Below are positions 1-41,454 of a DNA stretch of 41,454 nucleotides, piece after piece. This DNA is from Prevotella sp. (GTDB lineage: Bacteria; Bacteroidota; Bacteroidia; Bacteroidales; Bacteroidaceae). The stretch covers positions 1-41,454 of the forward strand of contig JAFVEE010000088.1 in assembly GCA_017478085.1 (NCBI GenBank). The letters are read 5' to 3'. The first letter of the stretch is position 1, and each line of letters opens with the position of its first letter. Both the position numbers and the translations under genes were made by a program. The notes beneath the pieces were generated by a model. It made no database searches and was not told the DNA's origin. It saw only the letters and a list, made by a program, of their open reading frames with translations.

Positions 1-632
1 ACGGCTGGGTCATCGTCGACGGCAAGGAGTATGCCCTCGCACCGAAGGAGGCACTCTACATCGGGCGCGGCCACATCGCTAAGGACAAGGATGTAAACAA
101 GGTGGTGGAGTTCCGCTCGAAGGACGCCGCGAAACCCGCTAAGTTCTACCTCAACTCGGCCACGGCCCACCAGCACTACAAGACGCAGTGGATCACGCTC
201 GACGGCCGCAAGGGCTCGCTGAAGGCCGCCGTCTGGGGCCCCGTGGGCTCGCTTGAGGAGTGCAACAACCGCACGGTGTATAAGCTCATCGTGAACGACG
301 TGCTCGAGGAGGGCCCCTGCCAGCTGCAGCTCGGCCTGACGCAGCTGAACCCCGGCGCCGCCTGGAACACCATGCCGCCCCACACCCACGGCCGCCGCAT
401 CGAGGCCTACTACTACTTCAACCTGCCCGAAGGCCAGACCATCGCCCACATCATGGGCGAGCCGCAGGAGAGCCGCGTGGTGTGGCTGCACAACGAGCAG
501 GCCATCATGAGCCCCGAGTGGTCGATGCACGCCGCTGCCGGCACCTACTACTATACCTTCATCTGGGGTATGGCCGGCGAGAACCTCTATTACAACGACA
601 AGGACAATATTCCCGTGATTGACATCAAATAA
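1..632 (+). CDS. kduI: 5-dehydro-4-deoxy-D-glucuronate isomerase, 5' end outside window
   Basis: Isomerises 5-keto-4-deoxyuronate, the product of unsaturated uronates released by pectin or glycosaminoglycan breakdown, to 2,5-diketo-3-deoxygluconate in the cytoplasm. The reading frame is open from base 3; about 209 residues are present of a family length near 280, so roughly 70 N-terminal residues lie upstream. The cupin metal site is visible: HTHGRRIE at bases 381-404 supplies the H-x-H pair and the glutamate five residues on, and a further histidine (SMHAAAG, bases 528-530) matches the fourth zinc ligand. The C-terminal [10 protein letters not shown] block is typical of KduI. The stop is followed after 10 bases by an MFS transporter, which fits a uronate uptake and catabolism operon. 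Identification is secure; the start is not visible. Confidence 0.95.
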
Positions 633-642
633 TCTATAAACA

Positions 643-2091
643 ATGACACCAATTTCAACTACTAAGATGAGCAACTTCCGTTGGGTCATCTGTGCGTTGC
701 TCTTTTTGGCAACCACCGTCAACTACATGGACCGTCAGGTCTTGTCATTAACCTGGAAGGACTTTATTGCTCCCGAGTTCCACTGGACTGATGCCGACTA
801 CGGCACAATCACGGGTCTCTTCTCTCTGTTCTATGCTATTGCCAACCTGTTTGCAGGTAAGTTCATCGATTGGATGGGCACCAAGAAGGGCTATCTCATT
901 GCTATCTTTGTGTGGTCTACAGGTGCTGTGCTGCACGCCGGTTGCGGCTGGGCAGCCATGCAGATTGAGGGTTATAGCTCAGTAGCTGAGCTTGGACAGC
1001 TCACTGGCGATGCTGCTGTGGCCATTGCAACTATTTCCGTCTATCTGTTCCTGTCCTGTCGTTTGATTCTTGCCGTTGGTGAGGCTGGCAACTTCCCTGC
1101 AGCCATCAAGGCTACGGCCGAGTATTTCCCCAAGAAAGACCGTGCTTTCAGCACCTCTATCTTTAATAGTGGTGCATCGGTAGGTGCGCTGGCAGCTCCC
1201 GCCACCATTCCCCTGCTGGCCCGTGCATGGGGCTGGGAGATGGCTTTCATCATCATCGGTGTGCTGGGCTACGTGTGGATGGGCCTGTGGATGTGGCTCT
1301 ATGAGAAGCCTCGTCAGAACAAGCGCGTGAATCAGGCTGAGCTGAACTACATTGAGCAGGACAACGACCTGGCCGATGTGCAGGATCGTGATGCCGTGAA
1401 GGAAGAGAAGGCCATCCCGTTCTTCAAGTGCTTTACCTACAAGCAGACGTGGGCTTTCCTCGTGGGCAAGTTTATGACCGACGGCGTGTGGTGGTTCTTC
1501 CTGTTCTGGGCTCCTGCTTATTTCAGCGATCAGTATGGTTATACCAGTGACTCAACGATGGGTATTCTGCTCATCTTCACCCTTTACTTCATTGTGACAG
1601 TACTCTCCATCGGTGGTGGCTATCTGCCAAAATACTTTGTGGAGAATCGTGGCATGAATCCTTATCTGGGTAGTATGCGTGCCATGCTCATCTTTGCCTG
1701 CTTCCCCGTTCTGGGTCTGTTGGCACAGCCCCTTGGTGCCTATAGCGCATGGTGGCCCGCCATTCTGATTGGTCTGCTCGGTGCCGGACACCAGGCTTGG
1801 AGTGCCAATCTGTTCTCTACCATCGGTGATATGTTCCCCAAGAGCACCATCGGCACCATCGTCGGTCTGGGCACTATGACGGGTGGCTTAGGCTCCATGG
1901 CCATCAACATGGGTTCGGGCCAGTTCTTCACCTGGGCTGCCGAGCAGGGCGCTGCCTTCTCGTTCTTCGGCTTCGAGGGCAAGCCCGCTGCCTATATGGT
2001 GGTGTTCTGCATCTGCGCCGTGGCCTACCTCATTGGCTGGTGCATCATGAAGGCACTTGTACCAAAGTACAAGCCCATCATCGTGGAGTAA
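643..2091 (+). CDS. MFS transporter, hexuronate (ExuT/ACS-like) family
   Basis: Inner-membrane major facilitator protein of 482 residues, likely a proton-coupled importer of hexuronates or related sugar acids. About twelve hydrophobic segments are visible. The first carries NYMDRQVLS and the loop between the second and third reads GKFIDWMGTKKG, matching the MFS loop motif; both are typical of the anion:cation symporter (ACS) group. It begins 10 bases after kduI on the same strand, so co-transcription and a role in uronate uptake are likely (inference from context). An in-frame ATG at 667 (MSNFRWV) is an alternative start that would remove eight residues. Substrate cannot be read from sequence; galacturonate, glucuronate or an unsaturated uronate are all possible. 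Confidence 0.85.
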   Translation: MTPISTTKMSNFRWVICALLFLATTVNYMDRQVLSLTWKDFIAPEFHWTDADYGTITGLFSLFYAIANLFAGKFIDWMGTKKGYLIAIFVWSTGAVLHAGCGWAAMQIEGYSSVAELGQLTGDAAVAIATISVYLFLSCRLILAVGEAGNFPAAIKATAEYFPKKDRAFSTSIFNSGASVGALAAPATIPLLARAWGWEMAFIIIGVLGYVWMGLWMWLYEKPRQNKRVNQAELNYIEQDNDLADVQDRDAVKEEKAIPFFKCFTYKQTWAFLVGKFMTDGVWWFFLFWAPAYFSDQYGYTSDSTMGILLIFTLYFIVTVLSIGGGYLPKYFVENRGMNPYLGSMRAMLIFACFPVLGLLAQPLGAYSAWWPAILIGLLGAGHQAWSANLFSTIGDMFPKSTIGTIVGLGTMTGGLGSMAINMGSGQFFTWAAEQGAAFSFFGFEGKPAAYMVVFCICAVAYLIGWCIMKALVPKYKPIIVE

Positions 2092-2110
2092 TCACTTAGT
2101 ACAGAATAGT

Positions 2111-2191
2111 AACGGAACACGAAGACACGAAGACACAAAGAGCTGCGCACTGAGTAGCAATCTTTGTGTCTTCGTGTCTTCGTGTTCCGTT
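2111..2191. repeat. Perfect 30-bp inverted repeat built of 8-bp units; putative bidirectional terminator
   Basis: Arms at 2111-2140 and 2162-2191 are exact reverse complements over 30 bases, separated by 21 bases. Each arm is itself made of near-identical 8-mers (ACACGAAG, ACACGAAG, ACACAAAG). It lies between the convergent transporter and the small secreted protein gene, so it could terminate both transcripts, but the perfect long arms and internal tandem structure look more like a dispersed repeat than a simple terminator. Confidence 0.8.
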
Positions 2192-2209
2192 AAATATATC
2201 CGTTAAATA

Positions 2210-2710
2210 TTAGTAGTCTTCGAGTGCCTTTTTCAGCCGTTCTTTTTCTCGTTCCTTGCGGCTGGTGCGCCACTTCTTGGGGATGATGTATTTCAGCAGG
2301 CCGAAAAGGTTGCCGTTGGGATTGGCCCCGATGAGCTGCGCATCGGTCTTGTTGAGGCCCAGCCTGCTGTTCAGGTCGGCCAACGGGTCTTCGCCAGTGG
2401 TGGCACCGAAGACCGTCACCTCGTCTAACTGTTGATAGTTGGGGTAGAGGGCCACCTTGTCTTCCAGATCGCTCACGTTGACGATGTAGCTCACGTAGTT
2501 GATGTGAGAGAACACCAGCGTCTTGCAGTCCTTGGGCAGGGAGAAGCGGCCCAGGGAGTCAGTCACGACGGTGAAGTCCTTGCCCGTGATGCTCACGTTG
2601 GCGATGGGACGCCCCGTGTCGCCATCGACTACCACCCGCTTCTTCTGTGCCGAAGCCGTCAGACAGCCTGCCAGCGCGATGGCTAAGAGTGCTATATGTT
2701 TGCTTTTCAT
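2210..2710 (-). CDS. Small secreted protein with carboxypeptidase-regulatory-like domain
   Basis: A 166-residue protein of unknown specific role. Residues 1-21 form a signal peptide (hydrophobic core LLAIALAG, then LTASAQ). Residues about 24-98 match the carboxypeptidase regulatory-like beta-sandwich common at the N terminus of Bacteroidota outer-membrane proteins: DGDTGRPIANVSITGK, then TDSLGRFSLP, and the LDEVTVFG ending that in TonB-dependent receptors leads into the plug. Here no plug or barrel follows; the protein ends in a strongly basic tail (KKWRTSRKEREKERLKK). It may be a free-standing adaptor of the envelope. A consensus promoter lies directly against the start codon, so the mRNA may lack a leader. 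The cysteine at position 16 lies inside the hydrophobic core and is not a convincing lipobox. Confidence 0.75.
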   Translation of the reverse strand: MKSKHIALLAIALAGCLTASAQKKRVVVDGDTGRPIANVSITGKDFTVVTDSLGRFSLPKDCKTLVFSHINYVSYIVNVSDLEDKVALYPNYQQLDEVTVFGATTGEDPLADLNSRLGLNKTDAQLIGANPNGNLFGLLKYIIPKKWRTSRKEREKERLKKALEDY

Positions 2711-2714
2711 GTTG

Positions 2715-2746
2715 CAAAAGTAGCCTTTTATGCAGGGCTGCCCAAA
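2715..2746 (-). promoter_or_regulatory. Promoter of the small secreted protein gene
   Basis: On the minus strand TTTG (2743-2746) and TACTTTTG (2715-2722) are separated by exactly 20 bases, matching the Bacteroidota consensus. The G of the -7 element is only five bases from the A of the start codon at 2710, so transcription should begin at or next to the ATG. Confidence 0.7.
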
Positions 2747-2862
2747 CTTTTTATACCACTTTAGCCAACGTTAGCAACCTTTTTCTTAAAAGTGTTTTTG
2801 AAAAGTGAAGGGATTGAAACGAGCCCCGAAGGGTTAAACTTTGTAAACAATCGAATGTTTAA

Positions 2863-2887
2863 TAGTACTTTGTATTGCAAGGTACTA
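2863..2887. promoter_or_regulatory. Candidate PadR operator
   Basis: Imperfect 25-bp palindrome with TAGTAC and GTACTA outer arms plus inner TTG/CAA. It overlaps the -33 element of the promoter serving the PadR-PspC operon. PadR-family operators typically carry GTAC-containing inverted repeats, so autorepression is the simple reading. Confidence 0.6.
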
Positions 2888-2905
2888 ATATTTTACCTAT
2901 CTTTG
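2874..2905 (+). promoter_or_regulatory. Promoter of the PadR-PspC operon
   Basis: ATTG at 2874-2877 and TATCTTTG at 2898-2905 are 20 bases apart, close to the Bacteroidota consensus. The start codon is 25 bases further on. The candidate PadR operator covers the upstream element. Confidence 0.6.
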
Positions 2906-2930
2906 CACCGTCAAACCAACAATTAGCGAT

Positions 2931-3281
2931 ATGGCAATGAATATTGAGAATGCAAAATCACAGATGCGCAAGGGCATGTTGGAGTACTGCGTGCTGCTGT
3001 TGCTGAAGCACCGGCCCTCGTATGCCAGCGACATCATTCAGCAGCTGAAGGATGCCGAGCTGCTGGTGGTGGAGGGTACGCTCTACCCCCTGCTGACCCG
3101 ACTGAAGAACGACGGCCTGCTGACCTACCAGTGGCAGGAGTCTACCCAGGGCCCGCCCCGTAAGTACTACGCACTGAGCCACGAAGGCGAGCAGTTCCTC
3201 GAAGGGCTCGACACCGCCTGGACCGAGCTGTCGAACACCATTAATTACTTAAAAAACACCCGTAAAGAATTTCACCTTTAA
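2931..3281 (+). CDS. PadR-family transcriptional regulator
   Basis: A 116-residue DNA-binding protein of the normal PadR length. The winged-helix fold spans roughly residues 12-90: a first helix MLEYCVLLLL, then GTLYPLLTRL (residues 49-58), the recognition-helix motif diagnostic of PadR, and the wing RKYYALSHEGEQFL. The C-terminal helix would provide dimerisation. It is followed after five bases by a PspC-domain membrane protein, a pairing common in Bacteroidota that suggests a regulator and its envelope-stress target. An imperfect palindrome with TAGTAC/GTACTA arms overlaps its promoter, consistent with autoregulation. The ligand or signal is unknown. An internal ATG two codons downstream is an equally possible start. 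Confidence 0.92.
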   Translation: MAMNIENAKSQMRKGMLEYCVLLLLKHRPSYASDIIQQLKDAELLVVEGTLYPLLTRLKNDGLLTYQWQESTQGPPRKYYALSHEGEQFLEGLDTAWTELSNTINYLKNTRKEFHL

Positions 3282-3286
3282 CCGTT

Positions 3287-4924
3287 ATGAAAAAGAACTT
3301 CACCATTAACCTGTGTGGCCGCCTCTATCAGATCGACGAGGATGCCTACGACATGCTGCAGCACTATATGGCTTCGCTGCACTCGTATTTTGGACCTCAG
3401 CCCGGGGGCGACGAGATAGCCAACGATATTGAGGAGCGTATTGCCGAGCTGTTCGACGAACTGAAACAGCAGGGCACGGTGGCCATCACCATCGACCACG
3501 TGAAGGACATCATCACCCGTATAGGCCGCCCCGAGCAGTTGGCCGGCGACGATGCCGAGCGTGCCGATGACGCTGGCTATACGAACGCTTCAGCCTCCTC
3601 CTCCGCTTCTTACGCCAAGCAGGGGCAGGCACCCAAGAAGCTCTACCGCAACCCCAACGACAAGATGGTGGCCGGTGTGCTCTCGGGTCTGGCTGCCTAT
3701 ACCGACACCGACGTCACCTTCTGGCGTCTGGGCACGGTGCTCTTCACCTTCTTTTATGGCACGGGCCTGTTGCTCTACATCGTGCTGGCCATCGTGCTGC
3801 CCCAGGCCAATACCCCCGAGGAACAGCTGCGCATGAAAGGGAAAGAGGTAAACCCTCAGAACCTGGCCGATGTCGTGGTCGATGACCAGCAGAAGCAGCC
3901 GTTGCAGACATCGGGCCTGCGCGAAGTGTTCTCCATCATCCTGAAGGTCATCATCGGCTTCTTCGTGGCCCTGGCCGTGGTCATTGGCGGCGCCCTGGCC
4001 ATTGCCTTCCTTGGCGTGCTGATGACCACCGTGTTTGCCCTGCTGATGCCTGCCTCGCACGCCGTGACCATGCCCTTCACCCTGGGCGGCATGGGGCTGG
4101 CCGACGTCTGGGCAGATCACCCCGCCATGCTGATAGGCTTCGTGGTGGCTTTGCTCACGGTGCTCTTTATTCCCGTCTATGCCATCGTACACATGGTGCT
4201 GTCGCTGCTCAAGAAGATCAAGCCGATGGGCGTGGCCCAGCGCATCGTGCTCATCGTGATCTGGATCATAGCCCTGTGCTGTCTCGTCCCGCTGGGTGGC
4301 AGTATCGGCGTGATGCACGACGAGTATGAGCGTGAGCACCGTGCCGAACGCCAGAACTGGATGAGCGACTTCGACCGTGACTATATGAAGCGAAATGGGT
4401 GGAAACTGCTGAAGCACGAGAACTGCCACGGCAGCTATTCCAGCAGTGGCGAGTACTTCCTGGGCAACGACAAGGCCTATCTAGATGCCTACGACAACAA
4501 CTGCATGGCCGTCTACCAGGTAGAGACCCAGCTGCTGCCAGCCGATTCGGGCTACTTCCGCATCAGCTGCAATGCCCGTGCCCAGGGCGAGGGCGTCTAC
4601 ATCTACGCTACGACTCCCTCGGCAGGCAACCGTCCGCTGGCCAAGACCATGGTGCCCGTCTATGGCAATACGGGCGGCAAGCTATGGGAGGAGGCCCGCG
4701 AGCAGCTGAACGACTCGGCGCTGGCACAGAGGGCCCGACTGATTCGCGAAGCCAACGATGGCCGGGGCTTTGGCTGGAGCCCCGTCGAGGTGTACGTGCG
4801 GCTGGAGCATGCCGACACGCTGTGCTACGGCGTTTCGACCGATCCCGCCTTCACGGGCGAGCCCTATAGCTCGGAGTGGTTCTCGGCCTGCGACTTCAAG
4901 GTAGAGAAGGTAGAGGAGAAGTAG
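3287..4924 (+). CDS. PspC-domain membrane protein
   Basis: A 545-residue inner-membrane protein. Residues 1-88 form a soluble N-terminal region (INLCGRLYQIDEDAYDML, then ANDIEERIAELFDELK) usual in Bacteroidota PspC proteins. A Ser/Ala-rich linker precedes the PspC domain at about 117-175 (KKLYRNPNDKMVAGVLSGLA, then one membrane segment). Further membrane segments lie near 213-256, 280-308 and 319-337, and residues about 345-545 form a large soluble C-terminal domain, presumably periplasmic. PspC domains take part in phage-shock or envelope-stress responses in other bacteria; a direct role here is inferred. Expression is probably controlled by the PadR protein encoded five bases upstream. The stop is only four bases from the convergent GH2 gene, with no terminator visible between. 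Confidence 0.88.
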   Translation: MKKNFTINLCGRLYQIDEDAYDMLQHYMASLHSYFGPQPGGDEIANDIEERIAELFDELKQQGTVAITIDHVKDIITRIGRPEQLAGDDAERADDAGYTNASASSSASYAKQGQAPKKLYRNPNDKMVAGVLSGLAAYTDTDVTFWRLGTVLFTFFYGTGLLLYIVLAIVLPQANTPEEQLRMKGKEVNPQNLADVVVDDQQKQPLQTSGLREVFSIILKVIIGFFVALAVVIGGALAIAFLGVLMTTVFALLMPASHAVTMPFTLGGMGLADVWADHPAMLIGFVVALLTVLFIPVYAIVHMVLSLLKKIKPMGVAQRIVLIVIWIIALCCLVPLGGSIGVMHDEYEREHRAERQNWMSDFDRDYMKRNGWKLLKHENCHGSYSSSGEYFLGNDKAYLDAYDNNCMAVYQVETQLLPADSGYFRISCNARAQGEGVYIYATTPSAGNRPLAKTMVPVYGNTGGKLWEEAREQLNDSALAQRARLIREANDGRGFGWSPVEVYVRLEHADTLCYGVSTDPAFTGEPYSSEWFSACDFKVEKVEEK

Positions 4925-4928
4925 CCTT

Positions 4929-7394
4929 TCAGGGCAACGGCCATTCGGCAGTTTGCAGGAAGGGGGCAGCGGCACGCAGGGTGAGCTGTCCCTCTTTTTG
5001 TGGCTCTATGTAGGCCACCAGGCGGCCGTTGTGCACGCGGAGCGTGTTCCTGCGCTGTCGACCGGCCACGGTGTTGTCGGAGATGTTGCCGTTCTCCATA
5101 CCCAGCAGACGTGCTCCGCGCACCGTCAGCGTCACCTCGTGGTCGGCCTGGCGCACCACGTTGCCATCCTCGTCGACCACCTCAACAAAGACGTGGGCCA
5201 CCGAGTCGGTGGATAGTCGCAGGGCGTAAGGAGCCTTGGTGGTCTTGATCTCGTAGGAGGCACCGTTGGCGGCTTCGCAGCGCAGCGTGCCCGGGGCATA
5301 GTCTACGTCCCAGTACAGAATATCGGTGTTGGCATCGCGCTTTGGCTCCCCGCCGATGGGCTGCCCGTTCAGCAGCAGCCGTGCCGAAGGGGCGTTGGTG
5401 TAGCACACCACGCGCACCGTCTGGCCCTCAGTGAAGTTCCAGCTATCGGGAGCATAGGGGTGGGGGGCTGAGAGGTTATAGGGCCTATGGGTCTCATGGG
5501 GCTCATATGGCCTATTGGTCCTATTAGCCCTATTGGTCCTATTTGGGCCATAGGCCCCAATATAGCAGGTGGGGAGCTCGCTCCACAGGGCCGCCCTGTA
5601 CCAGCCTAAGGGCTTGCGCTGGCCAGCCAGGTCGAGCAGGCCTGCCGACGAGCCGCGGGCCGGCCACACGCCGCTCTCGCCCAGATAGTCGATGCCCGTC
5701 CACAGGAACTGGCCGAAGATGTGCTGATGATCGCGCACCGCCTTCCACGCAGGCAGGTCGTGGCGGTTCTCCGAGCCATAGATCACGCGCCCGGGATAGC
5801 GCTGGTGGTCGCTGTCGTAGCGGCTCTCCGTGTAGTTATAGCCCACCACGTCGATGGCCGAGGGGTAGGCCGTCTCGTTCGACATCACCACGCCGGCCAG
5901 TGCACCGGTGGTGGGGCGGCTGGGGTCGATGTCCTTCACGATCTTGGCCAGCCGCTGGGCTATGCGGCCTATGCGCTCCGCATGGGGCTGTTCGGGCTTG
6001 TAGCCACCATACATAGGCTGGGTGAAGCCCGTGCCGTCGCCATCGAGCACAGGGTGCGAGTAGGGGTCGTTGGGATAGTCTACCTCGTTGCCAATGGACC
6101 ACATAAAGATGCTGGGGTGGCAGCGGTCGCGGCGCACCATGTCGGCCACGTCGCGGTCTATCCATTCCTCGAAATAGGTGTAGGTGCCCTCGAAGCCTGG
6201 ACGGCCTTGGTTCCAGCCCTTCATCCACTTGCGCTTGGGAAACTCCCACTCGTCGCTGGCCTCGTCCATGACGAGCATGCCCAGCTCGTCGCACAGGTCG
6301 TAGAGCTCCGGGGCGTGCGGGTTATGGCTCATGCGTATGGCGTTCACGCCGATGCGCTTCAGCTCCAGCAGGCGGCGGTGCCACACCTCCTTGGGCACGG
6401 CGGTGCCCAGCACGCCCGCATCGTCGTGCAGGCAGACGCCCTTCACCTTCATCCACTGGCCGTTCAGGGCGAAGCCTTTGTCGGGCGAGAAGTCGAGCGT
6501 GCGCAGTCCGGCGCGTACTACCGATTGGTCGCCATTTGACAGCCGGGTCGTGAGCGTGTAGAGATAGGGGCGCTCGAGCATCCAGCGTTGCGGGTTGGTC
6601 ACGGTGAGCTTCACCGTTTTCTTCTCCTGCGTTCCCATCTTGGTGCTGGCCGTTGCCACCGTTCTTCCCTCGGCATCGGTCAGCGTGACGGTAGCCGTAA
6701 GCGCGAGTGCTGACTTCGTGGTGCGCTCGTCGGCTGTTTCCACATCGACCTCGACCACGGCTTTCCGCTTGTCGATGCTCTTCAGCCGGTAGGCCGTTCC
6801 CCAGAGGGCCAGATGCACCTCGGGGGCGGTGATGAGCCACACATTGCGGTTGATGCCCGAACCGGTGTACCAGCGCGAGTCGGCTTCCTGCGAGTGGTCT
6901 ACCCGCACGGCCAGCACGTTCTGGCCCTCCTTATTATAATAAGGTGTCAGGTCGTAGAGGAACGAGGCAAAGCCGCTGGGGCGCTTGCCTAAGAGATGAC
7001 CATTCAGATAGACCTCGGAATGGTTGTAGACTCCCTCGAAGTAGATGAAGGTGAGAGACCCAACGGACCCACCCCCGGCCCCTCCCTCAGAGGGAGGGGA
7101 GTAGAGGGTCTTTCGATACCACCCAATGCCTCCTGGCAGATAGCCTTGGCACGAGCCCTTGTCGGGCGACATGGGCTGTTCCACGCCCCAGTCGTGGGGC
7201 AGGGCGACGGTGCGCCAGCGCGAATCGTCGTAGTCAGTGCTCTGCATCTCGGGGCTTTCAAACACGTTCCAGGCCGTGTCGACCCGCAGGAATCGCCAGC
7301 CGTCGTTCAGTTTCTCGGCCTTGCCAAAGGACACCTGGGCCTGCAAGGCTTGCACGGAAAAGAGGGCAAAAAGTGATAGTAGTAGTTCTCTCAT
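4929..7394 (-). CDS. Secreted glycoside hydrolase family 2 (beta-galactosidase-like) with in-frame repeat insertions
   Basis: An 821-residue exo-glycosidase, probably acting on beta-galactosides in the periplasm; substrate specificity is inferred only. Residues 1-19 are a signal peptide. The GH2 order is present: sugar-binding domain (GWYRKT, VYNHSEVYLNGHLLG, GSGINRNVWL), immunoglobulin-like domain, TIM barrel from about residue 300 (RMSHNPHAPELYDLCDE). Catalytic residues are the acid/base in SIGNEVDY (Glu437) and the nucleophile in YGSENRH (Glu542). Two segments look foreign: residues about 98-109, encoded by a GC-rich palindromic repeat (7068-7103), and residues 613-639, nine tripeptides encoded by nine 9-bp repeats (5478-5558). 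Neither disturbs the frame or catalytic residues. The gene lies downstream of the nitroreductase and protease genes, separated from them by a palindrome array. Confidence 0.92.
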   Translation of the reverse strand: MRELLLSLFALFSVQALQAQVSFGKAEKLNDGWRFLRVDTAWNVFESPEMQSTDYDDSRWRTVALPHDWGVEQPMSPDKGSCQGYLPGGIGWYRKTLYSPPSEGGAGGGSVGSLTFIYFEGVYNHSEVYLNGHLLGKRPSGFASFLYDLTPYYNKEGQNVLAVRVDHSQEADSRWYTGSGINRNVWLITAPEVHLALWGTAYRLKSIDKRKAVVEVDVETADERTTKSALALTATVTLTDAEGRTVATASTKMGTQEKKTVKLTVTNPQRWMLERPYLYTLTTRLSNGDQSVVRAGLRTLDFSPDKGFALNGQWMKVKGVCLHDDAGVLGTAVPKEVWHRRLLELKRIGVNAIRMSHNPHAPELYDLCDELGMLVMDEASDEWEFPKRKWMKGWNQGRPGFEGTYTYFEEWIDRDVADMVRRDRCHPSIFMWSIGNEVDYPNDPYSHPVLDGDGTGFTQPMYGGYKPEQPHAERIGRIAQRLAKIVKDIDPSRPTTGALAGVVMSNETAYPSAIDVVGYNYTESRYDSDHQRYPGRVIYGSENRHDLPAWKAVRDHQHIFGQFLWTGIDYLGESGVWPARGSSAGLLDLAGQRKPLGWYRAALWSELPTCYIGAYGPNRTNRANRTNRPYEPHETHRPYNLSAPHPYAPDSWNFTEGQTVRVVCYTNAPSARLLLNGQPIGGEPKRDANTDILYWDVDYAPGTLRCEAANGASYEIKTTKAPYALRLSTDSVAHVFVEVVDEDGNVVRQADHEVTLTVRGARLLGMENGNISDNTVAGRQRRNTLRVHNGRLVAYIEPQKEGQLTLRAAAPFLQTAEWPLP
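5478..5558 (-). repeat. Nine tandem 9-bp units inside the GH2 coding sequence
   Basis: Read on the plus strand the units are ATAGGGCCT, ATGGGTCTC, ATGGGGCTC, ATATGGCCT, ATTGGTCCT, ATTAGCCCT, ATTGGTCCT, ATTTGGGCC and ATAGGCCCC. Unit borders coincide with codon borders, so each encodes one tripeptide: GAY, GPN, RTN, RAN, RTN, RPY, EPH, ETH, RPY. The same 9-bp family occurs in gaps at 29165-29227 and 35489-35580. Confidence 0.9.
7068..7103 (-). repeat. GC-rich palindromic repeat inside the GH2 coding sequence
   Basis: Contains a perfect palindrome at 7079-7099 (arms CCCCTCCCTC and GAGGGAGGGG around a single A) beside an ACCCACCCCCGG stretch. On the coding strand it yields a Ser/Pro/Gly-rich segment (SPPSEGGAGGG) in a surface loop between two strands of the GH2 sugar-binding domain, where relatives usually have a short loop. 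It resembles the GC-rich palindromic repeats found in gaps of Bacteroidota genomes (from memory). Confidence 0.7.
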
Positions 7395-7421
7395 GTTGTT
7401 TTAGTGTTGGTAGTGAAAAAT

Positions 7422-7525
7422 AATGGAGCGCTCCGTTGGGTTGCAACGAAGGCTCCGTTAGGATGCAATGGAGCCTCCATTGCGCCGTAACGGAGCCTTC
7501 GTTGTTAGTCAATGAAGCCTTGGTT
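7422..7525. repeat. Array of five 15-16-bp palindromes at 22-bp period
   Basis: Units start at 7422 (AATGGAGCGCTCCGTT), 7445 (AACGAAGGCTCCGTT), 7467 (AATGGAGCCTCCATT), 7489 (AACGGAGCCTTCGTT) and 7511 (AATGAAGCCTTGGTT, diverged). All are separated by 7-base spacers of differing sequence. Units at 7445 and 7489 are exact reverse complements, including a shared departure from the consensus. The last unit encodes the final residues of the nitroreductase, and its stop codon lies in the preceding spacer. The array fills the gap between the nitroreductase and GH2 genes. Confidence 0.9.
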
Positions 7526-8245
7526 GCGAAGCGTCTGAAGAAGGGTGGCCGACATGGCCTCGTTGTCCTTCTTCGTGTAGCGTATGTCGGTGAAGATCTG
7601 GGCGAGCGTCTCTTTGTGGTTGATCTCCACAAAGTGGCGGTTCTCGTCAAGCTGTTCCTTCGGGGTGTAGTAGGTGTCGATGTCCTGCGGAGTGTAGTCC
7701 TTGTAGGTCTCTTCGTGGACGAAGCTCTGCAAGGGCAGGCGGTCGCTCAGGGCGGGCTCCTCGGCGGGCCAGCCCACGGTGAGCGTGGCCACGGGCATGA
7801 CCAGTTGCGGCAGCTGCAGCGTGTCGATGATCATCTGGGGCATATAGACGGTGGTGCCCAGGTAGCAGTAGCCCAGCCCCTCCTCGTCCATCAGGTTGCA
7901 GAGCGTCTGCGTGTAGAGCAGGGCATCGATGGCGGCGTTCTGGAACGACAGGAAGTTGCCGTAGCCCGGCTGGGCCTTGCGGCAGCGGGCCCACTGGCTG
8001 GTGCGGTTGAAGTCGGCGCAGATGGTGAGCACCACCGGGGCCTGGGTGACCATAGGCTGGTTGAAGTGGGCGGGTGCCAGCCGCTCCTTCATGGCCTGTG
8101 AGCGGGTCACCACGACGCTGTACAGTTGCAGGTTGCCCATAGTCTGCGTGCGGGCAGCCTCGTTCATCAGTCGGTTCAGCAGCTGGGCCGATACCTCTTT
8201 GTCGGCATACTTGCGTATGGTGCGACGGTTGAGCAGGTTCTTCAT
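7505..8245 (-). CDS. Nitroreductase-family FMN oxidoreductase
   Basis: A 246-residue flavoprotein related to NfsA/Frp-type NAD(P)H-dependent nitroreductases. The N-terminal RRTIRKY (residues 7-13) is the characteristic FMN-phosphate-binding arginine cluster, followed by ARTQTMGNLQLYSVVV. DALLYTQTLCNLMDEEGLGYCYLG lies over the flavin, and TLTVGWPAE is the usual late motif; length fits the family. The natural substrate is unknown. The start codon overlaps the stop of the M6 protease gene (ATGA at 8242-8245), so the two are translationally coupled. The last codons (NQGFI) are read from the fifth unit of the palindrome array at 7422-7525, so the C terminus may have been altered when the array spread. 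No promoter of its own is evident. Confidence 0.9.
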   Translation of the reverse strand: MKNLLNRRTIRKYADKEVSAQLLNRLMNEAARTQTMGNLQLYSVVVTRSQAMKERLAPAHFNQPMVTQAPVVLTICADFNRTSQWARCRKAQPGYGNFLSFQNAAIDALLYTQTLCNLMDEEGLGYCYLGTTVYMPQMIIDTLQLPQLVMPVATLTVGWPAEEPALSDRLPLQSFVHEETYKDYTPQDIDTYYTPKEQLDENRHFVEINHKETLAQIFTDIRYTKKDNEAMSATLLQTLRNQGFID

Positions 8246-10374
8246 TTGATGATGATTTTCTTTCCGTTCTTGATATAGATGCCTTTCTTCAGTGGCTCGC
8301 GGCCCATCAGCCGGCCCTGCAGGTCGAATACCTGCCCCGCGTGTTGCGGTTCAGCCGCGACATACCGTACTGCGGAGGGCACGACACCGGGGCGGGTGAC
8401 CGTGACCTCGTCGAGGAACAGCCGCTTCTGGGGGAGGAAGGTAATCTGGACAGGGCCGTAGGCCTGGATGTTGGCGGTGAACGTGCCCCACTCCTCGCTG
8501 GGCAGCTCGATCATGGCAGGGCTGATGGTGCCGTCGCTCACAGAGAGGTCGAGCGTGCTGCCGTCAGTGCCCCACTGGGCAGCCTTGAAGCTGAGCACGG
8601 CCTCGCCGTTGATGTTGATCTCGGGCGTGACGGCCATGCCCGGTATCTTGCTGGTGCCGAAGCGGGCACACTGGTTGGCGCCATACGACCGTTCGGCCGT
8701 CCAGCCCTCGTTGTCGGTCTTCAGCACGGAGTTGGCCACCTGTCCGCTCCACAGCTCGTCGTTGCCGCCGGTGCCCATGCACTGGTCGAACGACTCGTAG
8801 AACAGAATGTCCTCCTGCGTCTGCGTGGTGTCGGGGGCGGCCTCGGGGGCGGGCGCGCGGTAGCTGAAGCTCATGATGCCGTTGCTGTTCTGCCTGATGT
8901 TGAGAATGGAGCCCAGCATGGCCTTCGAGCCCCGGCTGTTGGCATTGAAGAGCGTGGCCGCCGGGCGCGAGGTGGCGGTGAGGCTGTCGAGCTGCTGATA
9001 GGGGTAGAGGTCGGTGCTGGCAGAATAGGAAGACTCGGTGTTGTCGGCATGGAAGAGCGTCATGCGCTGGTGGTCATTGCTGCACGACATCTCGTAGAGC
9101 ATGGCCTGATAGTTGGAAATGATGGTGTTGGGAATGTTGTTCTCCCAGATTTCCTTGTCGAAGTCCACGTGCGTGATCATCAGTCCCTTAGCGGGGTAGC
9201 TGGTGTCCCATCCCGACTTCTGGCGGTTCTCTATCATATAGTACTCGTCGGGGTGGGCATCGTTGTAGATGATGTAGGTGTCGCCATTGTCGCTCATGGG
9301 GCGCAGGTAGTCTACCTCGACGTCCTTGTCGCCCAGCACGATGGGCTCCTGCCATCCGCACATCATCTTCTCGTGGGCCGTATAGCCGCAGGGAATGAAG
9401 CCGTTGCCGTTGTAGCTGCCGGCGCACATAAGGTCGAAACTGCCCATGCCGAAGTGGTTGCCTATGATGTCGTAGAAGTCGGGGAAGCCCAGGCAGTGGG
9501 AGAACTCGTGGCAGAAGACGCCAATGCCCTCGATCCTGCTGTAGGAGTCGATCTCGTTGCTGCAGGCGTAGGTGTTGATCTTCACATTGTCGAGCGTAAG
9601 CTCTCTGCCGGCCTCGTCGAGCGTCCACATGTGCGGCCAGATGGTGTTGGCGGAGCCGCCGTCGGCCTCGCCCTTGCCGGCATAGAGCACGAACACCTGG
9701 TCGGCCTCGCCGTCTTCGTCCCAGTCGTAGGTGCTGAAGTCCACGCTGTCGTTGGCCAGGTTGCAGGCCTCTATAATCATGTCGTCGGCGTGCATGTCGT
9801 CGCCATTGCTGTTGTTGGAGCCATAGTAGCTCTGGGTTCTGCTGAGCTTGTAGGGGCCCACCACGTCGAACTCCAGTTCGAACAGCCCGCCGCTCTGCGC
9901 CTTGAAGTAGTCGGCCACCGACCCCCTGAAGTTGCCCTCGCGCAGGTTCTCCTCGTTCATCACGCGCTGGTACAGCTCGGGCGTGTTGCTGGACTTGAAG
10001 GCCAGGTTCGAGAACTCCACCAGAATGACCAGGCCCTTCTTCCGGCCCATATAGTGGGTGCGCTGGCCTATATCCACCTTGCGGCGGGCCATCATGCGTG
10101 CCGCAGCCGGGTTGTTGCCCCGCTTGTTGCTTAGGGAGCGGGCGCGCAGTTGCTGCTCGTCGATGCGGACGAACGTGCTGTCGTCCTGCTCTACGTAGCA
10201 GCTGCCGTCGTCGGCCATCCAGAAATGCACGTGTTCGTCGCCCCGCAGCTGGGCCTGCACCTCGCTGCCATCGGCCAGTAGCAGGGTGCGCCAGAGGCCG
10301 GGCTTGGCAGGAACTGCCATTGCCGTAAGGGTTACAATGGAAAGAAATATGAGTAAAAAGAGCTTTTTCATCAT
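8242..10374 (-). CDS. Secreted M6-family metalloprotease with type IX-like C-terminal signal
   Basis: A 710-residue extracellular zinc protease of the immune-inhibitor-A-like M6 family. A signal peptide covers residues 1-20. A propeptide-like region precedes the catalytic domain, which begins near residue 110 (KKGLVILVEFSN). The zinc site HEFSHCLGFPDFYD (His289, Glu290, His293) is followed by GMGSFDLMCAGSYNG, the Met-turn region. Residues about 540-650 look like a beta-rich accessory domain (FYESFDQCMG onward). The last 40 residues, with VFDLQGRLMG and KGIYIKNGKKIIIK, resemble the sorting domains of type IX-secreted proteins, implying export to the cell surface or medium. The gene overlaps the nitroreductase start. 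A -7 promoter element lies just upstream, divergent from the next gene. An alternative start is the second methionine. Confidence 0.92.
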   Translation of the reverse strand: MMKKLFLLIFLSIVTLTAMAVPAKPGLWRTLLLADGSEVQAQLRGDEHVHFWMADDGSCYVEQDDSTFVRIDEQQLRARSLSNKRGNNPAAARMMARRKVDIGQRTHYMGRKKGLVILVEFSNLAFKSSNTPELYQRVMNEENLREGNFRGSVADYFKAQSGGLFELEFDVVGPYKLSRTQSYYGSNNSNGDDMHADDMIIEACNLANDSVDFSTYDWDEDGEADQVFVLYAGKGEADGGSANTIWPHMWTLDEAGRELTLDNVKINTYACSNEIDSYSRIEGIGVFCHEFSHCLGFPDFYDIIGNHFGMGSFDLMCAGSYNGNGFIPCGYTAHEKMMCGWQEPIVLGDKDVEVDYLRPMSDNGDTYIIYNDAHPDEYYMIENRQKSGWDTSYPAKGLMITHVDFDKEIWENNIPNTIISNYQAMLYEMSCSNDHQRMTLFHADNTESSYSASTDLYPYQQLDSLTATSRPAATLFNANSRGSKAMLGSILNIRQNSNGIMSFSYRAPAPEAAPDTTQTQEDILFYESFDQCMGTGGNDELWSGQVANSVLKTDNEGWTAERSYGANQCARFGTSKIPGMAVTPEININGEAVLSFKAAQWGTDGSTLDLSVSDGTISPAMIELPSEEWGTFTANIQAYGPVQITFLPQKRLFLDEVTVTRPGVVPSAVRYVAAEPQHAGQVFDLQGRLMGREPLKKGIYIKNGKKIIIK

Positions 10375-10394
10375 AAAAATACAATTTGAGGGTG

Positions 10395-10402
10395 CAAAGG
10401 TA
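10395..10402 (-). promoter_or_regulatory. -7 promoter element of the M6 protease gene
   Basis: TACCTTTG on the minus strand matches TAnnTTTG and lies 21 bases before the start codon at 10374. No convincing TTTG was found 20 bases further upstream, so only the proximal element is claimed. Confidence 0.5.
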
Positions 10403-10423
10403 CGAATATTTTTTCATAATTCA

Positions 10424-10455
10424 TTTGGAAATTCACATAAATTACGCTAACTTTG
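10424..10455 (+). promoter_or_regulatory. Promoter of the class II RNR-like domain/folB operon
   Basis: TTTG at 10424-10427 and TAACTTTG at 10448-10455 are separated by exactly 20 bases, a full consensus promoter. The start codon at 10484 follows 28 bases later. Confidence 0.75.
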
Positions 10456-10483
10456 CAGCCAAAGAAAAAAGCAGTGTAGAAAA

Positions 10484-11188
10484 ATGGAGTCACAAATTGT
10501 ATATTCTTACGCCGACGTGCTGAAGATGGTGCTGACGGCACTGGGCGGGCGGCAGCAGCTGAAGGACGAACTGCTGAGGCTCGAGGAGCGGGAGAGCAAC
10601 CCCGTGAGCGCCGAGCAGATGGACCGGCTGATGGGGCACATAGCCCAGTTGCTGCCCGAAGGCGAGCTGTCGATGGGCGCCGGGCCGCAGGTGACCGAGG
10701 TGCGCCCGCAGGAGCTGGAGTGCGACGTGGTGCGCTTCCAGAACAACAAGGAGAAGTGGGTGGCCCTGGTGGGTCTGCTCGACGGCCGGCCCTACGAGAT
10801 CTTCACGGGTCTGCAAGACGACGACGAGGGCATCATGATACCCAAGTCGGTGAGCCGTGGCAAGATCGTGAAGCAGGTGAACGCCGACGGCACCAAGCGC
10901 TACGACTTCCAGTTCACCAACACCCGTGGCTACAAGATTACGGTAGAGGGCCTGTCGGAGCGCTTCAACCCCGAATACTGGAACTATGCCAAGCTGATTT
11001 CGGGCGTGCTGCGCTATCGCATGCCCATAGAGCACGTCATCAAACTGGTGTCGTCGCTGCAGTTGCAGAGCGAGAGCATCAACACGTGGAAGAACGGTGT
11101 GGAGCGGGCGCTGAAGAAATACCTGCCTGCCGGGGTGGGCACCGACGATACAACGCTGGAGAATGACCATGACCCTGCAGTCGAGTAG
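10484..11188 (+). CDS. Free-standing protein like the C-terminal region of class II ribonucleotide reductase
   Basis: A 234-residue protein. From about residue 78 it resembles the segment after the catalytic barrel of adenosylcobalamin-dependent (class II) ribonucleotide reductases of Bacteroidota: VVRFQNNKEKWVALVGLLDG, RPYEIFTG, ISGVLRYRMPIEHV and ESINTWKNGVERALKKYLP. The barrel, the catalytic cysteines and any zinc-binding CxxC tail are absent, and residues 1-77 are a helical region I do not recognise. It has its own consensus promoter and a clean start, so it is not simply a truncated remnant. It could assist or regulate a reductase encoded elsewhere (inference). The downstream folB start lies 26 bases inside this gene, indicating a tight operon. 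Family recognition is from memory. Confidence 0.65.
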   Translation: MESQIVYSYADVLKMVLTALGGRQQLKDELLRLEERESNPVSAEQMDRLMGHIAQLLPEGELSMGAGPQVTEVRPQELECDVVRFQNNKEKWVALVGLLDGRPYEIFTGLQDDDEGIMIPKSVSRGKIVKQVNADGTKRYDFQFTNTRGYKITVEGLSERFNPEYWNYAKLISGVLRYRMPIEHVIKLVSSLQLQSESINTWKNGVERALKKYLPAGVGTDDTTLENDHDPAVE

Positions 11189-11552
11189 CATCAGCATCAG
11201 GGCCATGCGCTTCTATGCCCGCCACGGCGTGCTGGAGCAGGAGCGCAGGGTAGGGGGATGGTTCGTGGTGTCCTTGCGCGTACATTATAATATAACGCGC
11301 GCAATGCAGACCGACGAGCTCGACGCCACCATCAGCTATGCCGACCTCTACGACCTGGTGAAGCGCGAGATGGCCGTCCCCTCGCAGCTGTTGGAGCACG
11401 TGGCGGGGCGCATAGGAGAGGCCGTGCTGAGCCGCTATCCGCAAGCCACGGCACTCGACCTCAGCATAGAGAAGGAGAACCCGCCCATGGGGGCCGACTG
11501 TGCGGGTGCTGGTGTGCAGGTACACTTAATAAATGATAAAACGACGGGCTAA
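11163..11552 (+). CDS. folB: Dihydroneopterin aldolase
   Basis: Cleaves dihydroneopterin to 6-hydroxymethyl-dihydropterin and glycolaldehyde in folate synthesis. At 129 residues the length is usual. FYARHGVLEQERRVGGWFVV carries the family signature including the catalytic glutamate; SYADLYDLVKREM and LLEHVAGRIGE are conserved helices; the late lysine in IEKENPPMGA matches the catalytic lysine region. The start overlaps the previous gene by 26 bases; a second ATG two codons later (11169) is as likely. No other folate gene is adjacent. Confidence 0.92.
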   Translation: MTMTLQSSSISIRAMRFYARHGVLEQERRVGGWFVVSLRVHYNITRAMQTDELDATISYADLYDLVKREMAVPSQLLEHVAGRIGEAVLSRYPQATALDLSIEKENPPMGADCAGAGVQVHLINDKTTG

Positions 11553-11578
11553 GTAGCGATTTTCTCGCCAAATATGCT

Positions 11579-11586
11579 TAACTTTG
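11579..11586 (+). promoter_or_regulatory. -7 promoter element of the amidase gene
   Basis: TAACTTTG fits TAnnTTTG and lies 20 bases before the ATG at 11607. It covers bases just after an upstream in-frame ATG at 11574, which argues against that ATG as the start. No TTTG is seen at the expected upstream spacing. Confidence 0.5.
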
Positions 11587-11606
11587 CAAATTATCCCGAA
11601 ATAGGT

Positions 11607-12785
11607 ATGCTGAAAAGAATCTTTGTCGTGTTGAGCCTGGTGTGGTGTGTGGTGGCGATGGCTGCCGCAAAGCAGTATGTGCTTGTCATCGATGCAGGCC
11701 ATGGCGGCAAGGATGCCGGTGCCTGCTATGGCGGGGCGAAGGAGAAAGACATCAACCTGAGCGTGGCGCTGGCTTTCGGCCGGTGCGTAGAGCAGAACTG
11801 CAAGGATGTAAAGGTGATCTACACCCGCACGAAGGACGTGTTTGTGCCCCTGCACGAGCGGGCCGCGATAGCCAATCGCAACAAGGCCGACGTGTTCATC
11901 TCCATTCACACCAACTCTATGCCGGGCAAGCAGCCAAAGGCCGTGTCGGGCATCGAGACCTACACGATGGGTATGCGCCGCAGCGACGAGAAGCTGTCGG
12001 CGGCCCAGCGCGAGAATGAAGTGATCTCTTACGAGAGCGACTACAAGCAGCGCTATGCCGGCTACGATCCCAAGTCGCCGGAGAGTATGCTCATCTTCGA
12101 GGTGATCAACGAGCAGAACATGGCCGCCAGCGTAGAGCTGGCCACGCTGATACAGAAGAAGACGTGCGCACTGACCGGGCGCCGGAATGGCGGCGTGAGG
12201 CAGGACGTGTTTCTGGTGCTGCGCGAAACGTCGATGCCGGCGTGTCTTGTGGAGCTGGGCTACATCACCACGACTTCAGACCGCTCGTTCCTGACGGGCA
12301 AGAGCAATGTCAGCCTGCTGGGGCAGGGGCTCTATCAGGCCTTCGTAGCCTTCAAGAACAAGCAGCAGGGCAAGGCTGTGTCCACGCCCGCCAAGGTGGC
12401 TGCCGCGCCTGCGCAGGAGCCGGCCCCCGAGGTGAAGAAAAAGGAGGAGAAGCCCGACACCCTGCCTAAGGAGTCCAAGCCCGAATCGGCCCGGTCGACC
12501 ACGCCTGTCGGCGACGCCCCTGTCTTCAAGGTGCAGGTGCTCACCGGCGACCGCAAGCTGTCGGCCAACAGCAGTCAGTTCAAGGGGCTGAAGGGGGTGG
12601 ACAGCTACAAGGATGGCAATATGTGGAAGTACACCGTGGGCAACTCGACCAACTACAACGAGATCTACGCCCTGCTGAAGCAGGTGCGGCAGAAGTTCCC
12701 CGGTGCCTTCATCATCGCCTTCAAGGCTGGCGAGCGCATGGACGTGAACGAGGCCATACGCGAGTTTAAGAAGAACAAGAAATAA
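11607..12785 (+). CDS. N-acetylmuramoyl-L-alanine amidase with C-terminal SPOR-like domain
   Basis: Zinc amidase that cleaves the bond between MurNAc and the stem peptide during cell separation. The chosen start gives a 392-residue protein with a signal peptide (residues 1-21, FVVLSLVWCVVAMAAA). Catalytic Amidase_3 domain: IDAGHGGKD (His32), Glu46, FISIHTNS (His101), and the late glutamate in CLVELGY. A Pro/Glu/Lys-rich linker follows, then a domain from about residue 305 (FKVQVLTGDRKL to FIIAFKAG) with the pattern of SPOR peptidoglycan-binding domains, which would target the enzyme to division-site glycan. An in-frame ATG at 11574 was rejected because it adds residues ahead of the signal peptide and abuts the promoter element. 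An MCE gene follows after 15 bases. Confidence 0.93.
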   Translation: MLKRIFVVLSLVWCVVAMAAAKQYVLVIDAGHGGKDAGACYGGAKEKDINLSVALAFGRCVEQNCKDVKVIYTRTKDVFVPLHERAAIANRNKADVFISIHTNSMPGKQPKAVSGIETYTMGMRRSDEKLSAAQRENEVISYESDYKQRYAGYDPKSPESMLIFEVINEQNMAASVELATLIQKKTCALTGRRNGGVRQDVFLVLRETSMPACLVELGYITTTSDRSFLTGKSNVSLLGQGLYQAFVAFKNKQQGKAVSTPAKVAAAPAQEPAPEVKKKEEKPDTLPKESKPESARSTTPVGDAPVFKVQVLTGDRKLSANSSQFKGLKGVDSYKDGNMWKYTVGNSTNYNEIYALLKQVRQKFPGAFIIAFKAGERMDVNEAIREFKKNKK

Positions 12786-12800
12786 AAACGCTGATTGAAT

Positions 12801-13703
12801 ATGAAATTCTTTACCAACGAAGTGAAAATTGCCCTGGTGGCTGTTGTTGGCATCGTGGTGCTGTTTTTCGGCATGAACTACCTGAAAGGGCTGTCGCTGT
12901 TCTCAAGCAACAGTAGCTACCTGGCCAAGTTCAGCGACGTGAGCGGAGTCTCGGTGTCGAGCCCCGTCTATGCCAATGGCATCAAGGTGGGAGTGGTCGA
13001 GGGCATCGACTACGACTATTCCAATCCAGACCATATTGTGGCCGTGCTGGGCATCGACCCGAAGATGAAGCTGCCCAGACAGACGCGGGTGGAAATCACG
13101 AGCGATATGCTGGGCAATGTGAAGCTGGAGCTGCGCTTGGGCCCCGATATGAGCGATGTGATGGCGGTGAACGACACCCTGGAGGGCGGTATGCAGCAGG
13201 GACTGATGAGCAAGGCGGGGGCTATGGTGCCCCAGATTGAGCAGATGCTGCCCAAGCTCGACTCGATCCTGGCCAGCGTGAACGCGCTGCTGGCCGACCC
13301 TGCACTGAGCCACTCGCTGCACAATATCGATGACATCACGGCCAATCTCACCACGACGACCAACGAGCTGCATCGCCTCTCGGCGTCGCTGAACCGGCAG
13401 ATGCCGCAGATGCTGACCAAGGCCGACGGCGTGCTGGCCAACACCGAAAGCCTGACCAAGCAGCTGAGCGAGGTCGATGTGGCCTCGACCATGAGCAAGG
13501 TCGATGCTACGCTGGCCAATGTGCAGCAGATGACCAGCGCGCTTAACTCGAAAGAGGGCACTCTGGGCATGCTCATGCACGATGCCAGCCTCTACAACAA
13601 CCTGAGCAATACGATGTACGATGCCGACCAGCTGCTCATTGACTTCAAGGCTCACCCCAAGCGCTATGTGCACTTCTCGGTATTTGGCAAGAAAGACAAC
13701 TAA
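12801..13703 (+). CDS. mlaD: MlaD/MCE-family lipid transport protein
   Basis: A 300-residue membrane-anchored substrate-binding component of an Mla-type lipid transporter. One N-terminal transmembrane helix (residues about 8-26, IALVAVVGIVVLFFGMNYL) is followed by a single MCE domain (about 37-115: FSDVSGVSVSSPVYANGIKV, VEITSDMLGNVKLELRLG) and then a long helical region (LTTTTNELHRLSASLNRQM) that would form a periplasmic tunnel or coiled coil, as in Bacteroidota relatives. The ATG at 12801 was chosen over a TTG two codons upstream. No mlaE or mlaF partner gene is present, so the ATPase and permease must lie elsewhere. It follows the amidase gene by 15 bases, suggesting an operon for envelope maintenance. 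Confidence 0.88.
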   Translation: MKFFTNEVKIALVAVVGIVVLFFGMNYLKGLSLFSSNSSYLAKFSDVSGVSVSSPVYANGIKVGVVEGIDYDYSNPDHIVAVLGIDPKMKLPRQTRVEITSDMLGNVKLELRLGPDMSDVMAVNDTLEGGMQQGLMSKAGAMVPQIEQMLPKLDSILASVNALLADPALSHSLHNIDDITANLTTTTNELHRLSASLNRQMPQMLTKADGVLANTESLTKQLSEVDVASTMSKVDATLANVQQMTSALNSKEGTLGMLMHDASLYNNLSNTMYDADQLLIDFKAHPKRYVHFSVFGKKDN

Positions 13704-13727
13704 TTTTAATTTTGTCTAAATAATAAT

Positions 13728-13765
13728 CAGCCAGTTGCGTTCTTTTTCTAATGCGTAACTGGCTG
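13728..13765 (+). terminator. Hairpin downstream of the MlaD gene
   Basis: A 13-bp stem (13728-13740 with 13753-13765; CAGCCAGTT arm) with two G-U wobbles and a T-rich loop. It lies 24 bases after the stop codon. No U-run follows, so intrinsic termination is plausible but not certain. Confidence 0.5.
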
Positions 13766-13884
13766 AATTACAATAAAATCGGAATTTGCAATAGGAAACG
13801 CTCAATAAAAATCGTGAAACAATCTAAATGCCCATAAATTAGATGGTTACGAGGTTTGTAAACACGGTGTTCAAAATAGCATGA

Positions 13885-13916
13885 TTTGCGAATCTCGAAA
13901 AAAATGCCGAACTTTG
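13885..13916 (+). promoter_or_regulatory. Candidate dnaA promoter
   Basis: TTTG at 13885-13888 and GAACTTTG at 13909-13916 are 20 bases apart; the proximal element departs from TAnnTTTG at its first base. The dnaA start is 70 bases downstream. No cluster of DnaA boxes is visible in the AT-rich 13766-13986 region. Confidence 0.5.
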
Positions 13917-13986
13917 CACTCGATATTAGAACGCTTTTAACCGAAAAGCCAATACAATAAAGTATTACAATAACTGTTAACGCCAA

Positions 13987-15393
13987 ATGCAACAAGGTCA
14001 TAAGGCGCTTTGGGACAACTGCCTGCATCTCATCCGGCAGAACATCTCTGAGCAGACATTCAAAACGTGGTTCGAGCCCATTGTCTTCGAGAGCTTCGAC
14101 GAAGCCCAGAAGATGGTGCTGGTGCAGGTGCCCAGCCAGTACTTTTATGAGTACCTGGAGCAGAACTTCGTGCACCTGATGGGCTGGGCGCTGACCGTTA
14201 GCTTCAAGGCAAACGTTATCCTGAAGTACCGGCTGCTCACCGATAAGGAGAACCGCAAGGTGCAGGAGTGGGAAGGCGACCGTCCGGCCGACATAGACGG
14301 GCCGCAGCCCAATGGGCGCGTCAACAAGTCGCCCACCGTGCTCGATGGGGTGGGGCGCGACCTGAACTCGCAGCTGGATCCCCGCAAGACGTTCGACAAC
14401 TTTATTGAGGGCGATTCGAACAAGCTGCCTCGCACCATCGGGCTCTCCGTTGCCGAGCATCCGGGCAAGAGCACCTTCAATCCCTTCTTTATCTTTGGCC
14501 CTTCGGGCTGTGGCAAGACCCATCTCATCAATGCCATTGGCGTTGAGGCCAAGCGCCTCTATCCGCAGAAGCGAGTCATCTATGTGTCGGCCCGGCTGTT
14601 CCAGGTGCAGTTTACCGATGCTGTCCGGCAGAACACGGTCAATGACTTCATCAACTTCTACCAGAGCATTGACATGCTGATCGTCGACGATATTCAGGAA
14701 TGGGTCTCGTCGCCCAAGACGCTCGATACGTTCTTCCATGTGTTCGACCATCTGTTCCGTCTGGGCAAGCAGATCGTGCTGGCCAGCGACCGCCCGCCCG
14801 TTGACCTGGCAGGCGTGAAGGACAGGCTGCTCACGCGCTTCTCGTGTGGCCTGATTGCCGAGTTGGAGAAGCCCAACGTGCAGCTTTGCATCGACATTCT
14901 GAACTCCAAGTGCCGTCGCGACGGTCTGAAGATTCCTGCCGATGTCATTCAGTTTATTGCCCACACGGCCAATGGCTCGGTGCGCGATCTGGAGGGTGTG
15001 CTCACCTCGCTGATGGCCTATAGCATTGTTTACAACTCTAATATAGATATGCGCCTGGCCGAGCGCGTCATCAAGCGGGCTGTGAAGGTCGACAACCATC
15101 CCCTTACCGTCGATGATATTCTGGAGAAGGTGTGCGAGCATTACAACGTCACCCAGCAGAGCGTGTTCAGCAAGAGCCGTAAGCGCGACCTGGTACAGGT
15201 GCGCCAGGTGTCGATGTATCTGGCACAGAAATACACCAAGATGCCTGCTTCGCGCATAGGACAGCTCATTGGCGGGCGCGACCATTCCACCGTGCTGCAT
15301 AGCTGTGCTACCATCGAGAAGCGCATGAAGGTCGATAAGCTTTTCCTTGAGGAGCTGCGAAGCATAGAGAACTCGTTCAAATTGAAAGACTAA
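13987..15393 (+). CDS. dnaA: Chromosomal replication initiator protein DnaA
   Basis: ATP-dependent initiator that binds and melts oriC. All four domains are present in 468 residues: domain I (LWDNCLHLIRQNISEQTFKT), a short linker, the AAA+ domain with Walker A GPSGCGKTH (171-179) and Walker B MLIVDDIQ (230-237), sensor II region GSVRDLEGVL, and domain IV with the DNA-binding signature GGRDHSTVLHSCATIE (about 429-444). Length is typical. The usual partner dnaN is not adjacent, and the flanking genes (an MCE protein and a kinase) are not replication genes. A candidate promoter lies upstream in an AT-rich gap. Confidence 0.98.
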   Translation: MQQGHKALWDNCLHLIRQNISEQTFKTWFEPIVFESFDEAQKMVLVQVPSQYFYEYLEQNFVHLMGWALTVSFKANVILKYRLLTDKENRKVQEWEGDRPADIDGPQPNGRVNKSPTVLDGVGRDLNSQLDPRKTFDNFIEGDSNKLPRTIGLSVAEHPGKSTFNPFFIFGPSGCGKTHLINAIGVEAKRLYPQKRVIYVSARLFQVQFTDAVRQNTVNDFINFYQSIDMLIVDDIQEWVSSPKTLDTFFHVFDHLFRLGKQIVLASDRPPVDLAGVKDRLLTRFSCGLIAELEKPNVQLCIDILNSKCRRDGLKIPADVIQFIAHTANGSVRDLEGVLTSLMAYSIVYNSNIDMRLAERVIKRAVKVDNHPLTVDDILEKVCEHYNVTQQSVFSKSRKRDLVQVRQVSMYLAQKYTKMPASRIGQLIGGRDHSTVLHSCATIEKRMKVDKLFLEELRSIENSFKLKD

Positions 15394-15417
15394 TCGTTCA
15401 TTTTGTCTTTTTTAACG

Positions 15418-15429
15418 GGAAACGTTTCC
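15418..15429. promoter_or_regulatory. 12-bp perfect palindrome over the kinase promoter
   Basis: GGAAACGTTTCC is a perfect palindrome overlapping the upstream promoter element of the histidine kinase gene. It could be an operator; no regulator is assigned. Confidence 0.35.
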
Positions 15430-15456
15430 TTAACCCCATAAAGATTTGTAACTTTG
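15425..15456 (+). promoter_or_regulatory. Promoter of the TPR histidine kinase gene
   Basis: TTTC at 15425-15428 and TAACTTTG at 15449-15456 are 20 bases apart. The start codon at 15483 is 26 bases downstream. Confidence 0.65.
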
Positions 15457-15482
15457 CAGTTGATAAAGTCAACTGCCACTCA

Positions 15483-17234
15483 ATGAACCTAAGGCCTTAC
15501 ATCTTCTGCCTGCTATCAGCTATCATCTTTTCGGTTCAGCCGCTTAGGGCTGATTCCGGCGAGAAGGATCCTGTGCTCCTTGAACTGCGCGACTCGATGG
15601 GGTCGGCCTTCAATGTGGGCGACAGTGCCCGCTTTTTTGAGGCTGTGAGGAATCTGGAGGATTATTATCTGAGCCGCAACGACCTGCACGGATACTACAC
15701 CCAGCGATGCAACGAGATTGTGTTCCTGCTGAACCGGCAGGATGTCTTCGAGGCCTATCGCCTGTCTATCAAGCTATCACGGGAGTTGCGTGAGCGCAAG
15801 CTCGACAGCGAACTTTATATGGCCCTTAACATGCAAGGCCACATTTACCATTTTTGCGGCAACAAGGCCATGGCCCGCAAGTGCTTCAACGAGGTGCTGG
15901 AACGCATGGAGCGCGAGGGCTATATCGAGGGAATGCCGCCTATCTACATGAACCAGGTGCAGGTGGAGATAGACGAAAATCCCGACGAAGCCATGCGACT
16001 GCTCGACGAGGCCGCCCGCGTGGCCGAGACCACGAATGAGACTCACCGCCTGGTTGACATTGACACCTACCGTGCGCTCTGTGCCTTCAAGAAGGGCGAT
16101 ATGAAAGCTTTCTACGATGGTTACCAGAAATACAAGGCTCGCCAGGCAGAGGGCTACAGCTCGGTTCACGCCAAGATGCTCGAGATATACTATCTCCTGG
16201 CTCAGGGCGACGTGGCAGGAGCCCTTGCCCTGACCAATGATGACGATATAGAGCGCTACGACACCCAGACCTATATTTATGAAAAGGTGGGCGACTGGAA
16301 GAATGCCTACCTGTCGCTGAAACGCCAGATGCAGGCCAACGACTCCATCAACACCGTTATTCTGAGCAACAGCATGCTGGGCATACAGAACGAGTTGGAG
16401 CTCTACGAGGCCGAGCGCGAGGCCGCCCATCAGCGCATTGTGGCGCTGTTGGCAGTGGCAGCCTGCCTGTTGGTCATCATTGTAGCGCTGTTTGTCTATG
16501 CACACTCCCGTCGCCGGCACATCCGCGAACTGCGCGAGGCCCGCGACAGAGCCTTGGAGAGCGACCGCATGAAGACCGCCTTCATTCGCAACATCAGCCA
16601 TGAAATCCGCACGCCGCTCAACATCATCAGCGGCTTTACCCAGGTTCTTTCCGACGATACGATGCTGGTGGAGGCCGACGAGCGCCGCCACATCACGGGC
16701 ATGATGACCCACAACGCCAACCTGATTACCACGCTGGTCGACGAGCTGATAGACCTTTCTATTACCGATTCCTCGGCCCGGCCCGAGATGAGCGACGAGG
16801 TAGACTGCAACCAGCTGTGCCGCGAAGTGCTCACGGCCCACGAGGAAAACCGTCCCGAGGCGGTGCAGGTGCTGGTCGTTTCGCAGGTCGACGACAGCTA
16901 CCGTCTGCTCACCAACCGCGCTATGTTGCGCAAGATCCTGAATGCGCTGGTCGACAATGCGCTGAAGAACACCGAGCAGGGACAGGTGCGCATCTGTGTG
17001 GAGCGGCAGCCCTCGGCAGTGGCCTTTGCCGTAGAGGATACGGGTTGTGGCATTCCCGCCGCCGATGCCAAGCGCATCTTCGAGCGGTTCGAGAAACTCA
17101 ACGCCTTCAAGTCGGGTCTGGGACTGGGCCTGCCCTTAGCGCGGGTGCTGGCCGAACGGCTGGGAGGCACGCTGACGCTCGACACCACCTACACCGGCGG
17201 GGCTCGCTTCGTGGCGCAAATTCCGTTGCCATAG
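15483..17234 (+). CDS. TPR-containing sensor histidine kinase
   Basis: A 583-residue membrane sensor kinase. A signal peptide (residues 1-23) is followed by a predicted periplasmic helical-repeat sensor region (TPR-like, about 30-310), one transmembrane helix near 319-341 (VALLAVAACLLVIIVALFVY), then a complete kinase core: H-box RNISHEIRTPLN with His373, N-box NALVDNALKN, G1 EDTGCGIP, F-box FERFEKL and G2 GLGLGLPLA. No receiver gene is adjacent, so it is an orphan here. The signal is unknown. Its promoter carries a 12-bp palindrome. A candidate terminator separates it from the MG2 gene 55 bases downstream. Compare the kinase-like protein at 33971, which has the same architecture but lacks the histidine. 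Confidence 0.92.
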   Translation: MNLRPYIFCLLSAIIFSVQPLRADSGEKDPVLLELRDSMGSAFNVGDSARFFEAVRNLEDYYLSRNDLHGYYTQRCNEIVFLLNRQDVFEAYRLSIKLSRELRERKLDSELYMALNMQGHIYHFCGNKAMARKCFNEVLERMEREGYIEGMPPIYMNQVQVEIDENPDEAMRLLDEAARVAETTNETHRLVDIDTYRALCAFKKGDMKAFYDGYQKYKARQAEGYSSVHAKMLEIYYLLAQGDVAGALALTNDDDIERYDTQTYIYEKVGDWKNAYLSLKRQMQANDSINTVILSNSMLGIQNELELYEAEREAAHQRIVALLAVAACLLVIIVALFVYAHSRRRHIRELREARDRALESDRMKTAFIRNISHEIRTPLNIISGFTQVLSDDTMLVEADERRHITGMMTHNANLITTLVDELIDLSITDSSARPEMSDEVDCNQLCREVLTAHEENRPEAVQVLVVSQVDDSYRLLTNRAMLRKILNALVDNALKNTEQGQVRICVERQPSAVAFAVEDTGCGIPAADAKRIFERFEKLNAFKSGLGLGLPLARVLAERLGGTLTLDTTYTGGARFVAQIPLP

Positions 17235-17240
17235 CATTAA

Positions 17241-17282
17241 ACCTTTTGGCCGAAAGGGCATCAAAAAGGTAAAACGTTTTTT
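17241..17282 (+). terminator. Candidate intrinsic terminator after the histidine kinase gene
   Basis: Outer stem ACCTTTT (17241-17247) with AAAAGGT (17264-17270), inner GCC/GGC pairing, then a T run at 17277-17282 seven bases after the stem. It is imperfect and lies just before the MG2 gene start, so partial read-through is possible. Confidence 0.4.
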
Positions 17283-17289
17283 AAAGATT

Positions 17290-20103
17290 ATGTCAAAGAA
17301 AGTATTCTTTCTGTTACTGACCCTCTTTTCTTCAGTATCAGTGATGCGGGCGGGCAGTCTCGATGCCATCCGCGAAGCCCTCGAGGCCTCTTCACTTTCC
17401 CAAGTTCAGGAGAAAGTCTATATTCACACCGACAATACTTGCTATTTCGTGGGCGACACCCTGTGGTACAAGGCCTACGTGGTGCGTGCCGACGACCTGC
17501 AGCCCACCGACATGAGCCGCATTCTCTATGTAGAGCTGCTCTCGCCCGACGGTCTGCTGGTAGAGCGGCAGAACATCATCGTGAGCGGAACGGGCCACAC
17601 CTGCGGCCAGTTCGTGCTTCAGGACTCGCTCTATAGCGGCTACTACGAACTGCGTGCCTACACCCGCTGGCAGCTGAACTTCAACGTCTACCACCACCGC
17701 TACCGTACCGACGAGACGTGGTGGTTCTACAGCAAGCAGATGGCCGCTGACTACTTCCGCCAGTGGGATGGCCTCTACTCGCGCGTGCTGCCCATCTACA
17801 GCAAGCCCGAACAGGCAGGCGACTATGGCGTGCGTCGCATGTACCAGCGGCCTAAGACCCGTCTGCCCAAGCAGAAGAAGGACGACCTGCTCGTGGAGTT
17901 CTACCCCGAGGGTGGCCATCTGGTGCAGGGCATCGAGAACCGCGTTGCCTTCAGCGTTACCGACCAGCACGGCGAGGCCGTGAACATCAAGGGCACGGTA
18001 GAGGCCGATGGCATTGCCCCCGTGAGCATCAGCACCGAGCATATGGGTCGTGGCGCCTTTATGCTCACCCCGGGCAGCAAGCGTGCGAAGGCCCGCTTCA
18101 GCTGGCGTGGCAAGGAGTATAGCTTCAGCCTGCCCAAGCCCGATGCACAGGGCGTTGCCATGCGCATTGACGGCGGCAAGGCCACGTTTATGGCCACGGG
18201 TCTGCCCGCTGGTCGCGAGTATGCCGTGTCGGTGCTCTGCCGTGGTTCGCTGAAGCACTTCCAGCAAGTCAGCCTGGCATCGGGCAAGGCCGAGGTTCAG
18301 CTGCCCGTGGCCGAACTGCCCTCTGGCGTGTGCGACGTGACGCTCTTCGACGACGAGGGCCAGATCCTGGCCGATCGCCTGTTCTTCGTCAACAACCATG
18401 AGTACGACCAGGACCTCATCACCGCCCCCATCGTTGCCACCAAGACCTACGAGCCCTACGAGCAGATCTCGCTGCCCATACAGTGTCAGGGCGTCACCGA
18501 GCCTACCAATATCTCGGTGTCCATTCGCGACACGGGCACCGACGAGCCTTCCTACGACACCAACGACCTGCTCACCTCGATGCTGCTCAGCAGCGAGCTG
18601 CGCGGCTTCATAGCCTATCCCGACCACTACTTCGAGGCTGACGACGCTGCCCATCGCCGCCACCTGGACCTGCTCATGATGGTGCAGGGATGGCGCAAAT
18701 ACAAGTGGGAGGAGCTGGCCGACACCGCCCGCCAGATGCGTTATGAGCCCGAGACGGGGCTCACCGTCGAGGGCAATGTGTACAAGATGCTCAGCCTGAC
18801 GCCCGTAGAGCCCGACGAGGTGGGCAACTGGCAGTATGGCGTGGGCATGGTGGGCCGCAAGTCCACTGCCGATACCGAGGCCACCGACCCCTTTGCCGAG
18901 GAGGCGGGCGAGTCCGACTTCATCGAGATGGGTGTCGACGATACCCCGGTAGAGACGGGCGAGATGGGCGACATAGAGCTTGGCGACCTGGCCGATGCCA
19001 ATGCCTCCCTGGGCGTGAACCACGGCAACCTGAAGCGCGAGGTGCTCGTCGAGGCCGAGATCTCGGTGGGCAAGCAGGTGGTGGGCTCGGTGCAGAAGAC
19101 CGACCACGGCCACTTCGTCTTCAGCGTGCCCCCGTTCTATGGCGATGCCTACCTGAACATGAAAGCCTATAAGGAGAAGGACAGCCTGAAGAAGAGCATG
19201 GCGTCGCGGGCCGATAAGTATATGCTCGACGAGAAAGCCTTCCCCGACTTCTACGTGAAGCGCGACGTGTTCTTCCCCATCTACACCCACGACTATACCT
19301 ACTACGAGAAGCATCAGCCCGACATCGATGCCGAGATGCTCATCGACACGCTCTCGGAGCTGTCGATGGAGAACGACGTCTATCAGCTGGCCAACGTCAA
19401 CGTGAAGGGCAAGCGTCGTGGCCGTCGCGCCATCGACTACAACAAGCCCGCCTTCGTGATGGATGCCTACGACCTCTACAACGACATTACCGACCGCGGC
19501 CTGTCGTTCGGCATGGTCGATATGCGCCAGTTTCCCGTGCAGGTGTGCAAGTACCTCTTCGGCAATATGGGTCGCTACCGCAGCTATAATGTGGCCGGGC
19601 GGCTCGAAGGGCACGTCTACTACCGCAACTTCTCGCCCCTCGCGGGCACCAGCGATGCTGAGGCGGCAGGCCTGTTCGTGGCCAACCGCACGCCGCAATA
19701 TGTCTACAACCAGCTGAAGCTGAAACGATTGCAGAACATCCGTGTGTTTACCGACTACGAGCCGCGCACCGAAGACTCGACGATGGTCGAGGAGCGCTAT
19801 GCCCCCGATGCCACTGTCGACTTGGAACTTATCCCCGACGATGCCGTGCAGCCCAGCTTCCGCGACCGTCACATCGTGTTCCACGGCTTCAGCTATCCCG
19901 AGACGTTCTATCAGCCCGACTACAGCGAGCAACGTCCGGCCGAGCCCACCGACTACCGCCGCACGCTCTACTGGAACCCCAATGCCGTGACCGACGAGAA
20001 CGGCCTTTTCACCGCCACCTTCTATAACAACTCGAAGCAGACGCGCATCAAGATGACCGCTGCCGGGGTCACTGGCGACGGCAGGTTGTTGCGCAGTAAA
20101 TAG
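17290..20103 (+). CDS. Large secreted MG2-domain protein
   Basis: A 937-residue envelope protein with a signal peptide (residues 1-21). Residues about 40-130 contain KVYIHTDNTCYFVGDTLWYK and related motifs of the alpha-2-macroglobulin MG2 domain as found in many Bacteroidota surface proteins, followed by further beta-sandwich regions (VEFYPEGGHLVQGIENRVAF). Residues about 535-570 are an acidic linker. Near residue 700 LANVNVKGKRRGRR resembles the entry to a TonB-receptor plug, but no outer-membrane barrel follows. The C-terminal YWNPNAVTDENGLFTATFY is a second macroglobulin-like signature. No thioester motif was seen, so it is unlikely to be a protease-trapping macroglobulin. Function unknown. 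A palindrome array begins 10 bases after its stop codon. Confidence 0.75.
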   Translation: MSKKVFFLLLTLFSSVSVMRAGSLDAIREALEASSLSQVQEKVYIHTDNTCYFVGDTLWYKAYVVRADDLQPTDMSRILYVELLSPDGLLVERQNIIVSGTGHTCGQFVLQDSLYSGYYELRAYTRWQLNFNVYHHRYRTDETWWFYSKQMAADYFRQWDGLYSRVLPIYSKPEQAGDYGVRRMYQRPKTRLPKQKKDDLLVEFYPEGGHLVQGIENRVAFSVTDQHGEAVNIKGTVEADGIAPVSISTEHMGRGAFMLTPGSKRAKARFSWRGKEYSFSLPKPDAQGVAMRIDGGKATFMATGLPAGREYAVSVLCRGSLKHFQQVSLASGKAEVQLPVAELPSGVCDVTLFDDEGQILADRLFFVNNHEYDQDLITAPIVATKTYEPYEQISLPIQCQGVTEPTNISVSIRDTGTDEPSYDTNDLLTSMLLSSELRGFIAYPDHYFEADDAAHRRHLDLLMMVQGWRKYKWEELADTARQMRYEPETGLTVEGNVYKMLSLTPVEPDEVGNWQYGVGMVGRKSTADTEATDPFAEEAGESDFIEMGVDDTPVETGEMGDIELGDLADANASLGVNHGNLKREVLVEAEISVGKQVVGSVQKTDHGHFVFSVPPFYGDAYLNMKAYKEKDSLKKSMASRADKYMLDEKAFPDFYVKRDVFFPIYTHDYTYYEKHQPDIDAEMLIDTLSELSMENDVYQLANVNVKGKRRGRRAIDYNKPAFVMDAYDLYNDITDRGLSFGMVDMRQFPVQVCKYLFGNMGRYRSYNVAGRLEGHVYYRNFSPLAGTSDAEAAGLFVANRTPQYVYNQLKLKRLQNIRVFTDYEPRTEDSTMVEERYAPDATVDLELIPDDAVQPSFRDRHIVFHGFSYPETFYQPDYSEQRPAEPTDYRRTLYWNPNAVTDENGLFTATFYNNSKQTRIKMTAAGVTGDGRLLRSK

Positions 20104-20112
20104 CTGTTTTGC

Positions 20113-20215
20113 AACGGAGGCTCCGTTCATCTTCAATGGAGCCTCCATTCAGACGTAACGGAGGCTCCATTGCAAGCGAATGGAGCCTCCGTTGTCTTCT
20201 AATCAAGCGTTCGTT
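20113..20215. repeat. Array of 15-bp palindromes at exact 22-bp period
   Basis: Units at 20113 (AACGGAGGCTCCGTT), 20135 (AATGGAGCCTCCATT), 20157 (AACGGAGGCTCCATT), 20179 (AATGGAGCCTCCGTT) and a diverged fifth at 20201 (AATCAAGCGTTCGTT). Spacers are always 7 bases and always different. The third and fourth units are exact reverse complements, giving a 15-bp stem with a 7-base loop. The array fills the gap between the 3' ends of two convergent genes. It is the same family as 7422-7525. Confidence 0.92.
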
Positions 20216-20219
20216 TCTG

Positions 20220-20786
20220 CTACCTCTCCATCAGGTGGGCATAGCGCATGCCTACGGCCACCTGCTGGGCGGTGGCCTCATCCTTCAGCTGGGTCAGCAG
20301 ACTGTAGGCGAAGGGGAAGGCAGCGGCGGGACCCTCGCCCGTGGTCACGTTGCCGTCGACGGTGCACAGCTCGCCCGTGTAGGTGGCACCCTCCAGCGTC
20401 TGCTCGAAGCCAGGATAGCAGGTGGCACGCTTGCCGCGCAGCAGGCCCAGTCCGCCCAGCACCAGCGGCGCGGCGCAGATGGCGGCCACCCGGCGGCCGG
20501 CAGCGTTCTGCCGGAGCAGTGCCTGGCGCACGCCCTCGTGGTTGTTCAGGTTGCTGGCTCCCGGCATGCCGCCCGGCAGCATGAGCACGTCGGCATCGCT
20601 GAAGTCGCACTCGCTGAACAGCTTGTCGGCCTCTATGCGCACGCGGTGCGCCGTCTCCACCATCAGCGAGCCCTCAACGCAGCTCACCGTCACTACCTCT
20701 ACACCACCGCGACGCATCACGTCGACGGGAATCAACGCCTCGATGTCCTCGAAGCCGTTGGCCAGAAAAACATATACTTTTGCCAT
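20220..20786 (-). CDS. DJ-1/PfpI (YajL-like) family protein
   Basis: A 188-residue cytoplasmic protein of the DJ-1/PfpI superfamily, in the group once labelled ThiJ and now associated with protein deglycation or stress protection in other bacteria (function debated). Seen: the N-terminal FLANGFEDIEALIPVD carrying the conserved glutamate, VLMLPGGMPGASNL, and the nucleophile elbow AAICAAPLVLGG with its cysteine, then TCYPGFE and TGEGPAAAFPFA. Length fits. It is convergent with the MG2 gene; its stop codon is four bases from the last diverged unit of the palindrome array. A -7 promoter element, TATCTTTG, lies upstream on the minus strand at 20815-20822. Confidence 0.92.
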   Translation of the reverse strand: MAKVYVFLANGFEDIEALIPVDVMRRGGVEVVTVSCVEGSLMVETAHRVRIEADKLFSECDFSDADVLMLPGGMPGASNLNNHEGVRQALLRQNAAGRRVAAICAAPLVLGGLGLLRGKRATCYPGFEQTLEGATYTGELCTVDGNVTTGEGPAAAFPFAYSLLTQLKDEATAQQVAVGMRYAHLMER

Positions 20787-20814
20787 AATCCTTAGTTTTG
20801 TTTACTTTAGAATG

Positions 20815-20822
20815 CAAAGATA
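20815..20822 (-). promoter_or_regulatory. -7 promoter element of the DJ-1 family gene
   Basis: TATCTTTG on the minus strand, 28 bases before the start codon at 20786. No TTTG at the expected upstream distance was found. Confidence 0.45.
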
Positions 20823-20906
20823 GGGATTTTTTTTGACCTATCACATAAATATTCGTGAAAAAGAAAAAAAAGTGCACTTTGTTGAGGCTGAATTGCGGGA
20901 ATTTTG

Positions 20907-20914
20907 TATCTTTG
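20907..20914 (+). promoter_or_regulatory. -7 promoter element of the IMP cyclohydrolase/mre operon
   Basis: TATCTTTG at 20907-20914 lies 51 bases before the ATG at 20966. It sits downstream of an in-frame ATG at 20855, which rules that ATG out as the start of a transcript from this promoter. Confidence 0.55.
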
Positions 20915-20965
20915 CACTTCCAAATTTATAACGTTATAAGAAATTTCAAGAAAGGAAGACGAAGT

Positions 20966-21562
20966 ATGGCTGAAGCAAAGAAGATTAAGACAGCGCTGAT
21001 TTCCGTGTTTCATAAGGATGGACTGGACCAACTGCTGAAGAAGCTGAACGAGGAGGGCGTGAAGTTCCTCTCGACCGGCGGCACACAGACTTTTATTGAG
21101 TCACTGGGCTACCCCTGCCAGAAGGTGGAAGACGTGACTACCTACCCCTCGATACTGGGCGGCCGCGTGAAGACGCTGCACCCCAAGGTGTTTGGCGGCA
21201 TACTGGCCCGTCGCGACAATGAGGGCGACCGCGAGCAGATGGCTCAGTACGAGATACCCGAGATTGACCTGGTCATCGTAGACCTGTACCCCTTTGAGCA
21301 GACCGTGGCCAGTGGTGCCTCGGAGCAGGATATTATCGAAAAGATCGACATTGGTGGCATCTCGCTCATCCGCGCTGGTGCCAAGAACTTCAGCGATGTG
21401 GTCATCGTGCCCTCGAAAGCCGAGTACCCCGTGCTGCTTGACATCCTGAACGCCCAGGGTGCACAGACCACCCGCGAGCAGCGCCGCATGTTTGCCGAGC
21501 GCGCCTTTGGCGTGAGCTCGCACTACGACACCGCAATACACAGCTGGTTTGCAAAAAAATAG
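20966..21562 (+). CDS. IMP cyclohydrolase domain only (PurH N-terminal half)
   Basis: A 198-residue enzyme matching the MGS-like IMP cyclohydrolase half of PurH, which closes FAICAR to IMP in the last step of purine synthesis. Seen: ALISVFHKDGL, FLSTGGTQTFIESLGY, EDVTTYPSILGGRVKTLHP, VIVDLYPFEQTV, EKIDIGGISLIRAGAKNF. The bifunctional protein is over 500 residues; here translation stops after YDTAIHSWFAKK, just where the AICAR formyltransferase half would follow, and no remnant of that half is visible downstream. The stop codon is at the edge of an AT-rich inverted repeat. The start at 20966 is chosen because the promoter element lies between it and the upstream in-frame ATG. The mreB operon follows 134 bases on. 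Confidence 0.88.
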   Translation: MAEAKKIKTALISVFHKDGLDQLLKKLNEEGVKFLSTGGTQTFIESLGYPCQKVEDVTTYPSILGGRVKTLHPKVFGGILARRDNEGDREQMAQYEIPEIDLVIVDLYPFEQTVASGASEQDIIEKIDIGGISLIRAGAKNFSDVVIVPSKAEYPVLLDILNAQGAQTTREQRRMFAERAFGVSSHYDTAIHSWFAKK

Positions 21563-21684
21563 TAATGAGTAATTAGTAATGAGTAATTATGATTTGTTTT
21601 GCTGCTGTGCGCATTAGCTGTTAGATGGCAGGATACGTCATAAGTAATCATAATTGCTAATTACTCATTACTAATTCCTAATTA
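21561..21684. repeat. AT-rich inverted repeat between IMP cyclohydrolase and mreB
   Basis: The left arm (21561-21594) contains AGTAATGAGTAATT twice in tandem; the right arm (21644-21684) is its approximate reverse complement with small gaps. The 49-base centre shows no gene. The last two bases of the upstream TAG stop coincide with the first bases of the arm. The size and structure resemble a small non-autonomous repeat. It could also attenuate transcription into mreB. Confidence 0.75.
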
Positions 21685-21696
21685 GAAGAAGAAAGT

Positions 21697-22719
21697 ATGG
21701 GATTTTTTAGTTTCCGACAAGAGCTGGCCATGGACCTTGGCACAGCCAATACGATTATCATCTGCGACGACAAGATCGTGGTGGATGAGCCTTCGGTCGT
21801 GGCACTCGACCGTCGCACCGACAAGATGATTGCCGTGGGCCAGAAGGCAAAGATGATGTACGAGAAGACGCACGACAACATTCGCACCATACGCCCGCTG
21901 CGCGACGGCGTGATTGCCGACTTCTCGGCCTGCGAGCAGATGATGCGCGGACTCATCAAGATGGTTCACTCCGGGCGTCACCTCTTCTCGCCCTCGCTGC
22001 GCATGGTCATCGGTGTGCCCTCGGGTTCTACCGAGGTAGAGCTGCGCGCCGTGCGCGACTCGGCTGAACATGCCGACGGGCGCGACGTGTACCTGATCTT
22101 CGAGCCTATGGCTGCTGCCATCGGCATCGGCATCGATGTGGAGGCCCCCGAGGGCAACATGATTGTCGACATAGGCGGTGGCTCTACCGAGATTGCCGTC
22201 ATTTCGCTGGGCGGCATCGTGAGCAATAACAGCATTCGCACCGCAGGCGACGACCTGACGGCCGATATTCAGGAGTATATGAGCCGTCAGCACAACGTGA
22301 AGGTGTCGGAGCGCATGGCCGAGCGCGTGAAGATTCATGTGGGCTCGGCACTGACCGACCTGGGCGACGAGGCTCCCGAGGACTACATTGTGCATGGCCC
22401 CAACCGCATCACGGCCCTGCCTATGGAGGTGCCCGTGTGCTATCAGGAGATAGCCCACTGCCTCGACAAGACGGTGGCCAAGATCGAGAACGCTGTGCTC
22501 TCGGCCTTGGAGAACACCCCGCCCGAGCTGTATGCCGACATCGTGAAGAACGGCATCTACCTGAGTGGCGGCGGCGCACTGCTGCGCGGCCTCGACAAGC
22601 GTCTGCAAGACAAGATCAACATTCCGTTCCACGTGCCTGAAGATCCCCTCCACTCGGTGGCCAAGGGTGCCGGCATCGCCTTGAAGAATGTAGACCGCTT
22701 CTCGTTCTTGATGCGTTAA
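21697..22719 (+). CDS. mreB: Rod-shape-determining protein MreB
   Basis: Bacterial actin homologue that polymerises under the inner membrane and positions the cell-elongation machinery. The 340 residues show the actin-fold nucleotide motifs: AMDLGTANTII (phosphate 1), MIVDIGGGSTEIAVISLGG (phosphate 2) and IYLSGGGALLRGLDK (adenosine). The N-terminal GFFSF is typical of the Bacteroidota form. The stop and the mreC start overlap by one base (TAATG), marking translational coupling. It heads the order mreB-mreC-mreD-mrdA-rodA. Confidence 0.98.
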   Translation: MGFFSFRQELAMDLGTANTIIICDDKIVVDEPSVVALDRRTDKMIAVGQKAKMMYEKTHDNIRTIRPLRDGVIADFSACEQMMRGLIKMVHSGRHLFSPSLRMVIGVPSGSTEVELRAVRDSAEHADGRDVYLIFEPMAAAIGIGIDVEAPEGNMIVDIGGGSTEIAVISLGGIVSNNSIRTAGDDLTADIQEYMSRQHNVKVSERMAERVKIHVGSALTDLGDEAPEDYIVHGPNRITALPMEVPVCYQEIAHCLDKTVAKIENAVLSALENTPPELYADIVKNGIYLSGGGALLRGLDKRLQDKINIPFHVPEDPLHSVAKGAGIALKNVDRFSFLMR

Positions 22720-23585
22720 TGCAGAACCTCTGGGCTTTCCTCGTTCGTCATTTCCACTGGCTTCTGTTCCTCCTGCTGGAGGCAGTCAGCGTGTTCATGC
22801 TGTTCAGCTTCAACAGCTATCAGGGCAGCGTGTGGATTTCGTCGGCCAATTTCGTGGCGGGAAAGCTCTATGAATGGCAGTCGGGCGTGGAGCAGTACTT
22901 CTCGCTGACCGACGTGAACGAGCAGCTGACCCAGCGCAACCTGTTCCTGGAACGCCAGGTAGACAGGTTGCGGCAGCAATATGCCGACGTGACCGACGAC
23001 ACCACCGTGGTAGAGCGCACCGAGCTGGCCACGCTCGAGCAGTACGAGCTGATACCGGCCAAGGTGGTGTCGAACTCGGTGAACCGCCCCGACAACCTGA
23101 TTACCATCGACCGTGGGCGTGCCGATGGCGTAGAGCCCGATATGGGCGTGGCCTGCGGCACGGGCCTGGTGGGCGTGGTCTATCTGGCCAGCGACCACTA
23201 TGCCGTGGTGCTGCCCGTGCTCAACAACCGTTCGCGCATCAGCTGCAGCATTCGCGGCCGCGACTACTTCGGCTATCTGGCCTGGAGTGGGGGCGACCCC
23301 TCGCGGGCCTACGTCGAGGATATTCCCCGCCATGCCAAGTTCCGCAAGGGCGACTGGGTGGAGACCAGCGGCTACTCGTCGATCTTCCCCCACGGCGTGT
23401 CGGTGGGACAGATTGAGAAGATCTTCAACTCGCGCGACGGCCTGTCCTACAGGCTGCAGGTGCACCTCTCTACCGACTTTGCCTGCCTGCGCAACGTTTG
23501 CGTGATCAAGGACAAAGGCATGGCCGAGCGCATGCGCCTGAAGGAGGCTGCGCAGGACTCGCTCTCGCTCATGCCCGTGAAGTAA
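22719..23585 (+). CDS. mreC: Rod-shape-determining protein MreC
   Basis: A 288-residue bitopic scaffold linking MreB to periplasmic peptidoglycan synthases. One N-terminal membrane helix (FHWLLFLLLEAVSVFMLFSF), a coiled coil (QRNLFLERQVDRLRQQY), then the beta-rich MreC domain from about residue 105 (IPAKVVSNSVNRPDNLITID, RGRADGVEPDMGVACGTGLV, RFRKGD-type turn in KFRKGDWVETSG). Length and order fit the family. It overlaps mreB by one base and is followed by mreD after 33 bases. Confidence 0.96.
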   Translation: MQNLWAFLVRHFHWLLFLLLEAVSVFMLFSFNSYQGSVWISSANFVAGKLYEWQSGVEQYFSLTDVNEQLTQRNLFLERQVDRLRQQYADVTDDTTVVERTELATLEQYELIPAKVVSNSVNRPDNLITIDRGRADGVEPDMGVACGTGLVGVVYLASDHYAVVLPVLNNRSRISCSIRGRDYFGYLAWSGGDPSRAYVEDIPRHAKFRKGDWVETSGYSSIFPHGVSVGQIEKIFNSRDGLSYRLQVHLSTDFACLRNVCVIKDKGMAERMRLKEAAQDSLSLMPVK

Positions 23586-23618
23586 TTTTCTTCAGAACCG
23601 TTTCTAATTTGCGACAAG

Positions 23619-24116
23619 ATGGCCATCGATACCCTGACAAGAGCCCTTATCTTCCTGTTGCTGTGCCTGACGCAGGCGCTGGTGATGAACCGCATCCAGC
23701 TGTTCAACTGCGCCACGCCGCTGCTCTATGTCTACTTCGTCATCATGTTTCCCCGCAACTACCCCAAGTGGGCCACCCTGTTGTGGAGCTTCTTTATGGG
23801 CCTTACCATCGATATGTTTGCCAACACGCCGGGCGTGGCCTGTGCATCGCTCACCCTCCTGGGTGCCGTGCAGCCCTACCTGCTGGAGCTGTTCATTCCG
23901 CGCGATGCCGAAGAGAACATGGCCTCGGCAGCCAGAACGCTGGGGTGGGGCAAGTTCTTTACCTTCACCGCAATACTGGTGCTCATCTATTGCCTGGTGT
24001 TCTTCTCGCTCGAGGCGTTCAACTTCTTCAACTGGCTCCACTGGCTGGAGTGCATCGGAGGTAGCGCCGTGCTCACCATTGCGCTTGTCATGACCTTGGA
24101 AAGCATCAGGAAGTGA
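23619..24116 (+). CDS. mreD: Rod-shape-determining protein MreD
   Basis: A 165-residue inner-membrane protein with about five hydrophobic segments (ALIFLLLCLTQALVM, LLYVYFVIMF, FTAILVLIYCLVFFSLEAF and others). MreD is poorly conserved; assignment rests on size, topology, PLLYVYFVIMFPRNYPKW, typical of Bacteroidota MreD, and its place between mreC and mrdA. Its TGA stop overlaps the GTG start of mrdA. Confidence 0.9.
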   Translation: MAIDTLTRALIFLLLCLTQALVMNRIQLFNCATPLLYVYFVIMFPRNYPKWATLLWSFFMGLTIDMFANTPGVACASLTLLGAVQPYLLELFIPRDAEENMASAARTLGWGKFFTFTAILVLIYCLVFFSLEAFNFFNWLHWLECIGGSAVLTIALVMTLESIRK

Positions 24117-25963
24117 AGGACTACGGACTTGAGGGCAGACAGTTTGTGATAGGTGGTGTGGCCGTGTTCATCGTCGTGGTCTACATCATTCGCCTGTTCA
24201 CCCTGCAGATTACGAGCGACGACTACAAGAAGAGTGCCGACTCGAACGCTTTCCTGAAGAAGGTCGAGTTCCCTTCGCGCGGCGTCATTCGCGACCGCAA
24301 CGGCCAGCTGCTCGTCTACAACCAGCCGGCCTACGACATTATGGTGGTTATGAACGAGGCCAGCAACCGGCTCGACACGGCCGAGTTCTGCCAGACGCTG
24401 GGCATCACCCGCGAGGAGTTCGACCAGCGCATGAACACGATCAAGGACCGGTCGAAGAACCCCGGCTACTCGCGCTTCACCCAGCAAATCTTTATGAACC
24501 AGCTCAGCGACAAGGACTTCTCCGTGTTTCAGGAGAAGATGTACCGCTTCCCCGGCTTCTACGTGCAGCGCCGCACCATTCGCCAGTACCAGTACACCTA
24601 CGCTGCCCACGTGCTGGGCGATATAGCCGAGGTGTCGCCTGCCGACATCGAGGCCGATGACTACTACCAGCCGGGCGACTATATTGGCAAGCTGGGCGTG
24701 GAGCGCAGCTACGAGCGGCAGCTGCGCGGCGAGAAGGGCGTGCAGATCCTGCTGCGCGATGCCCATGGCCGCATCAAGGGCAGCTATAAGAACGGCGAGC
24801 TGGACCGCCGCCCCGTGCCGGGAAAGAACCTGACGCTGGGCATCGACTACAAGCTGCAGGCCCTGGGCGAGCGGCTGATGGAGGGCAAGATTGGTGCCAT
24901 CGTGGCCATCGAGCCGAAGACAGGCGAGGTGCTGGCTATGGTCTCGTCGCCCACCTACGACCCCCGTATGATGGTGGGCCGCAAGCGTGCCAAGAGCCAT
25001 CAGGAGCTGAGCCGCGACTCCTGGAAGCCGCTCTACAACCGTAGTATTATGGGCCTTTATCCGCCGGGCTCCACGTTCAAGACCTCGCAGGGTCTCACCT
25101 TCCTTACCGAAGGCATCATCACCCCGCAGACGGCCTACCCCTGCTACCACGGCTTCGTGTTCAAGGGCCTGCGCGTGGGTTGTCACGGTCATGGCTCGCC
25201 CCTGCCGCTGGTGCCCGCGCTCAGCACGTCGTGCAATGGCTACTTCTGCTGGGGTCTCTACCACATGATCGGCAACAAGGCCAAGTATGGCTCGGTGCAG
25301 AACGCCATGAACACCTGGCGCGACTATATGGTATCGATGGGCTTCGGCTATAAGCTGGGCGTCGACCTGCCGGGCGAGAAGCGTGGCCTCATACCCAATG
25401 CCCAGTTCTACGACAAGGCCTACAAGGGCTCGTGGAACGGGCTTACCATCATATCCATCTCCATTGGCCAGGGCGAGGTGCTGCTCACCCCCCTGCAGAT
25501 AGCCAATCTGGGGGCCACCATTGCCAACCGTGGCTACTACCTTACCCCCCACGTGGTGAAGAAGGTCGAAGGCGAGCCGCTCGACACCACCTTCACCCAG
25601 AAGCACTACACCATGGCCAGCCGCGAGGCCTATGAGTATGTGGTGAAGGGCATGCGCTCTTCGGCCCTTGGAGGCACCTGTAAGGCGCTGGCACACTACG
25701 ACTTCGTGCCCTGCGGCAAGACGGGTACGGCCCAGAACAAGGGTCACGACCACTCGGTGTTCATGGGCTTTGCCCCGATGGACGAGCCGCAGATTGCCAT
25801 TGCCGTCTATGTGGAGAATGGCGGCTGGGGTGCTACCTACGGCGTGCCCATTGGCGGCCTGATGATGGAGCAGTTTATTAACGGAAGCCTGTCGGAAGCC
25901 TCCGAGCGGAAGGCCACCGAGATTCAAAACAAGCGTATTTCGTATGGATCAGACGACAGATAG
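24113..25963 (+). CDS. mrdA: Penicillin-binding protein 2 (elongation transpeptidase)
   Basis: Class B PBP that cross-links peptidoglycan during elongation together with RodA. The 616 residues comprise one N-terminal membrane helix (FVIGGVAVFIVVVYIIRLF), a dimerisation/pedestal domain (SRGVIRDRNGQLLVYNQPAY), and the transpeptidase domain with SxxK at Ser320 (PPGSTFK), SxN at 373-375 (STSCNGYF) and KTG at 536-538 (CGKTGTAQN). All catalytic motifs are intact. Translation starts at GTG, overlapping the mreD stop (GTGA). The end overlaps the rodA start by 20 bases. Confidence 0.97.
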   Translation: MKDYGLEGRQFVIGGVAVFIVVVYIIRLFTLQITSDDYKKSADSNAFLKKVEFPSRGVIRDRNGQLLVYNQPAYDIMVVMNEASNRLDTAEFCQTLGITREEFDQRMNTIKDRSKNPGYSRFTQQIFMNQLSDKDFSVFQEKMYRFPGFYVQRRTIRQYQYTYAAHVLGDIAEVSPADIEADDYYQPGDYIGKLGVERSYERQLRGEKGVQILLRDAHGRIKGSYKNGELDRRPVPGKNLTLGIDYKLQALGERLMEGKIGAIVAIEPKTGEVLAMVSSPTYDPRMMVGRKRAKSHQELSRDSWKPLYNRSIMGLYPPGSTFKTSQGLTFLTEGIITPQTAYPCYHGFVFKGLRVGCHGHGSPLPLVPALSTSCNGYFCWGLYHMIGNKAKYGSVQNAMNTWRDYMVSMGFGYKLGVDLPGEKRGLIPNAQFYDKAYKGSWNGLTIISISIGQGEVLLTPLQIANLGATIANRGYYLTPHVVKKVEGEPLDTTFTQKHYTMASREAYEYVVKGMRSSALGGTCKALAHYDFVPCGKTGTAQNKGHDHSVFMGFAPMDEPQIAIAVYVENGGWGATYGVPIGGLMMEQFINGSLSEASERKATEIQNKRISYGSDDR

Positions 25964-27416
25964 GAAAGGAAAGGGCGTGCTGCGCTCGCTCGACTGGTGG
26001 ACCATCATCATCTACGTGGCCCTGCTCACGTTCGGATGGCTTAGCGTGTGCGGTGCCAGCTATACTTACGGCGATACCGACCTGTTCTCGCTGAGCACGC
26101 GTTCGGGCATGCAGATTGTGTGGATAGGCACCTCGCTGCTGCTGGGCCTGGTGCTCCTGCTGCTCGACGACCGCTTCTACGACACGTTTGCCTACGTGCT
26201 CTTCGGCTTGTTGCTCCTGCTGCTGTTTGCCACCATCTTCAATCCGCATAGCATCAAGGGCTCCCGGTCCTGGCTGGTGCTGGGCCCGCTACGCCTGCAG
26301 CCAGCCGAGTTTGCCAAGTTTGCCACGGCACTGGCGCTGGCGAAGTTTATGAGTAAGTATGGCTATGATCTTCATAACTGGAAGGACTTCCTCATCACGC
26401 TGGCCATCATCTTCACTCCGATGCTCTTCATCGTCTTGCAGCGCGAAACGGGTTCGGCATTGGTCTACCTGTGCTTCTTCCTGGTGCTCTATCGCGAGGG
26501 TATGACGGGGTCGGTGCTCTTCACGGGCGTGGCTATGGTCATCTATTTTGTGGTGGGCATACGCTATGCTGATGTGATGGTCATGCACACGCCCACGTCG
26601 GTGGGCAAGTTTGCCGTGTTGCTGCTCATCCAGATTTTCTCCGGGGCCATGGTGTGGGTGTTCTGCAAGCAGCGTGGCGAGGCGTTGCGCATCCTGGGCA
26701 TCTGTCTGGGCGTCACGGCGGCGCTGATGGCTTTCTCGCTTTATGTCATTCCCTTCGATGTGGTCTGGGTGCAGCTCATCCTGTCGGCCCTGCTGGTGGG
26801 CTATCTCTTGTATCAGGGACTGGGCACGCGCATCAGGAGCTATTACTGGATAGCCTTGTTCTCTTTGGGCTCTTTGGTCTTCTTCAATACAGCCGACTAT
26901 GCCCTGAACCATGTGCTTGAGAAGCACCAGCGCACGCGTATCAACGTGCTCTTAGGACTGGAGGAAGACCTGCGCGGGGCTGGCTACAATGTGAATCAGA
27001 GTAAGATTGCCATTGGCTCGGGTGGCCTGGAGGGAAAGGGCTTCCTCAATGGCACGCAGACCAAGCTGAAGTACGTGCCTGAGCAGGATACTGACTTCAT
27101 CTTCTGCACCGTGGGCGAGGAGGAAGGCTTCGTGGGGGCAGCTACGGTGCTGCTGCTGTTCCTGGCGTTGATCTTGCGGCTCATCCACTTGGCTGAGCGT
27201 CAGCCGTTCCGCTTCGGGCGGGTCTATGGCTATTGTGTGCTTTCGGTGTTTCTGTTCCACGTGTTCATCAACGTGGGCATGGTGCTGGGGCTTACGCCCG
27301 TCATTGGCATTCCGCTGCCCTTCTTCAGCTATGGCGGCTCGTCTTTGTGGGGCTTCACCTTCCTGCTCTTCATTTTCCTTCGCATCGATGCCGGTCGCAA
27401 CCTGGCCCGGTCATGA
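25944..27416 (+). CDS. rodA: Peptidoglycan glycosyltransferase RodA
   Basis: SEDS-family membrane enzyme that polymerises lipid II and partners with PBP2. The 490 residues include about ten membrane spans; conserved elements are GSRSWLVLGPLRLQPAEFAK, the QRETGSALV segment, EQDTDFIFCTVGEEEGFVG with the family acidic residues, and PVIGIPLPFFSYGGSS near the end. It is longer than E. coli RodA (370 residues), with an extended middle region that is usual for Bacteroidota. It is the last gene of the mre operon and is convergent with gldH, nine bases away. Confidence 0.96.
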   Translation: MDQTTDRKGKGVLRSLDWWTIIIYVALLTFGWLSVCGASYTYGDTDLFSLSTRSGMQIVWIGTSLLLGLVLLLLDDRFYDTFAYVLFGLLLLLLFATIFNPHSIKGSRSWLVLGPLRLQPAEFAKFATALALAKFMSKYGYDLHNWKDFLITLAIIFTPMLFIVLQRETGSALVYLCFFLVLYREGMTGSVLFTGVAMVIYFVVGIRYADVMVMHTPTSVGKFAVLLLIQIFSGAMVWVFCKQRGEALRILGICLGVTAALMAFSLYVIPFDVVWVQLILSALLVGYLLYQGLGTRIRSYYWIALFSLGSLVFFNTADYALNHVLEKHQRTRINVLLGLEEDLRGAGYNVNQSKIAIGSGGLEGKGFLNGTQTKLKYVPEQDTDFIFCTVGEEEGFVGAATVLLLFLALILRLIHLAERQPFRFGRVYGYCVLSVFLFHVFINVGMVLGLTPVIGIPLPFFSYGGSSLWGFTFLLFIFLRIDAGRNLARS

Positions 27417-27425
27417 TGCCGCCGG

Positions 27426-27908
27426 TTAGTCTTCGCTAAGTCTCTTGAGCGTCACGCCAATGTCGCTGATGCCGGGCAGCATTTCGCGTTTCATGTTGTG
27501 GCGGATGTTTACGAGGAGCGTATCGTCGGCCTGTAGTTGCAGGTTGGCCAGGTGGAAGTTGTACTGGTAGTAGCTCATTCCCTCGCCCTGAATAGTGCCG
27601 TCGTGGTCAATCAGGCTGGTATGAAGCGTGTCGCTTCGCATCAGCCTCTTCTGCGTGGTGTGTTGCTCTACGATGAGCGTCAGCCCCATGAAGGGATAGG
27701 CGCTGTTGATGCGCAGCCCCACTTCCTCGCGGTAGAGCCCGTCGGTGCGGACGGGGAAGATGCTGAACTTCAGCGTGTCGTTCTTCTCCCAGCCGTTGAT
27801 GGGGGTGTGCTCGTAGTGGCTGTATATGGTCTTACGGTTGCAGCCGACCATCGTCAGTGCAACCGTAAGAGCTATCATTATCAGGGCTGATTTATTGTTT
27901 GGGTTCAT
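27426..27908 (-). CDS. gldH: GldH-type lipoprotein
   Basis: A 160-residue lipoprotein; the lipobox TMVGC places the acylated cysteine at residue 23. The body (YSHYEHTPINGWEKNDTLKF, then NSAYPFMGLTLIVEQ and MLPGISDIGVTLKR) matches the GldH family, first linked to gliding in flavobacteria but also conserved in non-gliding Bacteroidales, where its role is unclear. The start overlaps the end of the PSP1/RicT gene by 17 bases, so it is the distal gene of the metF-holB-ricT-gldH cluster. Confidence 0.85.
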   Translation of the reverse strand: MNPNNKSALIMIALTVALTMVGCNRKTIYSHYEHTPINGWEKNDTLKFSIFPVRTDGLYREEVGLRINSAYPFMGLTLIVEQHTTQKRLMRSDTLHTSLIDHDGTIQGEGMSYYQYNFHLANLQLQADDTLLVNIRHNMKREMLPGISDIGVTLKRLSED

Positions 27909-29157
27909 TGCCTTTTGGCTCTTGGGGCTTTTTTTTCTTGGGCTTCTTCTGGGAGGCAGGCTGGCCGTCCTGGGCTGGCTGCTGCTCCCTGGGTTCCTTC
28001 TGCTCCTTTGGCTCCTTGGGGGCTTTGGCCTGTTTCTCGCCGTTGTCGGCAGGGCGCTGAGGCTTCTTCTTCTTTTTCTTCTTAGCCTTGTCGAAGCGAT
28101 GAATGTCGCCGTCGGCCAGCAGGTCCACAGGGCCTTTGGGCTCCTTCTGCTCCCCGTCGGCCTGCAGGCTCTCGGGCTTCTCGCCTCGGCGGTTCATCTC
28201 GATTACCTCCTTGGCGCGCTCGGCGGTGATGGTCTCAAGGTTGGCGGCCATACGCTTGTCGGTGCTGTAGGTCACCAGTCCGGCCAGGATGTCCTTCTTG
28301 AACATGAAGTAGTCGGCATCCAGTGTCTGCAGGATCACCTCGTGGCTGGGCAACTGCCGTCCGGCCTCTATATAGTCGTCAACCTCGTAGTTCAGACAGC
28401 ACTTCAGCTTGGCGCACATACCGGCCAGCTTCTGCGGGTTCAGCGAGATGTCCTGGTAGCGGGCGGCACCCGTCGACACGCTCACGAAGTTCTTCATCCA
28501 CGTGGCGCAGCACAGCTCGCGGCCGCAGGGCCCCGTGCCGCCTATGCGACCAGCCTCCTGGCGGGCACCTATCTGCTTCATCTCGATGCGCACGTGGAAG
28601 GCGGCGGCCAGGTCCTTGATGAGCTGGCGGAAGTCCACGCGCTCGTCGGCAATGTAGTAGAAGATAGCCTTCTGCCCGTCGCCCTGGTACTCCACATCGC
28701 CAATCTTCATTTTCAGACCCAGGCCCTTGGCAATCTCGCGGCTCTCGATCATCGTCTCGTGCTCGCGGGCCTTTGCCTCGCGGTATTTGTCCATATCTAC
28801 CTGACGGGCAAGGCGATAGATGCGCTTGATGTCGTCGGCACTCTTCAGGTTGGCCTTCTTCAGTTGCATCGTCACCAACCGACCCGTCAGCGTCACCACG
28901 CCGATGTCGTGGCCCGGACTGGCCTCCACGGCCACGATGTCGCCCTTCTTCAGCGGCAGACGGTTCACGTTGTGGTAGTAGCCCTTGCGGGTGTGCTTGA
29001 ACTGCACCTCCACCAGGTCGGTTGTGTCGGCGTTGCCCGGCACGTCAGCCAGCCAGTCGTAGGTGTTCAGCTGCCGGTCTTGCCGGCCAATGGCTTGGTG
29101 GCACAGGCCACGGTCGCAGCCGGTTCGTATTTCAAGGTCTTTTCTTTGCTCTGTCAT
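27892..29157 (-). CDS. PSP1/RicT-domain protein with lysine-rich tail
   Basis: A 421-residue protein whose core (about residues 60-300) matches the PSP1 C-terminal domain of RicT (YaaT), which in Bacillus joins RicA and RicF in an iron-sulfur complex affecting RNA processing. Conserved cysteines are visible in GTGPCGRELCCATWM and MCAKLKCCLNYE and could bind a cluster. The last 100 residues are a low-complexity Lys/Pro/Glu/Gln tail (KKKKKKKPQR, KEPKEQKEPREQQ) of the kind seen on Bacteroidota members. The ATG at 29157 is chosen because the frame further upstream enters a 9-bp repeat array and then the holB gene. The array forms the region immediately before the start codon. It overlaps gldH by 17 bases. 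Confidence 0.88.
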   Translation of the reverse strand: MTEQRKDLEIRTGCDRGLCHQAIGRQDRQLNTYDWLADVPGNADTTDLVEVQFKHTRKGYYHNVNRLPLKKGDIVAVEASPGHDIGVVTLTGRLVTMQLKKANLKSADDIKRIYRLARQVDMDKYREAKAREHETMIESREIAKGLGLKMKIGDVEYQGDGQKAIFYYIADERVDFRQLIKDLAAAFHVRIEMKQIGARQEAGRIGGTGPCGRELCCATWMKNFVSVSTGAARYQDISLNPQKLAGMCAKLKCCLNYEVDDYIEAGRQLPSHEVILQTLDADYFMFKKDILAGLVTYSTDKRMAANLETITAERAKEVIEMNRRGEKPESLQADGEQKEPKGPVDLLADGDIHRFDKAKKKKKKKPQRPADNGEKQAKAPKEPKEQKEPREQQPAQDGQPASQKKPKKKKPQEPKGNEPKQ

Positions 29158-29164
29158 ATTGTTT

Positions 29165-29227
29165 ATTGGTCTTATTGGTCTTATTGGCCCTATGGGTCCT
29201 ATGAGTCCTATAGGCCTTGTTGGCCCT
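29165..29227 (-). repeat. Seven tandem 9-bp units between holB and the RicT gene
   Basis: Plus-strand units: ATTGGTCTT twice, ATTGGCCCT, ATGGGTCCT, ATGAGTCCT, ATAGGCCTT, GTTGGCCCT. The holB stop codon (29226-29228) lies in the last unit, and the first unit ends eight bases from the RicT start, so the array is the whole intercistronic region and would form the ribosome-entry leader of the downstream gene. Confidence 0.88.
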
Positions 29228-30326
29228 ATTTTTGTATCAGTAGCACGATCATTTGTAGTGCAAAGTCGAAGAACACGATCTTCGAGTTGGCGTTCTGCCC
29301 AATATCGCGGATGGCCTTGTTGGTCAGGTCGTAGATGGGCAGAATGTTGGCCTCGTTGACGAAGCGGGCGAAGTTGCGGGCGAAGTCCTCTTCCTTCTGC
29401 GTCATATACACCAGGTCGCTGTTGTGGAAGTTGTAGATGAAGTTCTCGCGCAGCATACGGAGGAAGAACATCAGGAAGCGGCGCTGCTTCTCGCGGCCAA
29501 AAGCGGCCATCGTGTCGCTCCACTTGCGCAGGTCTCTCACCTTGCGCTGGTAGGCCAGGCGCATCAGCATAATGAAGAGGTCCAGGAACTGCTCGTTCTC
29601 CGAGCCCACCTGCAGCTCTTCCAGTGCCTTCAGCCACGAGCCGTTGGCCAGGCGGGCTATGCGGTGGGCCTGCTCCTCGCTGATGCCGCGACGGCTCACG
29701 AGGGCCTGCTCGATGGCTTCGTTGCTAATCTTCTTCACATCAATGCGCTGCACGCGGCTGCGGATGGTCTCCAAGAGCTTGTCGGGTTCCTCGCATACCA
29801 TCAGGAACACCGTCTGCTGTGGCGGCTCCTCGATGAGCTTCAGCAGCTTGTTGGCACAGGCTATGTTCATGCGTTCTGGCAGCCAGATGACGCTTACCTT
29901 ATAGCCGCCCTGGCTCGACTTGAGACTGAGCTTGCGCACCAGGGCGTCGCTCTCGCCGGCGGTGATGATGGCCTGCTGGTTCTCGGCCCCGATGGCGTTC
30001 ATCCATTCGTCCATGCCGAAGTAGGGGCTCTGCATCAGCAGCTCGTGCCATTCCCGGGCGAAGTCATCGCTCGTCGGCATATGGTCGCTGCCCATCGACG
30101 GCAGCTTGATGGTGGGGTAGGTGAAGTGCAGGTCGGGATGCTCCAGCTTCTTCACCATGGCGTTGTCCTCGCCTAAGAGATAGGAAGCAAAGGCCACGGC
30201 CAGTGCCTTCTTGCCTACGCCCGTAGGGCCGCACAGCATGATGGCGTGTGGCAGACGGTCTTCCTTGACCATCTGCACCAGGCGCTCACGCACCTCTTCC
30301 TGACCTATGACCTCACTGAATGTCAC
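29226..30326 (-). CDS. holB: DNA polymerase III delta' subunit
   Basis: Clamp-loader AAA+ subunit. The 366 residues start MTFSEVIGQEEVRERLV (from a GTG codon), then HAIMLCGPTGVGKKALA with a Walker A at 33-40, SVIWLPERMNIACANKLLKL, the EEPPQQTVFLMVCEEPDKLL region preceding the sensor 1 segment, and SRVQRIDVKKIS. These are standard delta' features. No ATG lies at a reasonable position, so the GTG is accepted. The stop codon falls in the 9-bp repeat array downstream. It follows metF by 25 bases that contain a short AT-rich repeat. Confidence 0.93.
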   Translation of the reverse strand: MTFSEVIGQEEVRERLVQMVKEDRLPHAIMLCGPTGVGKKALAVAFASYLLGEDNAMVKKLEHPDLHFTYPTIKLPSMGSDHMPTSDDFAREWHELLMQSPYFGMDEWMNAIGAENQQAIITAGESDALVRKLSLKSSQGGYKVSVIWLPERMNIACANKLLKLIEEPPQQTVFLMVCEEPDKLLETIRSRVQRIDVKKISNEAIEQALVSRRGISEEQAHRIARLANGSWLKALEELQVGSENEQFLDLFIMLMRLAYQRKVRDLRKWSDTMAAFGREKQRRFLMFFLRMLRENFIYNFHNSDLVYMTQKEEDFARNFARFVNEANILPIYDLTNKAIRDIGQNANSKIVFFDFALQMIVLLIQK

Positions 30327-30330
30327 AACT

Positions 30331-30361
30331 CTAAATTCTTAAATCTAAATTCTAAATTCTC
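30331..30361 (-). repeat. AT-rich tandem repeat at the metF/holB junction
   Basis: TCTAAATTCT-type units (CTAAATTCT, TAAATCTAAATTCTAAATTCT) in tandem. The metF stop codon (TAG, 30352-30354 on the minus strand) is part of the repeat. Confidence 0.65.
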
Positions 30362-31311
30362 AACTCCTTCACAATTTCCACCACCGAATCCACGGCTCCC
30401 ATGGTGTAGAAGTGAATGTCGCAGATGCCGTGTTCGTACAGCTCGCGACACTGCTCCGTGGTCCACTCCACGCCCAGCCGCTGGGCATCCTCGTCGGTCT
30501 TGCACTTCACGATTTCGCGGGCCAGCGCCTCAGGAATATCGCAGTGGAACGTCTTCGGCACCACCGTCAGCTGGCTCAGCTTGGCCAGCGGCTTGATGCC
30601 GGGTATGATGGGAATGGTGATGCCCATCGCCCGTGCCTTCTCCACAAACTCGAAGTATTTCTGGTTGTCGAAGAACAGCTGCGTCACGGCATACTGCGCC
30701 CCCAGCTCCTGCTTCTGGCGCAGGTACTCCATATCGCGCTCCAGGTTGGGGGCCTCCTCGTGCTTCTCGGGATAGCAGGCCACACCGATGTCGAACTTCG
30801 GCCCGGGGCTCTTGATGGGCGTGCCGTCGGCGAAGAAACCCTCGTTGAACCGTTGCACCTGCTTGATGAGCTCGGTGGTGTGGGCATGGCCGCCCGGCGT
30901 GGGCACGAATGTGCGGTCGTCCTTGGCCTTGTCGCCGCGCAGCAGCAGCAGGTCGGTGATGCCCAGGAACTGCAGGTCGAGCAGCTCGTACTCGATGTCT
31001 TCCACCGTGCAGCCGCTGCAGATGACGTGTGGCTGCACCGTGACGCCGAACCGCTGCTGGATGGCAGCCGCCACTGCGATGGTGCCCGGACGGCGGCGCA
31101 CGCGCTGTCGCTCGAACCGCCCGTCGCCCACCTCTTTATATACATACTCGCTATGGTGCGTCGTGATGTTGATAAAGGCGGGCTCCAGCTCGCACAGTTT
31201 CTCTATGTCCTGGAACAGCTTTCCGGTGCCCGTCCCCTTCAGCGGGGGCAGCACTTCAAACGAGAACTGCCGTTCCTTCGCATCGCTGTTGATGATGTTT
31301 GCTACTGCCAT
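30352..31311 (-). CDS. metF: 5,10-methylenetetrahydrofolate reductase
   Basis: FAD-dependent reduction of methylene-THF to methyl-THF, feeding methionine synthesis. The 319 residues show the MetF barrel signatures: FSFEVLPPLKGTG at the N terminus, FINITTHHSEY, HVICSGCTVEDIEYELLDLQ, ITDLLLLRGDKAKD, AQYAVTQLFFDNQKYFEFV and IPIIPGIKPL. The start at 31311 is supported by a -7 promoter element (31330-31337) lying between it and the upstream in-frame ATG at 31362, which itself sits inside a terminator hairpin. The last codons and stop are read from an AT-rich repeat. Confidence 0.96.
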   Translation of the reverse strand: MAVANIINSDAKERQFSFEVLPPLKGTGTGKLFQDIEKLCELEPAFINITTHHSEYVYKEVGDGRFERQRVRRRPGTIAVAAAIQQRFGVTVQPHVICSGCTVEDIEYELLDLQFLGITDLLLLRGDKAKDDRTFVPTPGGHAHTTELIKQVQRFNEGFFADGTPIKSPGPKFDIGVACYPEKHEEAPNLERDMEYLRQKQELGAQYAVTQLFFDNQKYFEFVEKARAMGITIPIIPGIKPLAKLSQLTVVPKTFHCDIPEALAREIVKCKTDEDAQRLGVEWTTEQCRELYEHGICDIHFYTMGAVDSVVEIVKELRI

Positions 31312-31329
31312 ATTTTGCTCTTTAGGGCG

Positions 31330-31337
31330 CAAAATTA
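31330..31337 (-). promoter_or_regulatory. -7 promoter element of metF
   Basis: TAATTTTG on the minus strand, 19 bases before the metF ATG, directly after the terminator of the upstream GH51 gene. No matching TTTG at the expected distance. Confidence 0.5.
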
Positions 31338-31340
31338 CGA

Positions 31341-31377
31341 AAAAAAAACGGCATTCCTGCAAGAATACCGTTTTTTT
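31341..31377. terminator. Bidirectional intrinsic terminator between GH51 and metF
   Basis: Stem CGGcATTC (31349-31356) with GAATaCCG (31363-31370), one mismatch, 6-base loop, flanked by A8 on one side and T7 on the other, so a U-run follows in either direction. It ends the GH51 transcript just ahead of the metF promoter. Confidence 0.8.
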
Positions 31378-31427
31378 GTTTTATTTCACGTCAAAAACCG
31401 TGTAAAACCGTAGTATAGACCCGCTAC

Positions 31428-33440
31428 TTACTTCTTCACCCGGTACAGCCTGAAGCTCATGGCCGGCACCTCGTCGTTCAGCACCGTCTGCTTCTTCTCG
31501 GCCACGCAGCTGATGCTGCCTGCCTTCGGTGTGATCTTCTCCGGCTCGTCCAGCGTGTTCTCGTCGTCCATCGAGCCGTTGTGGCTCAGCGTCAGCGTCT
31601 CGGCGGTGCGCTCGCCCTTCATGCCCACCAGGTTGATGCTCACGGGCTGGGCCTGCTTCGACGTGTTGATGACCTTGATGATCACCTCGCCCTTCTCCTT
31701 GTCAAGGACCGACGAGGCGAACAGCCCGTCCTGTCCCTCCTGTCCGGCCACGGGCTTTTTGTCCATAGTCAGCTGCAGCACGTTCGTGCCTTTGTTCATG
31801 GCGTACATCTGCTGCACGTAGTAGCTCACGCTCTTGAACATCCTTGTGTTGTCGTACCAGATCATGTCGGGACGCCACTGCCAGCCGTCTATGTGGGCAA
31901 ACAGCGGGGCGTAGGTAGCCATCTCCACGATGTCGGCATTGCGCTCCAGGTCGGTCATAAAGGCTGCCTCGTAGAGCGAGGTCTCGAAGTGGTTCCATTT
32001 CTTGCCCTTGCCGTGGCAGGCATACTCGCCGGCAAACACCTTCGGGCCCTTGCGGTCGTAGCTCTCGTAGCGCAGTCCGCCACAGTTGGGCCAGCGCTCC
32101 TTCTCCTTGCCCTCGGGCGTGCCGAGGAACCAGTTCTCGGGACGGTAGAAGTGCTCGTCCACGAGGTCGGCCTTCAGCTCCTTCATCGCTGCCCAGCCCT
32201 TCTCGAAGTTCTTGCCCTCGCTGTCGGGGCCGCTCGTGCCCACGATCTTGATGTTGGGATATTTCTGGCGCATAGCCTCCACGAAGGGCTTCAGACGCTC
32301 AAAGTAGGGTGTGTCCCACTGCTCGTTGCCTATGCCTATGTACTTCATGTTGAAAGGCTCGGGGTGGCCCATCTCGGCGCGCACCTTACCCCATTTCGAG
32401 TCTACGGGGCCGTTGGCAAACTCCACCAGGTCCAGGCAGTCGTCGATGAAGGGCTGCAGCTCGTCCATCTTGGCATGGGCGTCCAGTCCGTTCTGGAACT
32501 GACAGGCCAGGCCTACGCTCAGCACGGGCAGCGGCTCGGCGCCGATGTCCTCGCACAACTGGAAGAACTCGAAGAAGCCCAGGCCGTAGCTCTGGTAGTA
32601 GTCGGCATAGTAGCGGTAGTCGAAGGTGTCCTCCCAGCGGTTCTTGTTCAGCGGACGGTTCTCCACCCGTCCCACGGTGTTCTTCCACTGGTAGCGGGTG
32701 TCCAGTGTGGTGCCCTCCACGATGCAGCCGCCGGGGAAGCGGAACACGCCGGGGTGCATGTCTTCCAGTGCCTGGGCCAGGTCCTTGCGCAGGCCGTTCT
32801 TCCTTCCCTTGTAGGTGTCCACGGGGAAGAGCGACACGTGCTCCAGGGCCACGGGGTTGCCGCTGCTCAGGAAGATTCTCAGCTGGGCCTTCGGCTCGGT
32901 GCGGTTGCTCTTCAGTACGATCTCGTACTGCTTCCACTCCGTGCCCTTCACGTCCACCTTCTGCTGCACGAACTCCTGGTGCTCCTCCATCGTGTTCTCA
33001 TTAATTAATTGTACGCGTATCTGCGAGTCGCCCTTCGGGGCCTTGGCCCAGACCGAGAAACGGTACTCCTTGCCCTTCTCGATGCCTATGCCAAAGTAGC
33101 CCTCGTTCTGCAAGCCCGTCCTGCGCTCGCGGTGACCGGGATCGCTCAGCACCACGTAGTGCGGACAGCGCTCGAACGGGCCGTCCTGCCTCAGCTCCAC
33201 GTTGCCGAACACGCGCCAGCCCATATAGGCCTGCGGAAACTCGAACGAGCGGTTCTTCACCAGCTCGCCATACAGACCGCCGTCGGCGGCAAAGTTGATG
33301 TCCTCGAAGAACAGACCGTACATCGTCGATGCCACGGGTGCCCCTACCTTGTTCGTCTTTACCTCCATCACGTGGCTCTGGGCCTGGGCCTGGAGCGCAG
33401 CCGTGAGGGCCAGTGCGCAGGAAAAAAGTTTCAGTTTCAT
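31428..33440 (-). CDS. Secreted alpha-L-arabinofuranosidase, GH51
   Basis: A 670-residue exo-enzyme releasing terminal arabinofuranose from arabinan or arabinoxylan. A signal peptide (1-20) is followed by the GH51 start VASTMYGLFFEDINFAADGG, a carbohydrate-binding-like insert (about 75-190: PHYVVLSDPG, YRFSVWAKAPKG), then the barrel with FRFPGGCIVEG, acid/base Glu373 in IGIGNEQWD and nucleophile Glu472 in VFAGEYACHG, and a C-terminal beta-sandwich ending MSFRLYRVKK. Both catalytic residues are intact. It has a full consensus promoter and its own terminator, so it is transcribed alone; no sugar regulator or SusCD pair is adjacent. Confidence 0.94.
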   Translation of the reverse strand: MKLKLFSCALALTAALQAQAQSHVMEVKTNKVGAPVASTMYGLFFEDINFAADGGLYGELVKNRSFEFPQAYMGWRVFGNVELRQDGPFERCPHYVVLSDPGHRERRTGLQNEGYFGIGIEKGKEYRFSVWAKAPKGDSQIRVQLINENTMEEHQEFVQQKVDVKGTEWKQYEIVLKSNRTEPKAQLRIFLSSGNPVALEHVSLFPVDTYKGRKNGLRKDLAQALEDMHPGVFRFPGGCIVEGTTLDTRYQWKNTVGRVENRPLNKNRWEDTFDYRYYADYYQSYGLGFFEFFQLCEDIGAEPLPVLSVGLACQFQNGLDAHAKMDELQPFIDDCLDLVEFANGPVDSKWGKVRAEMGHPEPFNMKYIGIGNEQWDTPYFERLKPFVEAMRQKYPNIKIVGTSGPDSEGKNFEKGWAAMKELKADLVDEHFYRPENWFLGTPEGKEKERWPNCGGLRYESYDRKGPKVFAGEYACHGKGKKWNHFETSLYEAAFMTDLERNADIVEMATYAPLFAHIDGWQWRPDMIWYDNTRMFKSVSYYVQQMYAMNKGTNVLQLTMDKKPVAGQEGQDGLFASSVLDKEKGEVIIKVINTSKQAQPVSINLVGMKGERTAETLTLSHNGSMDDENTLDEPEKITPKAGSISCVAEKKQTVLNDEVPAMSFRLYRVKK

Positions 33441-33483
33441 GTCTTTTCGTAATATGTTTTTAGTATTTTGGTTCTGTCACGTG

Positions 33484-33515
33484 CAAAATTAGTTAAAAAA
33501 ACGCAACGGGACAAA
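33484..33515 (-). promoter_or_regulatory. Promoter of the GH51 arabinofuranosidase gene
   Basis: On the minus strand TTTG (33512-33515) and TAATTTTG (33484-33491) are separated by exactly 20 bases. The start codon at 33440 is 43 bases downstream. Confidence 0.75.
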
Positions 33516-33535
33516 TGAAATTAAGGGAAAAGCAT

Positions 33536-33543
33536 TACTTTTG
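33536..33543 (+). promoter_or_regulatory. -7 promoter element of the receiver/kinase-like operon
   Basis: TACTTTTG lies 28 bases before the receiver-protein ATG at 33572. The upstream element is not a clear TTTG. Confidence 0.5.
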
Positions 33544-33571
33544 TAACACTTTAACTTATTAATTGTGATTT

Positions 33572-33928
33572 ATGAAGACAATACTTGTAGCAGAAGACAA
33601 CGACAGCAACTACATTCTGATGACTTACATCCTCAAGCGCGACTATCTTTTTAAGCGTGCCAAGAACGGCCAGGAGGCTGTCGATATGGCTGACGAAGGG
33701 GGCATCGACCTCATCCTGATGGACATCAAGATGCCCGTGATGGACGGCCTCGAGGCTACCACCCGCATCAAGGCTGCCCACCCCGACCTGCCCGTCGTGG
33801 CGCTCACGGCCAATGCTTTCGACAGCGACCGCCAGCTGGCCTTGCAGGCAGGCTGCAACGACTTCCTCTCGAAGCCCGTCAGCAGCGAGAAGTGCCTGTC
33901 CATGATTGCCAAGTACATTGGGAAATGA
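33572..33928 (+). CDS. Single-domain response regulator receiver
   Basis: A 118-residue CheY-like protein consisting only of a receiver domain. The acidic pair (Glu8, Asp9), phospho-acceptor Asp51 in LILMDIKMPVMDG, Thr79 in VALTANAF and Lys101 in FLSKPV are all present, so it should be phosphorylatable. No output domain is fused. The next gene, 42 bases on, is a kinase-like protein that lacks the phospho-donor histidine, so phosphate may come from another kinase. Role unknown. Confidence 0.93.
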   Translation: MKTILVAEDNDSNYILMTYILKRDYLFKRAKNGQEAVDMADEGGIDLILMDIKMPVMDGLEATTRIKAAHPDLPVVALTANAFDSDRQLALQAGCNDFLSKPVSSEKCLSMIAKYIGK

Positions 33929-33970
33929 GCCCGTTGTCGGCCCTTCAATAGAAATGTTTATATTCAGTTT

Positions 33971-35479
33971 ATGATGAGCAAAAAGCTTTTTATCTTATTT
34001 TTCAGCCTGCTCTTCTGCTGTTCCTTCGTGCTTGCACAGGATGCGGCTAAGAGCGACCTGCAGCAGCGTGCCGAGACTGAGGATGCCAAAGGCAGCGTGG
34101 CCAGTGCCCGTTTCTTCTATATCCGTGCCTTCGAAGACTATGTAGGCAAGGGGCAGGCCCAGCAGGGAGTAGAGTGTGGTGTCAAGGCCACGGCATTGTA
34201 TTATAAGGAGAATCTCTACAAGGAGGCCTTCGACCTGCTGCGTCGCATCGACCAGAACATCGAGTCGGGTGGCCAGAAGACGGCTGCTGCCAAGGCGGCC
34301 CTTCACTACCTCACCACCAAGGAGCGCTTCCAGATGTATATGAAGATGCGCAAGGCGGCCAGCGTGGTCGACCAGCTCAACATTATGGAGAACTACGCCA
34401 ATGCCTCGGGCGACGAGAGCCTGAAGAACGACCTGCTCTACAACAAGACCATCTATTACTACACCTTCGGACTGAACGAGCGGGGCAATGCCACGTTCCG
34501 CGAAATGGCCAACAAGCTCACGGCCCAGAAGGAGTATAGCAAGGTCGACGAGGTCTACCAGACACTCATTGCCAACGGTCGTCGCAGCAACAATGCCAGC
34601 CTGGTGGCGCAGTCCTATAGCAGCTATATCGTTTGGAAGGATTCGGTGGCCGAGCTGAAGCGTGCCGACGAGATCGGGGCCTTGAAGCAGCAGATAGCCG
34701 ACAACGAGGCCGCCATCTCCGAGAAGGACAGCTCGCTCTCTGCCCGCTGGATGATCATCGTGGGACTTGGCATCCTGGCTGCCGCCCTGGCCGCTGCCCT
34801 GGCAGTGGGGGCCGTCGTGCTGCTGCGGTTCATCGTCCTCACGCGCAAGCAGAAGAAAACCATCAAGCTGGCCAACGAGAACAATGCGCTCAAGGCTAAG
34901 TTCATCAGCAATATCTCGGCTCAGTTGGATCCTACTCTTCAGAAGCTCGACAGCCGCACGCCTGAGGTGAAGGCCCTGCTCGACTTCTCCGACCATATCC
35001 AGACCTTGTCGAAGTTGGAGAACTCTACCGACGAGGTGGAGCTGGAAGAGACGCAGATGGCTCAGTTCTGCGACGAGCTGATGGAGAAGATTCGCAACCG
35101 CGTGAAGACGGGCGTCACGCTCACGGTCAATGCGCCGAAGATGAGCGCTAAGATCAATAAGGAGTATGTGTCGCACATCCTGCTGCACCTGCTGGACAAT
35201 GCCGCTGAGTACACGCCCGAGGGTGGCCATATCTCGCTGGAGTTCAAGAAGCGCGGTGCTCATAAGCACCAGTTCCTGGTGTCCGACACTGGTTGTGGCA
35301 TTCCTGAGGAGAAGCGCGAGGATGTGTTCAAGCCTTTCCTCGAGATTCGCGACCTCACCAAGGGCGATGGTCTGGGGCTTCCTATCTGCAAGCAGATGGC
35401 GCTGAAGATGAATGGCGACCTCGACATCGATCCTGCCTTCACCAAGGGCACGCGCTTCGTGCTCGACCTTCACGCTTAG
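33971..35479 (+). CDS. TPR sensor kinase-like protein lacking the phospho-acceptor histidine
   Basis: A 502-residue membrane protein: signal peptide (1-22), helical TPR-like sensor region (about 25-250), a transmembrane helix near 257-288 (WMIIVGLGILAAALAAALAV), and a kinase-type region. Where an H-box normally reads NISHELRTPL this protein has FISNISAQLDPTLQ, so the histidine is replaced by Ala317. The ATP-binding part is largely kept: HLLDNAAEYTPEGG (N-box), SDTGCGIP (G1), FKPF (F-box) and GDGLGLPI (G2). It may bind ATP and act as a phosphatase, a scaffold or a pseudokinase toward the receiver encoded upstream (inference). A second start two bases-triplets in (33974) is equally possible. 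A 9-bp repeat array follows. Confidence 0.85.
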   Translation: MMSKKLFILFFSLLFCCSFVLAQDAAKSDLQQRAETEDAKGSVASARFFYIRAFEDYVGKGQAQQGVECGVKATALYYKENLYKEAFDLLRRIDQNIESGGQKTAAAKAALHYLTTKERFQMYMKMRKAASVVDQLNIMENYANASGDESLKNDLLYNKTIYYYTFGLNERGNATFREMANKLTAQKEYSKVDEVYQTLIANGRRSNNASLVAQSYSSYIVWKDSVAELKRADEIGALKQQIADNEAAISEKDSSLSARWMIIVGLGILAAALAAALAVGAVVLLRFIVLTRKQKKTIKLANENNALKAKFISNISAQLDPTLQKLDSRTPEVKALLDFSDHIQTLSKLENSTDEVELEETQMAQFCDELMEKIRNRVKTGVTLTVNAPKMSAKINKEYVSHILLHLLDNAAEYTPEGGHISLEFKKRGAHKHQFLVSDTGCGIPEEKREDVFKPFLEIRDLTKGDGLGLPICKQMALKMNGDLDIDPAFTKGTRFVLDLHA

Positions 35480-35488
35480 TCTTAGTTT

Positions 35489-35580
35489 ATGGGGCTTATA
35501 GGGCTTATGTGCCTTATTGGCCCCATAAGCTTTCTATAAGCCCCATTGGTCTCATAAGCCTTATAGGCCCTATAGGAGTC
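35489..35580. repeat. Ten tandem 9-bp units between the kinase-like gene and recA
   Basis: Units include ATGGGGCTT, ATAGGGCTT, ATGTGCCTT, ATTGGCCCC, ATAAGCTTT, ATAAGCCCC, ATTGGTCTC, ATAAGCCTT, ATAGGCCCT, ATAGGAGTC. There is one 2-base slip (CT at 35534-35535). The array spans nearly the whole gap between two convergent genes, ending two bases before the recA stop. Consensus about ATWRGSCYT, the same family as 5478-5558 and 29165-29227. Confidence 0.88.
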
Positions 35581-35582
35581 TT

Positions 35583-36611
35583 TTACCCTTCGCTGCTCAG
35601 GTGCTCCATGATCTGGGCCTCCAGTTCTTCGCACAGCTCGGGGTTGTCATGCAGCAGCTGCTTGGTGGCATCGCGGCCTTGTGCCAGCTTCGAGTCCTGG
35701 TAGCTGAACCACGAGCCGCTCTTCTTGATGATGCCGAACTCCACGCCCAGGTCTACGATCTCGCCAATCTTCGAGATGCCCTCGCCGAAGAGAATCTCGA
35801 ACTCTGCCTTGCGGAAGGGAGGTGCCACCTTGTTCTTCACCACCTTCACGCGCACCTGGTTGCCAATCACGTTCTCGCCGTCCTTGATGGCCGTCACGCG
35901 GCGTATGTCTAAGCGCACCGAGGCGTAGAACTTCAGCGCGTTGCCGCCCGTGGTGGTCTCGGGGTTGCCGAACATAATGCCGATCTTCTCGCGCAGCTGG
36001 TTGATGAAGATGCACGTGGTGTTGGTCTTCGAGATGGTGCCCGTCAGCTTGCGCAGTGCCTGGCTCATCAGTCGGGCGTGCAGGCCCACGGCGCTGTCGC
36101 CCATATCGCCCTCTATCTCCTTCTTCGGCGTCAGGGCGGCCACCGAGTCTATCACGATGATGTCGATGGCGGCCGACCGTATCAGCTGGTCGGCAATCTC
36201 CAGTGCCTGCTCGCCGTTGTCGGGCTGCGAGATGTACAGGTTGTCCACGTCCACGCCCAGCTTCTGTGCGTAGAAGCGGTCGAAGGCGTGCTCCGCGTCG
36301 ATGAAGGCGGCGATGCCTCCTGATTTCTGGCACTCGGCAATGGCGTGTATGGCCAGTGTGGTCTTACCGCTCGATTCCGGGCCGTAGATCTCGATGATCC
36401 TGCCCTTCGGGTAGCCGCCCACGCCCAGTGCGGCGTTCAGGCCGATGGAGCCTGTGGGTATCACGTCTACGTTTTCTATCTGCTCGTCGCCCATCCGCAT
36501 GATGGAGCCTTTGCCGAAGTCCTTCTCGATCTTCGACATGGCTGCCTGCAGGGCTTTCATTTTCTCTTGTTGAGGGGTTAGCTGCTCCCCTTCCATTTCT
36601 TTTTTTGCCAT
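35583..36611 (-). CDS. recA: Recombinase RecA
   Basis: ATP-dependent strand-exchange protein for homologous recombination and repair. The 342 residues carry Walker A GPESSGKT (77-84), [15 protein letters not shown] (Walker B), the L1/L2 region with [27 protein letters not shown], and the C-terminal domain. Start at 36611 gives the usual MAKKE beginning. Upstream is not the normal tight gap but a stretch with the CCTAGG decamer array and a four-helix-bundle gene. No SOS-type operator was recognised in the leader. Confidence 0.98.
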
Positions 36612-36641
36612 AAGTGTTGTTTTTTTAGGGTTTATTTTTTT

Positions 36642-36751
36642 TCTAGGAGGGCCTAGGCGCTCCTAGGTTCTCCTAGGGGTGCCTAGGACTTCCTAGGGGC
36701 TCTTAGGCTGTCCTAGGTTTTCCTAGGCCCTCTTAGGGCTTCCTGTAGTCT
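36642..36751 (-). repeat. CCTAGG decamer array, recA side
   Basis: CCTAGG or one-base variants occur every 10 bases without slip at 36642, 36652, 36662, 36672, 36682, 36692, 36702, 36712, 36722, 36732, with a decayed unit at 36742. The four bases between cores vary. The array overlaps the last 12 residues and the stop codon of the four-helix-bundle gene. It is in the same orientation as the second array at 37389-37488, and both share the entry TAGGAGGGCCTAGGC. Confidence 0.92.
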
Positions 36752-37384
36752 TTTTCTTAGCTCCGCGTTTTCGGCTTTCAGGTGTTGGTTCTCGGCCTCC
36801 AGCGATTTTAGGCGGGCATCTACTTGCTGGCGATAGCCGGTGCGGGCAGCATACATGCGCTCCTTGATGCCACCCTCCGTTACGAAGCGATGCTCCAGCT
36901 TCTCTATGTAGGCACACATCATCTTGTCTGTTTGGTGACAAAGCGTCAGCAGCAAGTTGGCCATCTCCTCATCGTTCATCTTGGCGATCAGCGGAGCATA
37001 GTCGGAAAAGTCGTTATGGGTATGGCAGAACTCACGCAGCCTTCGCTGGCGCTCGTTCTTGGAAGACCAAAGGGAAAGGTGACGGGTGTTGATGTAGTCC
37101 TGGTAATCGGAGCGCAGCTCCTGCAGACTGCCCCGTGCCACGTTCAGCAGCTTGATCTCCATCTCCGAGCTGGTCTGTCCATCCTCGCTGCCCTCCACGA
37201 TGTTTTGCTTTCCGCTGCGGGCTGCCTGCACCATCTGGTCTACGGTGCGGTCGCCGTAGGGGGGCAGGAAGCGGTGGCAGAACTCCACCGTGAGCTGGTA
37301 GATGGCATCGGCCTTTCGGTAGAAGTAGAGGTCTTTCCATACTACTGCTTTTTTGAGCACCTTGCCTTTTGTGTCGTATTCCAT
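36713..37384 (-). CDS. Four-helix-bundle (S23/IVS-like) protein with C-terminal coiled coil
   Basis: A 223-residue protein of unknown function. Residues about 15-165 match the four-helix-bundle proteins first found in 23S rRNA intervening sequences and distantly related to the Avd accessory proteins of diversity-generating retroelements: LYFYRKADAIYQLTVEFCHR, RTVDQMVQAARSGKQNIVEG, SEMEIKLLNVARGSLQEL. Residues about 185-215 form a leucine-heptad coiled coil (LKSLEAENQHLKAENAELRK). The last 12 residues and the TAG stop come from the CCTAGG array; the start codon is a few bases from the second array. It sits between the Lys1-like gene and recA like an inserted cassette, with no promoter seen. 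A role in binding nucleic acid, perhaps the arrays themselves, is only a hypothesis. Confidence 0.8.
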   Translation of the reverse strand: MEYDTKGKVLKKAVVWKDLYFYRKADAIYQLTVEFCHRFLPPYGDRTVDQMVQAARSGKQNIVEGSEDGQTSSEMEIKLLNVARGSLQELRSDYQDYINTRHLSLWSSKNERQRRLREFCHTHNDFSDYAPLIAKMNDEEMANLLLTLCHQTDKMMCAYIEKLEHRFVTEGGIKERMYAARTGYRQQVDARLKSLEAENQHLKAENAELRKRLQEALRGPRKT

Positions 37385-37388
37385 TGCT

Positions 37389-37488
37389 TTTAGGTTTTTT
37401 AGGAGGGCCTAGGCAGTCCTAGGATTTCCTAGGGGTTCCTAGGCTGTCATAGGGGTTCCTAGGGGTTCCTAGGCCCTCCTAGGTTTTT
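37389..37488 (-). repeat. CCTAGG decamer array, Lys1-like gene side
   Basis: Cores every 10 bases: decayed units at 37389 and 37399, then CCTAGG at 37409, 37419, 37429, 37439, CATAGG at 37449, CCTAGG at 37459, 37469, 37479. The last unit touches the TAA stop of the Lys1-like gene (37487-37489). Same orientation and similar first and last units as the array at 36642-36751, so the two are direct repeats about 0.75 kb apart. Confidence 0.92.
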
Positions 37489-38722
37489 ATAACTCCAAGT
37501 CCCCATCAAAGATCTCGTGCCAGGGCAGGCCCTGCTTGTTCAGCTGCTCCATGAAGGGGTCGGGGTCGAACTCCTCTACGTTGAAGACGCCGGGTTTCCG
37601 CCATAGACCCTTGCAGAACATCATGGCACCGATCATGGCCGGCACGCCCGTGGTGTAGCTCACACCCTGCATGCCCGTCTCCTCGTAGGCGGCGCGGTGC
37701 GAGCAGTTGTTGTAGACGTAGTACGTGTGCTCCTTGCCGTCCTTCAGGCCGCGTATGCGACAGCCTATCGAGGTCTGGCCCTCGTAGTTCTCGCCCAGGT
37801 CCTGCGGGTTGGGCAGCACGGCCTTCAGGAACTGCAGGGGCACGATCTTCACCCGCGCCGTGCCGCTGCCGTCGGCCAGCGGAGCCTCGTACTCCACCTC
37901 GTCTATGCGGCTCATGCCTATGTTCTGTATCACCTCCAGGTGCTTCAGGTACTGCTGACCGAACGTCATCCAGAAGCGGGCCCGTTTGATGGTGGGATAG
38001 TTGATGACCAGGCTCTCTATCTCCTCGTGGTGCAGCAGATAGCTGTCGCGCGGCCCTATCTCGGGATAGTTCAGGTCCTTGTGAATCTCCAGCGGCTCGG
38101 TCTCGACCCACTGGCCGTTCTCCCAGTAGAGGCCCTTCTGCGTAATCTCGCGGATGTTGATCTCGGGGTTGAAGTTCGTGGCGAAGGCCTTGTGATGGTC
38201 GCCTGCGTTGCAGTCCACGATGTCTAAGTACTGAATCTCGTCGAAGTGGTGCTTGGCGGCGTAGGCGGTGAAGATGCTCGTCACGCCCGGGTCGAAACCG
38301 CAGCCCAGGATAGCCGTCAGCCCTGCCTCGCGGAAGCGGTCGCGGTAGGCCCATTGCCACGAGTACTCGAAGTGGGCCTCGTCCTTCGGCTCATAGTTGG
38401 CCGTGTCTAAGTAGTTGCACCCGCAGGCCAGACAGGCCTCCATGATGGTCAGGTCCTGATAGGGTAGGGCCAGGTTGATGACCAGCTCGGGCTTGTAGTC
38501 CGAGAAGAGGGCTTTCAGCTGCTCCACGTCGTCGGCGTCTACCTGTGCCGTTTTGATGGGCATGTCGTAGCCCTTCTGGTGGATGGCCTCCACCAGTGCG
38601 TCGCACTTTGCCTTTCTGCGGCTGGCAATCATAAACTCCGTAAACACGTCGGCATTCTGCACAATCTTGAATGCCGCCACCGTTGCGACGCCACCGGCGC
38701 CGATCATTAGTATTCTGCTCAT
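37487..38722 (-). CDS. Saccharopine-dehydrogenase-like protein (carboxynorspermidine dehydrogenase type)
   Basis: A 411-residue NAD(P)-dependent dehydrogenase. The Rossmann motif GAGGVATV (residues 8-15) opens the protein; VINLALPYQDLTIMEACLA and GFDPGVTSIFTAYAAKHHF are characteristic of the Lys1-like group that makes carboxynorspermidine or carboxyspermidine in the alternative polyamine pathway of gut Bacteroidota. That function fits better than lysine metabolism, but no nspC decarboxylase gene is adjacent to confirm it. The mscS stop lies four bases upstream, implying co-transcription. The gene is followed directly by the CCTAGG array. Confidence 0.85.
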   Translation of the reverse strand: MSRILMIGAGGVATVAAFKIVQNADVFTEFMIASRRKAKCDALVEAIHQKGYDMPIKTAQVDADDVEQLKALFSDYKPELVINLALPYQDLTIMEACLACGCNYLDTANYEPKDEAHFEYSWQWAYRDRFREAGLTAILGCGFDPGVTSIFTAYAAKHHFDEIQYLDIVDCNAGDHHKAFATNFNPEINIREITQKGLYWENGQWVETEPLEIHKDLNYPEIGPRDSYLLHHEEIESLVINYPTIKRARFWMTFGQQYLKHLEVIQNIGMSRIDEVEYEAPLADGSGTARVKIVPLQFLKAVLPNPQDLGENYEGQTSIGCRIRGLKDGKEHTYYVYNNCSHRAAYEETGMQGVSYTTGVPAMIGAMMFCKGLWRKPGVFNVEEFDPDPFMEQLNKQGLPWHEIFDGDLEL

Positions 38723-38726
38723 AGTA

Positions 38727-39575
38727 TTATTTGTTGATAATGTTCACATCCATGCGGTTGAAGGGGAACATGAAGCCGCGCTCCTTCAGCGTCTGGTACA
38801 CCGTCTCGTTCATATATCCGGCCACCGTCCAGTAGTCGCTGCCCTTGCACCACTGGCGCGTCGTGGCCACGCAGCCGCTGTCGCCCAGTTTTGTCAGGCC
38901 TATCCACGGGGCGGCCACCACTTCGCTGTCGCTCACGGGGCCTTGCAGGATCAGCTCGTTCTTCTGCTGAATCTCGCGGATGGCGGCCTTCACGGCGTCA
39001 AGGTCGGCCCCGTAGGCAAACTGGAAGTCCAGGTCCACGCGCCGGTACGGCTCCTTCGTCGAGTTCTTCATCGTGCCGGTCGACAGTCCGCCGTTCGGTA
39101 TGATGATGATCTGTGCGTCGTTCGTGCGGATGATGGTGTTGAAGATCTGTATCTCCTTCACCGTGCCGCTATAGCCCTGTGCCTCGATGAAGTCGCCCAC
39201 CTTGAAGGGCTTGAACAGCAGGATCATCACGCCGCCTGCGAAGTTCTGCAGCGTGCCGCTCAGGGCCATGCCGATGGCCACGCCGGCCGAGGCGAACAGG
39301 GCGATGAACGACGAGGTCTCGATGCCGAAGATGCCCACGATCACGATGGCCAGCAGGAACCACGCCACCACGTTCACGATGCTCGTCAGGAAGGTGTAGA
39401 GCGATTTGTCCACCTTGCTCTTCTCCAGCATCTTGGTGATGAGGCGGATGCCCCACTTGATGACCCAGCTGCCAATGAAGTACACGATGGCGGCCACGAT
39501 GAGGTTCTTGCAGAACCCTACTGCCCACTGGCCTACCAGCGAGTAGGTCTCGGGCGAAAAGATTTTCTCTAACAT
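38727..39575 (-). CDS. Small-conductance mechanosensitive channel, MscS family
   Basis: A 282-residue inner-membrane channel that opens under membrane tension to release solutes in osmotic downshock. Three N-terminal membrane helices are visible (FCKNLIVAAIVYFIGSWVI, IVNVVAWFLLAIVIVGIFG, and the pore helix ASAGVAIGMALSGTLQNFAG rich in Gly and Ala), followed by the beta domain (FKPFKVGDFIEAQGYSGTVK, TIIRTNDAQIIIIPNG) and the C-terminal alpha/beta domain. Length matches E. coli MscS. It starts 12 bases after the upstream unknown gene and ends four bases before the Lys1-like start. Confidence 0.94.
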   Translation of the reverse strand: MLEKIFSPETYSLVGQWAVGFCKNLIVAAIVYFIGSWVIKWGIRLITKMLEKSKVDKSLYTFLTSIVNVVAWFLLAIVIVGIFGIETSSFIALFASAGVAIGMALSGTLQNFAGGVMILLFKPFKVGDFIEAQGYSGTVKEIQIFNTIIRTNDAQIIIIPNGGLSTGTMKNSTKEPYRRVDLDFQFAYGADLDAVKAAIREIQQKNELILQGPVSDSEVVAAPWIGLTKLGDSGCVATTRQWCKGSDYWTVAGYMNETVYQTLKERGFMFPFNRMDVNIINK

Positions 39576-39587
39576 GTCTTTTTTTGA

Positions 39588-40181
39588 TTATAGTTGGTTG
39601 TTGATTTCCTCTCCTTTGATGCCCAGCGCGGCCATCAGCGAGTAGCCCAGTATCTCCTGGCGGAAGCTGCCGCCCGCCATGGGCTGCATGGTGAACACGG
39701 TGATGTGCTTCTCGCCGTCATCTATCTGCCTCAGTGTCTCGCGCACCTGGCTGTACTGCTCTTCGCTGGGTATCACCATCAGCCGCTTCACCTCCTTCTG
39801 CTGCCCTATCAGCCGCAGCGTGTCCGTGAACACCTCGCCTGTGGTGGCCAGCCCTTCGCCCGTGATGGCGCTCAGCTCAAATTCGCCCAGCGCCCCGCTG
39901 AAGGCCTGCCCGTTCAGCTCCTGCTCGTAGTGGGCAGGCACGAAGTTCTGCAGCTGCTTCTTCTGGTGGTGGTGTATCAGCACCACGTGGGTCTCGTGCT
40001 CGCCCTGGCGCAGTCCGCCGTCCAGCGCTATGCACTCGCACCAGCGGGCCAGGTCGGCCTGCGGCACGCGCCGTCCCAGCATCCGTTCGAAGTTCACGAT
40101 CAGGTCGAATGCCACCTTGTCTACGTAGTCGGCATCCGCCACGATCACGTTCTCCGACCATTTCACTCCATTTTGCATCAT
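39588..40181 (-). CDS. Conserved hypothetical protein upstream of the MscS gene
   Basis: A 197-residue protein I do not recognise with confidence; it seems to belong to an uncharacterised Bacteroidales family. It has no signal peptide or membrane segment. Visible features: VIVADADYVDKVAFDLIVNF, CECIALDGGLRQGEHETHVV, IHHHQKKQLQNFVPAHY, KRLMVIPSEEQY and a C-terminal QEILGYSLMAALGIKGEEI. The mix of alternating hydrophobic strands suggests an alpha/beta fold. The start at 40181 (or the adjacent ATG at 40178) is set by a consensus promoter at 40191-40221, since a more upstream ATG would lie within it. It heads a probable operon with mscS and the Lys1-like gene. Confidence 0.7.
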   Translation of the reverse strand: MMQNGVKWSENVIVADADYVDKVAFDLIVNFERMLGRRVPQADLARWCECIALDGGLRQGEHETHVVLIHHHQKKQLQNFVPAHYEQELNGQAFSGALGEFELSAITGEGLATTGEVFTDTLRLIGQQKEVKRLMVIPSEEQYSQVRETLRQIDDGEKHITVFTMQPMAGGSFRQEILGYSLMAALGIKGEEINNQL

Positions 40182-40190
40182 AACTGGCCA

Positions 40191-40221
40191 CAAAGTTACG
40201 CAATATTTTCGAATTGACAAA
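40191..40221 (-). promoter_or_regulatory. Promoter of the hypothetical-mscS operon
   Basis: On the minus strand TTTG (40218-40221) and TAACTTTG (40191-40198) are 19 bases apart. The nearest ATG (40181) lies nine bases beyond the -7 element, so the leader would be only a few bases long. Confidence 0.7.
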
Positions 40222-40291
40222 GAAACCTGTAAAAAATCATAAATTCGTGCAGAAAAGTCAAATTATTGTGCCAAATCCCCTAAAATAGGTA

Positions 40292-40299
40292 TATCTTTG
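40292..40299 (+). promoter_or_regulatory. -7 promoter element of rhaD
   Basis: TATCTTTG lies 28 bases before the rhaD ATG. An ATTG at 40265-40268 is 23 bases upstream, longer than the normal spacer, so only the proximal element is claimed. Confidence 0.5.
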
Positions 40300-40327
40300 C
40301 AGTCATAAAACATACTAACTGAAATCT

Positions 40328-41140
40328 ATGATGAAAAGTATTCTCGAAGGTCGCCCCGCGCTGAAGGCCGAGGTCGACAAAATAGCAGAGGTGGCCGGCT
40401 ACCTCTGGCAGAACGGCTGGGCCGAGCGTAACGGCGGCAATATCACCGTGAATGTGACCGATCTGGTTGACGATGAGATTCGTCAGCTGCCCGCCATCAG
40501 CGACGTGAAGCCCATTGGCGTCACCCTGCCTGCCCTGAAGGGCTGTTATTTCTATTGTAAAGGTACGGGCAAGCGTATGCGCGACCTGGCCCGCTGGCCC
40601 ATGTGCAACGGCTCCGTCATCCGCATCCTCGACGACTGCGCCTCCTATGTCATCATCGCCGACAACCCCGTGATGCCCACCAGCGAGCTGCCCAGTCACC
40701 TCACCGTCCATGCCCATCTCATCGAGAGCGGCTCGGCCTATAAGGCCACCGTCCACACGCACCCCATCGAGCTGGTGGCCATGAGCCACAAGCGCGAGTT
40801 TCTGGGCAAGGACGTGCTCACCCGCATCCTCTGGTCTATGATTCCCGAGACCAAGGCTTTCTGTCCGCTGGGCCTGGGCATCGTGCCTTACACCCTGCCG
40901 GGGTCGAACGAGCTGGCCGATGCCACGCTGCGCGAGCTCGAGGATTACGATGTGGTGATGTGGGAGAAGCACGGCGTCTTCGCCAAGGGCCTCGACGTGA
41001 TGGATGCCTTCGACCAGATCGACGTGCTCTCGAAGAGTGCCAAGATCTACATCAACGCCCGCGCCATGGGCTTCGAGCCCGAGGGCATGAGCGACGAGCA
41101 GATGGCCGAGATGACGCGTGCCTTCAACCTGCCCCGATAA
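40328..41140 (+). CDS. rhaD: L-rhamnulose-1-phosphate aldolase
   Basis: Class II zinc aldolase splitting rhamnulose-1-phosphate into dihydroxyacetone phosphate and lactaldehyde. The 270 residues align well with E. coli RhaD: N-terminal YLWQNGWAERNGGNITVNVT, catalytic glutamate in MPTSELPSH (Glu120), zinc histidines in VHTHPIE (His143 and His145) and WEKHGVFA (His215). It stands alone here with its own promoter; rhamnose isomerase, kinase and transporter genes are not in the window, though they may follow downstream. A second ATG one codon later is possible. Confidence 0.97.
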   Translation: MMKSILEGRPALKAEVDKIAEVAGYLWQNGWAERNGGNITVNVTDLVDDEIRQLPAISDVKPIGVTLPALKGCYFYCKGTGKRMRDLARWPMCNGSVIRILDDCASYVIIADNPVMPTSELPSHLTVHAHLIESGSAYKATVHTHPIELVAMSHKREFLGKDVLTRILWSMIPETKAFCPLGLGIVPYTLPGSNELADATLRELEDYDVVMWEKHGVFAKGLDVMDAFDQIDVLSKSAKIYINARAMGFEPEGMSDEQMAEMTRAFNLPR

Positions 41141-41201
41141 GTTTCCAGAAAACAACTACTGACTACATATAAGTAATCGTTAAAAAATAACTTGGTACAA
41201 T

Positions 41202-41222
41202 TTCCGCTCTTTAGAAGCGGAA
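41202..41222 (+). terminator. Weak hairpin downstream of rhaD
   Basis: A 7-bp stem TTCCGCT/AGCGGAA with a 7-base loop, 61 bases after the rhaD stop, with no U-run after it. The rest of 41141-41360 is AT-rich with no gene seen. Confidence 0.3.
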
Positions 41223-41360
41223 TGTGATACACGTAATTCGAGCTTTTAATTATCTTTCATATTTTATATGTATTGTATTTGCAACTTATTGATTATTAAC
41301 ACTTTATATTATCGAATCTGCTGAAAAATTCGTACCTTTATAGCTGAATTCCAAGCAGTT

Positions 41361-41454
41361 ATGCAGGTCACGAATAATCCAGCAGATATAGTAACAGACA
41401 AGGAAATGGAGTACCTCAGAGACGCAAACGAGAGACAGACGAGACAGTTCGTCG
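41361..41454 (+). CDS. Start of an unidentified gene, cut by the window end
   Basis: An ATG at 41361 opens a frame with no stop for the remaining 31 codons. The visible residues are polar and helical (TDKEMEYLRDANERQTRQF). There is no signal peptide. A weak -7-like element (TACCTTTA, 41333-41340) lies 20 bases upstream, supporting this start. Too little is present to name a family. Confidence 0.5.
   Translation, partial: MQVTNNPADIVTDKEMEYLRDANERQTRQFV

Follow-up and report, generated by a model that had tools for sequence, protein, structure and literature searches.

A four-helix-bundle gene bracketed by short-core repeat arrays in Prevotella: a candidate member of an undescribed mobile-element family

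Introduction

RAYT genes are flanked by REPs, and the STRRs of Cyanobacteria are heptamers such as CCCCAAT. In REP/RAYT systems (TnpA-REP, 'REPtron'), a protein gene is tied to many copies of short palindromic intergenic repeats; excerpts of the published accounts give RAYT proteins as HuH-type endonucleases and REPs as palindromes of 20–40 bp. TAACTGA arrays, cyanobacterial STRRs and long simple sequence repeats are likewise short units in intergenic arrays, distributed in Cyanobacteria and Bacteroidetes among other groups (PMC4679880). For the horizontal transmission of TAACTGA arrays 'no mechanism is evident', as one part of PMC4679880 puts it, and the terms 'S23', 'four helix' and 'four-helix' are absent from the abstract and introduction of that paper. 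The S23p/IVP proteins are presented in a portion of PMC4990558 as proteins without known function, and the same portion describes 23S rRNA intervening sequences (IVSs) as repeat-bordered protein genes with a sporadic distribution. No paper linking four-helix genes to short repeat arrays was found in searches of an open-licence paper library.

Here, we analyse a locus in a 41,454-nucleotide stretch of Prevotella sp. DNA (the window), in which a four-helix-bundle gene lies between two arrays of a CCTAGG-cored decamer.

Results

A gene and two arrays between recA and a dehydrogenase gene

The locus consists of the following features:

36713–37384, minus strand: four-helix-bundle gene, 223 aa, with a TIGR04258 suffix domain and a C-terminal leucine-heptad tail (ORF and profile matches)
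36643–36744, no strand: 3′ array with about 10 CCTAGGNNNN units, repeated every 10 bp (Tandem Repeats Finder, core positions)
37398–37487, no strand: 5′ array with about 9 CCTAGGNNNN units, repeated every 10 bp (core positions; Tandem Repeats Finder row 37408–37487)
37487–38722, minus strand: host gene with saccharopine-dehydrogenase domains, one flank of the insertion (ORF, Pfam, NCBIfam)
35583–36611, minus strand: recA, host gene, the other flank (ORF, named from its sequence)

All 14 exact CCTAGG hexamers of the window fall inside the two arrays, seven per array. Their period is exactly 10 bp, with cores from 36652 (3′ array) and from 37408 (5′ array), and variant units are interspersed among them. 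The arrays share their core and the entry TAGGAGGGCCTAGGC. The TAG stop of the gene falls within a core of the 3′ array, which encodes the last residues of the protein. The 5′ array follows the gene start on the other side and extends as far as the stop of the upstream gene. The pair of periodic arrays around a single gene, as reported in an earlier note on this DNA, is thus real. The same note called the abundance of CCTAGG striking, which holds for the spacing of the cores and not for their raw number (shuffled sequences average 8.6, and 3 of 100 reach 14). Its 'Lys1-like' label for the upstream gene needs qualification: the nearest family is carboxynorspermidine synthase, at 403 bits and below that model's 800-bit cut-off.

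The protein is a member of TIGR04258 ('four helix bundle suffix'; 77.1 bits, cut-off 40) and carries a 49-residue suffix domain, and its leucine-heptad tail was read from the sequence. It also matches TIGR02436 (35.9 bits, cut-off 24), a profile match that would place it in the S23p/IVP superfamily with the IVS proteins, and reaches 29.6 bits against Pfam PF05635 (S23p/IVP), below the cut-off of 33.8. Profile A1 finds XCC0516 (PDB 2gsc; E 0.0026). No nuclease or transposase family, and no HuH/Y1 transposase, was among its Pfam and NCBIfam matches. No Rfam family reached its gathering threshold in 35400–38900, and the PADLOC anti-phage defence models matched none of the four proteins given.

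In contrast to the 23S rRNA IVS, the window element sits between protein genes rather than in rRNA, its protein has the suffix domain, its borders are fixed-period arrays instead of one near-perfect stem, and its array type also occurs alone. As in REP/RAYT systems, the gene is flanked by its own repeat family and solitary repeats are found elsewhere; unlike a RAYT protein, its product matches no nuclease or transposase family, and arrays of a 5–6-bp core at an 8–10-bp period take the place of single longer palindromes. The described heptamer repeats differ in that here such arrays border S23p genes. The protein presumably shares a broad fold with Avd of diversity-generating retroelements, a system to which the earlier note had pointed. 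One suffix-less relative matches bAvd (PF22296) weakly (20.2 bits, cut-off 40). The link found no support here: the window protein has no bAvd match up to E 1, and the 76.6% complete genome has no RVT_1 reverse transcriptase match, compared with matches in 3 of 14 control genomes.

The gene and its arrays are absent from the same gaps in relatives

A recA match was present in 58 of 60 genomes searched, and the dehydrogenase gene lies beside recA in 26 of the 30 recA loci examined, including our own. The gap between them measures 879 bp here and 19–105 bp in 18 of the 25 other loci in which the two genes are neighbours; gene and arrays behave as one cassette inserted between two host genes, as had been proposed. 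A second copy, with TGGGA decamers, lies in a pepD–corA gap. This gap is 1,095 bp long, and 13 of 14 others measure 138–483 bp and one 924 bp. No four-helix gene was found in any of the 14. The two long gaps were additionally read for ORFs because in the recA gap the suffix-family profile had overlooked L324 and L330, two suffix-less genes that were found by reading and Pfam. Since the corresponding gaps of relatives lack gene and arrays, the comparison of gaps identifies gene plus arrays as an insertion in both cases. No target duplication was readable at the recA site, where relatives are too divergent.

The recA gap holds differing array types and S23p genes across species: three suffix-less S23p/IVP relatives lie in it, and in G022, G007 and G032 it is occupied by solo arrays.

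Fixed-period arrays accompany TIGR04258 genes

We reduced 223 profile matches to 212 genes by length. Among the 194 with enough flank, in a locus sample that includes the same contigs twice (L036/L137 and L045/L145), fixed-period arrays lie no more than 500 bp from 153, and 41 had none by the detector used. In a comparison with other small genes at the same loci, the counts were 152 of 194 and 40 of 381 (p about 5e-61). Array density within 500 bp on either side of the 212 genes was 11.0 and 13.5 per 10 kb, and 0–1.2 per 10 kb in every other bin out to 6 kb, and 1,844 kb of shuffled sequence contained no array. In the phylum sample, only 6 of 23 genes had an array.

Homologues are therefore generally flanked by arrays (153/194), as anticipated; that these would be CCTAGG decamers was not supported, as most homologues bear other repeats, with a period of 8, 9 or 10. 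Because relatives have a period of 8 or 9, the suggestion that cores one helical turn apart are bound on the same DNA face was rejected as a general rule. A branch with a zinc finger, considered as a negative control, was dropped since 17 of its 18 genes bear arrays of their own, with a period of 8 in 13 of 18. The one protein of this branch searched in Pfam scored 38.6 bits (cut-off 32) against the DNA-binding zinc ribbon of topoisomerase.

Protein lineage, core and period co-vary

Core and period differ between genes and track the protein tree. On a tree of 209 proteins (three identical ones left out), period required 12 changes, compared with a mean of 38.0 and a minimum of 34 in 200 shuffles (163 proteins with a period label), and core 34 changes, compared with a mean of 101.3 and a minimum of 95 (143 proteins with a named core). 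Both turn over within a single genus. The two arrays of one gene agree in period in 57 of 62 cases (shuffle mean 32.8, maximum 44), and their cores have a mean similarity of 0.89 (permuted mean 0.52, maximum 0.59). As judged from these tree and array comparisons, protein and array have co-diversified. Recognition of the array by the protein would fit this co-variation.

Other candidate regularities were rejected. A pairing of coiled-coil tails with palindromic cores had a raw p of 0.003 and a median p of 0.69 in phylogenetically independent pairs, under a coil rule that misses some coils; an overall purine-to-pyrimidine change along arrays was not supported (five cores tested). For palindromic-core genes, plain local alignment of upstream with downstream flanks was weak, with 36 of 101 direct and 24 of 101 inverted scores above the 95% null.

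Inverted arrays in suffix-less relatives and fold-back of single arrays

Inverted arrays, in many cases of heptamers, flank most of the suffix-less S23p/IVP genes of this genus and of cyanobacterial plasmids, with a repeat period mostly of 7–8 and sometimes of 10–12. The suffix-less TIGR02436 genes had a median inverted score of 24.5, compared with 8.5 for mismatched genes. For the plasmid genes, it was 28.5 against 9.0, with 13 of 18 above the 95% null; these are 18 of 34 matched records, and a single insertion seems to be shared by the related plasmids of L343, L345 and L346. Of the TIGR02436 genes, 1 of 23 inverted and 5 of 23 direct scores lay above the 99% null, the former number being low because the null is inflated by genes that share an array type. 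In a fixed-core scan, 8 of 28 of the suffix-less TIGR02436 genes had a match nearby. Intended as a further control, these genes are mostly negative in that scan, yet they bear inverted arrays.

Each window array folds alone as a single strand, with z-scores of −4.66 (DNA) and −5.15 (RNA) for the 3′ array and −6.01 (DNA) and −6.87 (RNA) for the 5′ array. RNA fold-back at z ≤ −2 was found for 162 of 225 arrays and 19 of 208 control segments. Arrays of asymmetric cores lack fold-back when taken singly (for TGGGA, the median z is 0.10 and 2 of 18 arrays reach z ≤ −2).

Arrays without a gene

The pattern CCTAGG-N4-CCTAGG occurs 42 times in the genome of the window, in nine arrays on eight contigs, compared with 0 for the reversed pattern. 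Solo CCTAGG arrays are present in 7 of 8 genomes with the cognate protein branch and in 13 of 142 others (p 1.9e-6), so that the proposed tie between arrays and this branch stands as a strong association and fails as an exclusive one. They lie outside called genes and adjoin gene ends, in 18 tandem, 8 convergent and 2 divergent settings and 1 at a contig end. CTATAG triples occur in 29 genomes, eight of which have no TIGR04258 match (G035, G038, G077, G085, G104, G115, G121 and G140); the label of G127, which has an identical duplicate, was corrected by hand for the CCTAGG count and not for the CTATAG count.

The spacers of the nine CCTAGG arrays are at best 13/16 alike, where the null maximum averages 12.5. 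Since this likeness is no greater than chance, the arrays are not recent copies of each other, and their cores look maintained rather than freshly spread. Plain slippage was likewise rejected as their origin, as spacers vary and adjacent units are barely alike (1.69 vs 1.24 of 4 spacer bases).

Discussion

We consider it probable that the gene and its two arrays constitute one small mobile element, belonging to a family not yet described, and that in this family the protein recognises the array with which it travels. Many relatives are bracketed by different repeats, and the family therefore looks like an unrecognised group of bacterial mobile elements. Each member would combine a four-helix-bundle protein of the S23p/IVP superfamily with fixed-period, short-core arrays at its ends (TIGR04258 group: period 8, 9 or 10 bp). 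The protein may bind its cores in a cooperative manner, either as duplex DNA or in the fold-back form available to most arrays, probably through the conserved suffix helix GG[IF]xERMxxARxxYR together with a zinc finger or coiled-coil tail, and core recognition would keep protein and array coupled when the element moves. As no nuclease or transposase domain was recognised, host replication, recombination or RNA processing would have to supply the strand chemistry. Solo arrays may be gene-less derivatives, spread in trans or left by recombination between two direct arrays in the manner of solo LTRs.

A regulator that binds the arrays beside its own gene and at intergenic sites dispersed in the genome, and thereby controls transcription ends or chromosome structure, with gene and arrays vertically inherited and immobile, would account for cores that are kept while spacers drift, like selected binding sites, and for solo CCTAGG-type arrays that adjoin gene ends and seldom lie between divergent genes (2 of 29). 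However, relatives lack the cassette at the corresponding gap, the array types and S23p genes in the recA gap vary from species to species, and a single genus shows turnover of both core and period; we regard such a regulator as unlikely. An RNA-level element resembling the 23S rRNA IVS, with the gene in or beside a stem loop, array stems in the transcript, excision by RNase III and a stem-bound protein, has its model in Coxiella, whose IVS contains an S23p ORF, has ends that are complementary and is processed by RNase III (PMC4990558). The inverted arrays around suffix-less relatives and the RNA folding of most arrays agree with it. On the other hand, the window arrays fold singly and their palindromic core defines no orientation, solo arrays are scattered through the genome, a DNA-binding zinc ribbon is present in one member of the zinc-finger branch, and RNA processing alone would not explain insertion, so that this explanation, too, seems improbable to us.

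If ordinary short tandem repeats had spread alone and only later offered the four-helix gene sites at which to land or recombine, one would expect arrays without genes, and these exist, in the recA gap as well as in genomes without the protein. Yet core and period follow the protein tree and paired arrays match each other, which makes a generic landing site an inadequate explanation, and spacers vary between units whose neighbours are only slightly alike. We give this order of events very little credence.

The mobile-element reading may extend further. In our view it is nearly as likely as not, though we hold this broader view tentatively, that the whole S23p/IVP superfamily consists of mobile elements that lack a recognisable transposase and carry protein-specific terminal arrays, with the stems of rRNA IVSs, the 8–10-bp arrays of Bacteroidales and the heptamer repeats of cyanobacterial and TAACTGA type as their ends or gene-less derivatives. 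Each protein lineage would then have written an array type of its own. With no nuclease or transposase recognisable, such elements would move in a new way. Intergenic arrays of short repeats are common across bacteria and for the most part lack an explanation; if one protein family travels with such arrays and recognises them, two open questions would become one testable system. The way in which protein lineage, core and period vary together offers natural material for deciphering a new nucleic-acid recognition code, and several old puzzles of repeated DNA may find their explanation in this family.

A four-helix gene enclosed by two decamer arrays

The window gene lies between recA and a gene nearest to carboxynorspermidine synthase. 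Its protein matches the NCBIfam suffix domain TIGR04258 with 77.1 bits (cut-off 40), and the four-helix core ahead of the suffix matches TIGR02436 with 35.9 bits (cut-off 24). The best named relatives, 74–83% identical, come from uncultured Bacteroidales, Bacteroidaceae and Prevotella assemblies, which makes a Prevotella-like member of the Bacteroidales the probable host.

36643–36744: 3′ array, CCTAGG, exact 10-bp period, variable 4-base spacers
36713–37384, minus strand: window gene, 223 aa, between both CCTAGG arrays
about 37398–37487: 5′ array, CCTAGG, exact 10-bp period, variable 4-base spacers

The stop of the gene falls within a core of its 3′ array. The earlier note considered more than a dozen CCTAGG hexamers in 200 bp striking, but their number in the window is by itself unexceptional (14 versus 8.6 in shuffles; CCTAGG is not rare here). 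What stands out is the exact 10-bp spacing: the genome of origin (178 contigs, 76.6% complete) has 42 copies of CCTAGG-N4-CCTAGG, compared with 0 for the reversed pattern. These occurrences form nine arrays, and a four-helix profile search of the loci of the seven outside the window found no gene.

The same genome contains one further TIGR04258 gene. This second copy is also located between arrays, but of a different decamer, TGGGA, with six units on the 3′ side and sixteen on the 5′ side (contig plus strand); after the sixteen come ten exact TCCCA units in inverted orientation. This difference gave the first hint of a separate repeat for each protein.

Further repeats were seen in the window. 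Arrays with a period of about 9 and TATAGG/CTTAT/CCTATTGG-like cores lie at 35480–35590 (by eye only), 29163–29230 and 5511–5543, one of these being beyond recA. They look like the ATARG/CTATAG arrays found elsewhere in the family, but in this incomplete genome neither of the two TIGR04258 genes has such a core. Two 22-bp tandem repeats at 7430–7482 and 20138–20194 (GCTCCGTTG.../GGAGCCTCC...) look like a further array family, and a similar-looking array occurs in another locus (L019:14060).

Arrays generally flank TIGR04258 genes

TIGR04258 was present in 83 of 150 genus genomes (including the genome of origin), 41 of 296 phylum-sample genomes and 0 of 14 control genomes. Of the 223 genes collected, 212 were kept for sufficient profile coverage and scanned for a 5-base core at fixed period, up to 6.5 kb per side, as far as the loci extend. 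Arrays of period 8–10 reached 11.0 and 13.5 per 10 kb within the first 500 bp of the two sides, compared with 0 to 1.2 in all other 500-bp bins to 6 kb; the same scan of dinucleotide shuffles (1,844 kb) gave no match.

Homologues generally carry flanking arrays, a point that the earlier note had proposed to check: of 194 genes flanked by 400 bp or more on each side, 153 had at least one array and 60 had both (periods 7–12). For periods 8–10 only, the numbers were 152 and 58; among 381 other small genes from these loci, 40 had at least one such array and 6 had both. Outside the genus, the fixed-core scan rate was lower (6 of 23 phylum-sample genes), and some of these 23 genes show short inverted arrays by alignment.

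Core and period follow the protein

The period agreed between both sides in 57 of 62 two-array genes (shuffled mean 32.8, maximum 44). In these 57 genes the two cores had a mean similarity of 0.89, compared with 0.52 when sides were exchanged among genes sharing a period (500 permutations, maximum 0.59). CCTAGG is not the repeat of homologues in general: cores differ between genes and include CCTAGG, TGGGA, CTATAG, ACTAGT, TCTAGA, TCCGGA, TCWGA, ATARG, ATGGG, GTGGG, TAAAG and ATAACG, among others.

On the protein tree, period requires 12 changes (shuffled labels: mean 38.0, minimum 34 of 200) and core 34 (mean 101.3, minimum 95). The window's branch has period 10 and, almost throughout, CCTAGG, with ACCTA in one locus (L052). 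A branch with a C-terminal C4 zinc finger mostly has ATAACG-like cores and period 8, the latter in 13 of 18 genes; the one member searched against Pfam scored 38.6 bits (cut-off 32) with the topoisomerase DNA-binding zinc ribbon.

At six loci (L031, L044, L058, L063, L072 and L079), the reading frame continues into nine-base arrays, giving the proteins low-complexity tails of NQNNQS or PTP type, and this read-through is an accidental origin of such tails.

Gene and arrays are inserted between neighbouring genes

We found recA in 58 of 60 genomes and kept 30 loci with flanks, in 26 of which (including the window) the window's other neighbour gene adjoins recA. The gap, taken from the end of one protein alignment to the start of the next, spans 879 bp in the window versus 19–105 bp in 18 of 25 other loci, which bears out the proposal that gene and arrays were inserted together. 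Of the gaps in the seven remaining loci, three contain a PF05635 gene (107–124 bits), one a radical-SAM gene, one a gene slightly below the TfoX_N cut-off (28.8 vs 30.1) and one a gene resembling the latter by look; in one gap of 229 bp no gene was identified. Solo arrays occur in 3 of the 18 short gaps (period 8, ATAACG type, in two; period 9 in one). As these contents differ between species, the same gap received different elements.

The second copy presents the same picture of insertion. The genes pepD and corA are adjacent in 15 of 30 loci. In the genome of origin, where the second copy and its arrays lie between them, they are 1,095 bp apart; in the 14 other loci the distance is 138–483 bp in 13 and 924 bp in the last. 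A four-helix profile search of the 14 other loci gave no match, and the two longest gaps, read for ORFs, contained no four-helix ORF. By eye, two of these gaps hold inverted arrays with no gene between (a heptamer in L414, about 8 bp in L411), like gene-less derivatives of S23p elements.

Solo arrays

All 29 CCTAGG-type solo arrays, with type assigned by script and genes by a simple longest-ORF caller, were outside called genes: 18 in tandem, 8 in convergent and 2 in divergent gaps, with the last one at the end of a contig. For comparison, the same loci have 58 tandem, 21 convergent and 24 divergent intergenic gaps. Of 51 arrays of all types, 8 were within a called ORF, none of them CCTAGG.

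Runs of three CCTAGG units were present in 21 of the 150 genus genomes. The association between protein and array proposed in the earlier note holds in part: outside gene flanks such triples are commoner in genomes with the window's branch (7/8 vs 13/142, p 1.9e-6), but are also present without it. CTATAG triples number up to 109 in one genome; outside gene flanks, 6 of 9 cognate-branch genomes had them vs 20 of 141 (p 9e-4). Of all 29 genomes carrying CTATAG triples, eight lacked a TIGR04258 match, which argues against a tight protein–array link. Spacers among the nine CCTAGG arrays of the genome of origin were no more alike than chance, which indicates that the solo arrays are not recent copies and that the cores are either under selection or renewed by rewriting.

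In one genome, L247 and L089 (G008:C21) have several CCTAGG arrays in a stretch of about 4 kb, plus period-8 and period-9 arrays. In G119:C84 (L244, 1896–4011), two CCTAGG arrays are separated by about 2 kb, and the four-helix profiles had no match in the locus.

Many arrays fold back on themselves

An RNA folding z of −2 or below was reached by 162 of 225 gene-flanking arrays versus 19 of 208 control segments. A closer folding analysis of ten arrays gave a z of −2 or below for seven as DNA and for eight as RNA; those of L052 and L053 did not reach it. Both window arrays fold back on themselves. Asymmetric-core arrays folded singly showed no fold-back (TGGGA median z 0.10), and some have an inverted partner array, e.g. 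in L018 and L030.

Proposed mechanism and known systems

Invariant or near-invariant residues are concentrated in DRTxDQMxQAARSxKQNIxEG and, in the suffix, GG[IF]xERMxxARxxYR. The best profile match of the family was XCC0516 (PDB 2gsc, E 0.0026), presumably the same protein as the homopentameric S23p of Xanthomonas campestris. Because of this match, and because the Xanthomonas campestris S23p is described as a homopentamer (PMC4990558), we infer that the four-helix core forms an oligomer. The suffix helix may read the array core, and protomer spacing would set the array period. By coating or folding its own array, the protein could lead the host's machinery for replication, repair or RNA processing to copy the element.

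No nuclease or transposase was among the Pfam/NCBIfam matches of the window protein, defence models (PADLOC, 4 proteins) gave no match, and no reverse transcriptase was matched in the 76.6% complete genome. By membership criteria, the gene–array element lies outside the retroelements, and also outside IVS and REP/RAYT systems, though working somewhat like these two. Among the open-licence papers searched, we found none tying four-helix genes to flanking arrays.

The wider S23p family and heptamer repeats

TIGR02436 matches occurred in 16 of 20 genomes searched. We examined 28 relatives lacking the suffix, 23 with full flanks. Inverted flank-to-flank alignment of these 23 had a median of 24.5 vs 8.5 between different genes, and direct alignment 8.5 vs 8.0. 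The best period was 7 or 8 in most, and 10–12 in a few.

A relative was present in 34 plasmid records, 18 of which were analysed (16 from Cyanobacteria, including nine from Nostoc, and one each from Bernardetia and Treponema). Their inverted flank median was 28.5 vs 9.0, with 13 of 18 above the 95% null. The repeats are often heptamers (AATTCGC/GCGAATT, TTCGTAA/TTACGAA), with CCCCAAT units in L355. On three cyanobacterial plasmids (L351, L353 and L356), S23p genes lie between or beside CRISPR genes (cas2/cas1, csx2/cas1), with inverted-flank scores of 12.5, 29.5 and 16.5, respectively.

TAACTGA heptamer arrays occur in Beggiatoaceae, Cyanobacteria and Bacteroidetes, and that study describes their transmission mechanism as not evident (MacGregor, 2015; PMC4679880). 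We propose that many such repeats may be the ends or remains of S23p elements.
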